A stretch of 64,000 bases of DNA from Rhodopseudomonas pentothenatexigens (GTDB taxonomy: Bacteria > Pseudomonadota > Alphaproteobacteria > Rhizobiales > Xanthobacteraceae), in the NCBI RefSeq assembly GCF_900218015.1, contig NZ_UFQQ01000017.1:1-64000 (forward strand), in the 5' to 3' direction. Made by a program: the position numbers and the translations under genes. Numbering within the stretch: the stretch's first letter is position 1; each line of letters opens with the position of its first letter. Shown here piece by piece: positions 1 to 64,000 of the stretch. The notes under the pieces are model-generated. The model saw only the letters and a program-made list of their open reading frames with translations. It searched no databases and had not been told where the DNA came from.

Positions 1-56
1 AAGCCGATCCCAGCGCCAGCCTGAGACACCGGGCGCTGCGCCACTCGCCAAAAATA

Positions 57-83
57 AAACCCCGCCGAAAATCGACGGGGTTT
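57..83 (+). terminator. Hairpin terminator at left edge
   Basis: An AAACCCCG...CGGGGTTT stem with one internal mismatch encloses an AAA loop and ends in TTT. It could end a plus-strand gene lying mostly left of the window; one frame there closes with a TGA at 22-24, but too little is present to call a gene. Confidence 0.5.
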
Positions 84-96
84 GTCAGCGGTCTGG

Positions 97-122
97 CGCG
101 GGCCCCCGGGGCCCGCGTTTTT
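97..122 (+). terminator. Strong GC hairpin with T-tract
   Basis: CGCGGGCCC pairs perfectly with GGGCCCGCG across a 3-nt loop and is followed by TTTTT. This is a canonical rho-independent terminator for plus-strand transcription entering from the left, the second in tandem. Confidence 0.65.
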
Positions 123-177
123 CGTTGTCGATCATCTTACCGAGGCGTGCACACCGCCGCCGACGCCGGGCAACGAA

Positions 178-202
178 ATGCCCGGGTGCTAAACCCGGGC
201 AT
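178..202 (-). terminator. Hairpin downstream of the membrane protein gene
   Basis: ATGCCCGGGT and ACCCGGGCAT form a perfect 10-bp stem with a 5-nt loop, 26 bases past the stop of the minus-strand gene that ends at 229. The T-tract is weak, so it may be a terminator or only a stabilising 3' hairpin. Confidence 0.45.
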
Positions 203-228
203 CGACGCCGTGGAGATGATGTTTTGTC

Positions 229-1083
229 CTACCGCGGCAGCACCGAGTGGATCACCGACTTCGCGGTAAACAGCACGTCCTCGGCAACGGACGGCTTGCG
301 CGCCGGCGTCGTGCTCTCGCCGGACGCGGCGGCGCGAGCCTCCGGGATATCGGCCGGCGGAGTCGGCCGGTGTGGATCGCTGTCGCTCAGATCGGCCGTG
401 TCGGCCGGACGGATGTTGACCGGGACCGAAGCGGTGGTGGCCGGCGAACTCGGATAGGGCTCGATCGACACATGGCTCGGCGCCAGATTGACCGCCGGCG
501 GCAGCGCCGGGGCGGTGGCGCGTGCCGTTTCCTGCAGCCGTGGCGGCTCCTGCGCACGCGGTGTCTCGAACACTTTCAACGGCTCCTGAGCCCGCACGGT
601 CGTGTCGGCAGCCCGCGGCGTCTCGGCGGAGGCACGCAGCCGTTCGACCGCAGCGCGCAGCACCTGATTGGGATCACGGGCCGGCTCGGTGCGCTCTTCC
701 GGCGGCTTGACCGGCTCCGGCGCCGCCGAGGCGGTGCTGACCGGCGCGCTGGCCGGCTTCGCCGCGGGCGCCTTGTCGTGCACCGAGATCTGATGCCGGC
801 CGACCGGCTTGTCGGCGGATTTCTCCTTGTCGACGCTGGGCTTGAGCTTTGGCGGCTCACTCCGAACCAGTTCGCTCTTGGCGGGCTCGGGCGAGATCGC
901 AGCCGCGACCGGCTCGACGGGCTTGGCGGCCTTGCCGGCATCGAGCTGCGCAGCGGGGGCAGCCGGGGGCGGCGCGTCGGGCCTGGCGACGATGTACTGA
1001 TTGACGACGTAGGCGCCGATCACGGTGGCGACCACCGACGGCAGAATCTGCCCGAGAAGTTTTTCGGTGATGAATTTGAGCAT
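229..1083 (-). CDS. Pro/Ala-rich single-pass membrane protein, unknown function
   Basis: The 284-residue product has one hydrophobic segment at about residues 10-31 and then a long proline-, alanine- and charge-rich low-complexity region with no recognisable catalytic domain. The topology suggests an N-terminal anchor with a disordered tail. The ATG at 1083 is preceded by an AGAGG ribosome site (AAGAGGCCCGCC before ATG). Third-position GC is high, as in its neighbours, which supports coding. It is monocistronic, with a hairpin after its stop. I do not recognise a family; proteins of this composition are common in Rhodopseudomonas and Bradyrhizobium, so it is probably a conserved hypothetical. 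Confidence 0.7.
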   Translation of the reverse strand: MLKFITEKLLGQILPSVVATVIGAYVVNQYIVARPDAPPPAAPAAQLDAGKAAKPVEPVAAAISPEPAKSELVRSEPPKLKPSVDKEKSADKPVGRHQISVHDKAPAAKPASAPVSTASAAPEPVKPPEERTEPARDPNQVLRAAVERLRASAETPRAADTTVRAQEPLKVFETPRAQEPPRLQETARATAPALPPAVNLAPSHVSIEPYPSSPATTASVPVNIRPADTADLSDSDPHRPTPPADIPEARAAASGESTTPARKPSVAEDVLFTAKSVIHSVLPR

Positions 1084-1229
1084 GGCGGGCCTCTTACCAG
1101 CAAAGGTGATGCTGGAACTTTGAGGCTGATTGAGGGATCAACTGCGACCGATCGGTGGCACCGGAGCGCGTATACTCGAGCGCCACCAAGCGGTTTACGG
1201 GGCCGCGGGGGCGGCCACTTTTCGAGAGT

Positions 1230-1517
1230 TCAAGCTTTCAGTTCGATCTCGAGAAACACGATTTCGGCGGCGGATTCGTTGCGAACGTCGTGCTCGACAC
1301 CGGCCTTGCGAGCGTAGGACCGGCCGGCCTTGAGCTGAGCGATCGACCGCGTGCCATCCGGCGCCACGATGGTCATCTCGCCATCGGCCATCGGCACCAC
1401 GACGTAGTCCATGCCGTGAGTGTGATGGCCAGTCGCCGACCCCGGCGGCAGCCGCCACTCGGTGACCCGCACTTCGGCGTTATCGATCTGAATTTCGGAT
1501 TTTGCCGCAACCGTCAT
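1230..1517 (-). CDS. Small cupin-domain protein
   Basis: The 95-residue product is a single cupin barrel. The first cupin motif is seen as GHHTHGMDYVVVP with the metal-binding histidines, and the second as GVEHDVRNES near the C-terminus. I chose the ATG at 1517 because GGAGAAAG lies 6-12 bases upstream and the sequence before it looks non-coding, although the frame stays open to 1730. Small cupins of this kind bind a divalent metal and may act as dioxygenases, isomerases or storage proteins; the substrate cannot be inferred. It is divergent from the VOC gene at 1721. Confidence 0.8.
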   Translation of the reverse strand: MTVAAKSEIQIDNAEVRVTEWRLPPGSATGHHTHGMDYVVVPMADGEMTIVAPDGTRSIAQLKAGRSYARKAGVEHDVRNESAAEIVFLEIELKA

Positions 1518-1720
1518 GACGTTCTTTCTCCGGGCGAGAGCACTGCCAACCAATCGACCGATACCACTGATCGGCCGGCCCGACATCCGGCGATCCGACG
1601 CCGGGGCCATGCGCACGATCAGCGCGGCGATGTGCGGACGGTATCGCCAGATGGGCGGCTGACGGTATAGTCGGCGCGCACCCTCAGGGTGAAAACGCCA
1701 AGGAGCACACGGGAAACGCC

Positions 1721-2095
1721 ATGTTTTCACACGTCATGATCGGCACCAACAATCTCGAAGCGGCGAAGGATTTCTACGACAAGCTGCTCGGCACGCTCGG
1801 CATCGCGCCGGCGATGGTCGACCGTCATCGCATCTTCTATCGCACCAAGACCGGCACTTTCGCAGTCAGCAAGCCGATCAACGGCGAGCCGGCGACCGCC
1901 GCCAACGGCGGCACGATCGGCTTCGTGGCGAAGTCCCAGGAAGAGGCCGACGCCTGGCACGCCACCGGCGTCGCCAATGGCGCCACGAGTTGCGAAGACC
2001 CGCCCGGCATCCGCGCGATGGGCGACATGAAGCTCTACCTCGCCTACCTGCGCGATCCCGACGGCAACAAGCTCTGCGTGATGCACCGGATGTGA
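1721..2095 (+). CDS. VOC (glyoxalase/bleomycin resistance) family protein
   Basis: The 124-residue product has the vicinal oxygen chelate fold pattern: a start of MFSHVMIGTNNLEAAKDFYD with the first metal-ligand histidine at residue 4, a central SQEEADAWHATGV helix, and the closing AYLRDPDGNKLCVMH strand. This single-module size is typical of dimeric VOC proteins annotated as lactoylglutathione lyase-related, but the substrate is unknown. GGGAAACGCC lies before the ATG. It is followed by a palindromic intergenic repeat and a bidirectional terminator shared with pntB. Confidence 0.85.
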   Translation: MFSHVMIGTNNLEAAKDFYDKLLGTLGIAPAMVDRHRIFYRTKTGTFAVSKPINGEPATAANGGTIGFVAKSQEEADAWHATGVANGATSCEDPPGIRAMGDMKLYLAYLRDPDGNKLCVMHRM

Positions 2096-2104
2096 GGCTT
2101 ACAC

Positions 2105-2220
2105 CAATCTCCGTGATGCCCGGCCCTGTGCCGGGCATCCACGTCTTTCGGCGTCGACGCGCAGCAAGACGTGGATGGCCGGGACGAGCCCGGCCATGAC
2201 GTGGATAGCGGGTCTGGACC
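2105..2220. repeat. Palindromic intergenic repeat
   Basis: GTGATGCCCGG-type and CCGGGCAT arms, followed by ACGTGGAT and GGCCGGGACGAGCCCGGCC inverted segments, make a compound palindrome between the VOC gene and pntB. Elements with this CCGGGCAT/GACGTGGAT vocabulary are dispersed in Bradyrhizobiaceae intergenic regions; here it is judged by eye only. Confidence 0.6.
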
Positions 2221-2226
2221 AAACAA

Positions 2227-2257
2227 AAACGCCCGGCCTTGCGGCCGGGCGTTTCGT
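2227..2257. terminator. Bidirectional terminator between VOC gene and pntB
   Basis: AAACGCCCGGCC pairs perfectly with GGCCGGGCGTTT over a 4-nt loop. A-tract on the left and T-tract on the right allow termination of both converging genes. Confidence 0.8.
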
Positions 2258-2277
2258 TTCTGGCAGGGCGTCGGCGC

Positions 2278-3681
2278 TTAGTGCGCCATCGCCTTGACGA
2301 TGTTCTCGGTCATCTTCTTGGCGTCGCCGAGCAGCATCATGGTGTTGTCACGATAGAACAGCGGGTTGTCGATGCCGGCGTAACCGGAAGCGAGCGACCG
2401 CTTGATGAACATCACGGTGCCGGCCTTCCAGACCTGCAGCACCGGCATGCCGTAGATCGGCGAGGTCGGATCCTCTTCGGCCGCCGGGTTGGTGACGTCG
2501 TTGGCGCCGATCACGAACGCGACGTCGGCCTGCGCGAACTCCGAATTGATGTCCTCGAGCTCGAACACCTCGTCGTACGGCACGTTGGCTTCGGCGAGCA
2601 GCACGTTCATATGACCAGGCATACGACCGGCGACCGGGTGAATTGCGTACTTCACCTCGACGCCTTCCTTCTTCAGCGAGTCGGCCATTTCACGCAGCGC
2701 GTGCTGGGCCTGCGCCACCGCCATGCCGTAACCCGGCACGATGATGACCTTCTGCGCGTTCTTCATGATGAAGGCCGCGTCGTCCGCCGAGCCGAGCTTG
2801 GCCGGGCGCTGTTCGCCGCCGCCGCCGCCGGCCGCGGCGGTCTCGCCGCCGAAGCCGCCGAGGATCACCGAGATGAACGACCGGTTCATGCCCTTGCACA
2901 TGATGTAGGACAGGATCGCACCGGAGGAGCCGACCAGCGCGCCGGTGATGATCAGCGCCGAATTGCCGAGCGTGAAGCCGATGCCGGCCGCGGCCCACCC
3001 CGAGTAGGAGTTGAGCATCGAAATCACCACCGGCATGTCGGCGCCGCCGATCGGGATGATGATCAGGATGCCGAGCAGCAGCGCGACGCCGGTGATCACC
3101 CAGAACGCGACTTCGCTCTGCGTGATCACCATGTAGATGATCGCCGCGAACATGATCACGCCGAGCGCGATGTTCACCACGTGACGCGCCGGCAGGATGA
3201 TCGGCGCGCCGCTCATCCGGCCCGACAGCTTCAGGAACGCGATCACCGAGCCGGTGAAGGTCAGCGCGCCGATGGCGACGCCGAGCGACATTTCGACCAG
3301 GCTCTGGGCGTGGATGTTGCCCGGCTCGCCGATATCGAACGCACCTGGCGCATAGAATGCACCGGCGGCGACCAGCACCGCGGCCATGCCGACCAGCGAG
3401 TGGAAGGCGGCGACCAGCTCGGGCATCGAGGTCATCGGCACCTTCTTGGCGATCACCGCGCCGATGCCGCCGCCGATCCCGATGCCGGCGATCACCAGCA
3501 CCCAGCCGAGCAGGTCGGCCGGCGGATGGCCGGCAAGCGTGGTGACGATCGCGATCGCCATGCCGCTCATGCCCATCAGGTTGCCCTGACGGCTGGTGGC
3601 CGGAGACGACAGACCGCGCAGCGCCAGAATGAACAGGACGCCTGCGATCAGATACAGAAATGCGGAAAGATTGGCACTCAT
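2278..3681 (-). CDS. pntB: NAD(P) transhydrogenase subunit beta
   Basis: The 467-residue subunit of proton-translocating transhydrogenase contains the dII transmembrane helices 6-14 and the NADP(H)-binding dIII domain. The N-terminal two thirds is a run of hydrophobic helices; dIII starts near residue 290 and holds the nucleotide fingerprint VIIVPGYGMAVAQAQ. The enzyme couples hydride transfer from NADH to NADP+ to proton re-entry and supplies NADPH. The gene lies 13 bases after pntAB, in the order pntA-pntAB-pntB, the three-polypeptide form typical of Rhodospirillum-type enzymes. TAGGGGCC precedes the ATG. Confidence 0.97.
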   Translation of the reverse strand: MSANLSAFLYLIAGVLFILALRGLSSPATSRQGNLMGMSGMAIAIVTTLAGHPPADLLGWVLVIAGIGIGGGIGAVIAKKVPMTSMPELVAAFHSLVGMAAVLVAAGAFYAPGAFDIGEPGNIHAQSLVEMSLGVAIGALTFTGSVIAFLKLSGRMSGAPIILPARHVVNIALGVIMFAAIIYMVITQSEVAFWVITGVALLLGILIIIPIGGADMPVVISMLNSYSGWAAAGIGFTLGNSALIITGALVGSSGAILSYIMCKGMNRSFISVILGGFGGETAAAGGGGGEQRPAKLGSADDAAFIMKNAQKVIIVPGYGMAVAQAQHALREMADSLKKEGVEVKYAIHPVAGRMPGHMNVLLAEANVPYDEVFELEDINSEFAQADVAFVIGANDVTNPAAEEDPTSPIYGMPVLQVWKAGTVMFIKRSLASGYAGIDNPLFYRDNTMMLLGDAKKMTENIVKAMAH

Positions 3682-3694
3682 CGACGGCCCCTAC

Positions 3695-4018
3695 TCACTT
3701 CTGCTTCTTCTTGTACATCGCCAGCATGCGCTGGGTGACAAGGAAGCCGCCGAAAATGTTGATACTTGCGAAGATCAGCGCGACGAAGCCGAAGCCGCGC
3801 GCCCACAGCGGGCCGTTGTCGTCGCCGACCAGCGACACGCCGACCGCGAGCAGTGCACCGACCACGATCACCGACGAGATCGCGTTGGTCACCGACATCA
3901 GCGGCGTGTGCAGCGCGGGGGTCACCGACCACACCACGAAGTAGCCGACGAACACGGCGAGGACGAAAATCGACAGCCGAAACACGAACGGATCGACCGC
4001 TTGAACCATATGCTCCAT
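3695..4018 (-). CDS. pntAB: Transhydrogenase subunit alpha part 2 (PntAB)
   Basis: The 107-residue product carries the first membrane helices of the transhydrogenase dII domain, which in E. coli are fused to the C-terminus of PntA. Three hydrophobic stretches are visible, including [19 protein letters not shown] and the [14 protein letters not shown] segment. I placed the start at the ATG at 4018, six bases after an AAGGAG site, giving the family's usual length of about 100-110 residues; the open frame extends further upstream without coding signs. It lies between pntA (25-base gap) and pntB (13-base gap), so co-transcription is very likely. Confidence 0.95.
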
Positions 4019-4043
4019 AGCAACTCTCCTTAAGCGGTCGCGC

Positions 4044-5171
4044 TCACGCCGACTTGGGCTGGAAGTTCGGATGAACGACGGCGCCATCGCGCGTCAGCGC
4101 GGTGGCCTTCACCAGTTCGTCGTCCCAATTCACCGCCAGCGCCTTCTCCTTGTTGACCATGGTCTCGAAGAAGCTCAGCAGATTGCGCGCATACAGGGCC
4201 GAAGCCGACGCCGCGACGCGGCCGGCGACGTTGGTGTAGCCGACGATCTTGACGCCGCCGATTTCGACGACCTGACCGGGCTGCGCGCCTTCGACGTTGC
4301 CGCCGCGCTCGACCGCGAGGTCGACCAGCACCGAGCCGGGCTTCATCGACTTCACCATTTCGGCGGTGACCAGACGCGGCGCGGGCCGGCCCGGAATCAG
4401 CGCGGTGGTGATGACGATGTCCTGCTTCTTGATGTGTTCGGCGGTGAGTGCGGCCTGCTTGGCCTGATACTCTTTCGACATTTCCTTGGCGTAGCCGCCG
4501 GCGGTCTGGGCGTTCTTGAACTCCTCGTCCTCGACCGCGAGGAACTTGGCGCCCAAGCTCTCGACCTGCTCCTTGGTGGCGGGGCGCACGTCGGTCGCGG
4601 TGACGATGGCGCCGAGACGGCGCGCGGTGGCGATCGCCTGCAGACCGGCGACGCCGACGCCCATGATGAACACCTTCGCCGCCGGCACGGTGCCGGCCGC
4701 GGTCATCATCATCGGAAATACCCGGCCGAACTGCTCGGCACCGTCGATCACAGCACGATAGCCGGCCAAGTTGGCCTGGCTCGACAGCACGTCCATGACC
4801 TGGGCGCGGGTGATGCGCGGCATCAGCTCCATCGCGAAGGCCGTGATACCGGCATCCGCCATGCTCTTCAGCGCGGCTTCGTTGCCGTACGGGTCCATGA
4901 TCGCCAGCACCAGCGCGCCACGCTTGTAGCCGGCGAGTTCGGGCGCCTCCGGACGCTTCACCTTCAGGACGACGTCGGCGTCCTTCAGGGCGTCGGCGGC
5001 CACGGTGGCCCCGGCGGCGGTGAAATCGGAATCCGGCAGACCGGACTTGACGCCGGCTCCCGGCTCGACCGCGACTTCGGCACCGAGAGCTTTCAGCTTC
5101 TTGACCGTGTCGGGCGTCGCCGCGACGCGCGGCTCGGCGGGATCTTGTTCTTTGGCAACAGCAATCTTCAT
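4044..5171 (-). CDS. pntA: Transhydrogenase subunit alpha part 1, NAD(H)-binding
   Basis: The 375-residue soluble dI domain binds NAD(H). Visible signatures are the start [20 protein letters not shown], the alanine dehydrogenase/PNT fold, and the dinucleotide fingerprint [22 protein letters not shown]. The C-terminal membrane helices of the E. coli PntA are absent and are supplied by the next gene, pntAB. The ATG at 5171 is preceded directly by GGAGG, and starting there removes a 20-residue arginine-rich extension that has no family counterpart. It is the first gene of the pnt operon. Confidence 0.96.
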
Positions 5172-5212
5172 GGAGCCTCCGGCGGCGCGAAGCACGCGCG
5201 TGAGCGAGCGAG

Positions 5213-5327
5213 ATGCGCGCGCACCCCGCAAAAGTGGGACCGGTTTTGCGACCGGGATGCGCGCTTACTTGTTTGTTTGGAGAACGTCCGGGGGCAAACC
5301 GGACTCCACTTTGCCGGGACGTTCTCC
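5213..5327. repeat. Two inverted-repeat elements between coxIV-like gene and pntA
   Basis: The first element (5213-5264) has GCGCGCA/TGCGCGC outer arms and GCAAAA/TTTTGC inner arms. The second (5279-5327) has perfect 11-bp arms GGAGAACGTCC and GGACGTTCTCC with a further CCGG.GGCAAA/TTTGCC pairing inside. They fill most of the spacer between the small oxidase subunit gene and pntA and could form stable RNA hairpins. Confidence 0.7.
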
Positions 5328-5365
5328 GAGAGAGCGCCGCGTGTAACGGCGCACTCCGGCACAGA

Positions 5366-5518
5366 TCAAGTCAGGAAAATGCCCATGAGGGCGACGATCA
5401 CGATGACGGCGGCGGTGCCGTACTTCACCAGCTTGATGAACCCTTCATAGGTCTGCTCATGCGCGGCGTAGTCGTTGCCATCGGCGGTCGTGTAGGCAAA
5501 CTCGTGTTGCTCTGCCAT
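5366..5518 (-). CDS. aa3-type cytochrome c oxidase subunit IV
   Basis: The 50-residue protein reads MAEQHEFAYTTADGNDYAAH and then a single C-terminal transmembrane helix (residues about 28-49, ending GIFLT). The EFxYxTAdGNDYAAHExTYxGF pattern is the small bacterial subunit IV family of aa3-type oxidases (COX_aa3_subIV), a one-helix accessory subunit of the terminal oxidase in the inner membrane. The ATG at 5518 follows a GGAGAGACGA region. In many alphaproteobacteria this gene sits directly upstream of pntA, as here, although the two are separated by about 195 bases of inverted repeats. Confidence 0.88.
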   Translation of the reverse strand: MAEQHEFAYTTADGNDYAAHEQTYEGFIKLVKYGTAAVIVIVALMGIFLT

Positions 5519-5799
5519 TCGTCTCTCCGACATCTTCGAGAAGTGGGGGATGCAATTAGCGCAATCTTATTGCGAGGGCAACGGCACTGCAGCAATTGTC
5601 AGCCTAGCCAGTTTGGGTTCATTCGAAAGTCTAGGACGCCGTCACCGATCGCCCGCACAGTGTGATCGCAACAAACGATTAGAACAAGCTCTTACGAAGC
5701 GATTGCAACAAGTGCCGACTGGTTATTCCGCATCGCGGAGCAGCCGCGCATTAGATGATTGCGGACCGGAGGGACGGAGCGATCATCCGACCGCGCGCC

Positions 5800-6192
5800 T
5801 CAGGCCGGCCAGTTGTCCCGGATCCAACGCGTCAGGCTGGCCTCGCTGACCTCGCCGGCAGCGAGGGCAAGGATGATCTCCGTTGCTTCGCCGGGCAGCG
5901 GTGCGAACTTGATCTCGTTGATCCGAAGAAAAGCGATCATGGCCAAAAACGCGATCCGCTTGTTTCCGTCGACGAACGGATGATTGCGCGCGAGGCCGAA
6001 CGCATAGGCGGCGGCAAGCGCCGCCATATCGGTTTCGCCATAGTGCCATTGGTTGACCGGCCGCATCAGCGCCGACTCGAGCATCCCTCGATCCCGGATT
6101 CCCTCTGGGCCGCCAAAAATCGAGAGTTGCTCGGCATGCATGTCGATGACTTCGTCGACATCGAGCCAGACCGGTTCAACCGGCTCGGTCAT
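5800..6192 (-). CDS. doc: Doc-type Fic/DOC toxin
   Basis: This 130-residue death-on-curing family protein shows the catalytic loop HPFVDGNKRIAF (about residues 71-82). In Doc of phage P1 the equivalent motif phosphorylates elongation factor Tu and stops translation. The early segment LDVDEVIDMHAEQL and the G-I-R-D-x-G-x-L-x-S-A-L element are standard for Doc. Its ATG overlaps the stop of the upstream AbrB-type gene by four bases (ATGA), indicating translational coupling of antitoxin and toxin. The partner is not Phd but an AbrB/MazE-fold protein. Confidence 0.93.
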   Translation of the reverse strand: MTEPVEPVWLDVDEVIDMHAEQLSIFGGPEGIRDRGMLESALMRPVNQWHYGETDMAALAAAYAFGLARNHPFVDGNKRIAFLAMIAFLRINEIKFAPLPGEATEIILALAAGEVSEASLTRWIRDNWPA

Positions 6193-6449
6193 TTGGCGAG
6201 CGCCGCGAGCGTATCCCGATATTCGCGCATGACATCGCGGGCGATCTTCATCGTCCGGGCATGCTTCGGATTGTACGGCGTCAATCTCAAGCTGCCATCC
6301 GGCTGCTCGACCGGGTAGAATTTGTCGCCCTCTTTCAGATTGAGCCGCGCAAGAAGTTCTTTCGGCAGGATGACCCCGACCGAGTTGCCGATCTTCCGGA
6401 TCTGAAGGGCAGTCGCTTCGATTTCAAGATCGCGGGTCTGTTCGTTCAT
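6189..6449 (-). CDS. AbrB/MazE-type antitoxin of the Doc module
   Basis: The 86-residue protein has an N-terminal swapped-hairpin AbrB DNA-binding domain: ALQIRKIGNSVGVILPKELL followed by LNLKEGDKFYPVEQ. The C-terminal helix TMKIARDVMREYRDTLAALAK should bind and neutralise Doc. I chose the ATG at 6449 because GAGGA lies upstream; the frame stays open 11 residues further. In this class the AbrB domain represses its own operon, and two similar 18-bp sites lie just upstream. Antitoxin first, toxin second with a four-base overlap is the usual order. Confidence 0.92.
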   Translation of the reverse strand: MNEQTRDLEIEATALQIRKIGNSVGVILPKELLARLNLKEGDKFYPVEQPDGSLRLTPYNPKHARTMKIARDVMREYRDTLAALAK

Positions 6450-6462
6450 CTGCCGATCCTCT

Positions 6463-6513
6463 GTTATACAAACGTTTAACAAAGGAATAAGCTGCGTTCA
6501 ACAAATGTTTTAC
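6463..6513. promoter_or_regulatory. Tandem operator-like repeats upstream of the AbrB/Doc module
   Basis: Two 18-bp sites, 6463-6480 and 6496-6513, match at 14 of 18 positions with the shared pattern GTTnnACAAAnGTTTnAC. Their start-to-start distance is 33 bp, about three helical turns, so two repressor dimers could sit on the same face. Each site is itself partly palindromic. The AT-rich block contrasts with the surrounding GC-rich DNA. Confidence 0.6.
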
Positions 6514-6527
6514 GGCGGTCGGTCGCC

Positions 6528-8444
6528 CTACCCCATCGCCTCCAGCTCGTCGATCATGCCGGCGATCACCGACAGGCCGCCCTCCCAGAAGCTGGGGTTC
6601 TTGGCGTCGAGGCCGAACGGGGCGAGCAGCTCCGAATAATGCTTGGTGCCACCGGCCGACAGCATCGCCAGATAACGCTCGGCGAAGCCTTCCTGGGCGT
6701 GCTCGTAGACCGCATACAGCGAGTTCACCAGGCAGTCGCCAAACGCGTAGGCGTAGACGTAGAACGGCGAATGGATGAAGTGCGGAATGTACATCCAGAA
6801 GCTCTCGTAGCCCGGCTTGATCTCGATCGCCGGCCCCAGGCTCTCGCCCTGCACCGACAGCCAGATCTCGCCGATCCGCTGCGCGGTGAGCTCGCCGCTG
6901 CGGCGCTCGGTGTGGATCGCGCGCTCGAACGAATAGAACGCGATCTGCCGCACCACGGTGTTGATCATGTCCTCGACCTTGCCGGCGAGCAGCGCCTGAC
7001 GCTGCTTGCGGTCCTTGGTCTGGGCCAGCAGCCGCCGGAAGGTGAGCATCTCGCCGAACACGCTGGCGGTCTCGGCCAGCGTCAGCGGCGTCGGCGCCAT
7101 CAGCGCGCCGTTCTTGGCGGCGAGCACCTGGTGCACGCCGTGGCCGAGCTCATGGGCGAGCGTCATCACGTCGCGCGGCTTGCCCTGATAATTCATCAGC
7201 ACGTAGGGATGCGCCGACGGCGTGGTCGGGTGCGAGAACGCGCCGGGCGCCTTGCCGGGCCGCACCGGGGCATCGATCCAGCGATCGGTGAAGAACCGTT
7301 CGGCGATCTGCGCCATCTCCGGCGAGAACGCCTTGTAGGCGGTCAGCACCATGCTGCGTGCGTCCGGCCAAGCGATGGTGCCGGTCGCGGCGAACGGCAG
7401 CGGCGCGTTGCGGTCCCAATACGGCAGCTTCTTCTTTTTGAACCAGCCGGCCTTGAGCTTGTAGTAGCGGTGCGACAGCTTCGGATAGGCACCGCGCACC
7501 GAGGCGACCAGCGCATCGACGACCTCGCGCTCGACCCGGTTAGCAAGGTGGCGAGAGTCGGCAACATCTTCAAAGCCGCGCCAACGGTCGGAGATTTCCT
7601 TGTCCTTGGCCAGCGTGTTGGTAATCAGCGCAAACGTGCGCTCGTTGGCCTTGAAGGTTTTGGCCAGCGCTTCGGCCGCGGCCTTGCGTTTGGCCGGCGC
7701 CCGATCCTGCATCAGATTGAGCGTCGGCTCGATCGCCAGCTCCTTGCCGCCGACCTTGAAGCGCAGCGACGAAATAGTCTGGTCAAACAGCCGGTTGAAA
7801 GCGCCGTAGCCGGTCTGCGACTTCTCATGAAACAGCTGCTCGATGCGATCCTCGAGCTGATACGGCTTGTCCTTGCGCAGATCCTCGATCCACGGCCGGT
7901 AGTGGCCGAGCTCCGGGGTCTGCATCGCGCGCTCCAGCACGGCGTCGTCGACCCGGTTGAGCTCGAGGGTGAAGAACAACAGATGCACCGACGCCGCGGT
8001 CAGCCGCTCGGAGACGTCGCCGTAGAATTTCGATTTCACCGGATCGACGCTGTCGCCGGCGTGAACCAGACCCGCATAGGAGCCGAGCCGGCCGGCGAGA
8101 TCCTCGATCGCCTCGTAGCGCTTGACCGCGCCGGCGAGCCAGACCGCCCCGCCCTCCTTCGCAGTCTCCTCGGCGAGCCGGCCCTTGAAGTCGGCTTCGA
8201 ACGACGCGCATTCGGCATCGAGCCGGTCGAGATCGGCAGCGACCTCCGGCGCGTCGATCGCCGGATACAGGTCCGTCAGATTCCACTCCGGCAGCTTCGC
8301 CGGCTTCGCGGCCGACTTACGCGCCGTAGGCGCGGACGGCTTGGCGGCCTTGGCCTTGCCCGGCGCCGACTTGCGCAGTGCTGGCTTGGCGGAGGAGGAC
8401 TTGCGGGAGGTCTTCGCGGTACGGGAGGTCGCAGTTTTCGACAT
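6528..8444 (-). CDS. pepF: Oligoendopeptidase F (M3 family zinc peptidase)
   Basis: The 638-residue product is an M3B metallopeptidase with the zinc motif HELGHGVHQ (about residue 430) and downstream glutamate region LAETASVFGEM. The PepF N-terminal lobe and the closing GYESFWMYIPHFIHSPFYVYAYAFG segment are clear. It should cleave short peptides in the cytoplasm. The first 55 or so residues are a Lys/Ala/Ser-rich extension (MSKTATSRTAKTSRKSSSAK) not needed for catalysis and unusual for the family. The ATG at 8444 is preferred over a GTG at 8498; neither has a convincing ribosome site. Confidence 0.93.
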   Translation of the reverse strand: MSKTATSRTAKTSRKSSSAKPALRKSAPGKAKAAKPSAPTARKSAAKPAKLPEWNLTDLYPAIDAPEVAADLDRLDAECASFEADFKGRLAEETAKEGGAVWLAGAVKRYEAIEDLAGRLGSYAGLVHAGDSVDPVKSKFYGDVSERLTAASVHLLFFTLELNRVDDAVLERAMQTPELGHYRPWIEDLRKDKPYQLEDRIEQLFHEKSQTGYGAFNRLFDQTISSLRFKVGGKELAIEPTLNLMQDRAPAKRKAAAEALAKTFKANERTFALITNTLAKDKEISDRWRGFEDVADSRHLANRVEREVVDALVASVRGAYPKLSHRYYKLKAGWFKKKKLPYWDRNAPLPFAATGTIAWPDARSMVLTAYKAFSPEMAQIAERFFTDRWIDAPVRPGKAPGAFSHPTTPSAHPYVLMNYQGKPRDVMTLAHELGHGVHQVLAAKNGALMAPTPLTLAETASVFGEMLTFRRLLAQTKDRKQRQALLAGKVEDMINTVVRQIAFYSFERAIHTERRSGELTAQRIGEIWLSVQGESLGPAIEIKPGYESFWMYIPHFIHSPFYVYAYAFGDCLVNSLYAVYEHAQEGFAERYLAMLSAGGTKHYSELLAPFGLDAKNPSFWEGGLSVIAGMIDELEAMG

Positions 8445-8810
8445 GATGCTTTCAGATCGCGTCCGATTTGCCTTGCGAAACGCTACTAGCTCCGTCACCG
8501 GCTCCGCAAGTCACAGTTTCCTTCGGCGGAACCGCCCTGCCACTGGGCCGCGCGGTCCGCAGCGGCGACCGCCAGCCTGGTTGGCGTCGGCGGCAAGATT
8601 ACGACACCATCACGCGGCATTCGTTCCTGCCCCGTGGTTGCTGTCATAGGTGATTGACCGCGGGGCGTTCCGGTGGTGATGTCCGCCGCAGCACAAGCCT
8701 TCTCCCGCGATCGGTCGCGATCGCGCATCGTTGTCACCACGTCCTGGACCGGGCCCCTCTGGCAGTTCGTTCGAACTGTGATGTCGGACTGGACGCTCAC
8801 GGAGCGCCCG
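8445..8810. other. Intergenic spacer pepF-terC, no gene seen
   Basis: Divergent spacer of about 366 bases. Open frames cross it on both strands but lack ribosome sites and family similarity. No clear promoter motif or hairpin was found apart from GC-rich stretches. Confidence 0.5.
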
Positions 8811-9443
8811 ATGGCCGACATTCTCTCGATTTTCACTCCCGAAGGTCTCGCAGCTCTCGCCCAGGTCGTGATGATCGACCTGGTGCTGGCCGGCGACAAC
8901 GCCGTGGTGATCGGGCTCGCAGCGGCCGGCCTGCCGAAGGCGCAGCGCGGCAAGGCGATCCTGATCGGCATTCTGGTCGCGACCGGTCTGCGCATCCTGT
9001 TCGCCAGCGTCACCGTGCAGCTCCTGCAGATCATCGGGCTGCTGCTCGCCGGCGGCGTGCTGCTGCTGTGGGTGTGCTGGAAGATGTGGCGGGAGCTGCG
9101 CAACCCGCCCGACGCCGACGAGATCGACGGCGAGAACGGCGCCGCGAGCGGCGCGCCGACCAAGACAATGGCGCAGGCGGTGTGGCAGATCACGCTGGCC
9201 GACGTGTCGATGTCGCTCGACAACGTGCTCGCCGTCGCCGGCGCGGCGCGCGAGCATCCGATCATCCTGGTATTCGGCCTCGGCCTGTCGATCGCGCTGA
9301 TGGGCATGGCGGCGACCTTCATCGCGAGGCTGCTGCACAAGCACCGCTGGATCGCCTATGTCGGCCTCGCCATCATCCTCTACGTCGCGCTCGACATGAT
9401 CTACCGCGGCGCGCTCGAGGTCTGGCCGCACGCGTTCGGATAA
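8811..9443 (+). CDS. TerC family integral membrane protein
   Basis: The 210-residue product is a TerC/YjbE-type protein with about seven membrane helices. The two family signatures are seen: VVMIDLVLAGDNAVVIGLAA near the N-terminus and ITLADVSMSLDNVLAVAGAA in the second half, with acidic residues (D..D/N) that form the metal path. TerC-like proteins are linked to manganese export and metal homeostasis at the membrane. GGAGCGCCCG directly precedes the ATG at 8811; in-frame starts further upstream lack this. The function in metal efflux is inferred from the family. Confidence 0.9.
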   Translation: MADILSIFTPEGLAALAQVVMIDLVLAGDNAVVIGLAAAGLPKAQRGKAILIGILVATGLRILFASVTVQLLQIIGLLLAGGVLLLWVCWKMWRELRNPPDADEIDGENGAASGAPTKTMAQAVWQITLADVSMSLDNVLAVAGAAREHPIILVFGLGLSIALMGMAATFIARLLHKHRWIAYVGLAIILYVALDMIYRGALEVWPHAFG

Positions 9444-9538
9444 GCGCGGATAATTTCCGCGACTTTCATCAAGCGTTAACGCATTCGTCGCAATCCTGCA
9501 CCAATTCGGGACAGTGCGGGTTGGGGCAGTAGCGAGTA

Positions 9539-11026
9539 ATGGTCGAGCGTATTCTGATCGCCGACGACGATGCAGTGCAGCGTCGGCTGGTCGAGAACAT
9601 GGTGCAGAAGTGCGGCTACGAGGCGATCACGGTCGATAGCGGCGATGCCGCGGTGGAGATGCTGACCGCGCCCGATGCGCCGGCGATCGACGCCGTGGTG
9701 CTCGACCTGGTGATGCCCGGCCTCGACGGACTCGGCGTGCTGTCGAAGATTCGCACCATCGGTCTCGACGTGCCGGTGATCGTGCAGACCGCACATGGCG
9801 GCATCGACAACGTGGTGTCGGCGATGCGCGCCGGTGCCCACGATTTCGTCGTCAAGCCGGTCGGGATCGAACGGCTGCAGGTGTCGTTGCGCAACGCGCT
9901 CAACGCCAGCGCGATGAAGGGCGAGTTGCAGCGCATCCGCCATGTCCGCGAGGGCCGGCTGACGTTTTCCGACATCATCACCCGCAGCGAGGCGATGGCG
10001 CCGGTGCTGCGCGCCGCCGAAAAGGCCGCCGGTTCGGCGATCCCGGTGCTGATCGAAGGCGATTCCGGTGTCGGCAAGGAACTTTTCGCGCGCGCCATCC
10101 ACGGCTCCAGCGACCGCCGCGCCAAGCCGTTCGTCGCGGTGAACTGCGGTGCGATCCCCGACAATCTCGTCGAATCGATTCTGTTCGGCCACGAAAAGGG
10201 CGCGTTCACCGGCGCCACCGAACGCCACGAGGGCAAATTCGTCGAAGCCTCCGGCGGCACGCTGTTTCTCGATGAGGTCAGCGAACTGCCGCTGACGGCC
10301 CAGGTCAAGCTGCTGCGCGCGCTGCAGGAAGGCGCCGTCGAAGCGGTCGGCGGACGCCGGCCGGTCAAGGTCGACGTCAGGATCATTTCGGCGACCAACC
10401 GCCGGCTGCTCGACCGGGTGAAGGCCGGCCAGTTCCGCGAAGACCTGTTCTATCGGCTGCACGTCTTGCCGCTGACGATCCCGCCGCTGCGCACCCGCCG
10501 CGAAGACATTCCGCCGCTGCTTCGCCACTTCCTGATGCGATTCTGCGCCGAAGAGAATCGAAGCATCGGCGGAATCAGCGGCGAGGCGATGGCGCGGCTG
10601 GCGCAACTCGACTGGCCGGGCAACATCCGCCAGCTCGAAAACGCGGTGTATCGCGCCGTGGTGATGAGCGACGGCGATCAGCTCGGACTCGACGACTTTC
10701 CGCTGGCAACGGCCCCGTCCGTGGTCCCCGCCGCGGCGGCCGAGGTCGCGCCGCTGGTGATCGAACGCAGCGAGCCGCAGTTCGTCGCCGGGCACGAAGT
10801 ACCGATCGCGCCGCTGCCGAGCGTCGGGACCCTGTCGATGCTGACGGCCGATGACGACGTGCGACCGCTCGACGAAATGGAACGCGAAATCATCCGGTTC
10901 GCGATATCGCACTATCGCGGCCAGATGTCCGAAGTGGCGCGGCGGCTGAAGATCGGCCGTTCGACGCTGTATCGCAAGCTCGACGAGATCGAGGCCGAAC
11001 GCGCCGCCCAGGTGGATTCCGGCTAG
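9539..11026 (+). CDS. NtrC-family sigma-54-dependent response regulator
   Basis: The 495-residue protein has a receiver domain (residues 1-120, phospho-acceptor D56 in VVLDLVMPG), an AAA+ domain with Walker A GDSGVGKE near 174-181 and the sigma-54 contact loop GAFTGA at 221-226, and a C-terminal Fis-type helix-turn-helix (about 455-490, EVARRLKIGRSTLYRKL). It should activate sigma-54 promoters when phosphorylated. No kinase gene is adjacent, so it is an orphan regulator; the single-receiver VERILIADDD type is widespread and uncharacterised in Bradyrhizobiaceae. A 110-residue Pro/Ala-rich linker precedes the HTH. Confidence 0.95.
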   Translation: MVERILIADDDAVQRRLVENMVQKCGYEAITVDSGDAAVEMLTAPDAPAIDAVVLDLVMPGLDGLGVLSKIRTIGLDVPVIVQTAHGGIDNVVSAMRAGAHDFVVKPVGIERLQVSLRNALNASAMKGELQRIRHVREGRLTFSDIITRSEAMAPVLRAAEKAAGSAIPVLIEGDSGVGKELFARAIHGSSDRRAKPFVAVNCGAIPDNLVESILFGHEKGAFTGATERHEGKFVEASGGTLFLDEVSELPLTAQVKLLRALQEGAVEAVGGRRPVKVDVRIISATNRRLLDRVKAGQFREDLFYRLHVLPLTIPPLRTRREDIPPLLRHFLMRFCAEENRSIGGISGEAMARLAQLDWPGNIRQLENAVYRAVVMSDGDQLGLDDFPLATAPSVVPAAAAEVAPLVIERSEPQFVAGHEVPIAPLPSVGTLSMLTADDDVRPLDEMEREIIRFAISHYRGQMSEVARRLKIGRSTLYRKLDEIEAERAAQVDSG

Positions 11027-11048
11027 CCGCGGTTGGTCACGACCGCGG
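11027..11048 (+). terminator. Hairpin immediately after the response regulator
   Basis: CCGCGGT and ACCGCGG form a perfect 7-bp stem with an 8-nt loop starting at the base after the stop codon. There is no good T-tract, so termination would be weak. Confidence 0.35.
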
Positions 11049-11376
11049 TACGGTTTCAGGGTATTTGGAACCGGACGTGGCGGACAATGGCAGAGGCGGA
11101 CGCGTGCGGCGACTGATTCGCGGATGGTTTTGAACCGTGGCGCGCGAGTGACAGACAACCGAGGCGACCCGTGGCAGAACGCCGAACCGCCTCAGCGAAT
11201 TGAGCATTTGGTCAGTTTGTCGTGAGTCCGCCCGGCCGGTGCTGGCCGCTCGAACCGGGCCTGTGTATCCTCAGACTGAACGAGGGATCGGACATGCGCC
11301 TGTCATGGTCGCGATCCACGACACCGAACCGCTAGCACAACTGCCGGCCGGCGGCAGCTTCCCAAGGGGTAGATGA
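11049..11376. other. Intergenic spacer before L,D-transpeptidase gene
   Basis: About 330 bases with no supported gene. It ends in AAGGGG shortly before the ATG at 11377. No promoter consensus could be assigned with confidence. Confidence 0.5.
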
Positions 11377-13566
11377 ATGCGAGATCACTCGACTGGACGC
11401 CGCGGCTTCGAAGGCGTGCTGATGGCCGTCGCGGCGACCTTCCTCACCGTATCGGCGACCTCAGCGCCGGCGCAGTCGCCGACGCGGTCGCCCGCGGATC
11501 TCGCAATCGACGCCGCCGTGCCGGTTCCGACCCCGGTCGACCTGCCGCCGCCATCGATCGGCGATTTCAAGCTCGACTCGGCGCCGCCGTCCGTCACCGA
11601 CCCCACCAAGAACGCCGCCGCCCCGGCCAAGGCCGAGGATCGGAAGGATGCCACCGCCGCCGCGCCTTCCGCGGCCGGTCCGAGCAATGACACCGCGGCA
11701 ACCACACCGGCTACCGACGCGCCGAAAACCGAGGCACCGCCCGCGACCGCTGCAGCTCCGGCGGCCGAGCCTGCAAAGCCGGCCACCGAACAGGCGGCTT
11801 CTCCAAAGCCGGCGGAGCCGCAGCAGCCCGTCAGCAAGGTGGCGGCGGCCGATCAGCCGGTCGCCGACCAGCTCCGCGATCTGCTGGCCAAGAGCGCGTC
11901 GCGCTATTTCGAACGCAAGGTCGAACGCAGCGCAGTGGAGAAGTTCTACGAGGCTCGCGACTACGCGCCGGTGTGGACCAGCGCCGGCGCGCTGACCGCC
12001 CCCGCCAAGGGCGTGATCGCGCGGCTGAAGGATGCCGCCGCCGACGGCCTCGATCCCGACGACTATCCGGTGCCGAACTTCACGGCCGCGACCTCGCCGG
12101 AGACGCTCGCCGAGGCCGAACTGCGGCTGACCGAGAGCATGATGGACTATGCGCGCCAGGCCCAAAGCGGGCGTATGCACTGGTCACAGGTGTCGGGCGA
12201 CATCCAGTATCCCGAGCATCCGATCGATCCGGCGCAGGTGCTGGCCAAGGTCACGACCGCGGCCGATGCTTCGGCGGCGCTCGACAGCTACAACCCGCCG
12301 CACAAGCTGTACCGCGAGCTGAAGAAGAAGCTCGCCGAACTGCGCGGCGAAGGCGACCGGCCGGTGGTCAAGATCGCGGAGGGCGCCACGCTGCGCTACG
12401 TGCCGGCGCAGAAGCGCCGCGCCGAGGCGACGATGGACGATCCGCGCGTGCCGCAACTGCGCGCCCGGCTCGGCGTCACCGAGAACGCCGACAGCACCGC
12501 CTACGACGCCACCGTCGCGGAGGCAGTGCTCAAATTCCAGCACAGCGCCGGCCTGAATGCCGACGGCGTCCTCGGCGACCGCACTGTGCAGGCGATGAAC
12601 ACGCCGAAGCGCGACCGCGCCATCGACACCATCATCGTCAATATGGAGCGCTGGCGCTGGCTGCCGCGCGACCTCGGCGTGCCGGCGCTCGGCGACGCTT
12701 ACGTCATCCTGAACATTCCGGACTATACGCTGAAGGTGATGCAGCACGGCGCCGAAGTGTGGTCGACCCGCGTTGTCGTCGGCAAGCCGGGCAAGCACGC
12801 GACGCCGCTGCTGACGGAGACGATGAAGTACATTACCGTCAATCCGACGTGGAATGTGCCGCCGTCGATCATCTACAACGAATATCTGCCGGCGCTGCAG
12901 CAGGATCCGACGGTGCTCGACCGCATGGGACTGAAGCTGTCGCGCAACCGCGACGGCTCGATCCACATTTCGCAGCCGCCCGGCGAAGCCAACGCGCTCG
13001 GCCGTATCCGCTTCAACTTCCCGAACAAATTCCTGGTGTATCAGCACGACACCCCGGACAAGAACCTGTTCGGCCGGGACGAGCGCGCCTACAGCCACGG
13101 CTGCATGCGGGTGCAGAATCCGGATCAATACGCGGCGACGCTGCTCAATATCGCGATGCCCGACAAGTCCTATACTCCGACCAAGGTCCGGTCGATGTAC
13201 GGCCGCAGCGAGGTCAACCTCAACTTCCCGACGCCGATCCCGGTCAACATCACCTACCAGACCGCGTTCGTCGATGACGCCGGCAAGCTGCAGCTCCGCA
13301 AGGACATCTACGGCCGCGACGCCCAGATGCTGGCGCTGCTGAAGAACGTCAAGAGCAAGAACCTCGAGGCCGTGGTGGCGCATTCGCAGCCGAACTACAC
13401 GCGGCCGACCCGGCTGCCCGACGGCGTCAGCGTCGCCGGCGACTACACCGGCTCCTCGGGGGCCTCCTCCAACCCGTTCTCATTCTTCGAGAACCTGTTC
13501 GGCGGGCCGCAGCCGCGCCCGCAGCAGCCGGCTGCGCGCAATCAGCGCCGGGTCTACACCCGCTGA
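11377..13566 (+). CDS. YcbB-like L,D-transpeptidase with peptidoglycan-binding domain
   Basis: The 729-residue exported enzyme has a signal peptide (AVAATFLTVSATSAPAQ), a Pro/Ala-rich spacer to about residue 160, a scaffolding region, a peptidoglycan-binding repeat (TVAEAVLKFQHSAGLNADGV, about 378-400) and the YkuD catalytic domain with the motif YSHGCMRV, catalytic cysteine at about residue 576. It should form 3-3 crosslinks between meso-diaminopimelate residues in the periplasm. It is longer than E. coli YcbB (615 residues) because of the spacer. AAGGGG precedes the ATG. The next gene is another periplasmic wall protein. Confidence 0.95.
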   Translation: MRDHSTGRRGFEGVLMAVAATFLTVSATSAPAQSPTRSPADLAIDAAVPVPTPVDLPPPSIGDFKLDSAPPSVTDPTKNAAAPAKAEDRKDATAAAPSAAGPSNDTAATTPATDAPKTEAPPATAAAPAAEPAKPATEQAASPKPAEPQQPVSKVAAADQPVADQLRDLLAKSASRYFERKVERSAVEKFYEARDYAPVWTSAGALTAPAKGVIARLKDAAADGLDPDDYPVPNFTAATSPETLAEAELRLTESMMDYARQAQSGRMHWSQVSGDIQYPEHPIDPAQVLAKVTTAADASAALDSYNPPHKLYRELKKKLAELRGEGDRPVVKIAEGATLRYVPAQKRRAEATMDDPRVPQLRARLGVTENADSTAYDATVAEAVLKFQHSAGLNADGVLGDRTVQAMNTPKRDRAIDTIIVNMERWRWLPRDLGVPALGDAYVILNIPDYTLKVMQHGAEVWSTRVVVGKPGKHATPLLTETMKYITVNPTWNVPPSIIYNEYLPALQQDPTVLDRMGLKLSRNRDGSIHISQPPGEANALGRIRFNFPNKFLVYQHDTPDKNLFGRDERAYSHGCMRVQNPDQYAATLLNIAMPDKSYTPTKVRSMYGRSEVNLNFPTPIPVNITYQTAFVDDAGKLQLRKDIYGRDAQMLALLKNVKSKNLEAVVAHSQPNYTRPTRLPDGVSVAGDYTGSSGASSNPFSFFENLFGGPQPRPQQPAARNQRRVYTR

Positions 13567-13610
13567 ACAGCTTTCGCGTCTTCCGGCGCCCAAAGTTAGC
13601 GAACGATTTC

Positions 13611-13638
13611 AAGGGCTCGCCGCAAGGCGGGCCCTTTG
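13611..13638 (+). terminator. Terminator after L,D-transpeptidase
   Basis: AAGGGCTCGCC and GGCGGGCCCTTT pair with one mismatch over a GCAA tetraloop, 44 bases past the stop codon, ending in TTT. Confidence 0.7.
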
Positions 13639-13845
13639 TCGTTAACCCAGATTAACCATCCTCCATCTAGATTGCGGCACCGGGCTCGATTTCGCCATAG
13701 TCAGAGGGTTAGGGTTGACGATCGACTTGGGGTCACGGGCGCCGTTTCCGGATCGGTAACTTCGGTAAATGGCGCGTTCACCCTGTCACGCTGACTGGGG
13801 TTCGCGGGCAGGGTTCGTTGGTCGACCATTGGTGGGGCTGTTTTC

Positions 13846-15492
13846 GTGCTGGCTGCACTCTCGCGCCGTCTCAAATCACTGTCGATGCCCAGAGCCGGCT
13901 ACGGCGCGGTGCTGACCTCGGTGCTGTTGCTGGCCGGTGCAGGCTCGGTCCACGACGCGTCCGCCGTCGGTGACAGCCGCACCCTGTCGTTCCACCACAC
14001 CCATTCCGGCGAAAGCCTCACCGTCACCTTCAAGCGCAGCGGCCGTTACGACGAAGACGCGCTGAAGCAGCTCAATCATTTCCTGCGCGACTGGCGCTCC
14101 CAGGAAAAGACGGAGATGGACCGCCGATTGTTCGACATCCTGTGGGAGGTGTACCGGGACGTCGACGCCAAACAGCCGATCCAGATCATCTCCGCCTACC
14201 GCTCCCCCGCCACCAATGCGATGCTCCGCCGCCGCTCCTCAGGCGTGGCGCGCCACAGCCAGCATACGCTGGGGCACGCGATGGACTTCTTCATTCCCGG
14301 CGTGGCGCTGGAGCAGATCCGGTTTGCCGGACTGCGGCTGCAGCGTGGCGGCGTCGGCTTCTATCCGACCTCCGGCTCGCCGTTCGTACACCTCGATACC
14401 GGCGGAGTCCGGCACTGGCCGAGGATGACCGCCGATCAGCTCGCCCGCGTGTTCCCGGACGGCCGCACCGTGCACGTCCCGTCCAACGGCAAGCCGCTGC
14501 GGGGCTACGAGCTGGCGCTGGCCGACATCGAAAGCCGCCGCGACGGCAGCAGCGCCGCGCCGGCCAAGACCAATTTCCTCGCGTCGCTGTTCGGCGGCAA
14601 GTCGCGTGACGACGAGGATGAAGCCGCGACCGCGGCCAAGCCGTCCGGTGCCAAGCCGATGGCCGACATCAAGGTCGCCGCCGCCGACGCCGTGGCGGCC
14701 GCCGCCGGCCTGAAACCGACCGAGGCGCCCGCCACCGATCCGGTGCCGATGCCGCGCGCCAAGCCCGCCGCTGCGATCCAGCTCGCTTCCGCTGGCGATG
14801 TGGTGCTGCCGGCGCCGCGTCCGGCACAGGCCGCGAAGGCGGAAGCCAAACCGGCCGACGCCAAATCCGCCGAGCCGAAGCTGCAGACCCCGGCCGACAT
14901 CATCAACGCCCGGGGCTTCTGGGACGATTTCCCGGTGGCCTCCGAGCAGGCAAAGCGGCCGCAGGTCGCCGCCATCAGCGCGCGCGAGGCGTTGGCCGCC
15001 GCCGACAAATCGGACGAGGCGGCAATGAATGCGCTGGCCTACGCGGCGCCGGTGCAGGACAACAGCTCGCAGCATCCGCGAAGCCGGCATGCGCGGGTGG
15101 TGACAGCCAGCGCGCCGATCCCGCACAGCTTCCGTTCGCAGAACTCGCGCCATGCGGCAGTGTCGGGCAAGATCGACAGCGTGATCGGCAAGTCGTCCGG
15201 TCAGGGCAAGACGGTGATCGCGACCTCGGCACGGCTCGCCGCCGCCGGCAGCCGTGACAACGACGTGTGGATTCGCGCGATGATCCTGATGCCGCGGGCG
15301 ATGCGCACCGCCGCCACCGTGATCGGCGATCCCGACATGACGCTGCTGACCGGATATTTCGTCAAGCCGGAGGCCACCCTGGCAATGGGTTTTGCCGACG
15401 ACCCGCAGCCGGGTCTGTATGCCGACGCCTTCAGCGGCACGGCGGTCGCGACGCTGACAACCACCTCGTTCCCGGGCGATTCATCGCGCTGA
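13846..15492 (+). CDS. Exported DUF882 (YcbK/M15A-like) wall protein with long C-terminal region
   Basis: The 548-residue protein begins at a GTG and has a twin-charge signal segment with hydrophobic core (AVLTSVLLLAGAGSVHDASA). Residues about 45-215 are the DUF882/peptidase M15A domain: SAYRSPATNAMLRRR, then SQHTLGHAMDFF (histidine and aspartate ligands) and PFVHLDTG (final histidine). The family is related to D-Ala-D-Ala carboxypeptidases and E. coli YcbK, and usually lies next to an L,D-transpeptidase as here. The remaining 330 residues are Ala/Pro-rich with a conserved-looking end of unknown role. Periplasmic peptidoglycan remodelling is inferred. Confidence 0.9.
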   Translation: MLAALSRRLKSLSMPRAGYGAVLTSVLLLAGAGSVHDASAVGDSRTLSFHHTHSGESLTVTFKRSGRYDEDALKQLNHFLRDWRSQEKTEMDRRLFDILWEVYRDVDAKQPIQIISAYRSPATNAMLRRRSSGVARHSQHTLGHAMDFFIPGVALEQIRFAGLRLQRGGVGFYPTSGSPFVHLDTGGVRHWPRMTADQLARVFPDGRTVHVPSNGKPLRGYELALADIESRRDGSSAAPAKTNFLASLFGGKSRDDEDEAATAAKPSGAKPMADIKVAAADAVAAAAGLKPTEAPATDPVPMPRAKPAAAIQLASAGDVVLPAPRPAQAAKAEAKPADAKSAEPKLQTPADIINARGFWDDFPVASEQAKRPQVAAISAREALAAADKSDEAAMNALAYAAPVQDNSSQHPRSRHARVVTASAPIPHSFRSQNSRHAAVSGKIDSVIGKSSGQGKTVIATSARLAAAGSRDNDVWIRAMILMPRAMRTAATVIGDPDMTLLTGYFVKPEATLAMGFADDPQPGLYADAFSGTAVATLTTTSFPGDSSR

Positions 15493-15524
15493 GCGCGTCT
15501 TCGGTCCAATTCGTCTTCGACTTG

Positions 15525-15552
15525 AAGGCCCGGGCTGGTCCCGGGCCTTGGT
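15525..15552 (+). terminator. Terminator after DUF882 gene
   Basis: AAGGCCCGGG and CCCGGGCCTT form a perfect 10-bp stem with a 5-nt loop, 32 bases after the stop. Confidence 0.7.
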
Positions 15553-15659
15553 CTGTCGAAGGCGGTTCGCGCCGGCCGGCGGGGCAAATCCGGCGCGGTG
15601 CAGGCATTAGAGCGGCTCATCGTTTGATTGAAACGATCCGACGTTTCCGAAGGCACTGA

Positions 15660-15775
15660 GTCCTCATCCTGAGGAGCCCGGCGAAGCCGGGCGTCTCGAA
15701 GGATGGGGTAACGCGTTCCCTGCGTCACATGGTTCGAGACGGCGCTACGCGCCTCCTCACCATGAGGTTGTGCGT
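15660..15775. repeat. Palindromic intergenic repeat
   Basis: CCTCATCCTGAGGAG, GAAGCCGGGCGTCTCGAAGGATG and GGTTCGAGACGGCGCTACGCGCCTCCTCACCATGAGG form a nested inverted repeat typical of Bradyrhizobiaceae dispersed elements. It occupies the convergent spacer between the DUF882 and DUF2312 genes, about 350 bases in total, which otherwise holds only the terminator. Confidence 0.65.
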
Positions 15776-15842
15776 GTGGCAGGCGGTGCCGATCAACTCT
15801 GATTCTATCAAAAACAGAACTGCTCTAGGCCGGGTACCGGCC

Positions 15843-16115
15843 TCAGAGCATCCCGAGCGCCTGCATGTAGGTCTCGAGGATCGTCTCCTGCTCGGCGCGC
15901 TCGTTGGCGTCCTGCTTGCGCATCCGCACGATGGTGCGCAGCGCCTTGACGTCGAAGCCGTTGCCCTTGGCCTCCGCATAGACGTCACGGATGTCGTCGG
16001 AGATCGTCTTCTTCTCTTCCTCGAGACGCTCGATCCGCTCGATGATCGCCCGAAGCTGGTCCTTGGCGAAATTGGTCGCGGGATCGTCCTGGACGGCGGC
16101 AGCGGAGGTGGCCAT
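15843..16115 (-). CDS. DUF2312 domain protein
   Basis: The 90-residue protein belongs to DUF2312 (UPF0335), a short alphaproteobacterial family. A coiled-coil central helix ([20 protein letters not shown]) and the conserved [19 protein letters not shown] and IVRMRKQD elements are present; these resemble the GapR nucleoid-associated protein of Caulobacter, which is in the same family and binds overtwisted DNA ahead of replication forks. The ATG at 16115 has AGGAG upstream; the open frame continues 25 residues further without support. DUF1244, DUF1036 and pyk follow, a neighbourhood common in this order. Confidence 0.92.
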
Positions 16116-16302
16116 CGTGCACTCCTGGCAGATAATGATTGGGAAAAGCGGCGGGGCGGTCGCCTCGCGCGCCGCATCTGCGCCGGACACTCTTCGCCGC
16201 GACGCCTCCCGTCAAGGGGCATCACGCCCATCCACAGCGACCCACAGCGGAAAACGCCGGCGCCGAAATTGCGCCTTGATGCGCGGTCTGACGGCGCCGC
16301 GG

Positions 16303-16602
16303 TCAGTGGCTGTGCGGGTGCGATTTCTTGAAGGCTTCGACCTGATCCGGCGTGGCGGCGCTCTGGTACTTCGCCTTCCAGGTCTCGTACGGCATGCCGT
16401 ACACCGCCTCGCGGCTCTCGTCCCGGCTCATCGCCACGCCTTGCGCGTCTGCGGCGTCCTTCAGCCAGTTCGACAGACAATTGCGACAGAACCCGGCGAG
16501 GTTCATCAGATCGATGTTCTGGACGTCGGTGCGCTCGCGCAGATGCGTGACCAGACGACGAAACGCCGCCGCTTCCAGTTCTGTTCGGGTGCTGTCGTCC
16601 AT
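16303..16602 (-). CDS. DUF1244 domain protein
   Basis: The 99-residue protein matches DUF1244: AFRRLVTHLRERTDVQNIDLMNLAGFCRNCLSNW, with the conserved CRNCLSNW motif, and the closing YGMPYETWKAKYQ. Structures of this family show a small helical fold; no reaction is established. I placed the start at the ATG at 16602 because the family begins near this point and the upstream extension is arginine-rich shadow sequence. It is divergent from the DUF1036 gene. Confidence 0.9.
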   Translation of the reverse strand: MDDSTRTELEAAAFRRLVTHLRERTDVQNIDLMNLAGFCRNCLSNWLKDAADAQGVAMSRDESREAVYGMPYETWKAKYQSAATPDQVEAFKKSHPHSH

Positions 16603-16793
16603 GCGATCACCTTGTGCTGCGCCTGTGGTTCTTCCCAGATGGGGACGGGCTGAGATTTTGCCACATCTGGGGGTTACAGCCGACTCCGCCACGCGGCGGC
16701 CCCCGCTCCGGGCGGCCCGCCCGCGGCAGGGCGACCGTTGACAGGCCGGCCCTGTCACGCGAAATCATCAGCAAATTGGTATAGCTTGGCTGC

Positions 16794-17378
16794 ATGATCA
16801 TCATAGATTCCCTCCCCTTCCGGCACATCTGGGCCCGCCCCGCGGCAGCCGTGACGGCGACGCTCGCGTTGGCCGTGCTGCTGTGCGGCAGCGCCCCCGC
16901 CGCTGCCGACTTCCGGCTGTGCAACAACACCTCGAGCCGGGTGGGGATCGCACTGGGCTACAAGGACGTCGACGGCTGGACCACCGAAGGCTGGTGGAAC
17001 GTGTCGTCGCGCAGCTGCGAGACGCTGCTGCGCGGAGCGCTGGTGGCGCGCTACTACTACATCTACGCGCTCGACTACGATCGCGGCGGCGAGTGGTCCG
17101 GCCAAGCCTTCATGTGCTCGCGCGACAAGGAATTCACCATCAAAGGGACCGAGAACTGCCTGGCGCGCGGCTTCGATCGCACCGGCTTCTTCGAGGTCGA
17201 CACCGGCGACCAACGGGCCTGGACCGTGCAATTGACCGAAAGCAACGAACAGAACACGCAGAAGCTGCCGGGACTGCCCGGAGCGCCCGGAACCGGACTG
17301 CCGGGCATTCCCCCGACGCCTGGTCGCACCGCACCCGCCACGCCCGGCGCGCCGGGCGATGCCGGGACCAAGCCATGA
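16794..17378 (+). CDS. Exported DUF1036 protein with collagen-like tail
   Basis: The 194-residue protein has a signal peptide (AAVTATLALAVLLCGSAPAAA) and a DUF1036 domain at about residues 39-140 (FRLCNNTSSRVGIALGYKD, GWTTEGWWNV, the cysteine in SRSCETLL). The last 40 residues are glycine/proline triplets resembling a short collagen-like tail. DUF1036 genes usually stand directly before pyruvate kinase in Rhizobiales, as here, where the stop TGA overlaps the pyk start (ATGA). The role is unknown; a periplasmic location is predicted. Confidence 0.9.
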   Translation: MIIIDSLPFRHIWARPAAAVTATLALAVLLCGSAPAAADFRLCNNTSSRVGIALGYKDVDGWTTEGWWNVSSRSCETLLRGALVARYYYIYALDYDRGGEWSGQAFMCSRDKEFTIKGTENCLARGFDRTGFFEVDTGDQRAWTVQLTESNEQNTQKLPGLPGAPGTGLPGIPPTPGRTAPATPGAPGDAGTKP

Positions 17379-18808
17379 GACGTCTGCGCCGGATCAAGAT
17401 CCTCGCCACGCTCGGCCCCGCCTCCTCCGACAGCACCATGATCCGCAAGCTGTTCGAGGCCGGTGCCGACGTGTTCCGGATCAACATGAGCCACACCGCG
17501 CACGACAAGATGCGCGAGCTGGTGAAGACCATCCGCAACGTCGAGAGCAGCTACGGCCGCCCGATCGGCATCCTGGTCGATCTGCAGGGACCCAAACTGC
17601 GGCTGGGCTCGTTCGCGAACGGGCCGGTGCAACTCAACAACGGTGCCAGCTTCGTACTGGATTCCATCAAGGAGCCGGGCGACGCCACGCGGGTGCATCT
17701 GCCGCATCCGGAGATTCTAGCCGCCCTGAAGGTCGGCGATGCGCTGCTGCTCGACGACGGCAAGGTGCGGCTGATCTGCGAAGAGACCGCGGGCGACCGC
17801 GCGGTCACCCGCGTGGCGATCGGCGGCAAGATGAGCGATCGCAAGGGCGTCAGCCTGCCCGACACCGACCTGCCGATGTCGGCGATGACCAACAAGGACC
17901 GTGCCGACCTCGAAGCCGCCTGCGAGACCGGAATCGACTGGGTGGCGTTGAGCTTCGTGCAGCGCGCCGAAGACGTGGTCGAGGCCAAGCGACTGATCCG
18001 CGGCCGCGCCGCGGTAATGGCCAAGATCGAAAAGCCGCAGGCGATCGACCGGCTGCAGGACATTCTCGACGTGTCCGACGCACTGATGGTGGCGCGCGGC
18101 GATCTCGGCGTCGAGATGCCGCTCGAGCGGGTGCCGAGCCTGCAGAAACAGATGACCCGCATGGCGCGGCGCGCCGGCAAGCCGGTGGTGGTCGCGACCC
18201 AGATGCTGGAATCGATGATCTCCAGCCCGGTGCCGACCCGCGCCGAAGTCTCCGACGTCGCCACCGCGGTCTATGAGGGCGCCGACGCGATCATGCTGTC
18301 GGCCGAATCCGCCGCCGGCAAATATCCAATCGAAGCGGTGTCGACGATGAACCGGATCGGCGAGGAGGTGGAGCGCGACGCCACCTATCGCACCGTGGTG
18401 ACGGCGCAGCGTCCCGATCCCGAAGCGACCGCCGGCGATGCCATCGCCGGCGCCGCACGGCAGATCGCCGAGACGCTCGACTTGTCGGCGATCATCTGCT
18501 GGACCTCGTCGGGCTCGACCGCACTGCGGGTGGCACGCGAGCGGCCGAAGGTGCCGGTGGTGGCGATCACGCCGAGCATCAACACCGGACGCAAGCTGTC
18601 GGCGGTGTGGGGCGTGCATTGCGTCGTGGCCGAAGACGCCAAGGATCAGGACGACATGGTCGAGCGCGCCGGCCGCATCGCCTTCCGCGACGGCTTCGCC
18701 AAGTCCGGCCAGCGCGTGATCATCGTCGCCGGCGTCCCGCTCGGCACCCCCGGCGCCACCAACATGGTCCGCATCGCCTATGTCGGACCGAGCGATACGG
18801 ACGTGTGA
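17375..18808 (+). CDS. pyk: Pyruvate kinase
   Basis: The 477-residue enzyme converts phosphoenolpyruvate and ADP to pyruvate and ATP, the last step of glycolysis. It shows the N-terminal RIKILATLGPASSD strand, the INMSHT substrate loop, the active-site AKIEKPQAID lysine/glutamate motif and MVARGDLGVEMP, followed by the C-terminal alpha/beta domain. I take the ATG at 17375, which overlaps the DUF1036 stop by four bases; the frame is open further left but that part is a shadow of the DUF1036 gene. Translational coupling to DUF1036 is likely. Confidence 0.97.
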   Translation: MRRLRRIKILATLGPASSDSTMIRKLFEAGADVFRINMSHTAHDKMRELVKTIRNVESSYGRPIGILVDLQGPKLRLGSFANGPVQLNNGASFVLDSIKEPGDATRVHLPHPEILAALKVGDALLLDDGKVRLICEETAGDRAVTRVAIGGKMSDRKGVSLPDTDLPMSAMTNKDRADLEAACETGIDWVALSFVQRAEDVVEAKRLIRGRAAVMAKIEKPQAIDRLQDILDVSDALMVARGDLGVEMPLERVPSLQKQMTRMARRAGKPVVVATQMLESMISSPVPTRAEVSDVATAVYEGADAIMLSAESAAGKYPIEAVSTMNRIGEEVERDATYRTVVTAQRPDPEATAGDAIAGAARQIAETLDLSAIICWTSSGSTALRVARERPKVPVVAITPSINTGRKLSAVWGVHCVVAEDAKDQDDMVERAGRIAFRDGFAKSGQRVIIVAGVPLGTPGATNMVRIAYVGPSDTDV

Positions 18809-18851
18809 GGGGCACGGAGAGGCAAGCCCTCCCTCGTTCAATCTCACGTTC

Positions 18852-19008
18852 GTCATTCCGGGGCGCGCGTAGCGCGAGCCCGGAATCCATAACCACCGAA
18901 TGAGTTGTTGCGCCAATCACCCTCGCCCAGTGCATCACAGCTTGCACGGGACATATGGATTCCGGGCTCGCTCACTTCGTGAGCGCCCCGGAATGACAAA
19001 GGAGAGGC
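18852..19008. repeat. 157-bp intergenic repeat, left copy (brackets hicAB)
   Basis: It starts GTCATTCCGGGGCGCGCG and ends CGCCCCGGAATGACAAAGGAGAGG; its ends are inverted repeats of each other. A second copy in the same orientation lies at 19799-19954 and differs mainly in a roughly 30-base central stretch. The two copies enclose the hicA-hicB module exactly. Confidence 0.92.
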
Positions 19009-19059
19009 TTACGTCGGGGCTGGTCGCCTGGGTTGAGCGGAGACACAAATTATGGCGGG

Positions 19060-19497
19060 TCAGGCCGCCACTTCGACTCCGATGACTAGCCGCTTGCCGA
19101 GCGCACGTAACGCCTCGACCATTGCCGGCAATTTGGTCGGGTGCCGTGGATCGAGGATTCGGCGAACCTCCTTCTCGTCTTTGCCCATCCGGCGCGCCAA
19201 TTCGCTTTTGTTGATACCAGCCTCCGCGAAGGCCTCCAGGACTGCCAGTTTCGCAGCGACCTCGGGGGCAACTGCGATCATGATAAGCCCCTTGGTCTTG
19301 GTCTTCGCTTTCGGCAGCGGAAGACCGCGCTGCGGATAGCTCAGAAGCGCCAGACCGAGAGCTTCCTCCGCCTGCACGCGGGCGTCAGCCATATCGTCAC
19401 CCTGAGTGATCGCCTCGGGTACATCGGGAAAACTCACCACGACGACGCCGCGCCGATCTCCCGGCTCGAATTCTGCCGCGTAGGCGTAGGTTTTCAT
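19060..19497 (-). CDS. hicB: HicB-type antitoxin
   Basis: The 145-residue antitoxin has the HicB degraded RNase H-like fold at the N-terminus (MKTYAYAAEFEPGD, VVVSFPDVPEAITQGD, and A-x-x-x-A-x-E-A-L-G-L-A-L) and a C-terminal helix-turn-helix (NKSELARRMGKDEKEVRRILD) for autoregulation. The ATG at 19497 overlaps the hicA stop by four bases; a TTG two codons earlier is less likely. It binds and masks HicA. The gene order toxin-antitoxin (hicA first) is standard for this family. Confidence 0.95.
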   Translation of the reverse strand: MKTYAYAAEFEPGDRRGVVVVSFPDVPEAITQGDDMADARVQAEEALGLALLSYPQRGLPLPKAKTKTKGLIMIAVAPEVAAKLAVLEAFAEAGINKSELARRMGKDEKEVRRILDPRHPTKLPAMVEALRALGKRLVIGVEVAA

Positions 19498-19733
19498 AGG
19501 CAAATCCTCATTCGGTGGCCACAGTCGGCCGATTGGTCTGCAAGACCCAGATGTTTTCGTATCTTCCTCGCGGTCTTGGGATCGATCTCACGACTCGGCA
19601 ATGTCGTCAGGCGATCGCCGACGAACACCATCGCGTGACCGCCTTTGCCTTTGCGATAGTCGACGCGAAAGCGCAGCCCGCGAGCCTGGGCCTCTTCGCG
19701 CAACTCCGCGATGAACCGATCACGCTTGTCCAT
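19494..19733 (-). CDS. hicA: HicA-type mRNA interferase toxin
   Basis: This 79-residue protein shows the HicA double-stranded RNA-binding fold with the catalytic-histidine segment GKGGHAMVFVGDR and the RKIRKHLGL C-terminal helix. HicA cleaves mRNA and tmRNA until bound by HicB. It starts at an ATG at 19733 and overlaps hicB by four bases. The N-terminal part (FIAELREEAQARGLRFRVDYRKGKGGH) is longer than in minimal HicA proteins of about 60 residues but fits the family. Confidence 0.92.
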   Translation of the reverse strand: MDKRDRFIAELREEAQARGLRFRVDYRKGKGGHAMVFVGDRLTTLPSREIDPKTARKIRKHLGLADQSADCGHRMRICL

Positions 19734-19756
19734 GCCGAGACCTCGACCGGACCAAC

Positions 19757-19776
19757 ATCGGACATTTTTGTCCGAT
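19757..19776. promoter_or_regulatory. Perfect palindromic operator upstream of hicA
   Basis: ATCGGACA and TGTCCGAT form perfect 8-bp arms around TTTT, 23 bases upstream of the hicA start. This is the expected place for autorepression by the HicB helix-turn-helix domain. The assignment is inferred from position and symmetry. Confidence 0.65.
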
Positions 19777-19798
19777 TGTCAAAATTACGGGCAGCCGT

Positions 19799-19954
19799 GT
19801 CATTCCGGGGCGCGCGTAGCGCGAGCCCGGAATCCATAACCACCGAATGAGTTGTTGCGCTAATCCCCCGGCCCCTGTGCTTCACAGCTAGCACGGCGCA
19901 TATGGATTCCGGGCTCGCTCACTTCGTGAGCGCCCCGGAATGACAAAGGAGAGG
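19799..19954. repeat. 156-bp intergenic repeat, right copy (brackets hicAB)
   Basis: Direct repeat of 18852-19008, identical over the first ~73 bases and last ~50 bases by eye, with substitutions in the middle (for example GCGCTAATCCCCC against GCGCCAATCACCC). It lies between hicA and the OsmC gene. Confidence 0.92.
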
Positions 19955-19965
19955 ATGTTGCTGGC

Positions 19966-20394
19966 TCAGCTCACCAGCTTGGCGTCCATCGTGATCTTGG
20001 TGTTGAGCAGCTTCGACACCGGGCAGCCGGCCTTGGCCGTGGCGGCGCAGTCCTGGAAGGTGGCGTCGTCGGCGCCGGGGATCTTGGCGGTGAGGGTCAG
20101 ATGCACCGCCGTGATGGCAAAGCCGTCGCCCTGCTTCTCCAGGGTGACGTCGGCCTTGGTTTCCATCTGCTCGGCGGTGAGCTTGGCTTCGCCGAGGATC
20201 AGCGACAGCGCCATGGTGAAGCAGGCAGCATGAGCCGCGCCGATCAGCTCTTCGGGATTGGAGCCTGGCTTGCCTTCGAACCGGCTGGCGAAGCCGTAGG
20301 GATAATCGGACAGCGCGCCGCTCTTGGTCGAGATCGCGCCCTTGCCGTCCTTGATGCCGCCCTGCCACTTCGCCGAACCGGATGTCGTGCTCAT
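19966..20394 (-). CDS. OsmC/Ohr family peroxiredoxin
   Basis: The 142-residue OsmC-fold protein has the two redox cysteines expected for thiol-dependent hydroperoxide reduction: one in AAHAACFTMALS and one in the C-terminal KAGCPVSKLL. The glycine-rich start AKWQGGIKDGKGAISTKSG is typical of the OsmC (rather than Ohr) branch, usually induced by osmotic or oxidative stress. GGGAG lies before the ATG at 20394. The frame is open far upstream, but that part is a shadow of the TPR gene. Confidence 0.93.
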   Translation of the reverse strand: MSTTSGSAKWQGGIKDGKGAISTKSGALSDYPYGFASRFEGKPGSNPEELIGAAHAACFTMALSLILGEAKLTAEQMETKADVTLEKQGDGFAITAVHLTLTAKIPGADDATFQDCAATAKAGCPVSKLLNTKITMDAKLVS

Positions 20395-20519
20395 TGGGAT
20401 CTCCCGTGCTGATGTCGATGATCGTCCGCTCGGCCCATCGGCCGGCGGCGATGCTTGCGGTGGACCTTGGATGTGGGGTGGCTCGGCCGGAATCAAAGCG
20501 CGACCGGCGCAGAAGCGCC

Positions 20520-21182
20520 TCAGATGTCGCGGCCTTCGACCTTCTCCGACAGCGTCTTGACGAGGTCCGGCACCTTGTCGAGATGCGGATTGAGCGCCAG
20601 CGCCCTGCGGAACGCGTCGAGCGCGCGTTTGTCGTCGCCGAGTTCCTGCATGATCATGCCGAGGCCGGCGAGCGCGCCGAAATGGCGCGGTTCGCGCGCC
20701 AGCACCTGCTCGATATTTTCGAGCGAATGCATGTAGTCGTTCTGCAGATAGTAGATCGTCGCGCGCCGGTTCCAGCCCTCGACGTAGTCCGGCTTCAGCT
20801 TGACGACGGCATCGAGCAGCTTCAGCGCGACGTCGAACTGCTTGGCATCCATCGCGACCTTGGAACGCGCCATCAGCAGCGCGGTGGTGTCGCTGGCGGT
20901 CTGGCTCCACAGCGCCCAGATCCGGCCCTCGACATGCTTGGCGCTGGCTTCATCGGGCGCAGCCTTCAGGGCCCCGAACAGGAAATCCAGCCCCTTGGTG
21001 CGGTCGGCCGGCACCCGCGGCAGCTTCTCCGGCGGCGCGGGCGGCTGATCCAGTGATTTTTCCAGCGGGTGCTTCGGCGCATCGGGAGCCTGCGCCCGCG
21101 CGAGATCGGGAGCAGTCAGCAGCAAAGCCGCGAGCGCCAGAGCGCCGCCGATGCCGTGCCGATATCGAATGCGGAAGGCCAT
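20520..21182 (-). CDS. Exported tetratricopeptide repeat protein
   Basis: The 220-residue protein has a signal peptide (GGALALAALLLTAPDLARAQ) and at least three TPR units in residues about 110-205: ALLMARSKVAMDAKQFDVAL, EGWNRRATIYYLQNDYMHSL and FGALAGLGMIMQELGDDKRAL. TPR domains form protein-binding superhelices, and this one should lie in the periplasm. A Pro-rich segment (PPAPPEKLP) follows the signal. The partner is unknown. It is transcribed away from L36, with a terminator between them. Confidence 0.88.
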   Translation of the reverse strand: MAFRIRYRHGIGGALALAALLLTAPDLARAQAPDAPKHPLEKSLDQPPAPPEKLPRVPADRTKGLDFLFGALKAAPDEASAKHVEGRIWALWSQTASDTTALLMARSKVAMDAKQFDVALKLLDAVVKLKPDYVEGWNRRATIYYLQNDYMHSLENIEQVLAREPRHFGALAGLGMIMQELGDDKRALDAFRRALALNPHLDKVPDLVKTLSEKVEGRDI

Positions 21183-21206
21183 CGCTACAGTCTAGACACG
21201 ACAAAG

Positions 21207-21228
21207 CGCGCTGCAAAGCAGCGCGCGC
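21207..21228 (-). terminator. Terminator after rpmJ
   Basis: GCGCGCTG and CAGCGCGC pair over a CAAAG loop; read on the minus strand it is followed by TTTGTC. It lies 50 bases past the L36 stop and just upstream of the TPR gene start. Confidence 0.6.
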
Positions 21229-21277
21229 GTCACAGCGGCGTGAGAACGAACAGCGAGGCCGATGCCGGCCCGGCCGA

Positions 21278-21403
21278 TCAGCCCTGGCGGGCCTTGAAAC
21301 GGCGCTGGGTCTTGTTGATGACGTAGAGCCGGCCCTTGCGGCGCACCAGGCGGTTTTCGCGGTGGCGGGTGAGCAGCGACTTCAGCGAGTTACGGACCTT
21401 CAT
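21278..21403 (-). CDS. rpmJ: 50S ribosomal protein L36 (cysteine-free form)
   Basis: The 41-residue protein begins [20 protein letters not shown] and ends [13 protein letters not shown]. It is the longer, cysteine-free (C-minus) L36 that does not bind zinc, the usual form in alphaproteobacteria. It contacts 23S rRNA in the large subunit. AGGATAGACCC precedes the ATG at 21403. Confidence 0.95.
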
Positions 21404-21705
21404 GGGTCTATCCTGACTGTTTGAAAGGCCGTGACAACTGGCCGGAATGCAACAGAAAAACGGCCCGATGGCGGGAGGCCCGCCCGGGACGGTGTCTATC
21501 TATCCAGCGACTCCCGGCCTGTCAATCGATCCTGCCCCGGAACCGGTCCGTGACTTGCGGAAAACCCCGGACCAAGGGGGTCGCAAGCCGGCGCAGGGCA
21601 GAAATCCTGTGCGCCGAGCCGCTTCACAGTTCCGCAAAATAATTATAGACCATAATCAATTCGCCGCCGCCAAGAAGGCGAGCAAACGCCCGAAGGAAAC
21701 GCCCG
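21404..21705. other. Intergenic spacer rpmJ-amidohydrolase, no gene seen
   Basis: Divergent promoter region of about 300 bases. It includes an AT-rich stretch AAAATAATTATAGACC at about 21636 that could serve as a promoter region for the amidohydrolase gene. No hairpin or repeat was recognised. Confidence 0.4.
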
Positions 21706-22575
21706 ATGCTGAATCCCGACGATCTCGTCGCCATCGACATCCACACCCACGCCGAGGAGCCCTGCGGCTGCCACGCCGACGACGGCTACGACGATTTCCA
21801 GGCGCGGATGGCCGAGTATTTCGGCTCGCCCAACAAGCATCCGCCGACCGTGCCGGAGACCGCCGCGTATTATCGCGCCAAGAAGATCGCCGCGGTGATT
21901 TTCCCGGTCGACGCCGAGCGCGAGACCGGCTTCCGCCGCTACAACAACGACGAGATGATCGAAATCACGCGGCAGAACTCCGACGTGCTGATTCCGTTCG
22001 CCTCGATCGATCCGCACAAGGGCAAGCTCGGCGTGCGCGAGGCGCGGCGCCTGATCGCCGACTACGGCATCAAGGGCTTCAAATTCCACCCGACGATGCA
22101 GGGCTTCTATCCGAACGACCGGCTCGCCTATCCGCTGTACGAGGCGATCCAGGAAGGAGGCGCGATCGCTCTGTTTCACACCGGCCAGACCGGCGTCGGC
22201 TCCGGCATGCCGGGCGGCATGGGCATGCGGCTGAAATACTCCAACCCGATGTACATGGACGACGTCGCGGCCGACTTCCCGGACATGAAGATCATCCTGG
22301 CGCACCCGTCCTTCCCCTGGCAGGAAGAGGCGCTGTCGGTCGCCACCCACAAGCCCAACGTCTATATCGACCTGTCGGGCTGGTCGCCGAAGTACTTCCC
22401 GCCGATCCTGGTGCGCTACATCAACACCATCCTGCAGGACAAGATGCTGTTCGGCTCGGATTGGCCGGTGATCACCCCGGACCGCTGGCTGTCGGATTTC
22501 GCCAAGCTCGAGATCCGCGACGAGGTCCGGCCGAAAGTGCTGAAGCACAACGCCCGCAAGCTGCTGGGGATCTAA
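21706..22575 (+). CDS. Amidohydrolase-2 family metal-dependent hydrolase
   Basis: The 289-residue TIM-barrel protein shows the metal-binding DIHTHAEEP motif at residues 10-18, GFKFHPTMQGF, the HPSFPW histidine and the closing FGSDWPVITP aspartate motif. This pattern fits the ACMSD/amidohydrolase 2 group, which includes decarboxylases and hydratases of aromatic-pathway intermediates. The substrate cannot be assigned from sequence. AAGGAAACGCCCG precedes the ATG. It stands alone between rpmJ and the HAD gene, followed by a palindromic repeat. Confidence 0.87.
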   Translation: MLNPDDLVAIDIHTHAEEPCGCHADDGYDDFQARMAEYFGSPNKHPPTVPETAAYYRAKKIAAVIFPVDAERETGFRRYNNDEMIEITRQNSDVLIPFASIDPHKGKLGVREARRLIADYGIKGFKFHPTMQGFYPNDRLAYPLYEAIQEGGAIALFHTGQTGVGSGMPGGMGMRLKYSNPMYMDDVAADFPDMKIILAHPSFPWQEEALSVATHKPNVYIDLSGWSPKYFPPILVRYINTILQDKMLFGSDWPVITPDRWLSDFAKLEIRDEVRPKVLKHNARKLLGI

Positions 22576-22577
22576 GC

Positions 22578-22740
22578 TGGTCACCTCTCCCCGCGCGCGG
22601 GGAGAGGTCGGCAGGCATCGTCAGATGCATGCCGGGTGAGGGGGCGCTTCCCCGCAGCCGAGCCGCAGCGCCCCGCGTCGCCCCTCACCCCAACCCTCTC
22701 CCCGCAAGGGCGGGGCGAGGGAGCCCGCCGCAATTCTTGC
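22578..22740. repeat. Palindromic intergenic repeat (CTCTCCCCGC type)
   Basis: CTCCCCGCGCGCGGGGAGAGG at the left and CCTCTCCCCGCAAGGGCGGGGCGAGGG at the right flank inverted GGTGAGGGGGCG/CGCCCCTCACCC arms. The same vocabulary recurs at 38369-38566. Confidence 0.7.
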
Positions 22741-22841
22741 ACCGCTTAGCGAAGCAACCGCGCCCGCGCTTCTCATCGCGCGGCCACTGAGATAGCGTCG
22801 CCGTACCAACGAAATTGGCAGCAAAGACTGAGACCCACCCC

Positions 22842-23582
22842 ATGACCATCAAGGCCGTCGTGTTCGATGCCTACGGCACGCTGTACGACATCCAGTCGGT
22901 GGCGGCGGTGACCGAGACGGAGTTTCCGGGCTACGGCGAGGTGATCACTCAGCTCTGGCGGATCAAGCAGCTCGAATACACCTGGCTGCGCTCGCAGATG
23001 GGGACCTACGAGGACTTCGCCGTCGTCACCCGGGATTCGCTCGCCTACACGCTCGACTGTCTCGGCATCGAGGCCGGTGGCGGCGCATTCGAGCGGATCT
23101 TCGCCAAATATCTCGACCTCGCGCTGTATCCCGAAGCGCTGGCGGCGCTCGATGCGCTCGCGCCCTGCAAGCGCGCGATCCTGTCCAACGGAAGCCCGGA
23201 GATGCTCGGCGCCCTCACCCGCAACACCGGGCTCGACCGCGTGCTCGACGACGTGATCAGCGTCGATGCCGCCAAGGTCTTCAAACCGCATCCGCGCGCC
23301 TATGCGCTCGCCGAAGCCCGGCTCGGCGTGCCGCCGCGCGAAATGCTGTTCGTCTCGTCGAACCCATGGGACGTCGCCGGCGCCAAGGCGTTCGGCTTCA
23401 CCGTCGCCTGGATCGAGCGCGTCAGCCGCGAGGCGATGGCGCGCGAACTGCGGCGCCCCGGGCCGCTGCCGCCGCAGACGCTGTTCAAGGCGCTGCGCAC
23501 CCAGATGGACGTGCTCGGCTTCGAGCCCGACCACCGCATCGGCTCACTGGCGGCGCTGGCGGAGATCGTCGCGAGCCGCTGA
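22842..23582 (+). CDS. Haloacid dehalogenase, type II
   Basis: The 246-residue HAD enzyme carries the nucleophile motif VVFDAYGTLYD (D9), the SNGSPEM motif II and KPHPRAYALAEARLGV with FVSSNPWDVAGAKAFGF motif IV. The FDAYGTLYD and SSNxWDVxGA combination marks L-2-haloacid dehalogenases, which hydrolyse 2-haloalkanoates to 2-hydroxyalkanoates with inversion. Start taken at the ATG at 22842; a TTG at 22815 is possible and no strong ribosome site distinguishes them. Whether it dehalogenates in vivo is unproven. Confidence 0.92.
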   Translation: MTIKAVVFDAYGTLYDIQSVAAVTETEFPGYGEVITQLWRIKQLEYTWLRSQMGTYEDFAVVTRDSLAYTLDCLGIEAGGGAFERIFAKYLDLALYPEALAALDALAPCKRAILSNGSPEMLGALTRNTGLDRVLDDVISVDAAKVFKPHPRAYALAEARLGVPPREMLFVSSNPWDVAGAKAFGFTVAWIERVSREAMARELRRPGPLPPQTLFKALRTQMDVLGFEPDHRIGSLAALAEIVASR

Positions 23583-23657
23583 GTTTGCACCGCCGCAGGC
23601 TTTGCGGCATATCGGCTGCTCGGTTGCCGGCACGAAGCGCCGGCCTCGAGGAGCCGC

Positions 23658-24125
23658 ATGAGTCTGGAATCCGTCCGCACCTGGTTCGCCCACCACGCCC
23701 CCGACATCGCCGTCGAGGAATCGGCGATGAGTTCGGCGACCGTGCCGCTCGCCGCCGAAGCGTACGGCGTGCCGCCGGCGCAGATCGCCAAGACGCTGTC
23801 GTTGCGCGTCGGCGAGCGCGTGGTGCTGATCGTCACCAGCGGCACGATGCGGCTCGACAACAAGAAGGCGAAGGCGCTGCTCGGCGGCAAGCCGAAGATG
23901 CTCGGCGTCCACGAAGTCGCCGATCTCACCGGCCATGAAGTCGGCGGCGTCTGTCCGTTCGGCCTGAAGGAACCGCTGCCGATCTATTGCGACGTGTCGC
24001 TGCAGGCGTTCGACGTCGTGGTGCCGGCAGCCGGCTCGACCCACAGCGCGGTGCGGATCGCGCCGCAGCGGATGGCCGAGCTGGTCGGCGCCGAATGGGT
24101 CGACGTCTGCGAGGTGCGCGACTGA
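23658..24125 (+). CDS. YbaK/EbsC-family aminoacyl-tRNA deacylase
   Basis: The 155-residue protein belongs to the YbaK/ProX trans-editing family, which hydrolyses mischarged tRNA (for example Cys- or Ala-tRNA(Pro)). Family features seen are AAEAYGVPPAQIAKTLSLRV with the catalytic-region lysine, MRLDNKKAKALLG, and the GHEVGGVCPFGLKEPLPIYCD loop ending in AAGSTHSAVRI. GAGGAGCCGC precedes the ATG. It is 75 bases after the HAD gene, so co-transcription is possible. Confidence 0.93.
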   Translation: MSLESVRTWFAHHAPDIAVEESAMSSATVPLAAEAYGVPPAQIAKTLSLRVGERVVLIVTSGTMRLDNKKAKALLGGKPKMLGVHEVADLTGHEVGGVCPFGLKEPLPIYCDVSLQAFDVVVPAAGSTHSAVRIAPQRMAELVGAEWVDVCEVRD

Positions 24126-24347
24126 TCGCGATGCTGCTGCGACCGGCAGCAGCGCAGATCAAGACGCGGTGCCAGGCCGTGACGCTGCCGGTCCGCGACG
24201 TGCCGTTTCGGCTCCCTCAAAAATGCACTGCGCCGACGGGCTTGACATCGAGCGCCTCGCGCTGGACCCTGTCGCCAACGAAAACAGGATCGCAGCACGC
24301 AACAGACGGGAAAACCCGCGGGCGATGCGATCCATCCGGGGGGACAC

Positions 24348-24869
24348 ATGCTGGGCAAACTGCTCGGTTACGCGTCGGCGTTGCTGGCTTGGATCGGCGG
24401 CGTCGCGCTGGTGCTGATGATGCTGCACATCGCAGCCGACGTCGTCGCCCGCTATGTCTTCAATGCGCCGCTGCACGGGACGGTTGAGATCGTCTCCGCC
24501 TACTACATGGTCGCCGTGGTGTTCCTGCCGCTGGCGATGATCGAGCGCGCCAACGGCCACATCGTCGTCGAACTCGCCACCCAGCATTTCCCGCGGCGGA
24601 TCCAGGACGCGCTGATCGGCGTGGTGGCGCTGCTGTCGGCGGCGTATTTCGGCGCCTTCGCCTGGCAGACCGGCGGTGACGCCATCAAGAAATACGAGAT
24701 CGGCGAACAGGCCCTCGGCACCGTCGCGGTGACGGTGTGGCCGACGCGATTCTTCCTGCCGATCGGCTGCGGCATGATCGCGCTGGTGCTGGTCTACAAG
24801 GCGGTCCGACTGTTCAGAGGCGACCGCAAGGTGCTGCAACCTCACGTCGCGCGCGAAGCGATCGAATAA
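24348..24869 (+). CDS. TRAP transporter small permease (DctQ type)
   Basis: The 173-residue protein has four membrane helices and the DctQ signatures DVVARYVFNAPLHGTVEI and MIERANGHIVVELATQHFP. It is the small membrane subunit that stabilises the large permease in tripartite ATP-independent periplasmic transport. GGGGGGACAC precedes the ATG. The 220 bases before it contain a TTGACA at about 24242 that might be part of a promoter. First gene of a three-gene TRAP operon with dctM- and dctP-type partners. Confidence 0.93.
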   Translation: MLGKLLGYASALLAWIGGVALVLMMLHIAADVVARYVFNAPLHGTVEIVSAYYMVAVVFLPLAMIERANGHIVVELATQHFPRRIQDALIGVVALLSAAYFGAFAWQTGGDAIKKYEIGEQALGTVAVTVWPTRFFLPIGCGMIALVLVYKAVRLFRGDRKVLQPHVAREAIE

Positions 24870-24901
24870 AAAAAAGCCGAGCGCAGGGGGAGGCGCCGAC
24901 G

Positions 24902-26209
24902 ATGGATGATCTGACGCTGAGCGGGGTCGTGCTCGGCCTGCTGATCGTGGCGATGCTGCTGCGGGTGCCGGTCGGCGTCGCACTGGGCGGACTGTCGTTC
25001 GCCGGCATCTGGGCGATGCTCGGCCCGCGCGTGGCGTGGGGCACGCTGACGTCGATGCCGTACGATTTCATCTCGCACTGGACGCTGAGTTCGGTGCCGA
25101 TGTTCCTGCTGATGGGCTACATCTGCTTCCACTCGCAGCTCACCGACGGCCTGTTCCGGGTGGCCCGCGCCTGGCTGTCGTGGATGCCGGGCGGCCTCGC
25201 GGTGGCCTCGGTCGGCGCCGCCGCCGGGTTTTCGGCGGTCACCGGGTCGTCGCTGGCCTGCGCCGCCGCGATGGGCCGGATCGCGATCCCCGAGATGCTG
25301 CGCAGCAAGTATCATCCCGGCCTCGCCGCCGGCACTGTCGCGGTCGCCGGCACCATCGGCTCGATGATCCCGCCCAGCATCCTGCTGCTGGTCTACGGCA
25401 TCTACGCCGAGCTGCCGATCAGCAAGCTGTTCATCGCCGGCGTGGTGCCGGGGCTGCTCACCGCCGTGCTGTACGCCGCGATGATCGTCACCCGCGTCAA
25501 GCTGAACCCGTCGCTGGCGCCGCGGATCACCGAGCGCGTCACCTGGGCCGACCGCTTCGGCGCGTTCCGCGGCACCTGGCCGGTGCTGGTGCTGATCTTC
25601 GGCGTGTTCGGCGGGCTGTTCGGCGGCGTGTTCACCCCGACCGAAGCCGGCGGCATCGGCGCGCTGCTGGCGTTCGTGATCGGCTTCGCGCAGCGCACTT
25701 TGACCTGGGACAAGATCAAGCTCGCCATCACCGAGACGCTGGTGACCACCGGCTCGATCTTCATCATCGCCATCGGAGCGCTGCTGCTGACCCGGTTCCT
25801 GGCGCTGTCCGGCTTCACCGACTTCATCTCCAGCATCGTGATCGAGGGCCAGATCTCGCCGCTGATGCTGGTGCTCGGCACCATGGCGGTGCTGCTGTTC
25901 CTCGGCTGCTTTCTCGACCCGATCGGCATCATGCTGCTGACGCTGCCGGTGTTCCTGCCGGCGGTCGAGAAGCTGCATGTCGACCTGATCTGGTACGGCA
26001 TCCTGCTGACCAAGCTGCTGGAGATAGGGCTGATCACGCCGCCGGTCGGGCTCAATGTCTTCGTCATTAAAGGCATCGTCGGCGACACGATTCCGATCGA
26101 GACGATCTTCCGCGGGATTCTCTGGTTCCTGGTCGCCGACCTGATCTGCGTCGCGCTGCTGGTCGCGTTCCCGCAGATCGCCACCTACCTGACCACGCTG
26201 GTCAACTGA
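24902..26209 (+). CDS. TRAP transporter large permease (DctM type)
   Basis: The 435-residue protein is the sodium-coupled large permease with about twelve helices. The elevator-domain motifs are visible, including AAAGFSAVTGSSLACAAAMG, GTVAVAGTIGSMIPPSI and GCFLDPIGIMLLTLPVFLP, and the end PPVGLNVFVIKG. GGGGGAGGCG precedes the ATG at 24902. It lies 32 bases after the small permease and 66 bases before the binding protein. Confidence 0.95.
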   Translation: MDDLTLSGVVLGLLIVAMLLRVPVGVALGGLSFAGIWAMLGPRVAWGTLTSMPYDFISHWTLSSVPMFLLMGYICFHSQLTDGLFRVARAWLSWMPGGLAVASVGAAAGFSAVTGSSLACAAAMGRIAIPEMLRSKYHPGLAAGTVAVAGTIGSMIPPSILLLVYGIYAELPISKLFIAGVVPGLLTAVLYAAMIVTRVKLNPSLAPRITERVTWADRFGAFRGTWPVLVLIFGVFGGLFGGVFTPTEAGGIGALLAFVIGFAQRTLTWDKIKLAITETLVTTGSIFIIAIGALLLTRFLALSGFTDFISSIVIEGQISPLMLVLGTMAVLLFLGCFLDPIGIMLLTLPVFLPAVEKLHVDLIWYGILLTKLLEIGLITPPVGLNVFVIKGIVGDTIPIETIFRGILWFLVADLICVALLVAFPQIATYLTTLVN

Positions 26210-26275
26210 TCGGAGCAACTCGAGGACACACCGAGGACGGCGAAAAGCCGCATACCAAGCACAGGGAGAAACGAC

Positions 26276-27406
26276 ATGAAGGCAAAATGGATGGCCGCGA
26301 CCGCACTGGCGTTCGCGCTCGCACTCGGCGCCTCGGGCAGCGCCTCGGCGACGACGCTGAAGGCGGTGCATTATCTGTCGCCGAAGCACCCGGTCGGTCT
26401 CGGCTACGAGACCTTCGCCGAAGAGGTGAAGAAGAACACCAACGGCGAAGTCACCGTCCGGATCTTCCCGGCCGAATCGCTGCTCGGCGCCAAGGCGATC
26501 TCCGACGGCATCCGCGACCAGGTCGCCGACGTCGGCTTCGCCACCATGAGCTACACCCCGTCGTATTATCCCTACGGCGTGATGCTCAACGATCTGGCGA
26601 TGGTCGGCGAGAACGACATGGCGGCCGCGATGGCGATCACCGAGCTGTTCAACCTGCATTGCCAGCCGTGTCTCGCCGAATACACCAAGCAGAACCAACT
26701 GTTCGGCAGCGGCATGAGCACCGCGCCCTATGTGCTGATCGCCAAGGGCGACATCAATTCGCTGGAGAAGATCAAGGGCAAGAAGCTGCGCGCCGGCGGC
26801 GCGCTGTGGGACCGCTTCGCCAAATCGGTCGGCGCCACCGGCGTCAACGTGCCGTCGTCCGAAATGTACGAGACGCTGTCGCGCGGCATCATCGACGCCG
26901 CGGTCTATGCGGTCGGCGGGCTCAAGACCCACGGCCTCGCCGATACAGCGGGCCAAGTGGTGTTGCTCAATCTCGGCTCATTCCGCTCCGGCAATCTGTA
27001 TTCGATCAACCTCGACACCTGGTCGAAGATGACGACGCCGCAGCGCGCCGGCATCCTCAAGGCGATCCCGGTGGCGGTGGTCAAGACCGTCAACGAATAT
27101 CACGCTGGCGACAAGGCCGCGCTCGAACTCGCCAAGGAGAAGAAGGTGCCGGTAGTGCAGCCGGATCCGGGACTGCTCGCCGCGCGCAAGGACTTCGTCG
27201 AAAAGGATCTGCCCGGCATCGTCGAGGCCGCCAAGAAGAAGGGCATCGAGAATGCCCAGGAATTCGTCGACAAATACAAGGAGCTGCTGGCGAAATACGA
27301 AAAGCTGATCGGCCCGATCGAGAACGATCCGAAGAAGCTCAGCGACATGTTCTACAACGAGGTCTACGCCAAGCTCGACCCGGCGACCTTCGGGGTGAAG
27401 AAGTAA
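26276..27406 (+). CDS. TRAP transporter periplasmic substrate-binding protein (DctP type)
   Basis: The 376-residue protein has a cleavable signal peptide (MKAKWMAATALAFALALGAS...SASA) and the DctP fold: YETFAEEVKKNTNGEVTVRIFPAESLLGA, a region where an arginine (KKLRAGG) would bind the ligand carboxylate, and SEMYETLSRGIIDAAV. TRAP systems of this kind import organic acids; the ligand here is unknown. GGGAGAAACGAC precedes the ATG. The C-terminal helical tail is lysine-rich. A terminator follows. Confidence 0.94.
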   Translation: MKAKWMAATALAFALALGASGSASATTLKAVHYLSPKHPVGLGYETFAEEVKKNTNGEVTVRIFPAESLLGAKAISDGIRDQVADVGFATMSYTPSYYPYGVMLNDLAMVGENDMAAAMAITELFNLHCQPCLAEYTKQNQLFGSGMSTAPYVLIAKGDINSLEKIKGKKLRAGGALWDRFAKSVGATGVNVPSSEMYETLSRGIIDAAVYAVGGLKTHGLADTAGQVVLLNLGSFRSGNLYSINLDTWSKMTTPQRAGILKAIPVAVVKTVNEYHAGDKAALELAKEKKVPVVQPDPGLLAARKDFVEKDLPGIVEAAKKKGIENAQEFVDKYKELLAKYEKLIGPIENDPKKLSDMFYNEVYAKLDPATFGVKK

Positions 27407-27438
27407 CGCAGAACGGCTTGCTGCGCTGACCTATGCGA

Positions 27439-27466
27439 AAGGGCGGCCTTTGCGAAGGCCGCCCTT
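27439..27466 (+). terminator. Terminator of the TRAP operon
   Basis: AAGGGCGGCCTT and AAGGCCGCCCTT form a perfect 12-bp stem over TGCG, 32 bases past the stop; the reverse strand could also terminate the gene at 27498. Confidence 0.8.
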
Positions 27467-27497
27467 GCTGCATCTGGGCCAGGAACGCGCGGTTCGC

Positions 27498-27800
27498 TCA
27501 CCAGCGGCGCCAGCCGTGATGCCGCCAGTACGGACGCGGGCCGTAGAAGCGGGGCCCATAATAGCGCGGACCATAGAACCGCGGGCCGTAGTAGCCGTAG
27601 GCTCCGTAGTAGTTCGGCCGCCACCAGCACCGACCCCATTCGTTGCAGACGTAGCGCACCTGATCGACGTTCGCGGATGGGCTGCCGGCGGCCTGGGCGG
27701 CCCCGGGAAGACCGTTCGGCATCGCCGCGGAAGCGACACCCGGCGCGAGCGCGACGGCGCTCAAGGCGGCAGCGGCGGCAACGGCAAGTTTCAGCTTCAT
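27498..27800 (-). CDS. Small exported Tyr/Gly/Arg-rich repeat protein
   Basis: The 100-residue product has a strong signal peptide (KLAVAAAAALSAVALAPGVASA) and a C-terminal region built from short repeats of the type YYGPRFYGPR, ending in Trp/Arg-rich WRHHGWRRW. A CNEWGRC pair of cysteines may form a disulfide. An excellent ribosome site, AAGGAGGTT, lies upstream of the ATG at 27800. Proteins of this layout are frequent in Bradyrhizobiaceae and have no known function; a role at the cell surface is inferred from the export signal and repeats. Confidence 0.85.
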   Translation of the reverse strand: MKLKLAVAAAAALSAVALAPGVASAAMPNGLPGAAQAAGSPSANVDQVRYVCNEWGRCWWRPNYYGAYGYYGPRFYGPRYYGPRFYGPRPYWRHHGWRRW

Positions 27801-27939
27801 CGAACAACCTCCTTCGGATCGGGAACCATCAAACCGGCCCGAGCCTATGAAGTTGCAGCTGAACAACCGCTGACGAGCGAATTCATCTAGATGAATTCGC
27901 GTTAAGGTGTATGGCCAAACTCGGATCGCCGCAGCCGCC

Positions 27940-29265
27940 TCACGCGGCCTTGCGCGACTCGGCACCATCGCGGTGCAGCGTGCGCAGGAAGTCGCGCACC
28001 GCATCGCCGAGCGAGCGGGCTTGCTGCGCCAATGTGCCGGATGCCGACAGCGTCACCTCGGCGTGCTGTTCGGTCTCGCTGATGTTGCTGCCGACACTTT
28101 GGATATTCCCCGAGATGTCGCGAATGCCGGCGAACGCCTCTTCGATGTTGCGGGCGACCTCGCCGGTCGCCGCGGTCTGCGCCTCGACCGCAAGTGCCAC
28201 CTGATGGGTGATGTCGTCGACTTCGCCGATCGAGCGGCCGATCCCGGAGATCGCGTCGACCGCGGCGCGGGTGGTGTCCTGCACCTCGGCGATGCTGCGC
28301 GAGATGTCGCGGGTGGCGTTGGCGGTCTGCTCAGCGAGCGACTTCACCTCCTGCGCCACCACCGAGAAGCCGCGACCGGCCTCTCCGGCGCGTGCCGCCT
28401 CGATCGTGGCGTTGAGCGCCAGGAGATTGGTCTGGGAGGCGATCTCTTCGATCAACTGCACGATCGCGCCGATCCGTTCGGTCGCGGTCGACAGGCTGCC
28501 GACGGTGTCGCGGGCATGGTCGGACGCAGCGACCGCCGCCTGCGCGATCGTCGCCGAGCGGTTGACGCTGCTGAGGATCTCGTTGGCAGAGGCGGTCAGT
28601 TCGGCTGTTGCCGCCGCCACCGTCTCCATGTTGGTCGACGCCTGTTCGCTGGCGGCAGATACCGCCAAGGTGCGGTCGCGCGTCGCGATCACGCCGCGGT
28701 TGAGGCTGGTAGCTGTCACGCCCATGTTGCTGGAGGCGGCGCCGACCGCGTCGATCACCGTGCCGATCGCGGTCTCGAATTCGGCGGTGTTGGCGTTGAA
28801 CGCCGCCACCCGCGTCTCGATCGCCTGCATTGCTTCATTGATGGTGCGGCTCGCGATCAGCAGCGACCCGCGCAGCCCCTGCGGCAAAATGTGGCGATAG
28901 TATTTGTCGTCGCGGATCGCCGCCATCGCGGCGCTGGACTCGCGCACGAAAGCGTCGCAGCGGTCGATCATGTCGTTGAAGCGGCTCTGCAGCTCGAGCA
29001 GGCGCCCGCCGTCGCGATATCCGATCAGCCGGGCCTCGAAGTCGCCGTCGGCGATCCGGCCGCAAACCTGGTCGATCTGCGAGAGCATCCGATTCAGCCG
29101 CAGCAGCATCGCGGCAGCGCCGGCGGCGCCGAGCAGCGCGAGGCCGAGGCCGGCCTGCTGCAGCAGCGGCACGCCGAGCGCCAGCCCCGCAACCGCGGCG
29201 AACGTCCCGGCGACGACGACGCCGAGGCAAATCCCGGCCTTAGAGAGAGAAGACGAGCTGGTCAT
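27940..29265 (-). CDS. Methyl-accepting chemotaxis protein, signalling half of a split Aer-like receptor
   Basis: The 441-residue protein has two closely spaced hydrophobic helices near the N-terminus (residues about 10-55) with no periplasmic domain, a HAMP-like region ([25 protein letters not shown]) and a long coiled-coil signalling domain with the highly conserved hairpin [40 protein letters not shown]. The hairpin should bind CheW/CheA. Its start lies inside the end of the PAS gene (26-base overlap), so the two are translationally coupled, and together they have the domain content of Aer. Confidence 0.94.
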
Positions 29266-29761
29266 AGGAAATGTTCTTCGATTTGACGAAATCGATCATG
29301 TGCCGATAGCCGGCGGCCAGCGCGTCCTTGCCGTTGCGGTGCCGCGCTTCCTGCGCCAGCAACTCGGCGTAGACCGGCTCCAGCGCAGCGACGATCCGGC
29401 GCTCCGGCACGCGGCGATTGGAGTGATAGCCGACCACCGTGCCGGCGGCGTCGAACGACGGGGTGACGTGCGCGAACACCCAATAGTGATCGCCGTACTT
29501 GGTCATGTTCTTGACGTAGGCAAAGATCTCGCGGCCTTCGGCGAGCGTGTCCCACAGCAGCTTGAACACGCAGCGCGGCATGTCAGGATGCCGCACGATC
29601 GAGTGCGGCTGGCCGAGCAGTTCGGCTTCGCTGTATCCGCAGATGTCGGTGAACACGCGGTTGGCGTAGGTGATCCGCCCTTTGAGGTCGGTCTTGGACA
29701 CGATGATATCGTCGGCGTCGAAGAACACTTCAACGCCAGTGGGCTTGACGGAAGAGATCAC
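29240..29761 (-). CDS. Aer-type PAS sensor protein
   Basis: The 173-residue protein is a PAS domain of the Aer class: [33 protein letters not shown], then [18 protein letters not shown] and [13 protein letters not shown]. In E. coli Aer this domain holds FAD and reports redox state. The C-terminal third is helical ([25 protein letters not shown]) and could dock on the receptor. It overlaps the downstream MCP gene by 26 bases. Cytoplasmic, with no membrane segment of its own. FAD binding is inferred from similarity. Confidence 0.92.
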
Positions 29762-29997
29762 GGCGAATTCCGATTCGGCGACTGGAAACGTGTTGCGCGG
29801 ACGCTGATCGACGCCCCGGTCCGGCTACGCAAAGCTACGAGGCAGGTCTTAACAGTTAGTTCGCCCAAGTAACGACCGAACCGTCCGGCGCCGGCAACGG
29901 ATAGCGAGGCGCTACGATCGACCGATCGATCAATCGTCGCACTACCAACTCGAGTTGTAGTGCTTTTCCTGACAAGGCCGCGACATCTGTCCAGGCT

Positions 29998-30222
29998 TTA
30001 CCGCTTGTCGTTCTGGCGGCGCCCGACGCCTGCGATCAGAAGAAATGCGACGACCAGGCTGGCGAGGTTCAACGCCCACTCGCGCACCGATGCACCGGAC
30101 AATCCGATGCCGCTCACCATCGTCACGCTGACAACGGCGGCGACCGCGACCGCTACCACACCGGCCCCGGCGAGGCGTCCGGCGTTCTTGCGCGACAGCT
30201 TCGGCATCGGCCATTTCGGCAT
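29998..30222 (-). CDS. Small two-helix membrane protein, predicted general-stress gene
   Basis: The 74-residue protein has a basic N-terminus (MPKWPMPKLSRKNAGR), two hydrophobic helices (AGAGVVAVAVAAVVSVTMVSG and WALNLASLVVAFLLIAGV) and a basic end. No family is recognised. GAGGA lies upstream of the ATG at 30222. A perfect EcfG-type promoter (GGAAC-N16-CGTT) sits 89-113 bases upstream on the same strand, which suggests induction in the general stress response. It is monocistronic. Confidence 0.78.
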   Translation of the reverse strand: MPKWPMPKLSRKNAGRLAGAGVVAVAVAAVVSVTMVSGIGLSGASVREWALNLASLVVAFLLIAGVGRRQNDKR

Positions 30223-30310
30223 CTGTGGACGTCCTCATTCGAGGGCTCGGGCTCGGTTCGCCACCGAGGCGGCCGGCACCGCCGGGCAAAGGGAACCGGC
30301 CGCACTCCCC

Positions 30311-30335
30311 AACGCGCGCCATCCGGCCCGGTTCC
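30311..30335 (-). promoter_or_regulatory. EcfG-type promoter, exact match
   Basis: On the minus strand GGAAC is followed by 16 bases and CGTT, matching the alphaproteobacterial general-stress sigma factor consensus exactly. The predicted transcript start near 30304 leaves a leader of about 80 bases before the small membrane protein gene at 30222. Confidence 0.7.
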
Positions 30336-30461
30336 AAAACCGAAACCGATCCTGTCGCCACCGAGAGCTGCGCGAGCCCCCGCCCAACCGATTCTTAACA
30401 TCCGGTTGCTAGATCATGCCGATGCCGGATACGGCGGTTTCGGGGAAGCGCTTTGGCTGTC

Positions 30462-31823
30462 ATGGATTCTCCACCAGCAACGCCTTTGGCAGCGCTGAAG
30501 GCCCGCCTCGCCGCGCTGTTCGGCGGCTCGAACGAAGCTTCGCTCACCAACCGGCTCGCCGGCACCATCTTTCTGATCCGCGTGGTCAGCGCGGGGTTGG
30601 CTTACGGCGCCCAGATCCTGCTGGCGCGATGGATGGGGGCGTCTGACTACGGCATCTACGTCTATGTCTGGACCTGGGTGCTGCTGCTTGGCTCGATGCT
30701 GGATTTCGGCATCTCCGCCTCGGCGCAGAAGATCATCCCGGAATACCGCGCGCGCGGCGAGCTCGACCGGCTGCGGGGCTTTCTGTCCGGCAGCCGCTGG
30801 GGCACGCTGGCAGCTTCCAGCTTGGTGTCGCTCCTGCTGGCCGCGGTGGTGTGGGCACTATCGCCGCTGGTCGGCGATGCGACCGTGGTGCCGCTGTATC
30901 TCGGCTGTCTGACGCTGCCCGCCTTCGTGGTCGCCAACACCCAGGACGGCATCGCCCGTTCGCACGACTGGATGCGGCTCGGCCTGATGCCGCAATTCAT
31001 CATCCGGCAGGCGCTGATCATCGGCTTCACCGCCGGATTGTTCGTGCTCGGCTTCGATCTCGGCGCGGTCGCAGCGATGGCGGCGAGCTGCGCGGCGGTG
31101 TGGATCGCGATGCTCGGGCAGATGATCGCGCTCAATCGCCGACTCGCCGGTCATGTCCCGGCCGGTCCCCGCGCCTACGACATCCGCGGCTGGCTCGCGA
31201 CTTCGCTGCCGATCCTGCTGGTCGAGAGCTTCTATCTGCTGTTGTCCTACACCGACGTGCTGGTGCTGCAGCAGTTCAGCACGCCTGAAGAGGTCGGCAT
31301 CTACTATGCGGTGGTCAAAACGCTGGCGCTGGTGTCGTTCATTCACTACGCGATGTCGGCGAGCACCGCCCACCGCTTCACCGAATACAGCGTCGCCGGC
31401 GACAATGTGCGGCTCGCCGCCTATGTCCGTCACGCGATCGTGTGGACGTTCTGGCCGTCGCTGGCGGCGACCCTGGCGCTGCTGGCGCTCGGCAAGCCGC
31501 TGCTGTGGCTGTTCGGCCCGCAGTTCACCGCCGGCTACGGCATCATGTTCGTCGCCGCGATCGGCCTGATGGTCCGCGCCGCGATCGGCCCGGTCGAGCG
31601 GTTGCTCAACATGCTCGGCCACCAGCACGTCTGCGCGCTGGCCTATGCGCTGGCGTTCGCGGTCAATCTGGCGCTGTGCCTGATCCTGGTGCCCCGCTTC
31701 GGCGGCTACGGCGCTGCCGCCGCCACCTCCGCGGCGCTCACTTTCGAAACCGTGCTGCTGTTCTGGATCGTCCGCAAACGCCTCGGCCTGCACGTGCTGG
31801 CGTTTGGCGCGAAGGCGCGCTGA
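30462..31823 (+). CDS. Polysaccharide flippase / MOP-family exporter
   Basis: The 453-residue protein has about twelve to fourteen hydrophobic helices and the start of the Wzx/polysaccharide biosynthesis fold (LAGTIFLIRVVSAGLAYGAQILLARWMGASDYGIYVYVWTW). Members flip lipid-linked sugars across the inner membrane for O-antigen, capsule or exopolysaccharide. I chose the ATG at 30462; a TTG at 30453 has better spacing to GGGGAAG. No glycosyltransferase genes are nearby, so the substrate is unknown. Its last 93 bases are duplicated, in diverged form, 725 bases downstream. Confidence 0.9.
   Translation: MDSPPATPLAALKARLAALFGGSNEASLTNRLAGTIFLIRVVSAGLAYGAQILLARWMGASDYGIYVYVWTWVLLLGSMLDFGISASAQKIIPEYRARGELDRLRGFLSGSRWGTLAASSLVSLLLAAVVWALSPLVGDATVVPLYLGCLTLPAFVVANTQDGIARSHDWMRLGLMPQFIIRQALIIGFTAGLFVLGFDLGAVAAMAASCAAVWIAMLGQMIALNRRLAGHVPAGPRAYDIRGWLATSLPILLVESFYLLLSYTDVLVLQQFSTPEEVGIYYAVVKTLALVSFIHYAMSASTAHRFTEYSVAGDNVRLAAYVRHAIVWTFWPSLAATLALLALGKPLLWLFGPQFTAGYGIMFVAAIGLMVRAAIGPVERLLNMLGHQHVCALAYALAFAVNLALCLILVPRFGGYGAAAATSAALTFETVLLFWIVRKRLGLHVLAFGAKAR
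31731..31823 (+). repeat. Flippase 3' end, left member of a direct repeat
   Basis: The last 31 codons and stop of the flippase gene recur in the same orientation at 32458-32547. The first 72 bases match at about 64 positions; the last few codons differ. The pair brackets brnT-brnA. Confidence 0.88.
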
Positions 31824-31869
31824 AGACAGTCTGAGCCGTTTCCGCCGCCCCGGAGGGGCGACAGATTGA

Positions 31870-31887
31870 CATTTGTCTATACAAATG
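31870..31887. promoter_or_regulatory. Palindromic operator upstream of brnT
   Basis: CATTTGT and ACAAATG form perfect 7-bp arms around CTAT, 23 bases before the brnT start. BrnA with BrnT is known to autorepress through such a site. The block is AT-rich against a GC-rich background. Confidence 0.65.
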
Positions 31888-31910
31888 CCTATTTTAGATA
31901 GAGGCAGCCG

Positions 31911-32216
31911 ATGGAAGTTGCCGGCTTTGATTGGGACCTCGGCAATCGCGCCAAGTGCGCCAGACATGGCGTGACCGTTGCAGAGATCGAAGGCCTATTC
32001 CGCGGGCCGATCAGCGTGTTTCCCGATCCGGCGCATTCCTCATCCGAGGAGCGCTTCAAGGCCATCGGCCGGACCGAAACGGGACGGATGGTGTTTGTGG
32101 TGTTCACGCTCAGGAGCCGTTCCGATCGAACACTCATTCGCCCGATCAGCGCCCGCTATATGCACGCCAAGGAAATCGCCGCCTATGAAGAAGAAGTTGC
32201 CAAAGCTGGAAAGTGA
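31911..32216 (+). CDS. brnT: BrnT-type ribonuclease toxin
   Basis: The 101-residue toxin has the BrnT (DUF497) fold with the typical start FDWDLGNRAKCARHGVTVAEIE, the catalytic-face segments SSSEERFKAIGRTETGRMVFVVFTLR and the closing IRPISARYMHAKEIAAYEE. BrnT is a RelE-like translation-blocking RNase. The ATG follows a GAGGCAGCCG stretch. Toxin precedes antitoxin, as in characterised brnTA, and the two genes overlap by 32 bases. The module lies immediately after the flippase stop and before a copy of the flippase tail. Confidence 0.94.
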   Translation: MEVAGFDWDLGNRAKCARHGVTVAEIEGLFRGPISVFPDPAHSSSEERFKAIGRTETGRMVFVVFTLRSRSDRTLIRPISARYMHAKEIAAYEEEVAKAGK

Positions 32217-32445
32217 CGCCCAAGCGGAAGCCTTCGTCGCGAAGGCCGACCTCGGTGATTACGACCTGTCGGGCATGGTCACCATGCAGTTCGAGATGAA
32301 ACCGAAAGACAAGTCGGTCAACCTCAGGCTGCCGGAACAACTGCTCTCCGCGGTGCGCCAGCAGGCGAAGGCCGCGGGTGTCCCCTATCAGCGCTACATC
32401 CGGATGGCTCTGGAGCAAGCGGTGCAAAAGCAAGCGAAGAGATAG
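32185..32445 (+). CDS. brnA: BrnA-type antitoxin
   Basis: The 86-residue antitoxin has an N-terminal acidic toxin-binding region (ESDAQAEAFVAKADLGDYDLSG) and a C-terminal ribbon-helix-helix domain (KSVNLRLPEQLLSAVRQQAKAAGVPYQRYIRMALEQAV). The start ATG at 32185 lies within the end of brnT (32-base overlap in another frame), giving translational coupling. It should neutralise BrnT and repress the operon through the palindrome at 31870. Its stop is about five bases from the start of the duplicated flippase tail. Confidence 0.94.
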   Translation: MKKKLPKLESDAQAEAFVAKADLGDYDLSGMVTMQFEMKPKDKSVNLRLPEQLLSAVRQQAKAAGVPYQRYIRMALEQAVQKQAKR

Positions 32446-32449
32446 TCGC

Positions 32450-32547
32450 AAGCATCGGCGGCGCTGACCTTCGAGACCCTGCTGCTGTCCCGGATCGTCC
32501 GCAACCGCCTCGGCCCGCACGTGCTGGCGTTCGGGAAGACGGGGTGA
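32450..32547 (+). pseudogene. Diverged copy of the flippase 3' end
   Basis: Translated in the matching frame, this stretch reads as the flippase C-terminus (AALTFETLLLSRIVRNRLG then PHVLAFGKTG and TGA) against AALTFETVLLFWIVRKRLG in the intact gene. About 89 percent of the first 72 bases match. The rest of the flippase is absent: brnA ends at 32445. It has no start codon or ribosome site, so it is a remnant, not a gene. It may be the original end of the flippase gene displaced by brnTA insertion. Confidence 0.85.
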
Positions 32548-32559
32548 GCGAGACTTATT

Positions 32560-32700
32560 TCATCACACTCACGTCGTCGCCCGGCTTGACCGGGCGACCA
32601 AGTATCCCAGAGACGAAATGCTCTGCAATACTGGTTCCTCCGCTTTCGCGGAGGATGACGTCGGTGGTGGGGCGGACGCTTACGACCCGCACAGGCACTG
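32560..32700. repeat. Palindromic intergenic repeat
   Basis: CACGTCGTCGCCCGGCTTGACCGGGCGAC near 32570 and CCTCCGCTTTCGCGGAGGATGACGTCGGTGG near 32638 make the paired arms of a dispersed element between the flippase remnant and bdhA. Confidence 0.6.
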
Positions 32701-32716
32701 AAGCTGCTGGTGCGGC

Positions 32717-33505
32717 TTACGCCGCAGTCCAGCCGCCGTCCATCGACAGGTTGGCGCCGGTGATCTGGCTGGCGTCGTCGCCGCAGAGATAGACCGCGAG
32801 GGCGGCGACCTGCTCTGGCGTGACGAACTGTTTGGTCGGCTGGGCGGCCAGCAGGACGTCGTTGATCACCTGCTCCTTGGTCAGACCGCGCGCCTTCATG
32901 GTGTCGGGGATCTGCTTCTCGACCAGCGGCGTCCAAACGTAGCCGGGCGAGATGCAGTTGCAGGTGATCTTGTGGGTGGCGAGCTCCAGCGCCACGGTCT
33001 TGGTCAGGCCGGCGATGCCGTGCTTGGCAGCCACATAGGCCGACTTGAACGGCGACGCGACCAGCGAATGCGCCGAGGCGGTGTTGATGATGCGACCCCA
33101 GCCGCGCTTCTTCATCCCCGGCACCGCGGCGCGGATGCCGTGGAACGCCGACGACAGGTTGATGCCGATGATCGCGTCCCACTTCTCGATCGGGAAGTCT
33201 TCGACCGGCGAGACGAACTGGATGCCGGCGTTGTTGACCAGAATGTCGACCGAGCCGAAGGTGGTCTCGCCGAGCTTGATCATCTCGGCGATCTCGGCCG
33301 GCTTCAGCATGTCGGCCGGCGAGTACACCGCCTTGACGGCGAAGTCGCTCTCGATCGCCTTGCGCTCCTTCTCGATCGCGTCAGCTTCGCCCATGCCGTT
33401 GATCACGACGTTGGCGCCGGCCTTGGCGAAGGCGCGCGCGTAGCTGAGCCCGATGCCCGAGGTCGAGCCGGTCACGACCGCGGTCTTGCCTGTCAGATTC
33501 GTCAT
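32717..33505 (-). CDS. bdhA: 3-hydroxybutyrate dehydrogenase
   Basis: The 262-residue short-chain dehydrogenase has the NAD-binding TGSTSGIG loop, the NNAGIQFVSPVEDFP segment typical of 3-hydroxybutyrate dehydrogenases, and the catalytic Ser...YVAAKHG (Y-x3-K). It interconverts (R)-3-hydroxybutyrate and acetoacetate in polyhydroxybutyrate turnover. AGGAGCGG precedes the ATG at 33505. It follows the patatin gene with a 48-base gap in the same direction; this gene pair is frequent in proteobacteria and suggests lipid or PHB mobilisation. Confidence 0.95.
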   Translation of the reverse strand: MTNLTGKTAVVTGSTSGIGLSYARAFAKAGANVVINGMGEADAIEKERKAIESDFAVKAVYSPADMLKPAEIAEMIKLGETTFGSVDILVNNAGIQFVSPVEDFPIEKWDAIIGINLSSAFHGIRAAVPGMKKRGWGRIINTASAHSLVASPFKSAYVAAKHGIAGLTKTVALELATHKITCNCISPGYVWTPLVEKQIPDTMKARGLTKEQVINDVLLAAQPTKQFVTPEQVAALAVYLCGDDASQITGANLSMDGGWTAA

Positions 33506-33553
33506 TATCCGCTCCTGTTCGCGAAGTTGAGAAAGCGGCGCAGTACAGGCCGC

Positions 33554-34693
33554 TTATTCGAAAGCATCCCGGGTGAGGTCCCAGGTCACCATGGTTTCGC
33601 CGTCCTGCGGCGCCCGCTGCCAGCTCTGGTCGCGCATCGAGACGTAGACGTCCTGCTCGCCGGCCTTCCAGTGCTCGGCCATATTCAGCCGGGAGAAATC
33701 GTAGTCCTTCGACGACGCTTCGTAATCCCGTTTACGATAGATCAGATGCACCACCGTGACGGTGTTCTCCTTGGCCGCCTGATGCAGGATCGTGTAGGCG
33801 GGATCGTCGCGCAGTTCCGCGGGCAGCCGCTCGATCAGGTCGCGCAACGCCTTGCGGGTATTGTGGATCATCTTGTTCTTGTCGGTATTCAGCCTGGTCC
33901 GGCTGGAATAGCGGATGTCCTTCTCGCGCTCGGCGGCCTCCAGCAGCGTCTCCGGCAACCGGCCGCGGGCGCTGAACAGATCGACCTGGAAGATCAAGAG
34001 ATCGTCCCGCTGCTCGCAGTCGAGCACGTAGTCGAGCGGGGTGTTGGAGGCGACGCCGCCGTCCCAATAATGCTCACCGTCGATTTCGATCGCCGGAAAG
34101 CCCGGCGGCAGCGCGGCCGACGCCATGATGTGCTCGGGGCCGATGGTCTGCTTGGTGGTGTCGAAATACACGAAGTTGCCGGTGGCGATGTTGACCGCAC
34201 CGACGCTGAGACGAATGCCGTTGGTGTTGAGGCGGTCGAAGTCGACCAGCCGCTCCAGCGTCGAACGCAGCGGCGTGGTGTCGTAATAGCTGAGATTGCT
34301 CGGCTTGCCCGAAGGCAAGAGGTGCGTCGGCGGAAACCGCGGCGTGAAGAAGCCCGGCACCCCGAAGGTCGCAATCACCGCCGCCGATGTCTCGTTGAAC
34401 AGCGAATGCACGTGATCGTCGTGCAGCAGCGGCTGCCACGGCACCGGCGACGACGCCATCTCCCAGAACTGCTTCAGCTTGTCGACGCGCTGCTCGCGCG
34501 GATTGCCGGCGATGATCGCGGCGTTGATGGCACCGATCGAAATGCCGGCGAGCCATTGCGGCTCGAAATCGTGATGGCACAGCGCCTGATAGGCACCGGC
34601 CTGATACGCGCCGAGCGCGCCGCCGCCTTGCAGCACCAGCACGCGGCGTGCGTCGCAGGGCCTGGCAGCCTTCCTGTGCGGGGTCGGGTCCAT
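33554..34693 (-). CDS. Patatin-like phospholipase
   Basis: The 379-residue protein shows the patatin catalytic set: oxyanion loop LQGGGALGAYQAG, nucleophile elbow GISIG (serine) and the DGG aspartate in YWDGGVASN. A C-terminal DUF3734-type extension contains HLIYRKRDYEASSKDYDFS. It should hydrolyse acyl esters of lipids, perhaps in the cytoplasm as no signal peptide is seen. Start taken at the ATG at 34693, 13 bases after GAGG, rather than a GTG at 34705. It heads a probable operon with bdhA. Confidence 0.93.
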   Translation of the reverse strand: MDPTPHRKAARPCDARRVLVLQGGGALGAYQAGAYQALCHHDFEPQWLAGISIGAINAAIIAGNPREQRVDKLKQFWEMASSPVPWQPLLHDDHVHSLFNETSAAVIATFGVPGFFTPRFPPTHLLPSGKPSNLSYYDTTPLRSTLERLVDFDRLNTNGIRLSVGAVNIATGNFVYFDTTKQTIGPEHIMASAALPPGFPAIEIDGEHYWDGGVASNTPLDYVLDCEQRDDLLIFQVDLFSARGRLPETLLEAAEREKDIRYSSRTRLNTDKNKMIHNTRKALRDLIERLPAELRDDPAYTILHQAAKENTVTVVHLIYRKRDYEASSKDYDFSRLNMAEHWKAGEQDVYVSMRDQSWQRAPQDGETMVTWDLTRDAFE

Positions 34694-34788
34694 CAGGTCG
34701 ATCACACCTCGAGCAATGACGTCGGATACTTGGCGGTGCGGGGCACCAGCGTCAATTGCGCCAACGGCTGAGCGCGATCACGCCCGGT

Positions 34789-35301
34789 TTATCGCGGCGT
34801 ATCGGTGGAGGCGAGAATCATGGTCCAGAACACCTTGTATTTGGTGCCCGGCGCATAGCTGGCGGCGATGCCGATCCGGTCGACGCCGGCCTTCAGCATG
34901 TTGGCACGGTGCGGCGGCGAATCCCGCCAGCCCGAAAACGCTTCGGCCAGCGTGTGATAGCCGGCCGAGACGTTCTCGACCGCGACCACCGCCGGATAGC
35001 CGGAGGCGTTCAGCCGCTGCGCCAGAGGCGCCTTGACGTCGTGGTCGAGCTTGTTGCGCCTCGCCATGGTCGAGGACTGGTCCTCGGCGAGCTTGGTCAG
35101 CGCCGGATCGACCGTCACCGGGCCGAGGCCGTTGTTCTGGCGATATTGCGAGATCATGATGGCCGCCGCCGCGACGTCGACCCGGGCGCCTTCGCGCGCC
35201 ATGCTCTGATACATCGACGGCGTCTCGACCGACGGTGCGACATCGCCGGCACAGCCCGCCAGCACCAACAGGCCGAGAACGGCCATCACCCCGCGAAACA
35301 T
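34789..35301 (-). CDS. CAP/SCP-domain lipoprotein
   Basis: The 170-residue protein has a lipoprotein signal with lipobox LVLAGC (lipid-attached cysteine at about residue 17) and a CAP (SCP/PR-1) domain: ISQYRQNNGLGPVTVDPALTKLAEDQSSTMA, then HDVKAPLAQRLNASGY, ENVSAGYHTLAEAFSGW and SPPHRANML. Bacterial SCP proteins are envelope-located with poorly known roles. GGGGAAGCTGGACA lies before the ATG. Confidence 0.92.
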   Translation of the reverse strand: MFRGVMAVLGLLVLAGCAGDVAPSVETPSMYQSMAREGARVDVAAAAIMISQYRQNNGLGPVTVDPALTKLAEDQSSTMARRNKLDHDVKAPLAQRLNASGYPAVVAVENVSAGYHTLAEAFSGWRDSPPHRANMLKAGVDRIGIAASYAPGTKYKVFWTMILASTDTPR

Positions 35302-35494
35302 TGTCCAGCTTCCCCATTCGCGCGCGAACCGCCGGCCCCGTCACCGGCTCACGGCGCGCCGGGCAGTTGTTGCACGTCAACAGTGGCTGAAAGGTGAAGA
35401 TGACGCGCCCGCGCTTGCGGCCGAGGGGACCTGCAATTCGCGCGAAGGAAACAGGTCATGACGACCGGAGGGGCGCAGGGCACCAAAACGGCAA

Positions 35495-35518
35495 CGGCCC
35501 GGACTTGCGTCCGGGCCG
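35495..35518 (-). terminator. Terminator of glnII
   Basis: CGGCCCGGAC and GTCCGGGCCG form a perfect 10-bp stem over TTGC, 21 bases past the glnII stop; on the minus strand it is followed by TTGCCGTTTT. Confidence 0.78.
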
Positions 35519-35538
35519 CGAGCAGTCGCCGTGGAGGT

Positions 35539-36576
35539 TCAGGCGGCGGCCGCCGACTTCGAGGTGGGGACCGACGAAATCGTCTTCAGAACCTGGGACG
35601 CGATCTGGTAGGGGTCGCCCTGCGAATTCGGGCGGCGGTCTTCCAGATAGCCCTTGTAGCCGTTGTTGACGAAGGAGTGCGGCACGCGGATCGACGCGCC
35701 GCGGTCAGCGATGCCGTAGGAGAACTTGTTCCACGGCGCGGTCTCGTGCTTGCCGGTCAGCCGCATGTGGTTGTCGGGGCCGTACACCGCGATGTGGTCG
35801 TCGAGATTGGCCTCGAACGCCTTCATCATCGCTTCGAAATACTCCTTGCCGCCGACTTCACGCATGTAGGCGGTGGAGAAGTTGCAGTGCATGCCCGAGC
35901 CGTTCCAGTCGGTGTCGCCGAGCGGCTTGCAATGGAACTCGATGTCGATGCCGTATTTCTCGGTGAGACGCAGCATCAGGTAGCGCGCCATCCACATCTG
36001 GTCGGCGGCGGTCCGCGATCCCTTGCCGAACACCTGGAATTCCCACTGGCCCTTCGCCACCTCGGCGTTGATGCCTTCGTGGTTGATGCCGGCGGCGAGG
36101 CAGAGGTCGAGATGCTCTTCGACGATCTGGCGGGCGATGTCACCGACATGCTTGTAGCCGACGCCGGTGTAATACGGGCCCTGCGGCGCCGGATAGCCGG
36201 AATCGGGGAAACCGAGCGGACGGCCGTTTTTGTAGAAGAAGTATTCCTGCTCGAAGCCGAACCAGGCGCCTTCGTCGTCCAGGATGGTGGCGCGGGTGTT
36301 GGTCGGATGCGGAGTGACGCCGTCCGGCATCATCACTTCGCACAGAACCAGAATGCCGTTCTTGCGCGCGGCGTCCGGGTACATCGCGACCGGCTTCAGC
36401 ACGCAGTCCGAGCTGTGGCCTTCGGCCTGCAACGTCGACGAGCCGTCGAATCCCCACAGCGGAAGCTGCTCCAGCGTCGGGTAGATTTCGAATTCCTTGA
36501 TGGTCGTCTTGCCGCGCAGGTTCGGCGTCGGCTTGTAGCCGTCGAGCCAGATGTACTCGAGCTTGTACTTGGTCAT
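35539..36576 (-). CDS. glnII: Glutamine synthetase type II
   Basis: The 345-residue enzyme is the eukaryote-like, heat-labile GSII found in Rhizobiales and relatives, distinct from the dodecameric GlnA. Signatures are the start MTKYKLEYIWLDGYKPTPNL, the GFDGSST substrate loop, PHPTNTRA, EQEYFFY, GINAEV, and the ATP-binding GKHETAPW. It makes glutamine from glutamate and ammonia. It is not adenylylated in rhizobia; control is transcriptional through NtrC and, in R. leguminosarum, by the small GstI protein. A sigma-54-like promoter lies 89-103 bases upstream and a gstI-like gene is divergent. Confidence 0.97.
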   Translation of the reverse strand: MTKYKLEYIWLDGYKPTPNLRGKTTIKEFEIYPTLEQLPLWGFDGSSTLQAEGHSSDCVLKPVAMYPDAARKNGILVLCEVMMPDGVTPHPTNTRATILDDEGAWFGFEQEYFFYKNGRPLGFPDSGYPAPQGPYYTGVGYKHVGDIARQIVEEHLDLCLAAGINHEGINAEVAKGQWEFQVFGKGSRTAADQMWMARYLMLRLTEKYGIDIEFHCKPLGDTDWNGSGMHCNFSTAYMREVGGKEYFEAMMKAFEANLDDHIAVYGPDNHMRLTGKHETAPWNKFSYGIADRGASIRVPHSFVNNGYKGYLEDRRPNSQGDPYQIASQVLKTISSVPTSKSAAAA

Positions 36577-37056
36577 GCGGTCCTCTCGTTGGAGATGCCA
36601 TCGGCGTTCGGCCGCTGGCGGACGCGGAACCGCTCCCGGCGGCCGTCGGTCCGGCGATCATGAAGCATTTAATATGCCAGATTGGGCCAAATCGCCGCAG
36701 GCAAGACCGCGTCGACGGCACCACACCCGATGTCGAGAGCACAGGGCGGTCACGCCGCCCCGCGGCACGCAAAACCGTCGACGGCTCCGTATTTTTCCGC
36801 ATCCGCCGTCGCGAACAAAATTAACCGGTCAGGCGCACGATTCTCGTGACTCGCAACCAAGCCATGACGGCCGCGTTGCACCAAAGACTGCCGAGTTCGC
36901 CAGCAGATGGGCGAATGCGCAAAGAATCGCCACTGGCTGGTTCGTTGTTGATCATTCTGCCCGAACGCGAAGCAATCGCGTATCATCCGTTGCGACGCGC
37001 GATCGAACGCACGTCGAGCCAGCCTATCGACCTGAAGGAGAGAAAGGAGAGATCGC
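36577..37056. other. Divergent glnII-gstI control region
   Basis: 480 bases without a gene. It holds the glnII sigma-54-like site (36665-36679), a weaker sigma-54-like site for the rightward gene (TGGCTGGTTCGTTGT, 36934-36948, lacking the final C), and a TGCACCAAAGACTGCC stretch at 36877 between them that resembles half of an NtrC site. Confidence 0.45.
36665..36679 (-). promoter_or_regulatory. Candidate sigma-54 promoter of glnII
   Basis: Read on the minus strand the site is TGGCATATTAAATGC, matching TGGCAC-N5-TTGC at the GG and GC dinucleotides with the required 10-base spacing. The transcript would start near 36654, giving a leader of about 78 bases. A half NtrC-like site (TGCACC) lies at 36877. 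Confidence 0.5.
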
Positions 37057-37239
37057 GTGAGCAGCCTGAATCAGACCTCCGCCAAGATCTACCAGTTCCC
37101 GGTCGGTGGCCGGGATGGAGCCAACCGCGCGGCGCTGCCGAGCGGCGAGGCCGCGTCGAATCCGGCCAACATCCTGACCTGCTCGAGCTGGTATCACGAA
37201 GTCGCGATGCTCGAAGAGCAAGCTACCAAGCGGCCATGA
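37057..37239 (+). CDS. gstI: DUF2735 protein, GstI-like glnII regulator
   Basis: The 60-residue protein carries the DUF2735 core AKIYQFPVGGRDG near its N-terminus and a C-terminal VAMLEEQATKRP. In R. leguminosarum a small protein of this size, GstI, is encoded divergently from glnII and lowers GlnII translation. The divergent position next to glnII here matches that arrangement. The start is a GTG with an excellent AAAGGAGAG site. The name rests on size, core motif and gene position, not on a test of function. Confidence 0.8.
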   Translation: MSSLNQTSAKIYQFPVGGRDGANRAALPSGEAASNPANILTCSSWYHEVAMLEEQATKRP

Positions 37240-37288
37240 CGCCGCGACCCGCGCGGCGACGCCGCCGCGATCTTCGCAGCCAGTGACG

Positions 37289-37318
37289 AAGGGCCGGCGT
37301 ACGCGTGCGGCCCTTTTT
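37289..37318 (+). terminator. Terminator of the gstI-like gene
   Basis: AAGGGCCG and CGGCCCTT pair around an inner GCGTACGC palindrome and are followed by TTT. Confidence 0.75.
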
Positions 37319-37342
37319 GCTGCGCGCTGCCTGTGAGGCGCG

Positions 37343-38278
37343 TCAGACGCCGAAGATCGACCAGCCCATCCGCTTGGTGAGGGCTTCCAGTGCGACCCGG
37401 CCGAGATGGGAATTGCCGGCGGCATCGAGCCCGGGCGCCCACACCGCGATCGAAGCGTTGCCCGGCGCCACCGCCAGCACCCCGCCGCCAACGCCGCTCT
37501 TGCCCGGCAGGCCGACCCGGTAGGCGAACTCGCCAGAGCCGTCGTAATGGCCGCAGGTCAGCATCAGCGCGTTGATGCGTCGGGCGCGCTCGCTCGACAC
37601 CACATTGTGGCCGGTCGACGGGTTCTGCCCGTTGTGCGCCAGGAATCGCCCGGCCATCGCCAGCTGCCGGCAGCTCATCGCGATCGCGCAGTGATGGAAA
37701 TAGACGCCGAGCGTGTATTCGACCGGATTGTCCAGCACACCGAACGACTTCATGTAGTTGGCGAGCGCGGCATTGCGAAAGCCGGTGCGCTGCTCGGACT
37801 TCGCGACCGCGTCGTCGATCACAATCGAGGAATCGCCGGCGAGGAACTGCAGGAAGCGCAGGATTTCGCCCAGCGCCTCGCGCGGTTGGTGGCCTGACAG
37901 GATCAGATCGGTGACCGCGATGGCGCCGGCGTTGATGAACGGATTGCGCGGAATGCCGCGCTCGTGCTCGAGCTGCACGATCGAATTGAACGCCGAGCCC
38001 GACGGCTCACGGCCGACGCGCCGCCACAGCCGGTCGCCGGCCTTGCCGAGCGCCAGCGTCAGCGTGAACACTTTCGAAATGCTCTGAATCGAGAACGGCA
38101 CGTCGGCATCGCCGGCGGCGGCGACGTGGCCGGCGGCGTCGATCACCACCAGCCCGAAGCGCCGCGGATCGACCCGCGCCAGCTCGGGGATGTAGCTCGC
38201 GACCGCGCCGCGGTCCGCCCGCTGCGCCATCTCGTCGGCGATTTCGGCAACGACACGGTCGAGAAGCTGATTGCTCAT
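37343..38278 (-). CDS. glsA: Glutaminase A
   Basis: The 311-residue serine-type glutaminase hydrolyses glutamine to glutamate and ammonia. It has the beta-lactamase-like catalytic S-x-x-K in [12 protein letters not shown], the NPFINAGAI segment, and the [11 protein letters not shown] motif near the C-terminus. Start taken at the ATG at 38278 ([17 protein letters not shown]); the frame is open further but not family-like. No good ribosome site is seen. It opposes GlnII, whose gene lies 770 bases away, forming a local glutamine cycle. Confidence 0.96.
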
Positions 38279-38368
38279 GGCGGCGGAGAGAAGGACAAGC
38301 CCGGCAGGAACGCAAGGCCAAAGAGGAAGCAGGATTGCGTATAGGCAGGGACATCGCCGCGAGCAAAG

Positions 38369-38566
38369 CCGGCTCCTTCTCCCCGCGCGCGGGGAGAAGG
38401 GTGGGATGAGGGGGCGTCGCACCGAAGCCGAGTGCCCGCCGTCGATGTTACCCAATCCAGCCAGCTAAGCTGACGCTCTGACTCGTGGAGATGCCCCCTC
38501 ACCCGACCCGGCTTCGCTCCACTCCGCCGGGCCGACCTCTCCCCGCACGCGGGGAGAGGTTAGGCC
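38369..38566. repeat. Palindromic intergenic repeat (CTCTCCCCGC type)
   Basis: CTTCTCCCCGCGCGCGGGGAGAAGG at the left and CCTCTCCCCGCACGCGGGGAGAGG at the right are inverted hairpins around GATGAGGGGGCG/GCCCCCTCACCC arms. It shares its outer modules with 22578-22740. It fills the glsA-DUF934 spacer (about 307 bases), which holds no gene. Confidence 0.75.
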
Positions 38567-38585
38567 ACGCTATTTCCCAGGGCTA

Positions 38586-39095
38586 CTAACTCGCCGACGT
38601 CAAATGCCGCTGCCGCCGCCGCTGCAAGGCGCTGCGGTGGCCGTCGCCGGTCGGCTGATAGAATTCAGTGTAGCGATGCGTCGCTTCGCCGAAGGCGTGC
38701 GCGTCGGCTTCTTTCTTGACGTCGAACGCGTCGAAACCGTTGCGGACCAGGAAGGTGAACTGATCGCGCAGCACCTGGCCGGTCGCACGCAATTCGCCGC
38801 GATAGCCGAAGATTTCGCGCAGCCGTCGCGCCTGGCTGTGAGCGCGGCCGTCCTTGTAGGTCGGGAACACCAGCGCGATCAGCGCCAGCCGGTCGAGCCA
38901 CGGCTTCAGCTCGGCGACATCGCGGTTGTTCGGCCAGATCACGCCGAGCGGGCTGTTGCGCGCCGCCAAGCTGTCTGGATCGGCCAGGAATCGCGTCGCC
39001 GAAATCAGCACCGCCCCCTCGGCCGGCAGCTCCGCGTCGTCGGCCACGGCCACGAACTCATCGGCCGTGATCTGTCCGTTCTTAACGAGTGGCAT
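38586..39095 (-). CDS. DUF934 protein of the sulfite reductase operon
   Basis: The 169-residue protein matches DUF934: LGVIWPNNRDVAELKPWLDRLALIALVFPTYKDGRAHSQARRLRE, then FGYRGELRATGQVLRDQFTFLVRNGFDAF. It has no known reaction but nearly always follows cysI in proteobacteria, so a role in sulfite reduction or electron supply is inferred from context. It overlaps the cysI stop by 14 bases and is the last gene of the cysG-DUF2849-cysI-DUF934 operon. The last ten residues are basic. Confidence 0.92.
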   Translation of the reverse strand: MPLVKNGQITADEFVAVADDAELPAEGAVLISATRFLADPDSLAARNSPLGVIWPNNRDVAELKPWLDRLALIALVFPTYKDGRAHSQARRLREIFGYRGELRATGQVLRDQFTFLVRNGFDAFDVKKEADAHAFGEATHRYTEFYQPTGDGHRSALQRRRQRHLTSAS

Positions 39096-40737
39096 AGACC
39101 CGCTCCTTGAAGGGCTCGACGCCGAGCCGCTTGACGGTGTCGACGAACAATTCGTCCGGCCGTTGCCGTAGGCTGAGATACGCCTCGACGATGTCCTCGA
39201 TCACGTCGGCGACTTCGCCGTAGGGCACTGCGGGGCCGATCAGCGCGCCGAGCTCGGCCCCCTCGTCGGCGCGGCCGCCGATGGTGATCTGATAGAACTC
39301 CTCGCCGTTCTTCTCGACGCCGAGAATGCCGATGTGGCCGACATGGTGGTGGCCGCAGGCATTGATGCAGCCGGAGATGTTGATGTGCAGCCGCCCGATC
39401 AGCGCCGCGATATCGGGATTGGCGAAGCGGCGCGACAGCTCCTGGGCGATCGGGATCGAGCGCGCATTCGCCAGCGAGCAGTAATCGAGCCCCGGGCAGG
39501 CGATGATGTCGCTGACGAGACCAACGTTCGGGGTGGCGAGGCCGAGCTTGTCGAGCGCCGCCCACAGCGCCGGCAGATCGCGCTTCGCGACATGTGGCAG
39601 CACCAGATTCTGTTCGTGGCCGACCCGGATCTCGCCGAACGAGTATCTGTCGGCAAGGTCGGCGACCGCATCCATCTGCTCGGCGGTCGCATCGCCGGGC
39701 GGTCCGCCCGCCGGTTTCAGCGACAGCGTGACGATGGCGTAGCCGTCCTGGCGATGCGGCGCGACCGCGTTGGTGCGCCACGCTTCGAACCGCGCATCAC
39801 CGGCCGCGGCGCGAAGCTCGTCGGGCTCGGCGGGCAGCTCTTCATAGGCGGGATAGATGAAGCGCGAGCGGATGTCCTCGATCATCTCGTCGTCGAGCGT
39901 CAGCGGACCGTCGGCGATCTCGCGCCACGCCAGCTCGACCTCGGCGGCGAACTTCTCGATGCCGAGCTCGTGCACCAGGATCTTGATCCGGGCCTTGTAG
40001 ATGTTGTCGCGGCGGCCGTACTGATTGTAGACGCGCAGGATCGCCTCGATATAGCTGAGGATGTCGCGGCCGGCGACGAACGGCTTGATGGTCCGGCCGA
40101 TGAACGGGCTGCGGCCGAGCCCGCCGCCGACCAGCACTTCGAAGCCGGTGTCGCCGGCGTCGTTTCTGACCAGCTTCAGGCCGATGTCGTGGATCTTGAT
40201 CGCCGCACGGTCGTGATCGGACGCGGTGATGGCGAACTTAAACTTGCGCGGGAGGAACGAGAACTCCGGATGCAGCGCGGTGTGCTGGCGCAGGATCTCG
40301 GCCCAGACCCGCGGATCCTCGATCTCGCCCGGCGCGACGCCGGCCCACTGATCGGCGGTGACGTTGCGGGTGCAATTGCCCGAGGTCTGCATCGCATGGA
40401 TGCCGACTTCGGCGAGATCGGCGAGCGCGTCGGGCAGATCCTTCAGCGCGATCCAATTGAACTGGATGTTCTGCCGGGTGGTGAAATGGCCGTAGCCGCG
40501 GTCGTAGGTTCGCGCCACGTGTGCCAGTTTGCGGAGCTGGTCCGACGACAGCGTGCCGTACGGAATCGCGACGCGGAACATGTAGGCGTGGAGCTGCAGA
40601 TACACGCCGTTCATCAGGCGCAGCGGCTTGAACTCGTCTTCGGTCAGTTCGCCCGACAGGCGTCGGCGCACCTGATCGCGGAATTCGTCGACGCGTTCGT
40701 GGACGATGGCGCGGTCGATCTCGTCGTAAGCATACAT
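39082..40737 (-). CDS. cysI: Sulfite/nitrite reductase hemoprotein
   Basis: The 551-residue enzyme has two ferredoxin-like halves and the siroheme/[4Fe-4S] cysteines: ACPGLDYCSLA (C-x5-C) and INACGHHHVGH (C-x3-C). TRQNIQFNWI and HEQNLVL are standard active-site segments. It reduces sulfite to sulfide (possibly nitrite) with six electrons in the cytoplasm; gene neighbours for siroheme synthesis favour sulfite. The ATG at 40737 is preceded by GAGGACTGCTCC; the frame extends 44 residues further only as a shadow of DUF2849. Gap to DUF2849 is 10 bases. Confidence 0.96.
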   Translation of the reverse strand: MYAYDEIDRAIVHERVDEFRDQVRRRLSGELTEDEFKPLRLMNGVYLQLHAYMFRVAIPYGTLSSDQLRKLAHVARTYDRGYGHFTTRQNIQFNWIALKDLPDALADLAEVGIHAMQTSGNCTRNVTADQWAGVAPGEIEDPRVWAEILRQHTALHPEFSFLPRKFKFAITASDHDRAAIKIHDIGLKLVRNDAGDTGFEVLVGGGLGRSPFIGRTIKPFVAGRDILSYIEAILRVYNQYGRRDNIYKARIKILVHELGIEKFAAEVELAWREIADGPLTLDDEMIEDIRSRFIYPAYEELPAEPDELRAAAGDARFEAWRTNAVAPHRQDGYAIVTLSLKPAGGPPGDATAEQMDAVADLADRYSFGEIRVGHEQNLVLPHVAKRDLPALWAALDKLGLATPNVGLVSDIIACPGLDYCSLANARSIPIAQELSRRFANPDIAALIGRLHINISGCINACGHHHVGHIGILGVEKNGEEFYQITIGGRADEGAELGALIGPAVPYGEVADVIEDIVEAYLSLRQRPDELFVDTVKRLGVEPFKERVYATR

Positions 40738-40747
40738 GGAGCAGTCC

Positions 40748-41058
40748 TCAAGCCTGGACCGGCAGCGCGATGGTGACGCCGTTGCGCCGGATTTTTTCGC
40801 GCAGATTGCCGGGGCGGACCGTGCCGTCCCCGCGGATCTCCACCGGCGCGATGTAGGCGCCGACGGCACCGACGTCGTCGGCTGCCGCGGCGGCGAGCAG
40901 CGCGCGCGCCGGCTCGGCCTCGCGCACGATCGCGGCGTCGGCCAGATCGGTCGACCAGCCGCCCTGCGCGGTCCGGTAGATCACCACGCCGTCGATGGTG
41001 CGGTTTGCGGTCACCACCGACGGACCGGTGATCTTGATCTTCTGCTGCAGTGGCGAGG

Positions 41059-41062
<4 letters not shown>
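40748..41062 (-). CDS. DUF2849 protein
   Basis: The 104-residue protein matches DUF2849, a small family found between cysG and cysI in alphaproteobacteria. Visible conserved parts are GPSVVTANRTIDGVVIYRTAQGGWSTDLADAAIV and GAYIAPVEI. The function is unknown; the operon position suggests help in sulfite reduction. The ATG at 41062 overlaps the cysG stop by four bases (ATGA), so translation is coupled. Confidence 0.92.
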
Positions 41063-45074
<4,012 letters not shown>

Positions 45075-45102
45075 TCGGCGATACTGTTACTTCGCAGTCA
45101 CG

Positions 45103-45131
45103 AGACCTCCCCCGCAAGGGGGAGGTCTTTT
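45103..45131 (+). terminator. Terminator of glcB
   Basis: AGACCTCCCCC and GGGGGAGGTCT form a perfect 11-bp stem over GCAA, then TTTT. Confidence 0.85.
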
Positions 45132-45211
45132 GATTCCGCAGCTCGTTACTTGTCACTCGTTTCAAGCCCGCAGGCGGAAAGTTCGGGTGACCGCTTGCCG
45201 CAGCGCACGCC

Positions 45212-45236
45212 GGAACCATCCTCCGATCTACCCGTT
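45212..45236 (+). promoter_or_regulatory. EcfG-type promoter of the csbD gene, exact match
   Basis: GGAAC (45212-45216), 16 bases, CGTT (45233-45236) match the general-stress sigma factor consensus exactly. The transcript would start near 45243, about 22 bases before the ATG. Confidence 0.78.
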
Positions 45237-45264
45237 GACCGGCATCCAAACACTGGAGGACGAG

Positions 45265-45465
45265 ATGGATTGGAATCGCGTTGAAGGTAACTGGAAGCAG
45301 TTCAAGGGCAACGTGAAGGAGAAGTGGGGCAAACTCACCGACGACGACCTGAACGTGATCGACGGCCGCCGCGACCAGCTCGAAGGCAAGCTGCAGGAGC
45401 GCTACGGTTACGCCAAGGATCAGGTCCGCAAGGATGTCGACGACTGGTTCTCGGGCTTGAAGTAA
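45265..45465 (+). CDS. CsbD-like general stress protein
   Basis: The 66-residue protein is a CsbD family member: MDWNRVEGNWKQFKGNVKEK, then WGKLTDDDLNVIDGRRDQLEGKLQERYGYAKD. CsbD proteins accumulate in stationary phase and stress; their biochemical role is unknown. GGAGGACGAG precedes the ATG. The perfect EcfG-type promoter just upstream explains its expected stress induction here, since EcfG and its regulators are encoded 6 kb away. A terminator follows directly. Confidence 0.94.
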   Translation: MDWNRVEGNWKQFKGNVKEKWGKLTDDDLNVIDGRRDQLEGKLQERYGYAKDQVRKDVDDWFSGLK

Positions 45466-45489
45466 TCGGCCACGCTGATCGACGATCAG

Positions 45490-45514
45490 AGCCCCGGCGA
45501 AAGCCGGGGCTTTT
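45490..45514 (+). terminator. Terminator of the csbD gene
   Basis: AGCCCCGGC and GCCGGGGCT pair perfectly over GAAA and end in TTT. Confidence 0.82.
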
Positions 45515-45571
45515 GTTTTGAGCAGCCTGCCCAGACGCCAAAATTATCGCCGAAGTACACGGCAAAAAGAA

Positions 45572-45594
45572 CGGCCGGGCAATCTGCCCGGCCG
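45572..45594 (-). terminator. Terminator of the small membrane protein gene
   Basis: CGGCCGGGCA and TGCCCGGCCG form a perfect 10-bp stem over a 3-nt loop; on the minus strand TTCTTTTTGCC follows. Confidence 0.8.
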
Positions 45595-45604
45595 GATTGC
45601 TCGC

Positions 45605-45766
45605 TTAGAACACCGCCAGATATTTCAGCAACGATACCACGCCGATGATGATGACGACGATCCGTGCGATCTGCTTGGCGCGGCCGTCGAGCGGCAGCAT
45701 GTTGATCAGGTACAGCACCAATATAACGACGAGAAACGTAATCAGAATTCCGATCAGGACGCTCAT
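45605..45766 (-). CDS. Small two-helix membrane protein (Thivi_2564-like)
   Basis: The 53-residue protein has two hydrophobic helices (MSVLIGILITFLVVILVLYL and IARIVVIIIGVVSLLKYLAV) joined by a short NMLPLDGRAKQ loop. The N-x-x-P-x-DGRxK loop between helices is typical of a widespread small membrane protein family, sometimes called Thivi_2564. The function is unknown. It is too short for many gene finders, but the codon pattern, its own terminator and the family pattern support it. It faces the csbD gene convergently. Confidence 0.78.
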   Translation of the reverse strand: MSVLIGILITFLVVILVLYLINMLPLDGRAKQIARIVVIIIGVVSLLKYLAVF

Positions 45767-46322
45767 TCTGTCTGGCTCCAACCCAAGATTGATTCCGTTG
45801 GGTCAATCCCCGAGATGCCGATCGGTTCCCGCATCGGAACTGGCGGCATCACTGGAGCGCGGCAATCCGCCCGACCAAGCGGCGGCTGACTTAACCGGGA
45901 GCCCCTCTTCAGCCGTCCTGCCCACCGGGCCCATCGCAAAGGTAAGAGACTCCGGTATCGCACTGAGCTGGTAACCGCCGAGCGAACCACGAGCGCTCTG
46001 GGATACTAGGTCGCCCGCATGCGCGGGCGATGACGGGAAGGTGTGGGTGTGCGTTGTGCCCTTCGTCCAGCATGAGCAGGACTCAGCGGATGAGCGGAGG
46101 ATTCGATCGGGTGTTCTTGCTGAGTACGCCATTTGCTCGCACGGGCAGCTTTTCCGCCCGTCGTCCCCCCGCGAATGCGGGGAACCCAGTATGGCTGGGA
46201 GCCGGTCATAAGCGTCGAGCGAGCAGCGCTTTCCTGGACGAGGCAATTTCAGGTCATCGTCGTGATCGAACGTGTCGCGGCGTTGCGCGCGGCTCTCTCC
46301 GGCGCGATCAGTCCTTATACGA
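45767..46322. other. Intergenic region with dispersed repeats, no gene seen
   Basis: About 556 bases. Palindromes CGCCCGCATGCGCGGGCGATGACGGGAAGG near 46012 and CCCCGCGAATGCGGGGAACCCAGTATGGCTGGG near 46168 resemble dispersed Bradyrhizobiaceae elements. Short open frames on both strands lack ribosome sites. Confidence 0.5.
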
Positions 46323-46994
46323 TCAGTCCTGGGCCAGGACCGGCACCTTGGAATAGCCGGCGCGGACGTGGTCGGAGCCCGGTGCCGGCGCCAGGGCCAG
46401 CTTGCCGTCGCTGCCCGACGCATTGCGCGCCGCTACCATCAGGCCGTCCTTGCCGGCGATAATATCGCCCTTGCGGACGGTCGGATCGTCCTCGACCCGG
46501 ATCTTGGCGAGGCCGAACTGGTCCTTGCCGTTGCAGGTGCAGCCGGCCACGATCTCGGTCCGGTACTTGAAGGCGTTCGGAAGCTCGGAATACGGCTTGC
46601 CCCCCGGGGTCCGCGCATTGTCGATCGAAGAGCCGTACACAACCTTGGTGTCGCTCGCCGGACAGAAACTGTTGCAGGTCTCCGCCTTGCTCTCGCCGCC
46701 GGTCGCCGAAATCGGGAAGTAGCGCCCGTCGCAGGTGCGCACGCAATAAGCCTGGCCGCCGCTCGAATAGCTGCGCTGGCTCGGACGGGATACCCGTTCG
46801 CGCTCGCGCATGTAGCCCTCGTCGGCGAACGGCAATGCCGGCATGCGGGGCTGATGATATGACGGCCGCGGCGCGTGGAAGCCGCCGAACAGCGCCTGGA
46901 AGAAGTCCTGTGCCGCCGCCGGAGTGGCCATCGCGGCGGCCGTGGCGATCGCCGTGGCGCCGAGGAGCATCCGGCCTGACAAGCGTTTGCGCAT
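46323..46994 (-). CDS. Exported DUF2865 protein
   Basis: The 223-residue protein has a signal peptide (LLGATAIATAAAMATPAAAQ) and the cysteine-containing DUF2865 pattern: AYCVRTCDGRYFPIS, AETCNSFCPAS and GCTCNGKDQFGL. The six cysteines could form disulfides in the periplasm or bind metal. The function is unknown; the family is confined largely to Rhizobiales. A Pro/His-rich spacer follows the signal peptide. It lies downstream of the L,D-transpeptidase gene in the same direction, separated by 24 bases, so the two may be one operon. Confidence 0.9.
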   Translation of the reverse strand: MRKRLSGRMLLGATAIATAAAMATPAAAQDFFQALFGGFHAPRPSYHQPRMPALPFADEGYMRERERVSRPSQRSYSSGGQAYCVRTCDGRYFPISATGGESKAETCNSFCPASDTKVVYGSSIDNARTPGGKPYSELPNAFKYRTEIVAGCTCNGKDQFGLAKIRVEDDPTVRKGDIIAGKDGLMVAARNASGSDGKLALAPAPGSDHVRAGYSKVPVLAQD

Positions 46995-47018
46995 CGGGTT
47001 TCTCCAGGCTGTCTTGAC

Positions 47019-47789
47019 TTAGTCGATCGACGAGATCGAAATGTTCATGGCGTGCCGGCTGGGCTGCTGCGGTTTGCTACGCGCCTCGACCGGCCGCGAT
47101 GCAGACTTCGGCAGCACCACGACGCGGGTGCCGACTCCGACCCGGCCGAACAGGTCCTCGACGTCCTCGTTGGTCAGCCGGATGCAGCCCGACGACACGA
47201 ACTTGCCGATCGTGGACGGATCATTGGTGCCGTGGATTCGGTAAGCGGTGGAACCGAGGTACATCGCCCGGGCGCCCAGCGGGTTGCCGGGACCGCCGGC
47301 CATGAAGCGAGGCAGATAAGGCTGACGCGCGATCATCTCCGCCGGCGGCCGCCAGTCCGGCCATTCGGCCTTGCGGGTGATGGTCTGCACGCCCGACCAG
47401 GTGAAGCCTTCGCGTCCCACCCCGACGCCGTAGCGGATCGCCCGGTTGCCGCCCAGCACGTAATACAGGTAAGTATTTGCGGTATCGATCACGATCGTCC
47501 CGGCGGGCTGATCGGTCGGGTACGACACCACGGTCCGGCGCAGCCGGTCGGGAAGTTGCGCATCCTCGTCGGCCTCGGTCGCGGCCGGTTCACGCTCCGC
47601 CGGCATCAGGATCTCGTCGTCGACCGAGAACGGTCCGGCCTGCGGCGCCGGCGCATAGCCCAGCGTCTGCGCCGACGCCACGTTGGGCACGGCGGCAGCG
47701 AGCAGCACACCGGCGACACCGACGAGCCACGGACGAAGCCGGCGCGACACCGGTTTGCGATCCGCAAATGTCCTCGAAGCAGCAGTCAT
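47019..47789 (-). CDS. ErfK/YbiS-type L,D-transpeptidase, predicted general-stress gene
   Basis: The 256-residue enzyme has a signal peptide (PWLVGVAGVLLAAAVPNVASA) and the YkuD domain with YRIHGTNDPSTIGKFVSSGCIRL, catalytic cysteine at residue 202. It should crosslink peptidoglycan or attach proteins to it. The ATG at 47789 gives the better signal peptide; the frame is open 28 residues further. An EcfG-type promoter (GGAAC-N17-CGTT) lies about 50-75 bases upstream. The start of DUF2865 follows after 24 bases. Confidence 0.95.
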   Translation of the reverse strand: MTAASRTFADRKPVSRRLRPWLVGVAGVLLAAAVPNVASAQTLGYAPAPQAGPFSVDDEILMPAEREPAATEADEDAQLPDRLRRTVVSYPTDQPAGTIVIDTANTYLYYVLGGNRAIRYGVGVGREGFTWSGVQTITRKAEWPDWRPPAEMIARQPYLPRFMAGGPGNPLGARAMYLGSTAYRIHGTNDPSTIGKFVSSGCIRLTNEDVEDLFGRVGVGTRVVVLPKSASRPVEARSKPQQPSRHAMNISISSID

Positions 47790-47838
47790 GATCCCGTCCC
47801 CGCTGTTAGTTGCACCGTCTCGATGCGAGCAGCTAACA

Positions 47839-47864
47839 AACGTCGTCCGATCCAAAACCGTTCC
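47839..47864 (-). promoter_or_regulatory. EcfG-type promoter of the L,D-transpeptidase gene
   Basis: On the minus strand GGAAC is followed by 17 bases and CGTT. Both elements are exact and 17 is within the accepted spacer range. The transcript start would be near 47832. Confidence 0.65.
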
Positions 47865-47981
47865 GCGGAGCACGTCGCCGGCCCCGCATCAAGGCCGGGG
47901 AACTTTCCTGCAAGGGATCGGTTGAAGGCGCACGCCCGCGTCGCATCGCCGGCTTCATTCGTCCAGTCGCTGGGGGGTCTC

Positions 47982-49085
47982 TTGCGCGTTCTTCCAGCCG
48001 AACCGCCAGGTACACCTCTCCCCGAAAGTCCCGATGATCGGCCACCGCTGATCAGACGTACCGAGGTCGTTGCGTTCGCGCTGGTGTCGCTGCTGCTGAT
48101 CTTTCTGATCGGCCTGCTCTATGTCGGAAAACCATTCTTCCTTCCGATCGTCACCGCCTTCGTCGTCGGCACCATGCTGTCGCCGGTGGCGAGCCTATTC
48201 GAGCGCTGGCGCGTCCCGCGCGGAGTCAGCGCGGTGCTGATCGTGCTGGCCGGACTGGCCGGCGTCACCTTTATGATCGGGCTGATTTCTGTACCGTTGA
48301 TCGAGTGGACCAACCGACTGCCGGAGCTGGGCTCTGTGCTACGCGATAAGCTGCACGTGCTGGACAAGCCGGTCGCGATGTGGCGGCAGGTGCAGTCCGC
48401 CCTGGGCGGCGCCGAAACTCTGGCGCCGGCCACGATCCAAATGCCGAAAATCGACTGGATGCAGCCGACGTTCGAATTCCTTTCCCCCACGCTCACCGAG
48501 ATCATGCTTTTTCTGGTGACGCTGGTGCTGTTCGTGGCGAGTTGGCGCGGGCTGCGGCGCGCGCTGGTGATGCTGTTTGCCGGCCGCGACGCGAGGCTGC
48601 GCACGCTGCGGATCCTCAACGAAATCGAAGACAGCCTCGGTGCCTATCTGCTGACGGTGACGGTGATCAATCTGGTGTATGGCGCCGCAACCGGCCTGAT
48701 CTGTGCCTTGGCAGGCATGCCGAATCCTGCCGGCCTCGGCGCGCTCGCTGCGGCGCTGAACTTCATCCCGATCATCGGCCCGTTCGTGATGTTCTTGATC
48801 CTGTGTGTGGTCGGGATCGTCACCATGCCCACGCTGGGCACCGGACTGCTCGCCGCGCTCGGGTTCGCCTGCCTGACCTTCATCGAAGGCCATTTCATCA
48901 CCCCGGCCATTATCGGACGCCGGCTGGCGCTGAACGCGCTGGCAGTCTTCATCGCGATCGCGTTCTGGACCTGGTTGTGGGGGCCGATGGGCGCCTTCCT
49001 CGCCTCACCGCTGCTGATCGTCGGGCTGGTGTTGAAAGAGCACCTGTTGCCCGACAATGCTCCGCAGCTTCCTGACAGCCACTGA
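47982..49085 (+). CDS. AI-2E transporter (PerM/YdiK) family permease
   Basis: The 367-residue membrane protein has about eight helices and AI-2E family features: GKPFFLPIVTAFVVGTMLSPVASLFERWRVPRGVSA near the start, ILNEIEDSLGAYLLTVTVINLVYGAATGLICALAGMPNP, and LTFIEGHFITPAIIGRRLALN. Members export small signals or ions; the substrate is undefined. The start is uncertain: a TTG at 47982 follows a GGGGGG run, and an ATG at 47823 is also open. It is divergent from the L,D-transpeptidase. Confidence 0.88.
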   Translation: MRVLPAEPPGTPLPESPDDRPPLIRRTEVVAFALVSLLLIFLIGLLYVGKPFFLPIVTAFVVGTMLSPVASLFERWRVPRGVSAVLIVLAGLAGVTFMIGLISVPLIEWTNRLPELGSVLRDKLHVLDKPVAMWRQVQSALGGAETLAPATIQMPKIDWMQPTFEFLSPTLTEIMLFLVTLVLFVASWRGLRRALVMLFAGRDARLRTLRILNEIEDSLGAYLLTVTVINLVYGAATGLICALAGMPNPAGLGALAAALNFIPIIGPFVMFLILCVVGIVTMPTLGTGLLAALGFACLTFIEGHFITPAIIGRRLALNALAVFIAIAFWTWLWGPMGAFLASPLLIVGLVLKEHLLPDNAPQLPDSH

Positions 49086-49283
49086 ATCGGGTCTGATACC
49101 ACGCACTCGGGAATGCTCCCGGGCGCCACAGGCTCACGGTGATCAGGCGCGCAGCGTCAGCCTCCCCGGGAAACTCCGTGCCCCCCAAACGCAAACATCC
49201 GCCCTTTGGGCGGATGTCGGTCGACAAGACATCGAAACGCCGCGTGCTCAGGAATGGCGTGTGCTGATTGTCAGCCGGGGGTA

Positions 49284-49673
49284 TCAGGCGACGCAGCGGC
49301 CGGGTTGAAGCTGCTTGGCGACTTCAGTCAGCACGCTGACCACCGGCTCGCAGGCCACGATCGAACGGGGAGCGACCGCCGGTTTGTGAGCTCCCGGCGC
49401 GCGGAGAGCGCCGCCGATCTGAGCTTGCGGGATACGCACCAGCACCGACTGGCCGATCAGGGTGACGGCGACCGTTTGACCCGGCTCCGCGTCCCGGGCG
49501 ATCGACGCGCGGTCGGCCTTCCCGGACCGGTTGACGTCTTGGACCAGCGGCGCGACCGAAGCTTGCCGGAGCAGATTTGCGCGGCCGAGGTCCTCGCCGA
49601 CCGCCAGTTGCGCCGCGCCGAGCGTCCCGGTGATAGCAAGGGCGCCCAAAATTCCCCGCACGATCTGTGACAT
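49284..49673 (-). CDS. Exported hypothetical protein
   Basis: The 129-residue protein has a signal peptide (VRGILGALAITGTLGAAQLAVG) and two C-terminal cysteines (IVACEPVVSVLTEVAKQLQPGRCVA) that may form a disulfide. The region RASIARDAEPGQTVAVTLIGQSVLVRIP looks like a small beta domain. I do not recognise a family. The ATG at 49673 begins the signal peptide; the frame is open upstream to 49874 without coding signs. Probably a periplasmic protein conserved in near relatives only. Confidence 0.72.
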   Translation of the reverse strand: MSQIVRGILGALAITGTLGAAQLAVGEDLGRANLLRQASVAPLVQDVNRSGKADRASIARDAEPGQTVAVTLIGQSVLVRIPQAQIGGALRAPGAHKPAVAPRSIVACEPVVSVLTEVAKQLQPGRCVA

Positions 49674-49832
49674 GGTATCTTGCCGCTGTGTTGTAAGCCG
49701 GCGTTGTGCCGCTTCCCTGGTGCGGTCGCCGACTTCGTCTCTGCAGCGCCCGCAATAGTTAATCGCGCGGGCGCCGAAGCGGTTCGACGACCAGTGATCA
49801 ACTGAGCGTGTTAACGATTTTATCAGTTGACG

Positions 49833-49857
49833 GGAACGGTTCGAGCTTACCGGTGTT
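49833..49857 (+). promoter_or_regulatory. EcfG-like promoter with no gene downstream
   Basis: GGAAC (49833-49837), 16 bases, TGTT (49854-49857): three of four bases of the -10 element match. The transcript would start near 49866 and meet a strong hairpin at 49901-49934. Confidence 0.4.
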
Positions 49858-49900
49858 GCTCCGACGCCGGTCAAGTCCCCCCTGCCCCGAACCGGCGATA

Positions 49901-49937
49901 CAGGGCGCGGCTGTGTGATGCCAGCCGCGCCCTGTTC
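49901..49937 (+). terminator. Strong hairpin after the orphan EcfG-like promoter
   Basis: CAGGGCGCGGCT pairs perfectly with AGCCGCGCCCTG over a 10-nt loop and is followed by TTCT. It could end a small RNA of about 70 bases. Confidence 0.55.
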
Positions 49938-50061
49938 TATTGCGGAGATCCTGTCGACTCCGATCTGCAGTGAGTGATCAGCTTGTCGTCACGACGAAAA
50001 ACGCCGCCCGGACCGGACGGCGTTCGTCGTTGTTCGCAAGGCGATTGTCGGGAGGCGAATG

Positions 50062-50868
50062 TCAGGATGCGACGGCGTTCGGCTTCCGATTGCGCGAGTT
50101 GCGTTGGAAGAAAAGTGCCTGGCTCGCCACCGCCGACACCATCGCCGGCTGGAACGGCTTCGAAATCAGGAAGGCGGGCTCCGGCCGCTCGCCGGTGAGA
50201 AAACGCTCGGGATAGGCGGTGATGAACACCACCGGCACTTCAAACGTCCGCAGCAGTTCGTTGACCGCATCGAGGCCGGAACTGCCGTCGGCGAGCTGAA
50301 TGTCGGCGAGGATCAGGCCGGGCTTCTTGGTCCGCGCCAGAGCGATCGCGTCCGCGTGGGTGCGAGCCACGCCGATCACGTTGTGACCGAGGCCTTTCAC
50401 CAGGCTTTCGAGGTCCATCGCGATGAAGGTCTCGTCCTCGATGATCAGCACGTCGGTGGCGATCTCTTCGGCCATTTCGCGGCCGGCGGCATCGACCAGT
50501 TGCCGGACCTCCCCGACGTCGATCTGCAGCACGAACGCCACTTCCTCTTCGGAAAAGCCCTCCAGCGACAGCAGCAGGAACGCCTGGCGCGGCAGCGGCG
50601 TGATCGCGGACAGGCGGCGCTCCGACGGCATCGGAAGGGTCCGCACCTCGGCGTCGTCGTTCAGCGCCACCGAATTCCATATCTGGGTGAACAGCCGAAA
50701 AAGGCCGACGCGAGGGCCGTGCCGTTCATCGAGCAGGGCGGGATCCTGGAGCAATGCCTCCAGCATGGCGCCGACATAGGCGTCACCAGAGGTCTGGCTT
50801 CCGGTCAGGGCGCGCGCATAGCGGCGCAGCAATGGCAAATGCTCAGCAACAACCTGTGATCTCGACAT
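50062..50868 (-). CDS. phyR: PhyR, anti-anti-sigma response regulator of the general stress response
   Basis: The 268-residue protein has an N-terminal sigma-factor-like domain (residues about 10-140, with region-4-like LPRQAFLLLSLEGFSEEEVAFVLQIDVGEV) and a C-terminal receiver domain with the acceptor aspartate in LILADIQLADGSSG. When phosphorylated, PhyR binds NepR through the sigma-like domain and frees EcfG. The ATG at 50868 follows GGAGTGGGG. It is divergent from nepR-ecfG, the conserved arrangement in Methylobacterium and Bradyrhizobium. An EcfG-like promoter lies upstream. Confidence 0.96.
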   Translation of the reverse strand: MSRSQVVAEHLPLLRRYARALTGSQTSGDAYVGAMLEALLQDPALLDERHGPRVGLFRLFTQIWNSVALNDDAEVRTLPMPSERRLSAITPLPRQAFLLLSLEGFSEEEVAFVLQIDVGEVRQLVDAAGREMAEEIATDVLIIEDETFIAMDLESLVKGLGHNVIGVARTHADAIALARTKKPGLILADIQLADGSSGLDAVNELLRTFEVPVVFITAYPERFLTGERPEPAFLISKPFQPAMVSAVASQALFFQRNSRNRKPNAVAS

Positions 50869-50928
50869 CCCCACTCCATCAGTCATCTCGGCAACGCCTA
50901 AGGCGGGCCGGCACCTCTGCGAGGCAAC

Positions 50929-50988
50929 TACGCCCGAGCGGGGCAAAAGTTCCATTCCACCGTGGAACTTTCATGGCGGGATCGCATT
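50929..50988. promoter_or_regulatory. Divergent EcfG-like promoters for phyR and nepR-ecfG
   Basis: GTTCCA...TGGAAC forms an inverted repeat that provides a GGAAC -35 element on each strand. Rightward: GGAAC (50964-50968)-N16-CATT (50985-50988). Leftward: GGAAC (50953-50949)-N16-CGTA (50932-50929). Each -10 differs from CGTT by one base. Autoregulation by EcfG is known for this locus in related species. Confidence 0.6.
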
Positions 50989-51069
50989 AGGCTCCGGTGA
51001 ATGGCGACAGATCAAGGAAAACCCTCGAAGTTCAGGGGACTTGACCATGGGGAAAACATTGGATCAGTC

Positions 51070-51303
51070 ATGCAAGAATTCAAGGCTCAAACCATGAAGA
51101 AGTCGGCTCCAGGCACCAAGGGAGGTCTCAACGCTGAAATCCAGGCCCGGATCGGACATCAATTGCGCGCGATGTACGACGACGTGGTTCGCCAGGGCGT
51201 TCCTGATCGGTTCACAGATCTGATCAAGAAACTGGATGATCCGCAGCGCGCCGCGGAAGCCACCCAGGCTGCGGATTCCACCCCGAGCGAGGGGAGGGAT
51301 TGA
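51070..51303 (+). CDS. nepR: NepR anti-sigma factor
   Basis: The 77-residue protein carries the NepR core LNAEIQARIGHQLRAMYDDVVRQGVPDRFTDLIKKLDD. It binds and inactivates EcfG until captured by phosphorylated PhyR. Three starts are possible (51001, 51070, 51094). The predicted promoter -10 ends at 50988, which leaves almost no leader for 51001, so I prefer 51070 or 51094 (AAGG eight bases upstream). Its stop overlaps the ecfG start by one base (TGATG), giving coupled anti-sigma/sigma synthesis. Confidence 0.92.
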   Translation: MQEFKAQTMKKSAPGTKGGLNAEIQARIGHQLRAMYDDVVRQGVPDRFTDLIKKLDDPQRAAEATQAADSTPSEGRD

Positions 51304-51848
51304 TGCCTCTGACCGATTCCCTTCGAGACGACATTCTCGCCGCGGTGCCGAGCCTGCGCGCTTTTGCGATCTCGCTGAGCGGCAATGCCGATCGGGCCGA
51401 TGACCTCGTTCAGGAGACCTTGTTGCGCGCGCTCGCCAACATCGACTCCTTCCAGCCTGGCTCAAACCTTCCCGCCTGGTTGTTCACCATCCTGCGCAAT
51501 CTGTTTCGGTCGGATTACCGGAAGCGACGCCGCGAAGTCGAAGACGCCGATGGCAGCTATGCCAAGACGCTGAAATCGCAGCCCGGGCAGACCGCCCATC
51601 TGGAGTTCGAGGAGTTTCGCGCCGCGCTGGACAAGCTGCCGCAAGACCAACGCGAAGCTCTGATCCTGGTCGGCGCCTCCGGCTTCTCCTACGAAGACGC
51701 CGCGGCGATCTGCGGCTGCGCGGTCGGCACCATCAAGAGCCGCGTCAACCGAGCCAGGTCCAAGCTAAGCGCCTTGCTGTATGTCGACGGCGCAGAGGAT
51801 TTCGGTCCGGACGACACCGTCCGTGCCGTGATCGGCGGCAACGGCTGA
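51303..51848 (+). CDS. ecfG: EcfG general stress sigma factor
   Basis: The 181-residue ECF sigma factor has region 2 (RADDLVQETLLRALANIDSF and LPAWLFTILRNLFRSDYRKRRRE) and region 4 (LDKLPQDQREALILVGASGFSYEDAAAICGCAVGTIKSRVNRARSKL). It directs RNA polymerase to GGAAC-N16/17-CGTT promoters in the general stress response. GAGGGGAGGGATTG precedes the ATG at 51303; a TTG one codon earlier is possible. Candidate target promoters lie at 30311, 45212, 47839 and 50929. Confidence 0.96.
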   Translation: MPLTDSLRDDILAAVPSLRAFAISLSGNADRADDLVQETLLRALANIDSFQPGSNLPAWLFTILRNLFRSDYRKRRREVEDADGSYAKTLKSQPGQTAHLEFEEFRAALDKLPQDQREALILVGASGFSYEDAAAICGCAVGTIKSRVNRARSKLSALLYVDGAEDFGPDDTVRAVIGGNG

Positions 51849-52005
51849 TTACGCCCCCACCGGTGCGGTTGCTCCATCCGATGACGGGATCGAGCAACCG
51901 GCCGACCCCATTCCCTTCCCCAAGTGCGAGAGGGGGCCGATGCCTCGGCCCCGACGCAGGCCTTTTCGACCGGCGTGGACGAAAGTATCTGAGACTTGCG
52001 GTGTT

Positions 52006-53676
52006 TTACGGTTTGCGCGGCTTACCAACCGGCCGCACCGGCGCGCTGAACTGTCCGGTGCGGTCGCGCTCGTTGACGTCCACCACCGTCTCCAGCGGCG
52101 CGGACAGCTCATAGACGTAGCTGACGTCGGTGAAGTAACGCTTCGACGTGCCGCCGAGCGCTTCCGGTGCGACCCGGTCGAGCAGGATGATGCCGAACTC
52201 ACTGTCGGGACGCCGGGTCGCGGCGCTGGTGTTGAACTCTTCCCAGCGGAAGTAGAACGTCGCATCCTTGCCCTCACCGGTCACCGACCAGTGCGCCGTT
52301 ACCCTCGGATGCTTGCCGACCACCGCCAGGCCTTCGTCGGAATGCGATGCCAGTTCGAAAAACAGCAGCGACAGGCTCTGCGCGGCGCGGGCGCTGACCG
52401 CGATGTCCGGACCTTCGACCTCGATCCGGTCGGCATGCGGGATCGCGCGGCTTTCAAGCAGCCCCTTCAGCATCACGCCCTGCCACTGGCTGTCGCTGAG
52501 CAGCGAGACCACGTTCGACATCGCATGAATCCGGCCGATCAGCAGCTCGCGGGCGACGTCGAGATCCGAACCGTGGCGCAGCGTGCGGGTGACGATCGAT
52601 TGGATCACCGCCAGGATGTTCTTGACCCGGTGATTCAGCTCGTCGATCACCGCGGTCAACCGCCGCTCGAAGCCGATCCGCATCTGGATCTCGCGGCGCA
52701 GGCGAATATTGCTGTAGCTGACGTAGCCGAACAGTCCGCAGACGATCAGCGTCAGCGCCAGACCGGCCAGACCGATGATCAAAGCGACCTTCTGAGCGCG
52801 CTCGTAAGGATCGATCCGGGGATAATAAGCGAGCGACCAGTCCCGGTTCCCGAAAGTCACGGTGCGCACGATCATCGGCGTGGCACCTTCCGGGTGCCCC
52901 GCTCGCGAGGTGATCTCGCCGCTTTCGTCAGCGACCAACTCGTAGCCGTCCCGGCTCGGATCCTTCAGCACCACTGAAAACAACGACAAATCGTCGTTGG
53001 TCAGCATCAGCGTGGCGAGCTTGTAGGAGAAGGTGACGAAACCGACGGTGTCGGAGCTGTCGGTATTCTTCACCGGCGCCGCCAGCACCACGCCAACCGG
53101 GCCGTTTCGCGTCAGCGGTATCGGGTCCGAGACGTGGGGTTGTCCCTCCGCCAGCGCCTGAGCGAAGGTGCGGCCGAGTATCGGATCGCTGTCGAGCATC
53201 CGCCCGGTCAGCACCATGGTTTCGGAATTGCGCGGCTCGACGTCCATCACGACGTCCAAGGGAATCGCATCGCCGCTCAGATCCAGCGGCTTGCCGTCGT
53301 AGTCGCGCACGATGGGGTCGGGGAAGCCGGCCGTCGCCAGCTCCGCTTCCGCCGCCGGGATTTCCTCCGGCTTCAGCCGCGCCACCCAGGTCGCCAGCAC
53401 GAAATCGGTCTTGAAGGTGTAGATCGACGATCGCAGCGGCTGCAGCATGTCGGCCTTGATCACCGACGGCTTGCGAAACAGCCCGGATGCAACGCGCCCG
53501 AGCAACTCCCGCTCGGTCAGACGATCCTGGACCTGGCTGGCGTGGACGTCGATCGCCCTGCTGAGCGCGATCCGCTGGATCGCCGCTTCCTGTTCGTAAA
53601 CGCGGGATGCGGAAAAGCCCGACAGCACCACCCCGATAACGGCGATCAAGCCGATGATGAAGCCAAGCCTAACCAC
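52006..53676 (-). CDS. HWE-type sensor histidine kinase with CHASE domain and degenerate ATPase
   Basis: The 556-residue membrane protein has two transmembrane helices (about residues 4-23 and 305-325) enclosing a CHASE-type extracytoplasmic domain, then an HWE-family H box DELNHRVKNILAVIQSIV (H349) and a WEE motif. The N box reads FELASHSDEGLAV: the usual Asn is His445 and the KYG triplet is lost; the G box is EFG rather than GxG. The neighbouring phyR-nepR-ecfG suggests a PhyK-like input sensor, but ATP binding is doubtful. I chose the GTG at 53676; other starts are possible. It faces ecfG convergently. Confidence 0.88.
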   Translation of the reverse strand: MVRLGFIIGLIAVIGVVLSGFSASRVYEQEAAIQRIALSRAIDVHASQVQDRLTERELLGRVASGLFRKPSVIKADMLQPLRSSIYTFKTDFVLATWVARLKPEEIPAAEAELATAGFPDPIVRDYDGKPLDLSGDAIPLDVVMDVEPRNSETMVLTGRMLDSDPILGRTFAQALAEGQPHVSDPIPLTRNGPVGVVLAAPVKNTDSSDTVGFVTFSYKLATLMLTNDDLSLFSVVLKDPSRDGYELVADESGEITSRAGHPEGATPMIVRTVTFGNRDWSLAYYPRIDPYERAQKVALIIGLAGLALTLIVCGLFGYVSYSNIRLRREIQMRIGFERRLTAVIDELNHRVKNILAVIQSIVTRTLRHGSDLDVARELLIGRIHAMSNVVSLLSDSQWQGVMLKGLLESRAIPHADRIEVEGPDIAVSARAAQSLSLLFFELASHSDEGLAVVGKHPRVTAHWSVTGEGKDATFYFRWEEFNTSAATRRPDSEFGIILLDRVAPEALGGTSKRYFTDVSYVYELSAPLETVVDVNERDRTGQFSAPVRPVGKPRKP

Positions 53677-53921
53677 GCTCTTACTCGTTGTGGGAAGCGG
53701 AGCGAGCGTCCGCCTCTCGTATTGATCGCACCGAGGCCCGCTCCACCATGCGGAAGCATCGACTGCAGCGCAATTCAACGATCCATGAAGACCGCGCGGC
53801 GGGCTCTAATCCAAGAGCGGTATAACTCAAGATAAAGGCGTTGGTTCCCAAGCCACCGGCCGACCTTATCGTACAGTGGCGCACGCGGCTATGTCGGGAT
53901 GCCCCGAGGCCCCGCGTAGGA

Positions 53922-54554
53922 TCAGGCGGAGGGGCTGCTGGGTATCAACCCGCCCTTCTGCTCGATAAACGCCACGATCCGATCCAGGCCGTCGCTTTTC
54001 TTCAAATTGGTCATCACGAACGGCCGCGTCCCCCGCATCCGCCTCGCGTCGGTGTCCATCTTGTCCAGCGAGGCGCCGACAAAAGGCGCCAGGTCGATCT
54101 TGTTGATCACCAGCAGATCGGACCGGGTGATACCCGGCCCGCCCTTGGAGGGAATCTTGTCGCCGGCAGCGACATCGATGACGTAGATCGTGATATCGGC
54201 GAGTTCCGGCGAGAACGTCGCCGCGAGATTGTCGCCGCCGGATTCGATCAGCACCAGGTCGAGGCCGGGAAACTTGCTGCGCATCTCCGCGACGGCGGCG
54301 AGGTTCATCGACGCATCCTCGCGAATGGCGGTGTGCGGACAGCCGCCGGTCTCGACCCCGGCGATTCGATCGGGCGTCAGCGATCCCGAGCGCACCAGGA
54401 ATTCAGCATCCCATTTGGTATAAATGTCGTTGGTGATCGCGGCGATATCGTAGCGCTCGCGCATCGATTTGCAGAGCAGGTCCATCAGCGCGGTCTTGCC
54501 CGAGCCAACCGGGCCGCCGATACCGACACGAAGTGGGCCATGACGATCAGACAT
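53922..54554 (-). CDS. ureG: Urease accessory GTPase UreG
   Basis: The 210-residue SIMIBI GTPase has the P-loop [11 protein letters not shown], the [17 protein letters not shown] metal-binding CPH motif, ESGGDN, and the NKIDLA guanine-recognition motif. It couples GTP hydrolysis to nickel insertion into urease with UreE, UreF and UreD. No ureF or structural urease gene lies upstream (54555-55110 is empty) or downstream here, so the gene is isolated in this window. The ATG at 54554 gives the family length. Confidence 0.96.
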
Positions 54555-55110
54555 GATGGATTTTCCGCTAGTCCTCGACGCGAGGCGGCAACCGGCAGGT
54601 CGACTATGCGCTTATATCGCGCTGCGACTAAGAACGATGTGGCCAGATATTGCAAGCCGTCAGGCGGGGTCGGGTGGATTCTCGGCTAGTTTGGACGGAA
54701 AGCCGCAGGGATGGACCGCGATCCTCGGACTACGCGATCGTCACAGCCCGATCTTGCCGTCCTGCCAGCTCCTCTCGCCCGCATCTCTCTTCGTCTTGAT
54801 GTCCCGGTGCCGGGCGCCTTCGTCCCGCTTCCCCTAACGCGGTAGCATCAAAGCTGGGATGCGAGGTGGGTTCGGCCGGCGCAGCCCTCGCGGCCTCTCC
54901 GTCGGCTCGTCCCGCAACGCGGCAGATGTCCCAAGGATCGGCCGCAAGAATTCGGCGGTGAGCAGAGCCGATCTGCTGTCTGCGAGTCGCGCTGCCGGCT
55001 ACCTCTCGGACCGCAACCTGGCGGCGATTTATCCACCATTGCAGTACGTAGCCGGTGCATTTCGATTGACGCATCTGATCAGCGCTCCAATGATGCGATG
55101 AGGGACCGCA
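54555..55110. other. Spacer upstream of ureG, no gene seen
   Basis: About 556 bases. Open frames of 60-115 codons on both strands have no ribosome sites or family resemblance, and translations do not resemble UreF. No repeat or terminator was recognised. Confidence 0.5.
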
Positions 55111-55461
55111 ATGACATCATCGCAATTGCCAGGCAACGCATTCGCCGAGAATGCCGACGAAGGTTCGGAGCAACAGGCTCGGAGTTCGGCGGCGACGTCG
55201 GCTATTGCTGTCGTGCAAACTGCGATGGACCCAAAGTTCCAGGCCGCGGCGAACGGACCGATTCCTCCGCATCCCCTCCCGGCCGCAGGCCGACCGCCGA
55301 ACCGGCGCGAATCGTCCGCCGAACGCGATGAGATCGCAAAACGCATTGCAGCCTTCCGGAATTTGCAGATCAGTCTGAAGCGCGAGCGCGAGGATTATTA
55401 CGAGCGGACTCTCGCCCGCACCCGCGCTGCACTCGCGTCCGACGCGAAATCAGCACGCTGA
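55111..55461 (+). CDS. Hypothetical protein, basic C-terminal helix
   Basis: The 116-residue product has a low-complexity N-terminal half (Ala/Pro/Ser-rich) and a charged helical C-terminus (DEIAKRIAAFRNLQISLKREREDYYERTLARTRAAL). GAGGGACCGCA precedes the ATG. No domain is recognised and there is no signal peptide. The helical end and codon use suggest a real gene; base composition here is less GC-rich than its neighbours, which could mean recent acquisition. Confidence 0.55.
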   Translation: MTSSQLPGNAFAENADEGSEQQARSSAATSAIAVVQTAMDPKFQAAANGPIPPHPLPAAGRPPNRRESSAERDEIAKRIAAFRNLQISLKREREDYYERTLARTRAALASDAKSAR

Positions 55462-55925
55462 GCAATCACGCCTTCCGCGCAGCGCCGCACGCTGATCGGC
55501 CCTCCGCTCGCTACGTCTTTGGTTGGATGACACCGGGCACGGGCTCGCGCTAACCAGCGCTCCGGGCCGGGTAGCCCCCCTCACTCGCGACAAATCGTCT
55601 CCATCGCCGCCGCTCGCTGCGAAATACACGCCCCATGACCGGTGATTTGCACCAATCCGCGGCACGCTTCCACATTGCGGGAAAACACGGCAGTCCTCAG
55701 GCCGACCACGACGTAACGCACTGTCCAGCCTGCGCGACACTCATCACTATCGACCAAACGACGATTGCCACTACGCGCCATCTACCTATTTTGGCCAAAA
55801 TCGAAACTACACACACTTAACGAATGCTAACCGAAGCCGCCTTGATCACTTCGAAGATTCGAAATTCTCAATTGTCGGCACGAAATGAGTGTAGTAGAAG
55901 GGCGCTTCACTAAAGGAGCCTACGC
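55462..55925. other. Spacer before the H1-like gene, no gene seen
   Basis: 464 bases of lower GC than average. A 12-bp palindrome TTTTGGCCAAAA lies at about 55790-55801 and TTCGAAGATTCGAA at about 55849-55862. They may be regulatory sites for the H1-like gene. Confidence 0.4.
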
Positions 55926-56210
55926 GTGGCAAAGAAAGCGAAAGCAAAGACTGCGAAGACCGCAGCGAAGTCGAAGAAGGCCAAGAAGGTGGTGACCAAG
56001 GCTGCGGCGAAGACCGCTACCAAGGCCAAGGCCGCCAAGAAGGGCAAGATCACTCGCCGCGAGTACACCAAGGAAGACATCAAGGAGCTGAAGGCGCATT
56101 CCAAGGCGCGCACTCCGGTGGCGGAAATCGCCCGTCTGACCAATCGGACCGTCGGCTCGCTGCGCCAGAAGGCGCTGAAGCTCGGTATCGGCCTCGGCCA
56201 CCAGCGCTGA
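55926..56210 (+). CDS. Histone H1-like basic protein with C-terminal HTH-like module
   Basis: The 94-residue protein begins with a Lys/Ala tail (MAKKAKAKTAKTAAKSKKAK... to about residue 42) like eukaryotic H1 tails and bacterial H1-like proteins, followed by a compact domain RREYTKEDIKELKAHSKART, then PVAEIARLTNRTVGSLRQKALKLGIGL, which resembles a small Myb/SANT-like or HTH element. The two parts suggest non-specific plus specific DNA binding. AAAGGAG lies before the GTG start. The function as a nucleoid protein is inferred. Confidence 0.82.
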   Translation: MAKKAKAKTAKTAAKSKKAKKVVTKAAAKTATKAKAAKKGKITRREYTKEDIKELKAHSKARTPVAEIARLTNRTVGSLRQKALKLGIGLGHQR

Positions 56211-56279
56211 GACTAGACGCGCAGCTCGCGAAGCGAAAACGACGACCGAACGCCGGTCAGGACCGCAAATTCGGCCCTC

Positions 56280-58391
56280 TCAGTCGCGCTTCGCGAGCGG
56301 CGCAGTCACTTTCTTCACCCAGACTTTGTTGTCGTGGAACGCCGCACCGCCGTGCGGCGCGACTGTTTCTGCGCTGGTCAGCACGTTGATTCCGCGCCCT
56401 CCGCGATGAGCCCGGTTCGGAAACACTGATTCGGCGACCAGAACGCCGCGGCGCAGCCCGCTGCTCAGCCGGACGGTGAGCAACGTCTCCCCCCGGATAT
56501 TCCCCAGCATCACGACTTCTCCGTCACCGACGCCGATCTCGGCGGCGTCGTCCGGATGCATCAGCACGTTCGGTTCGCCCTCGCGCGCTCGCGACGACGG
56601 CGTTTCGTTGAAGGTGGAGTTGAGGAAGCTGCGGGCCGGACTGGTGGCGAGCCGGAACGGATGCTCGGCGTCCGCCTGTTCGGTCACAGCCCAATGGTCC
56701 GGCAGGCTCGGCATCGCCTGCCACGGCCCGAGCCTCAGCTTGCGCGCGAGGTCGACGTTGCCCCAGTCGACCCGGAAATGAAACTTGCCGTCCGGGTGCC
56801 CGAAGCCGTCGAGGAAGTGAGATGCGCGGAAATCCGGCTGCAGATCGCGCCACAGCTCGGCCTCGAGCTGGTCGATGCCGCCGTGGCCGCTGGATTTCAG
56901 CGTCGCGTCGATCACTTCGCGCGGCGACATGGCGAACGCCGGATGATCGACGCCGAGCCGCTGCGCCAGGCCCTGCAGCACCTCGTGATTGGACCGGCAT
57001 TCACCCGGCGGATCCACCAGCCGGGCGCCGACCGAAATGTGCTGATGGCCGCCGCCATAATACAGGTCGTCGTGCTCCAGGAACATCGTCGCCGGCAGCA
57101 CGATGTCGGCCATCAGCGCAGTCTCGGTCATGAACTGCTCGTGCACCGCAACGAACAGGTCTTCGCGGGCGAAGCCGGCGCGAACCAGCTCCTGCTCCGG
57201 CGCGACGGTCATCGGATTGGTGTTCTGGATCAGCATCGCCTTGATCGGAGCGCCGCCGTACAGCGCCTCGGCGTCCCCGGTCAGGATGCGGCCGATCTGG
57301 GACTGATCCAGCGCGCGCGTCGCCGGATCGAGCTGATCGAGCCCCTCGATCAGCGTCTTGTCGAAGCCGAAGATCGCGCCGTTGTTGAAGAACGCGCCGC
57401 CGCCCTCGTACTGCCACGCACCGGTCACCGCCGGAATACAAAGTGCGGCGTGCATCTGCGCAGCGCCGTTGCGGCTGCGGGTGAAGCCGTAACCGAGCCG
57501 GAAGAAACTGCGGTTGGTGTGGCCGACCGCATGCGCGAAAGCTTCGATCTCGGCCTCCGGCACGCCGCAGATCGCCGACGCCCAGGCCGGGCTTCGCGCC
57601 GCCAGATGGGCTTCGAGATCGTCCGGACAATCGGTGTAGCGCGCCAGATACGCACGATCGGCGAGGCCGTCACGAAACAGCACGTGCATCACGCCGCAGG
57701 CGAAGGCGCCGTCGGTCCCCGGACGCAGGATGATGCGGATATCGGCCTGCTGCATCGTTTCGTTGTCGTAGATGTCGACCGCCGCGATCCTGGCGCCGCG
57801 CTCTTTGCGGGCGCGGGCCGCGTGGGTCATCACGTTGACCTGGGTCGAGACCGGATTGGTACCCCAGATCACGATCAGATCCGACCTCGCCATTTCGCGC
57901 GGATCGACACCGGCGACCTTGCCGACGCCCGCCGCATAGCCCGCCCAGGCGACGTTGGCGCAGATCGTCGAGTAGAACCGCGAGTATTTCTTGACGTTGG
58001 CGAGCCGGTTGATGCCGTCGCGCATCACCAGGCCCATGGTGCCCGCATAGTAATACGGCCACACCGCCTCCGCGCCGTACTCCGCCTCCGCGGCATCGAA
58101 CCGCGCTGCGATTTCGTCCAAGGCTTCGTCCCAGCCGATCCGTGCAAAGGCGCCGGAGCCCTTCGGCCCGGTGCGGCGCATCGGGTAGGTCAGCCGATCG
58201 GGATGATGAATGCGCTCCGCGTAGCGAGCGACTTTGGCGCAGATCACGCCCGCCGTGTAAGTCTGCCGTTTGGAGCCGCGAAGCCGTCCGATGGTCGAAC
58301 CGTCGATCACTTCGACGTCGAGCGCGCAGGCCGACGGGCAATCGTGCGGGCAGGTCGAGTGACGGATGTCGATCGCGGCACGCTGGTTCAT
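56280..58391 (-). CDS. Molybdopterin-dependent oxidoreductase
   Basis: The 703-residue protein is of the DMSO reductase superfamily, with the N-terminal [4Fe-4S] ligands C14, C18, C22 and C51 (STCPHDCPSAC and GVICAK), molybdopterin-binding domains (WGTNPVSTQVN, LIQNTNPMTVAP) and a C-terminal dinucleotide-binding domain (NEVPSS-like FNETPSSRAREGEPNVLMHP). It lacks a twin-arginine signal, so it should act in the cytoplasm. Its substrate is unknown; formate dehydrogenase-like, nitrate reductase-like or thiosulfate/polysulfide relatives are possible. No small subunit is adjacent. Confidence 0.93.
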   Translation of the reverse strand: MNQRAAIDIRHSTCPHDCPSACALDVEVIDGSTIGRLRGSKRQTYTAGVICAKVARYAERIHHPDRLTYPMRRTGPKGSGAFARIGWDEALDEIAARFDAAEAEYGAEAVWPYYYAGTMGLVMRDGINRLANVKKYSRFYSTICANVAWAGYAAGVGKVAGVDPREMARSDLIVIWGTNPVSTQVNVMTHAARARKERGARIAAVDIYDNETMQQADIRIILRPGTDGAFACGVMHVLFRDGLADRAYLARYTDCPDDLEAHLAARSPAWASAICGVPEAEIEAFAHAVGHTNRSFFRLGYGFTRSRNGAAQMHAALCIPAVTGAWQYEGGGAFFNNGAIFGFDKTLIEGLDQLDPATRALDQSQIGRILTGDAEALYGGAPIKAMLIQNTNPMTVAPEQELVRAGFAREDLFVAVHEQFMTETALMADIVLPATMFLEHDDLYYGGGHQHISVGARLVDPPGECRSNHEVLQGLAQRLGVDHPAFAMSPREVIDATLKSSGHGGIDQLEAELWRDLQPDFRASHFLDGFGHPDGKFHFRVDWGNVDLARKLRLGPWQAMPSLPDHWAVTEQADAEHPFRLATSPARSFLNSTFNETPSSRAREGEPNVLMHPDDAAEIGVGDGEVVMLGNIRGETLLTVRLSSGLRRGVLVAESVFPNRAHRGGRGINVLTSAETVAPHGGAAFHDNKVWVKKVTAPLAKRD

Positions 58392-58524
58392 ATGCGAATC
58401 GTTATCATGAGTTTTGCCGGCTGAGAATGACTTCGCGTTCTGGCTCGGGCGCGATCAGCCGAGCTGCAACCTTTGCCCGTCTGGTTCGTTGTGGCGGACG
58501 AGACAGCAGGGATGGACGTGGCAA

Positions 58525-58848
58525 ATGCATCAAGCGCGGCAGATCGAATTCAATCGCTTGGCCACCGAGATGGAGGCTTGGCGCGCAGTTCCGTCGGACG
58601 ATCGCGCACCGGCTCCGGGCTGGTGGTGGGGGCCAGCGATGGCACTTCGCCATGCCAAGCAGCCGCTGTCGCCCGAAGACTGCCGCAGATTCGGCCTGCC
58701 GGCTGGCGCCTCGTTCGCCGACGCCGGAAACAAGGTAATGGCGTTTCTTGCAGCGCAGCGGTCGCTGGGCCGTCCGAGCGATTTCCCGAAGCGGCGCTCC
58801 CGCGAGCTTGGGCTCGGTCGCGAGCGATTCGCTGTCGCGGCGGAGTGA
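58525..58848 (+). CDS. Hypothetical protein
   Basis: The 107-residue product has a Trp-rich central part (PGWWWGPAMALRHAKQPLSPEDCRRFGLP) and a basic C-terminus (SDFPKRRSRELGLGRERF). No domain is recognised. The ATG at 58525 is favoured over an in-frame TTG at 58414 because the upstream part looks non-coding. It is divergent from the molybdopterin gene. The coding call rests on frame length and codon pattern. Confidence 0.55.
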   Translation: MHQARQIEFNRLATEMEAWRAVPSDDRAPAPGWWWGPAMALRHAKQPLSPEDCRRFGLPAGASFADAGNKVMAFLAAQRSLGRPSDFPKRRSRELGLGRERFAVAAE

Positions 58849-58948
58849 GAATCGGGCCGGATCGTCGAACGCAAGGGCGTGCCGCAGCACGTCGCGCGTC
58901 CAGGGGATCAGAGTGGTCCGGCAGAAGGTCCGATCACCAGCGGCAGCA

Positions 58949-59668
58949 TCAGGCCGCGGCGAGCGCGTCGAAACGTTTCGGGTCGAGCACGCGAACGCCG
59001 TCCGGGACGATCACGATCAGCTTCTCCCGCTCCAGCTTGGTGAAGGTGCGGCTGACGGTTTCGATCGTCAGGCCGAGGAAGTCGGCGATGTCCTGACGAC
59101 CCATCGGCAGGCTGACGGTTTTGGTGACGCCTTCCAGGCGCGCGAGCCGCTCCCGCCAACCGACCAGGAAGGCGGCGACCTTTTCTTCGGCCGAGCGGCG
59201 GCCGAGCAGCAGCATCTGATCCTGCGCGAGGCTGAGTTCGCGGGTGGCGAAATCGTTCATGCGGAGCAGCATCTGCGGGCGATTTTCGATGAACCGCAGG
59301 AACGGACCGCGGAAGAACTTGCAGACGGTAACGCCGCCGATCGAATCGGCCGAGAACGAGTAGCGGTTACCGGGAGCCATGCCGAGGAAATCGCCCGGAA
59401 GCGCGAAGCCGATGATCTGGCGACGGCCATCGGGCAGCAGCTTGTAGAGGCGGGCGATGCCCTCGATCAGGCTGTACACCGAATCGGCGACTTCATCCTC
59501 GGAGAACAGTGCCTCCTTCGGCCCATACCGGACGTGCTGAGCAAGCCGCTCGAACTCCTCGTGTTCGGCCGGTCCGAGTTCGCCGCAAATGGCCAGCCCA
59601 CGGACCGCACAATGCGTCTCACACCGAAATCCCTCGCAAGTCGTCGTCGGATAAGCGAGATGCGGCAT
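58949..59668 (-). CDS. aadR: AadR/FnrN oxygen-sensing transcription regulator
   Basis: The 239-residue Crp/Fnr protein has N-terminal cysteines C11, C16, C20 and C28 plus C116, the ligand set for an oxygen-labile [4Fe-4S] cluster in Fnr proteins, a cyclic-nucleotide-like beta-roll, a dimer helix and an HTH whose recognition helix ETVSRTFTKLE carries the E-x2-S-R residues that read TTGAT. In R. palustris AadR (239 residues) activates anaerobic aromatic degradation. An FNR-like box lies upstream (59778-59791) and a perfect one at 63369. Confidence 0.93.
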   Translation of the reverse strand: MPHLAYPTTTCEGFRCETHCAVRGLAICGELGPAEHEEFERLAQHVRYGPKEALFSEDEVADSVYSLIEGIARLYKLLPDGRRQIIGFALPGDFLGMAPGNRYSFSADSIGGVTVCKFFRGPFLRFIENRPQMLLRMNDFATRELSLAQDQMLLLGRRSAEEKVAAFLVGWRERLARLEGVTKTVSLPMGRQDIADFLGLTIETVSRTFTKLEREKLIVIVPDGVRVLDPKRFDALAAA

Positions 59669-59777
59669 TCATCACTCCATTCGGTCGCGAGACTGAACTC
59701 TTCCGGCGCGTGTCGCCGTCGACCGACCGCCCCTCTGCGCCAGGAGGGCCAATATGTCGCCAAATCGTCAAGACAGC

Positions 59778-59791
59778 TTGACACAGATCAA
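59778..59791. promoter_or_regulatory. FNR/AadR box between aadR and cytochrome c gene
   Basis: TTGACACAGATCAA matches TTGAT-N4-ATCAA at nine of ten positions. It could control the cytochrome c gene (start 59863) and aadR itself (start 59668). Confidence 0.6.
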
Positions 59792-59862
59792 GGTGATGCC
59801 ACGCCCTGGATGCATCGTGCAAGTTGTTCTATGATGAACTGTGATACCGACCGGGCGGCTTG

Positions 59863-60177
59863 ATGCGACGTCTTTTCGCCGGTGCGGCGATCCTCTTGAT
59901 GATGGTAGGCCAAGCGGCGGCGACGTCGTCGGAAAGGCGCGGCCTGAACTTCGCGAAATCGCATTGCGCGCGCTGTCATGCGATCGGATATTCGGGCAAA
60001 AGCCGGCTCAAGCAGGCGCCGCCGTTCCGCACCCTGCACAAGCGGTATCCGGTTGAGACGCTGGCAGAGGCGTTTGCCGAGGGCATCTATACCGGGCACC
60101 CGCGGATGCCGGAATTTGAACTCGATCCCGACCAGATCAACGACCTTTTGTCGTACCTGAAGACCTTGGAGCGGTAG
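59863..60177 (+). CDS. Small monohaem c-type cytochrome
   Basis: The 104-residue protein has a signal peptide (RLFAGAAILLMMVGQAAA) and one haem-binding motif CARCH, with the axial methionine in GHPRMPEFE. It is a class I cytochrome c located in the periplasm, probably an electron shuttle. The ATG at 59863 follows GGGCGGC; a TTG sits one codon before. The FNR-like box 72 bases upstream suggests oxygen control. Its last 41 bases overlap the end of the convergent Mla gene. Confidence 0.9.
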   Translation: MRRLFAGAAILLMMVGQAAATSSERRGLNFAKSHCARCHAIGYSGKSRLKQAPPFRTLHKRYPVETLAEAFAEGIYTGHPRMPEFELDPDQINDLLSYLKTLER

Positions 60178-61342
60178 GCGCCGGAGCCGTCGTCGGCCTC
60201 GCGGCTGCCGGCTCGGCCTCGCTATGGCCGGATGCGAGCGCCTGCGCGGCCCACGGCACCAGCTCCTTGGCAATCGCATCGAACGATTTGTCGAACGCGG
60301 TGACGGCCGCAGCCGGCTCCGGCTTGTCGAGCGGCGTCGCGTGCTGAAACAGCTTGGCTCCGATCAGCTTGCCGTCCTTGTCGATGATCTTGGCGCTGAA
60401 GGCGATCTCCGCCGTGAGGTCGGTGCCCTCACCCACGACCTGGAAGCTGCGGATATCGGTCAGCAATTGATAGTCCGGCTGCACGGAGTCGTTGGGACGC
60501 ATCGGGGCGTGGGCGATGTCGTAATTCTCGAAGCTCTGGATCAATTTCTCCTGCAGCATCTTCGGAATGCTGTCGCTCCACTGCGCGCCGGCGAAGGCCG
60601 GGATCTCCAGCCCGGGCGACAGCAGCACCTTCTGGCTGTCGAACAGGATCACGGTGTTGGATTCCGGAATGACGAGCTGTCCCTTCAGCGGCGGCGACGG
60701 CGGCGGGAAGCCGGCTGCGGCGGACAGGTCATAGACGACCTTCTTCACCTCCGGCTCGTTGGCCCCGGTCATCCGCTCCACGCCGCCGAGAATTCCATCG
60801 AGCTTGCCGGTCTTGCTCGACAGCCACTCCGAGAACGTCCTGAAATTTGCGATGGTGTCCTTCAGCGGACCGGCGTTCTCGCCGAGCACGCTGTCGACCT
60901 TGCGCAGCGCCTCGCGGGCCGCCTGGGTCATGCTCATCCCGGCGCCCGGCTCGGCCACCAGCGTGGTGGCGATCGCCGAGCCGGTGAGCTGCTTGCCGCC
61001 CTCGAGCGCCACGACCGGCACACCGGTCAGGCCCTGAAAATCCAGCCCGACCTTGGTGTCCGGCCGTATCGGTGTCGACGGCGCCACCGCGATCGTCGCA
61101 TCGACCCGCCGCGGATCGTCCGGCGCCAGCGCCAGCGCGGTGACCTCGCCGACCCGGATGCCGTTGAACAGCACCGCCGCACCGACCAGCAGACCGGGCA
61201 CCGGGTCGCGGAACTGGATGTGGTAGCTGGTGCGCGCGCCGACACCGGAGGTGTTGTGCAGCCAGAACACGAAGCCGAACACCGCGAAGATCGCCGCGAG
61301 CACGAACGCGCCGACGATCACAAAGGGAGCACGAGTTTCCAT
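60137..61342 (-). CDS. MlaD-type substrate-binding protein fused to ABC auxiliary domain
   Basis: The 401-residue protein is a fusion. Residues 1-150 form an inner-membrane-anchored MlaD/MCE domain (PFVIVGAFVLAAIFAVFGFVFWL, then VPGLLVGAAVLFNGIRVGEV and TGVPVVALEGG). Residues about 215-370 match the ABC-type transport auxiliary lipoprotein family (PqiC-like; PESNTVILFDSQKVLLSPG, LQEKLIQSFENYDIAHAP), but without its own lipobox. Usually these are separate genes. It is the last gene of the mlaE-F-D-type operon for lipid transport across the periplasm. The Pro-rich tail overlaps the cytochrome c gene. Confidence 0.93.
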   Translation of the reverse strand: METRAPFVIVGAFVLAAIFAVFGFVFWLHNTSGVGARTSYHIQFRDPVPGLLVGAAVLFNGIRVGEVTALALAPDDPRRVDATIAVAPSTPIRPDTKVGLDFQGLTGVPVVALEGGKQLTGSAIATTLVAEPGAGMSMTQAAREALRKVDSVLGENAGPLKDTIANFRTFSEWLSSKTGKLDGILGGVERMTGANEPEVKKVVYDLSAAAGFPPPSPPLKGQLVIPESNTVILFDSQKVLLSPGLEIPAFAGAQWSDSIPKMLQEKLIQSFENYDIAHAPMRPNDSVQPDYQLLTDIRSFQVVGEGTDLTAEIAFSAKIIDKDGKLIGAKLFQHATPLDKPEPAAAVTAFDKSFDAIAKELVPWAAQALASGHSEAEPAAARPTTAPAPTAPRSSGTTKGR

Positions 61343-61354
61343 GGGCGTGGCGTC

Positions 61355-62134
61355 CTAGTTCTGTCTGGGCTGGAGCATCGCCGAGCGTTTGCCGTGGAAA
61401 TAGGCCCGCACCCAGGGATGGTCGGATTGCAGCAGTTCGCTCATCGGCCCCACCGCCACGATCTTGCCGTCGGCCAGCGCCGCGACGCGGTCGCAGACGA
61501 CATTGAGGCTGGCGAGATCGTGCGTCACCATGAACACGGTGAGTCCGAGCGTGGTCTGCAGGGTTTTGATCAACTGATCGAAGTCGCCGGCGGCGATCGG
61601 ATCGAGGCCGCTGGTCGGCTCGTCGAGAAACACGATCGAGGGATCGAGCGCCAGCGCGCGTGCCAGCGCCACGCGCTTGGTCATGCCGCCGGAGAGCTGT
61701 GACGGGTACTTGTCCCAATCGTCCGGCGCGATGCCGACCATCTCCAGCTTGGCGGTGGCGATCTCGTCCTGCAGCTGCTCCGACATCTCGAGCATCTCGC
61801 GCAGCGGAAACTTGACGTTCTGCCGCGCGGTGAGCGAGGAGAACAATGCGCCCTGCTGGAACAGGATGCCCCAGGTCGCCGCCACCGACGCGCGGGCGCG
61901 GCCGAAGCCGCGCTCGGTGTCGTGGCCCATCACTTCGATATGGCCGCTCTGCTTCGGGATCAGACCGATGATGGTACGCATCAGCACCGACTTGCCGCCG
62001 CCCGAGGCGCCGACCAGCCCGAGGATTTCGCCGCGGCGGACATCGAGCGACAGATGATCGAGCACGGTCTGCCGGCCGAATCCGACCACGAGGTCGGCGA
62101 CGCGGATGGCGTAGATCTCGGCGAGCGCGTCCAT
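61355..62134 (-). CDS. MlaF-type ABC transporter ATPase
   Basis: The 259-residue ATPase has Walker A LVGASGGGKSVL, signature QLSGGMTKRVALARAL, Walker B IVFLDEPTSGLDP and switch histidine MVTHDLAS. The SGGM(T/V)KR signature and GILFQQGALFSSLT are typical of lipid-transport Mla ATPases. It lies two bases after the permease gene and 12 bases before the MlaD fusion gene. The ATG at 62134 gives the family length; the open frame further left is a shadow. Confidence 0.95.
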   Translation of the reverse strand: MDALAEIYAIRVADLVVGFGRQTVLDHLSLDVRRGEILGLVGASGGGKSVLMRTIIGLIPKQSGHIEVMGHDTERGFGRARASVAATWGILFQQGALFSSLTARQNVKFPLREMLEMSEQLQDEIATAKLEMVGIAPDDWDKYPSQLSGGMTKRVALARALALDPSIVFLDEPTSGLDPIAAGDFDQLIKTLQTTLGLTVFMVTHDLASLNVVCDRVAALADGKIVAVGPMSELLQSDHPWVRAYFHGKRSAMLQPRQN

Positions 62135-62136
62135 CG

Positions 62137-63273
62137 CTACATCCCGATCGAGGCGAAGAACACGGCGAACAGCCCGTCGAGCACGATCACCAGGAAGATC
62201 GACTTCACCACCGACGTGGTGGTCTGCAGGCCGAGCGACTCGGCGCTGCCCTTGACCCGCAAGCCTTCGCTGCAGGCGACGATGCCGATCACCAGCGCCA
62301 TGAACGGCGCCTTCCACATCCCGACCTCGAACGAATTCAGCGACACCGCCTCGTGCAGCCGGGCGATGAACACCGACGGCTGCATCCCGCCGTAGAACCA
62401 CGCCGTCAGCAGGCCGCCATACAGCGCCGACATCGAGCCGATGAAGGCGAGGATCGGCAGCGCGATCACCAGCGCGATGATCCGGGGCAGGATCAGCACC
62501 TCGACCGGATCGAGCCCCATGGTCGAGAGCGCATCGATCTCCTCGCGCATTTTCATCGAGCCGAGCTCGGCGGTGTAGGCGCTGCCGGAGCGGCCGGCGA
62601 CCATGATCGCCACGATCAGCACGCCGATTTCGCGCAGCACCAGAATGCCGACCATGTCGACGACGTACGAGTCCGCTCCGAATTTGCGGAAATGGAAAAT
62701 GCCCTGCTGCGCGATGATGGCGCCGATCAGGAAAGTGATCAGCACCATGATCGGGATCGCCTGCCAGCCGACTCTGTACACCTGGTAGGTCAACGAGGTC
62801 AGCCGCAGCGAGCGCGGCCGGCGCAGCACGCCGAGCAGCGCAGCGCCGAGCGCACCCATCATCTGCAGGAATACCGCGACATCGGCGGTCGCGCTCCATG
62901 CGGAGCGGCCGATCTCGTCGAGCTTGGCGACGATCGGATTGGGCTTGGGGTGCGGCGTCGGTCCGCGGCGGTTGAGCTGGCGCACCTCGTCGATCAGCTC
63001 TGCGTAGCTCGCGTCGATGCCCTCGAACCGGGCGGTGCGGCCGGCTTGCACGGCGCTGCGCGACAGTCGCTCCAGCACCCAGGCGCCGATGGTGTCGATC
63101 TCGCCGATCTCGGCCATGTCGATGGTCAGCGACTTCGCCGCGGCGATCTGCGGCGCGACGTCGTCGGAGAGCCGCTCCATGAACTTGCTGTTCGTCGCCG
63201 TCCAGGCCCCTGCCGGCTTGAGCTCCAGCGTGTCGCCGTCGGTCTTGGCACTCAGCGCGGGCACCGAACTCAC
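62137..63273 (-). CDS. MlaE-type permease with N-terminal STAS domain
   Basis: The 378-residue permease has an N-terminal STAS domain (about residues 15-105: LTIDMAEIGEIDTIGAWVLERL) fused to MlaE (WQAIPIMVLITFLIGAIIAQQG, VAGRSGSAYTAELGSMKMREEIDAL). In E. coli MlaB is a separate STAS protein; here it is fused, a common variant. It is the first gene of the operon. The GTG at 63273 is the likeliest start. The system moves phospholipids or other lipids between membranes. Confidence 0.93.
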   Translation of the reverse strand: MSSVPALSAKTDGDTLELKPAGAWTATNSKFMERLSDDVAPQIAAAKSLTIDMAEIGEIDTIGAWVLERLSRSAVQAGRTARFEGIDASYAELIDEVRQLNRRGPTPHPKPNPIVAKLDEIGRSAWSATADVAVFLQMMGALGAALLGVLRRPRSLRLTSLTYQVYRVGWQAIPIMVLITFLIGAIIAQQGIFHFRKFGADSYVVDMVGILVLREIGVLIVAIMVAGRSGSAYTAELGSMKMREEIDALSTMGLDPVEVLILPRIIALVIALPILAFIGSMSALYGGLLTAWFYGGMQPSVFIARLHEAVSLNSFEVGMWKAPFMALVIGIVACSEGLRVKGSAESLGLQTTTSVVKSIFLVIVLDGLFAVFFASIGM

Positions 63274-63368
63274 GGCTGGTCCAATCCGGTCTCGAAGGTC
63301 AGCATGCGCTGCTCCGTTTCGATTCGCGCCGAGGCATTGCGGTGCACAGTTTGCGTCGCGCACCGCGA

Positions 63369-63382
63369 TTGATGCAAATCAA
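63369..63382. promoter_or_regulatory. Perfect FNR/AadR box
   Basis: TTGATGCAAATCAA is an exact match to TTGAT-N4-ATCAA. Its centre is 60 bases upstream of the ATG at 63436; a class II start would be near 63417. Confidence 0.8.
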
Positions 63383-63435
63383 TTATGGTCCATCTGCTCT
63401 GCGCCAGCATTGCAAACAACGCCAGGAGCGAAACA

Positions 63436-63846
63436 ATGACCAAGGCCACGCCCTCCGCCATTCTCAATACCTCCTTGCCGGCGTGCTTTCGCCAGATCCG
63501 ACTCGAGCTCGCGCGCGAGCCCGGCCATCCCGAAGGCGAAGCCAATATCGCCTATGTGATCGTCGCGCCGCTCGACAGCGACGACCGGATCGACGCCGAG
63601 ATCTGGAAGAAGCACCGCGAAGCCTGCCGCGTCGCGCGGCAGCGGCCGCATCAGCCGGACAGCCTCGGCCATCTGGTGCACCGTCCGGGCGGATCATGGG
63701 CATTTCAATATGACAGCTCCACGAAGTTGCCCGACGAAGCCGGCTATCACTTCGCCGACGAACGATTCGTCCAGGGTGAGTACGTGTCGCTCCGCGAGGA
63801 AGGCGACATGCACACCTTCCGTGTGGTCTCGGTCAGCCGGCTGTAG
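63436..63846 (+). CDS. Hypothetical protein with FNR-controlled promoter
   Basis: The 136-residue cytoplasmic protein starts at an ATG with GGAG seven bases upstream. It contains ARE-x-GHPEGEANIAYVIVAPLD, IDAEIWKKHREACRVARQRP and HRPGGSWAFQYDSS, then ADERFVQGEYVSLREEGDMHTFRVVSVSRL. I do not recognise a domain. The perfect FNR box in front makes micro-oxic or anaerobic induction by AadR, FixK or FnrN likely. No signal peptide or membrane segment. Confidence 0.85.
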   Translation: MTKATPSAILNTSLPACFRQIRLELAREPGHPEGEANIAYVIVAPLDSDDRIDAEIWKKHREACRVARQRPHQPDSLGHLVHRPGGSWAFQYDSSTKLPDEAGYHFADERFVQGEYVSLREEGDMHTFRVVSVSRL

Positions 63847-63888
63847 CGACCAGCAGGACAGCGGCACCGGTGCGGTGCGTCACCGTCG

Positions 63889-64000
63889 TCATGCCGACTT
63901 GGCGGCGCGGGCCGCTTCTTCGGTCAGCGGTAACCGAACGTTGAGAATATCCGGCTCGGACGCATCGGTCTTGGTTTCGAAGCCGAGATCGCGGCACATC
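63889..64000 (-). CDS. Partial gene, C-terminal end (possible GNAT acetyltransferase)
   Basis: The stop codon is at 63889-63891 and the reading frame runs out of the window on the right. The visible end MCRDLGFETKTDASEPDILN and VRLPLTEEAARAAKSA resembles the C-terminus of acetyltransferase (GNAT) domains such as those in Pat-type protein acetyltransferases, where CRxLGFxxxxDPxDPxxxxVxL is common. The assignment is tentative because only about 36 residues are present. Confidence 0.5.
   Translation of the reverse strand, partial: MCRDLGFETKTDASEPDILNVRLPLTEEAARAAKSA

Follow-up and report, generated by a model that had tools for sequence, protein, structure and literature searches.

Integrative elements that use the 3′ ends of genes or tRNAs as their targets, and their integrase-less derivatives (CIMEs), carry a copy of that end which restores the gene, while its native end comes to lie beyond the element. 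For restriction-modification (RM) units, insertion with a long target duplication was reportedly described by Nobusato et al. in 2000 (Gene 259:99). According to three articles, the insertion of RM units is accompanied by target duplications that are long and variable, on the order of 100 bp (PMC3874152, PMC3031569, PMC1643837), and a review cites Nobusato et al. (2000) on an apparent mobility common to RM and toxin-antitoxin (TA) systems (PMC2654758). Among the matches listed from the open-licence literature, no title or abstract opening described TA modules inserted with a long target duplication. The movement of stand-alone chromosomal TA pairs without a visible mobile element is the open question addressed by the locus described here.

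The locus lies in a stretch of 64,000 nt of a Rhodopseudomonas pentothenatexigens contig (NZ_UFQQ01000017.1, positions 1 to 64,000; hereafter the window), where a toxin gene and an antitoxin gene, together brnTA, stand between the end of a flippase-type gene and a second copy, or tail, of that end (Table 1). We class this arrangement as a variant of the RM-type insertion with long target duplication, outside strict membership of that group. Alike are the small addiction-type unit without transposase or integrase, the flanking target repeats of variable length (80 nt here, and 132 and 395 nt in two similar layouts, L246 and L435, presented below) and the presence or absence of the unit with an empty site, found for the flippase case in genomes G005, G015 and G004. 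It differs in its cargo, a type II TA pair instead of RM genes, and in its target, which is the 3′ end of a gene, so that the gene stays whole. With integrative elements and CIMEs the locus shares the restored gene end and the displacement of the native end to the far side, whereas the insert is 647 bp long (about 0.65 kb) and holds no recombinase. As in the BrnT/BrnA family, there is a PF04365 toxin, an overlapping antitoxin gene and a palindrome in a promoter-like region; the antitoxin of the window is, however, of the PF12441 CopG type, while that of the L246 layout is a PF14384 BrnA.

Table 1. Features of the flippase-brnTA locus, with positions in the window
Feature	Position	Strand	Basis
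Flippase-type gene, Polysacc_synt PF01943, intact, with unusual last four codons AKAR	30453..31823	+	Pfam, locus comparison
Left tail copy, belonging to the functional flippase gene	31728..31807	+	repeat search
Last flippase codons and spacer, arrived with the TA module	31808..31910	+	locus comparison
Promoter-like TTGACA-18-TATTTT, putative function	31866..31895	+	sequence
Palindrome CATTTGT-CTAT-ACAAATG between the two promoter-like boxes	31870-31887		sequence
BrnT toxin gene, PF04365	31911..32216	+	Pfam
CopG/RHH antitoxin gene, PF12441, overlapping brnT	32185..32445	+	Pfam
Joint from antitoxin stop to right tail; also in XCP and G006 with small changes	32446..32454	+	
Right tail, displaced native flippase 3′ end, decaying; aligned to 32534, KTG* end to 32547	32455..32547	+	
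Native right flank, directly joined to the single tail in G005 (L014)	32548..32716	.	
SDR gene, conserved neighbour downstream	32717..33505	-	Pfam, locus comparison

The two tails form a direct repeat on the same strand with 88% identity and a spacing of 727, which is the longest repeat reported between 30 and 34 kb and reaches E = 2.3e-21 in a self-BLAST of the window. In the initial annotation the last 93 bases of the flippase gene were said to recur after brnTA, five bases behind the antitoxin gene and with the same C-terminus. The recurrence is real, but its aligned length is 80 nt and the copy begins 9 nt after the antitoxin stop; when translated, the right copy matches flippase residues 423-453 at 71%, while the last codons, AKAR* on the left and KTG* on the right, do not align with each other. 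The naming of the pair as brnT-brnA was likewise correct for the toxin, which matches PF04365 at 68.2 bits (cut-off 34.5), and not for its partner, which belongs to PF12441 and not to PF14384. The absence of a recombinase from the cargo was confirmed, as according to the ORF listing and Pfam the insert consists only of these two genes and the promoter-like stretch, the flippase gene being left intact. We take the two genes to be, most likely, an ordinary self-regulated addiction pair, as predicted from their families. An assembly artefact is excluded by the occurrence of the same layout in the assemblies of two further species, of which one consists of a single contig.

The relatives make it possible to decide which of the two tails is native. 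In a survey of 16 Rhodopseudomonas genomes, one per species, the flippase was found in 14, and the other two held only its distant relatives. Three genomes carry brnTA with two tails, namely that of the window (G000), G006 and G007 (strain XCP). The same 30 nt as in the promoter-like stretch of the window are present in XCP and G006, and in XCP the frame of brnT is apparently broken near its start. In G009 (strain 2.1.18), a brnTA with 74% nucleotide identity occupies the same place with one tail, and its spacer gave no match to that of the window. All ten flippase-bearing genomes without brnTA beside the flippase have one tail match each, the contigs of two of them (G010 and G013) ending about 760 and 220 nt past the flippase gene.

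The annotation had suggested looking at the 3′ end carried by strains without brnTA, and G005 proved informative in this respect. Its single tail (L014) is 92% identical to the right tail of the window over 93 nt, both with the KTG* end, and leads straight into the right flank of the window (94% over 963). Within the 80-nt repeat itself, the G005 tail resembles the left copy (96%) more than the right one, as a decaying right copy would lead one to expect; it is then the ends and the flank that decide the assignment. The right tail of XCP has an SKG* end followed by a parDE-like module, and the single tails of G015 and of G004, the latter with a shortened module, likewise continue into parDE. 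Because these three empty sites run into matching right flanks, it is the right tail that represents the native end of the locus, while the left one belongs to the functional gene. The proposal of an insertion at the 3′ end of a gene whose end is thereby re-made was thus upheld.

These data also bear on the other origin considered in the annotation, the relic of a tandem flippase duplication. In this reading, part of the flippase would have been doubled and brnTA would have entered between the copies, for which their shared orientation and C-terminus could speak. Such an origin is extremely improbable, as the right tail follows the antitoxin stop after 9 nt without any flippase body before it, and none of the ten flippase-bearing Rhodopseudomonas genomes lacking an adjacent brnTA has two tails. 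With neither a second flippase body nor a two-tail genome without brnTA, a relic of tandem duplication was rejected.

The layout could alternatively be read as the relic or passenger of a site-specific integrative element, with the tails as attL and attR and an integrase acting in trans or lost, as in CIMEs. Integration at a gene 3′ end with restoration would produce just this structure, the end of the gene coming from the element and the native end being displaced. Furthermore, a hicAB pair in another locus (L459) lies between tRNA-Val and a copy of the 3′ half of that tRNA (52 nt, 85%), by its layout a classical att situation. We nevertheless consider such an origin of the flippase locus unlikely. 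There is no integrase in the insert, and no recombinase was present among the 10 ORFs scanned of the 17 listed for 21-42 kb. XCP aside, none of the 80 flippase loci, two of which had less than 500 nt downstream, repeats more than 41 nt of its own 3′ region farther downstream, and in the 16 Rhodopseudomonas genomes the tail matched only at the flippase locus, among the matches listed. No larger element was found at the flippase site in these genomes, among the matches listed, or in the 80 loci. The lengths of the repeats at the different genes are also variable, from 52 to 395 nt.

In regard to the history of the insertion, the joint between antitoxin and tail is nearly identical in G000, XCP and G006, which are three species, and for this reason it was probably made once. 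The divergence of brnTA between the window and XCP (93.8% identity) or G006 (86.4%) is similar to that of the flippase body (91.5% and 89.6%), so the insertion is old. Of 8 segment trees, 6 unite G000 with G005 (support 63-100) and 5 unite G006 with G004 (support 61-100). The trees conflict in part, G004 falling with G015 in the sdr segment and G015 with G006 in dn2. Each of these sister pairs includes one member with brnTA and one without. Moreover, brnTA is present in some genomes and absent from others for either right flank, be it the KTG* form without parDE or the SKG* form with a parDE pair or remnant. As all four combinations of brnTA and flank exist, either recombination at the tails or recurrent clean loss is needed, and a single joint with later loss or transfer through the tails is probable. 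Losses account for much of the pattern of presence and absence, and one old insertion followed by three losses with zero transfer would fit nearly as well. The right tail of G006 contains a variant, GTGATG, that recurs in the left tail of this genome and in G004, and gives a weak hint of entry into the native tail of that lineage; being one site, it could also result from gene conversion.

As for the mechanism, we find it reasonably likely that brnTA was added at the flippase 3′ end, with about 80 bases of that end duplicated, through one homologous and one illegitimate joint, followed by recombination between tails. The incoming DNA would have consisted of a flippase end and brnTA, in the order seen in strain 2.1.18, which has no second tail, and would have recombined with a resident flippase locus without brnTA. 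One side would have been joined by homology within the flippase, and the other by an illegitimate joint of the antitoxin stop to the resident tail. The resulting direct repeats could then allow homologous recombination to delete the module cleanly, or the homology of the tails could carry it into the flippase end of another strain; such tail recombination would account for the finding that each sister pair, and likewise each type of right flank, includes loci with brnTA and loci without it. An order of gene and TA module without a second tail does exist, in G009 for the flippase and in G674 for recQ, and a homologous plus an illegitimate joint between such a haplotype and a resident without the TA module is the simplest route. 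The left-tail ends AKAR, AKAH and TNTR were seen only in the three two-tail genomes and, apart from XCP itself, in none of the 80 flippase loci, and the spacer at 31824-31910 was found, among the matches listed, only in the two-tail loci (L009, L011, L012 and L039). As a search for a donor that combines the AKAR ending with one tail found none, the joint is deduced from its product. The end product is identical for all routes, and they are indistinguishable from it.

A true target duplication would lead to the same product, if a widely staggered break were repaired by fill-in and end joining with a TA fragment captured in between, without homology to the donor. This would fit the insertion of RM units with long and variable duplications of about 100 bp, as described in PMC3874152, as well as the variation of the repeats from 80 to 132 and 395 nt and the lack of any TA pair within 1.5 kb of the citE-like gene in seven family relatives of the L246 case. 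We regard it as rather improbable, because the two known cases of gene-TA order with a single tail are what homology-based models predict, and because past the repeat the left end of the flippase differs from the native sequence.

Similar layouts were sought at other genes, a bracket being defined as a direct repeat of at least 50 nt and at least 80% identity with one copy on each side of the toxin gene, 400-1200 nt apart. This distance limit was fixed after two BrnT cases were known and before the HicA and ParE loci were inspected. The BrnT sample comprised 107 loci, the best 30 and 77 picked from a longer list for contig room, while the HicA and ParE samples were the best 30 and 20 picked loci each; two duplicates (L294, L318), L297-L299 as outside the sample and five loci at contig edges were dropped. 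Module-sized brackets were found at 2/106 BrnT, 1/48 HicA and 1/48 ParE loci, 4/202 in total. Among the other BrnT loci, one of the 106 is bracketed by a gene end (L246) and one by a REP-like repeat, recognised by eye (L237). Of the four module-sized brackets, those of L246 and L435 are formed by the 3′ ends of protein genes. The initial annotation had raised the possibility of a very small TA cassette that captures gene ends; as a habit of the brnTA family, this is supported only in part, L246 being one case in 106. In the best 30 loci of the antitoxin family, the three two-tail loci are bracketed and 27 have no long-repeat bracket, these 27 including G009 and G060 at the same flippase site and L145, which lacks upstream sequence. 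In L244 (1-1499), an antitoxin gene of the kind that partners BrnT occurs twice in near-identical form, with some 1.2 kb between the copies, and one copy has no evident toxin within this stretch.

In L246, the gene whose end adjoins a brnTA pair (PF04365, PF14384) is citE-like (PF03328), and the copy displaced from it, 132 nt long, has an orf and dnaG as neighbours. The native order is citE-orf-dnaG in G615 and citE-dnaG in G496, and in the other five of the seven relatives dnaG was not seen within 1.5 kb of citE; this empty site is drawn from other genera, the genus of G553 being represented by one genome. In L435, parDE (PF03693, PF05016) is found at the end of recQ with a displaced recQ copy of 395 nt, and a relative, G674, shows recQ-parDE with a single recQ tail. 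No empty recQ site was found, recQ being matched in 2/12 genomes of that genus. At the flippase, citE and recQ sites alike, the last TA stop lies at most 9 nt from a tail copy. A comparable bracket surrounds non-TA cargo in L391 (1766-2739), where the 3′ end of a gyrB-like gene recurs over 53 nt on the far side of a carbon-nitrogen-hydrolase-like gene, both genes being named by eye. Since parDE at recQ, hicAB at a tRNA and a non-TA gene at the gyrB-like end show the layout as well, it is not specific to brnTA. Just outside the gyrB-like bracket a HicAB-like pair was noted, also named by eye.

An enrichment of such brackets at TA loci, or their specificity to them, is unproven. The 4/202 module-sized brackets compare with 2/398 for shifted centres in the same loci (Fisher p = 0.10), where the two positives are the antitoxin paralogues of L244 and the gyrB-like layout of L391 with its non-TA cargo. 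In 400 kb of G000, excluding the window, 10/3160 centres were positive, all of them in the repeat-rich L173 (Poisson p 0.004). The 79 flippase loci gave 0/4975 centres and are mutually homologous, hence not independent, and a 20-kb set gave 6/1422, in each instance the citE case. Without the size limit, brackets are not in excess at TA loci over the baselines (4/202, or 2.0%, against 1.6% and 1.9% of centres in two large ones). Nor is there an excess in two further counts, 2/106 against 12/694 and, under the loosest bracket rule, 5/69 against 5/138, in which four clipped BrnT loci were mis-centred; the 4/202 count has these corrected.

It is conceivable, if doubtful, that type II TA pairs more generally are minimal mobile units, made up of a promoter and two genes and closing with the final stop codon, which settle at gene 3′ ends, re-make the end without harm to the host, and through the direct repeats so formed spread or are cleanly lost via host recombination without a recombinase of their own. 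The flippase-brnTA and citE-brnTA loci, for which the native order is known, would be examples, and recQ-parDE would be one by its layout. We give this generalisation a low probability because the bracket test was set after the BrnT cases, brackets of any size are not in excess, and recQ has no empty site. Nevertheless, the junction, the empty sites and the layout at several genes together make one route of TA movement testable, that of 3′-end insertion with duplication of the end, and tails that allow clean loss bear on the turnover of TA modules between close strains.

The interval between the flippase and SDR genes is a collecting place for small modules, with no address specific to brnTA. 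In the 13 genus genomes with a readable interval, brnTA is present in four and a parDE-like pair in seven, identified by Pfam in G015 and by likeness in the rest; a parDE remnant is found in G004, and parDE-like pairs occupy the interval also in a Tardiphaga MAG and in G060. In the latter, which belongs to another genus, an antitoxin gene without BrnT directly follows the parDE-like pair at the same site (L141, 961-1803). In XCP (L039, 6372-8000), brnTA, the decayed flippase tail and then the parDE-like pair form two TA modules in tandem, and in G006 (L012, 3600-3727) about 127 bp of unplaced sequence extends from the right tail to the common downstream flank.

Elsewhere in the window, a TRAP transporter block of about 3 kb (approximately 24500-27400; DctM, DctP) is shared, among 10 relatives, only with G005 and XCP. 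The interval separating pyk from an OsmC-like gene holds a HicAB-like pair on the minus strand (19060-19733), bracketed by a direct repeat of 156 nt (18852-19007 and 19799-19954, 93.6% identity), which is a dispersed palindromic element. This pair was recognised by eye, with a sub-threshold Pfam match for HicB and none for HicA. Judging from match coordinates, an apparent single 156-nt repeat without the pair occurs, for example, in G004, G006 and G007, the pair without repeats in G008, G009 and G011, the pair with the right repeat only in G005, and the pair with both repeats in G015.
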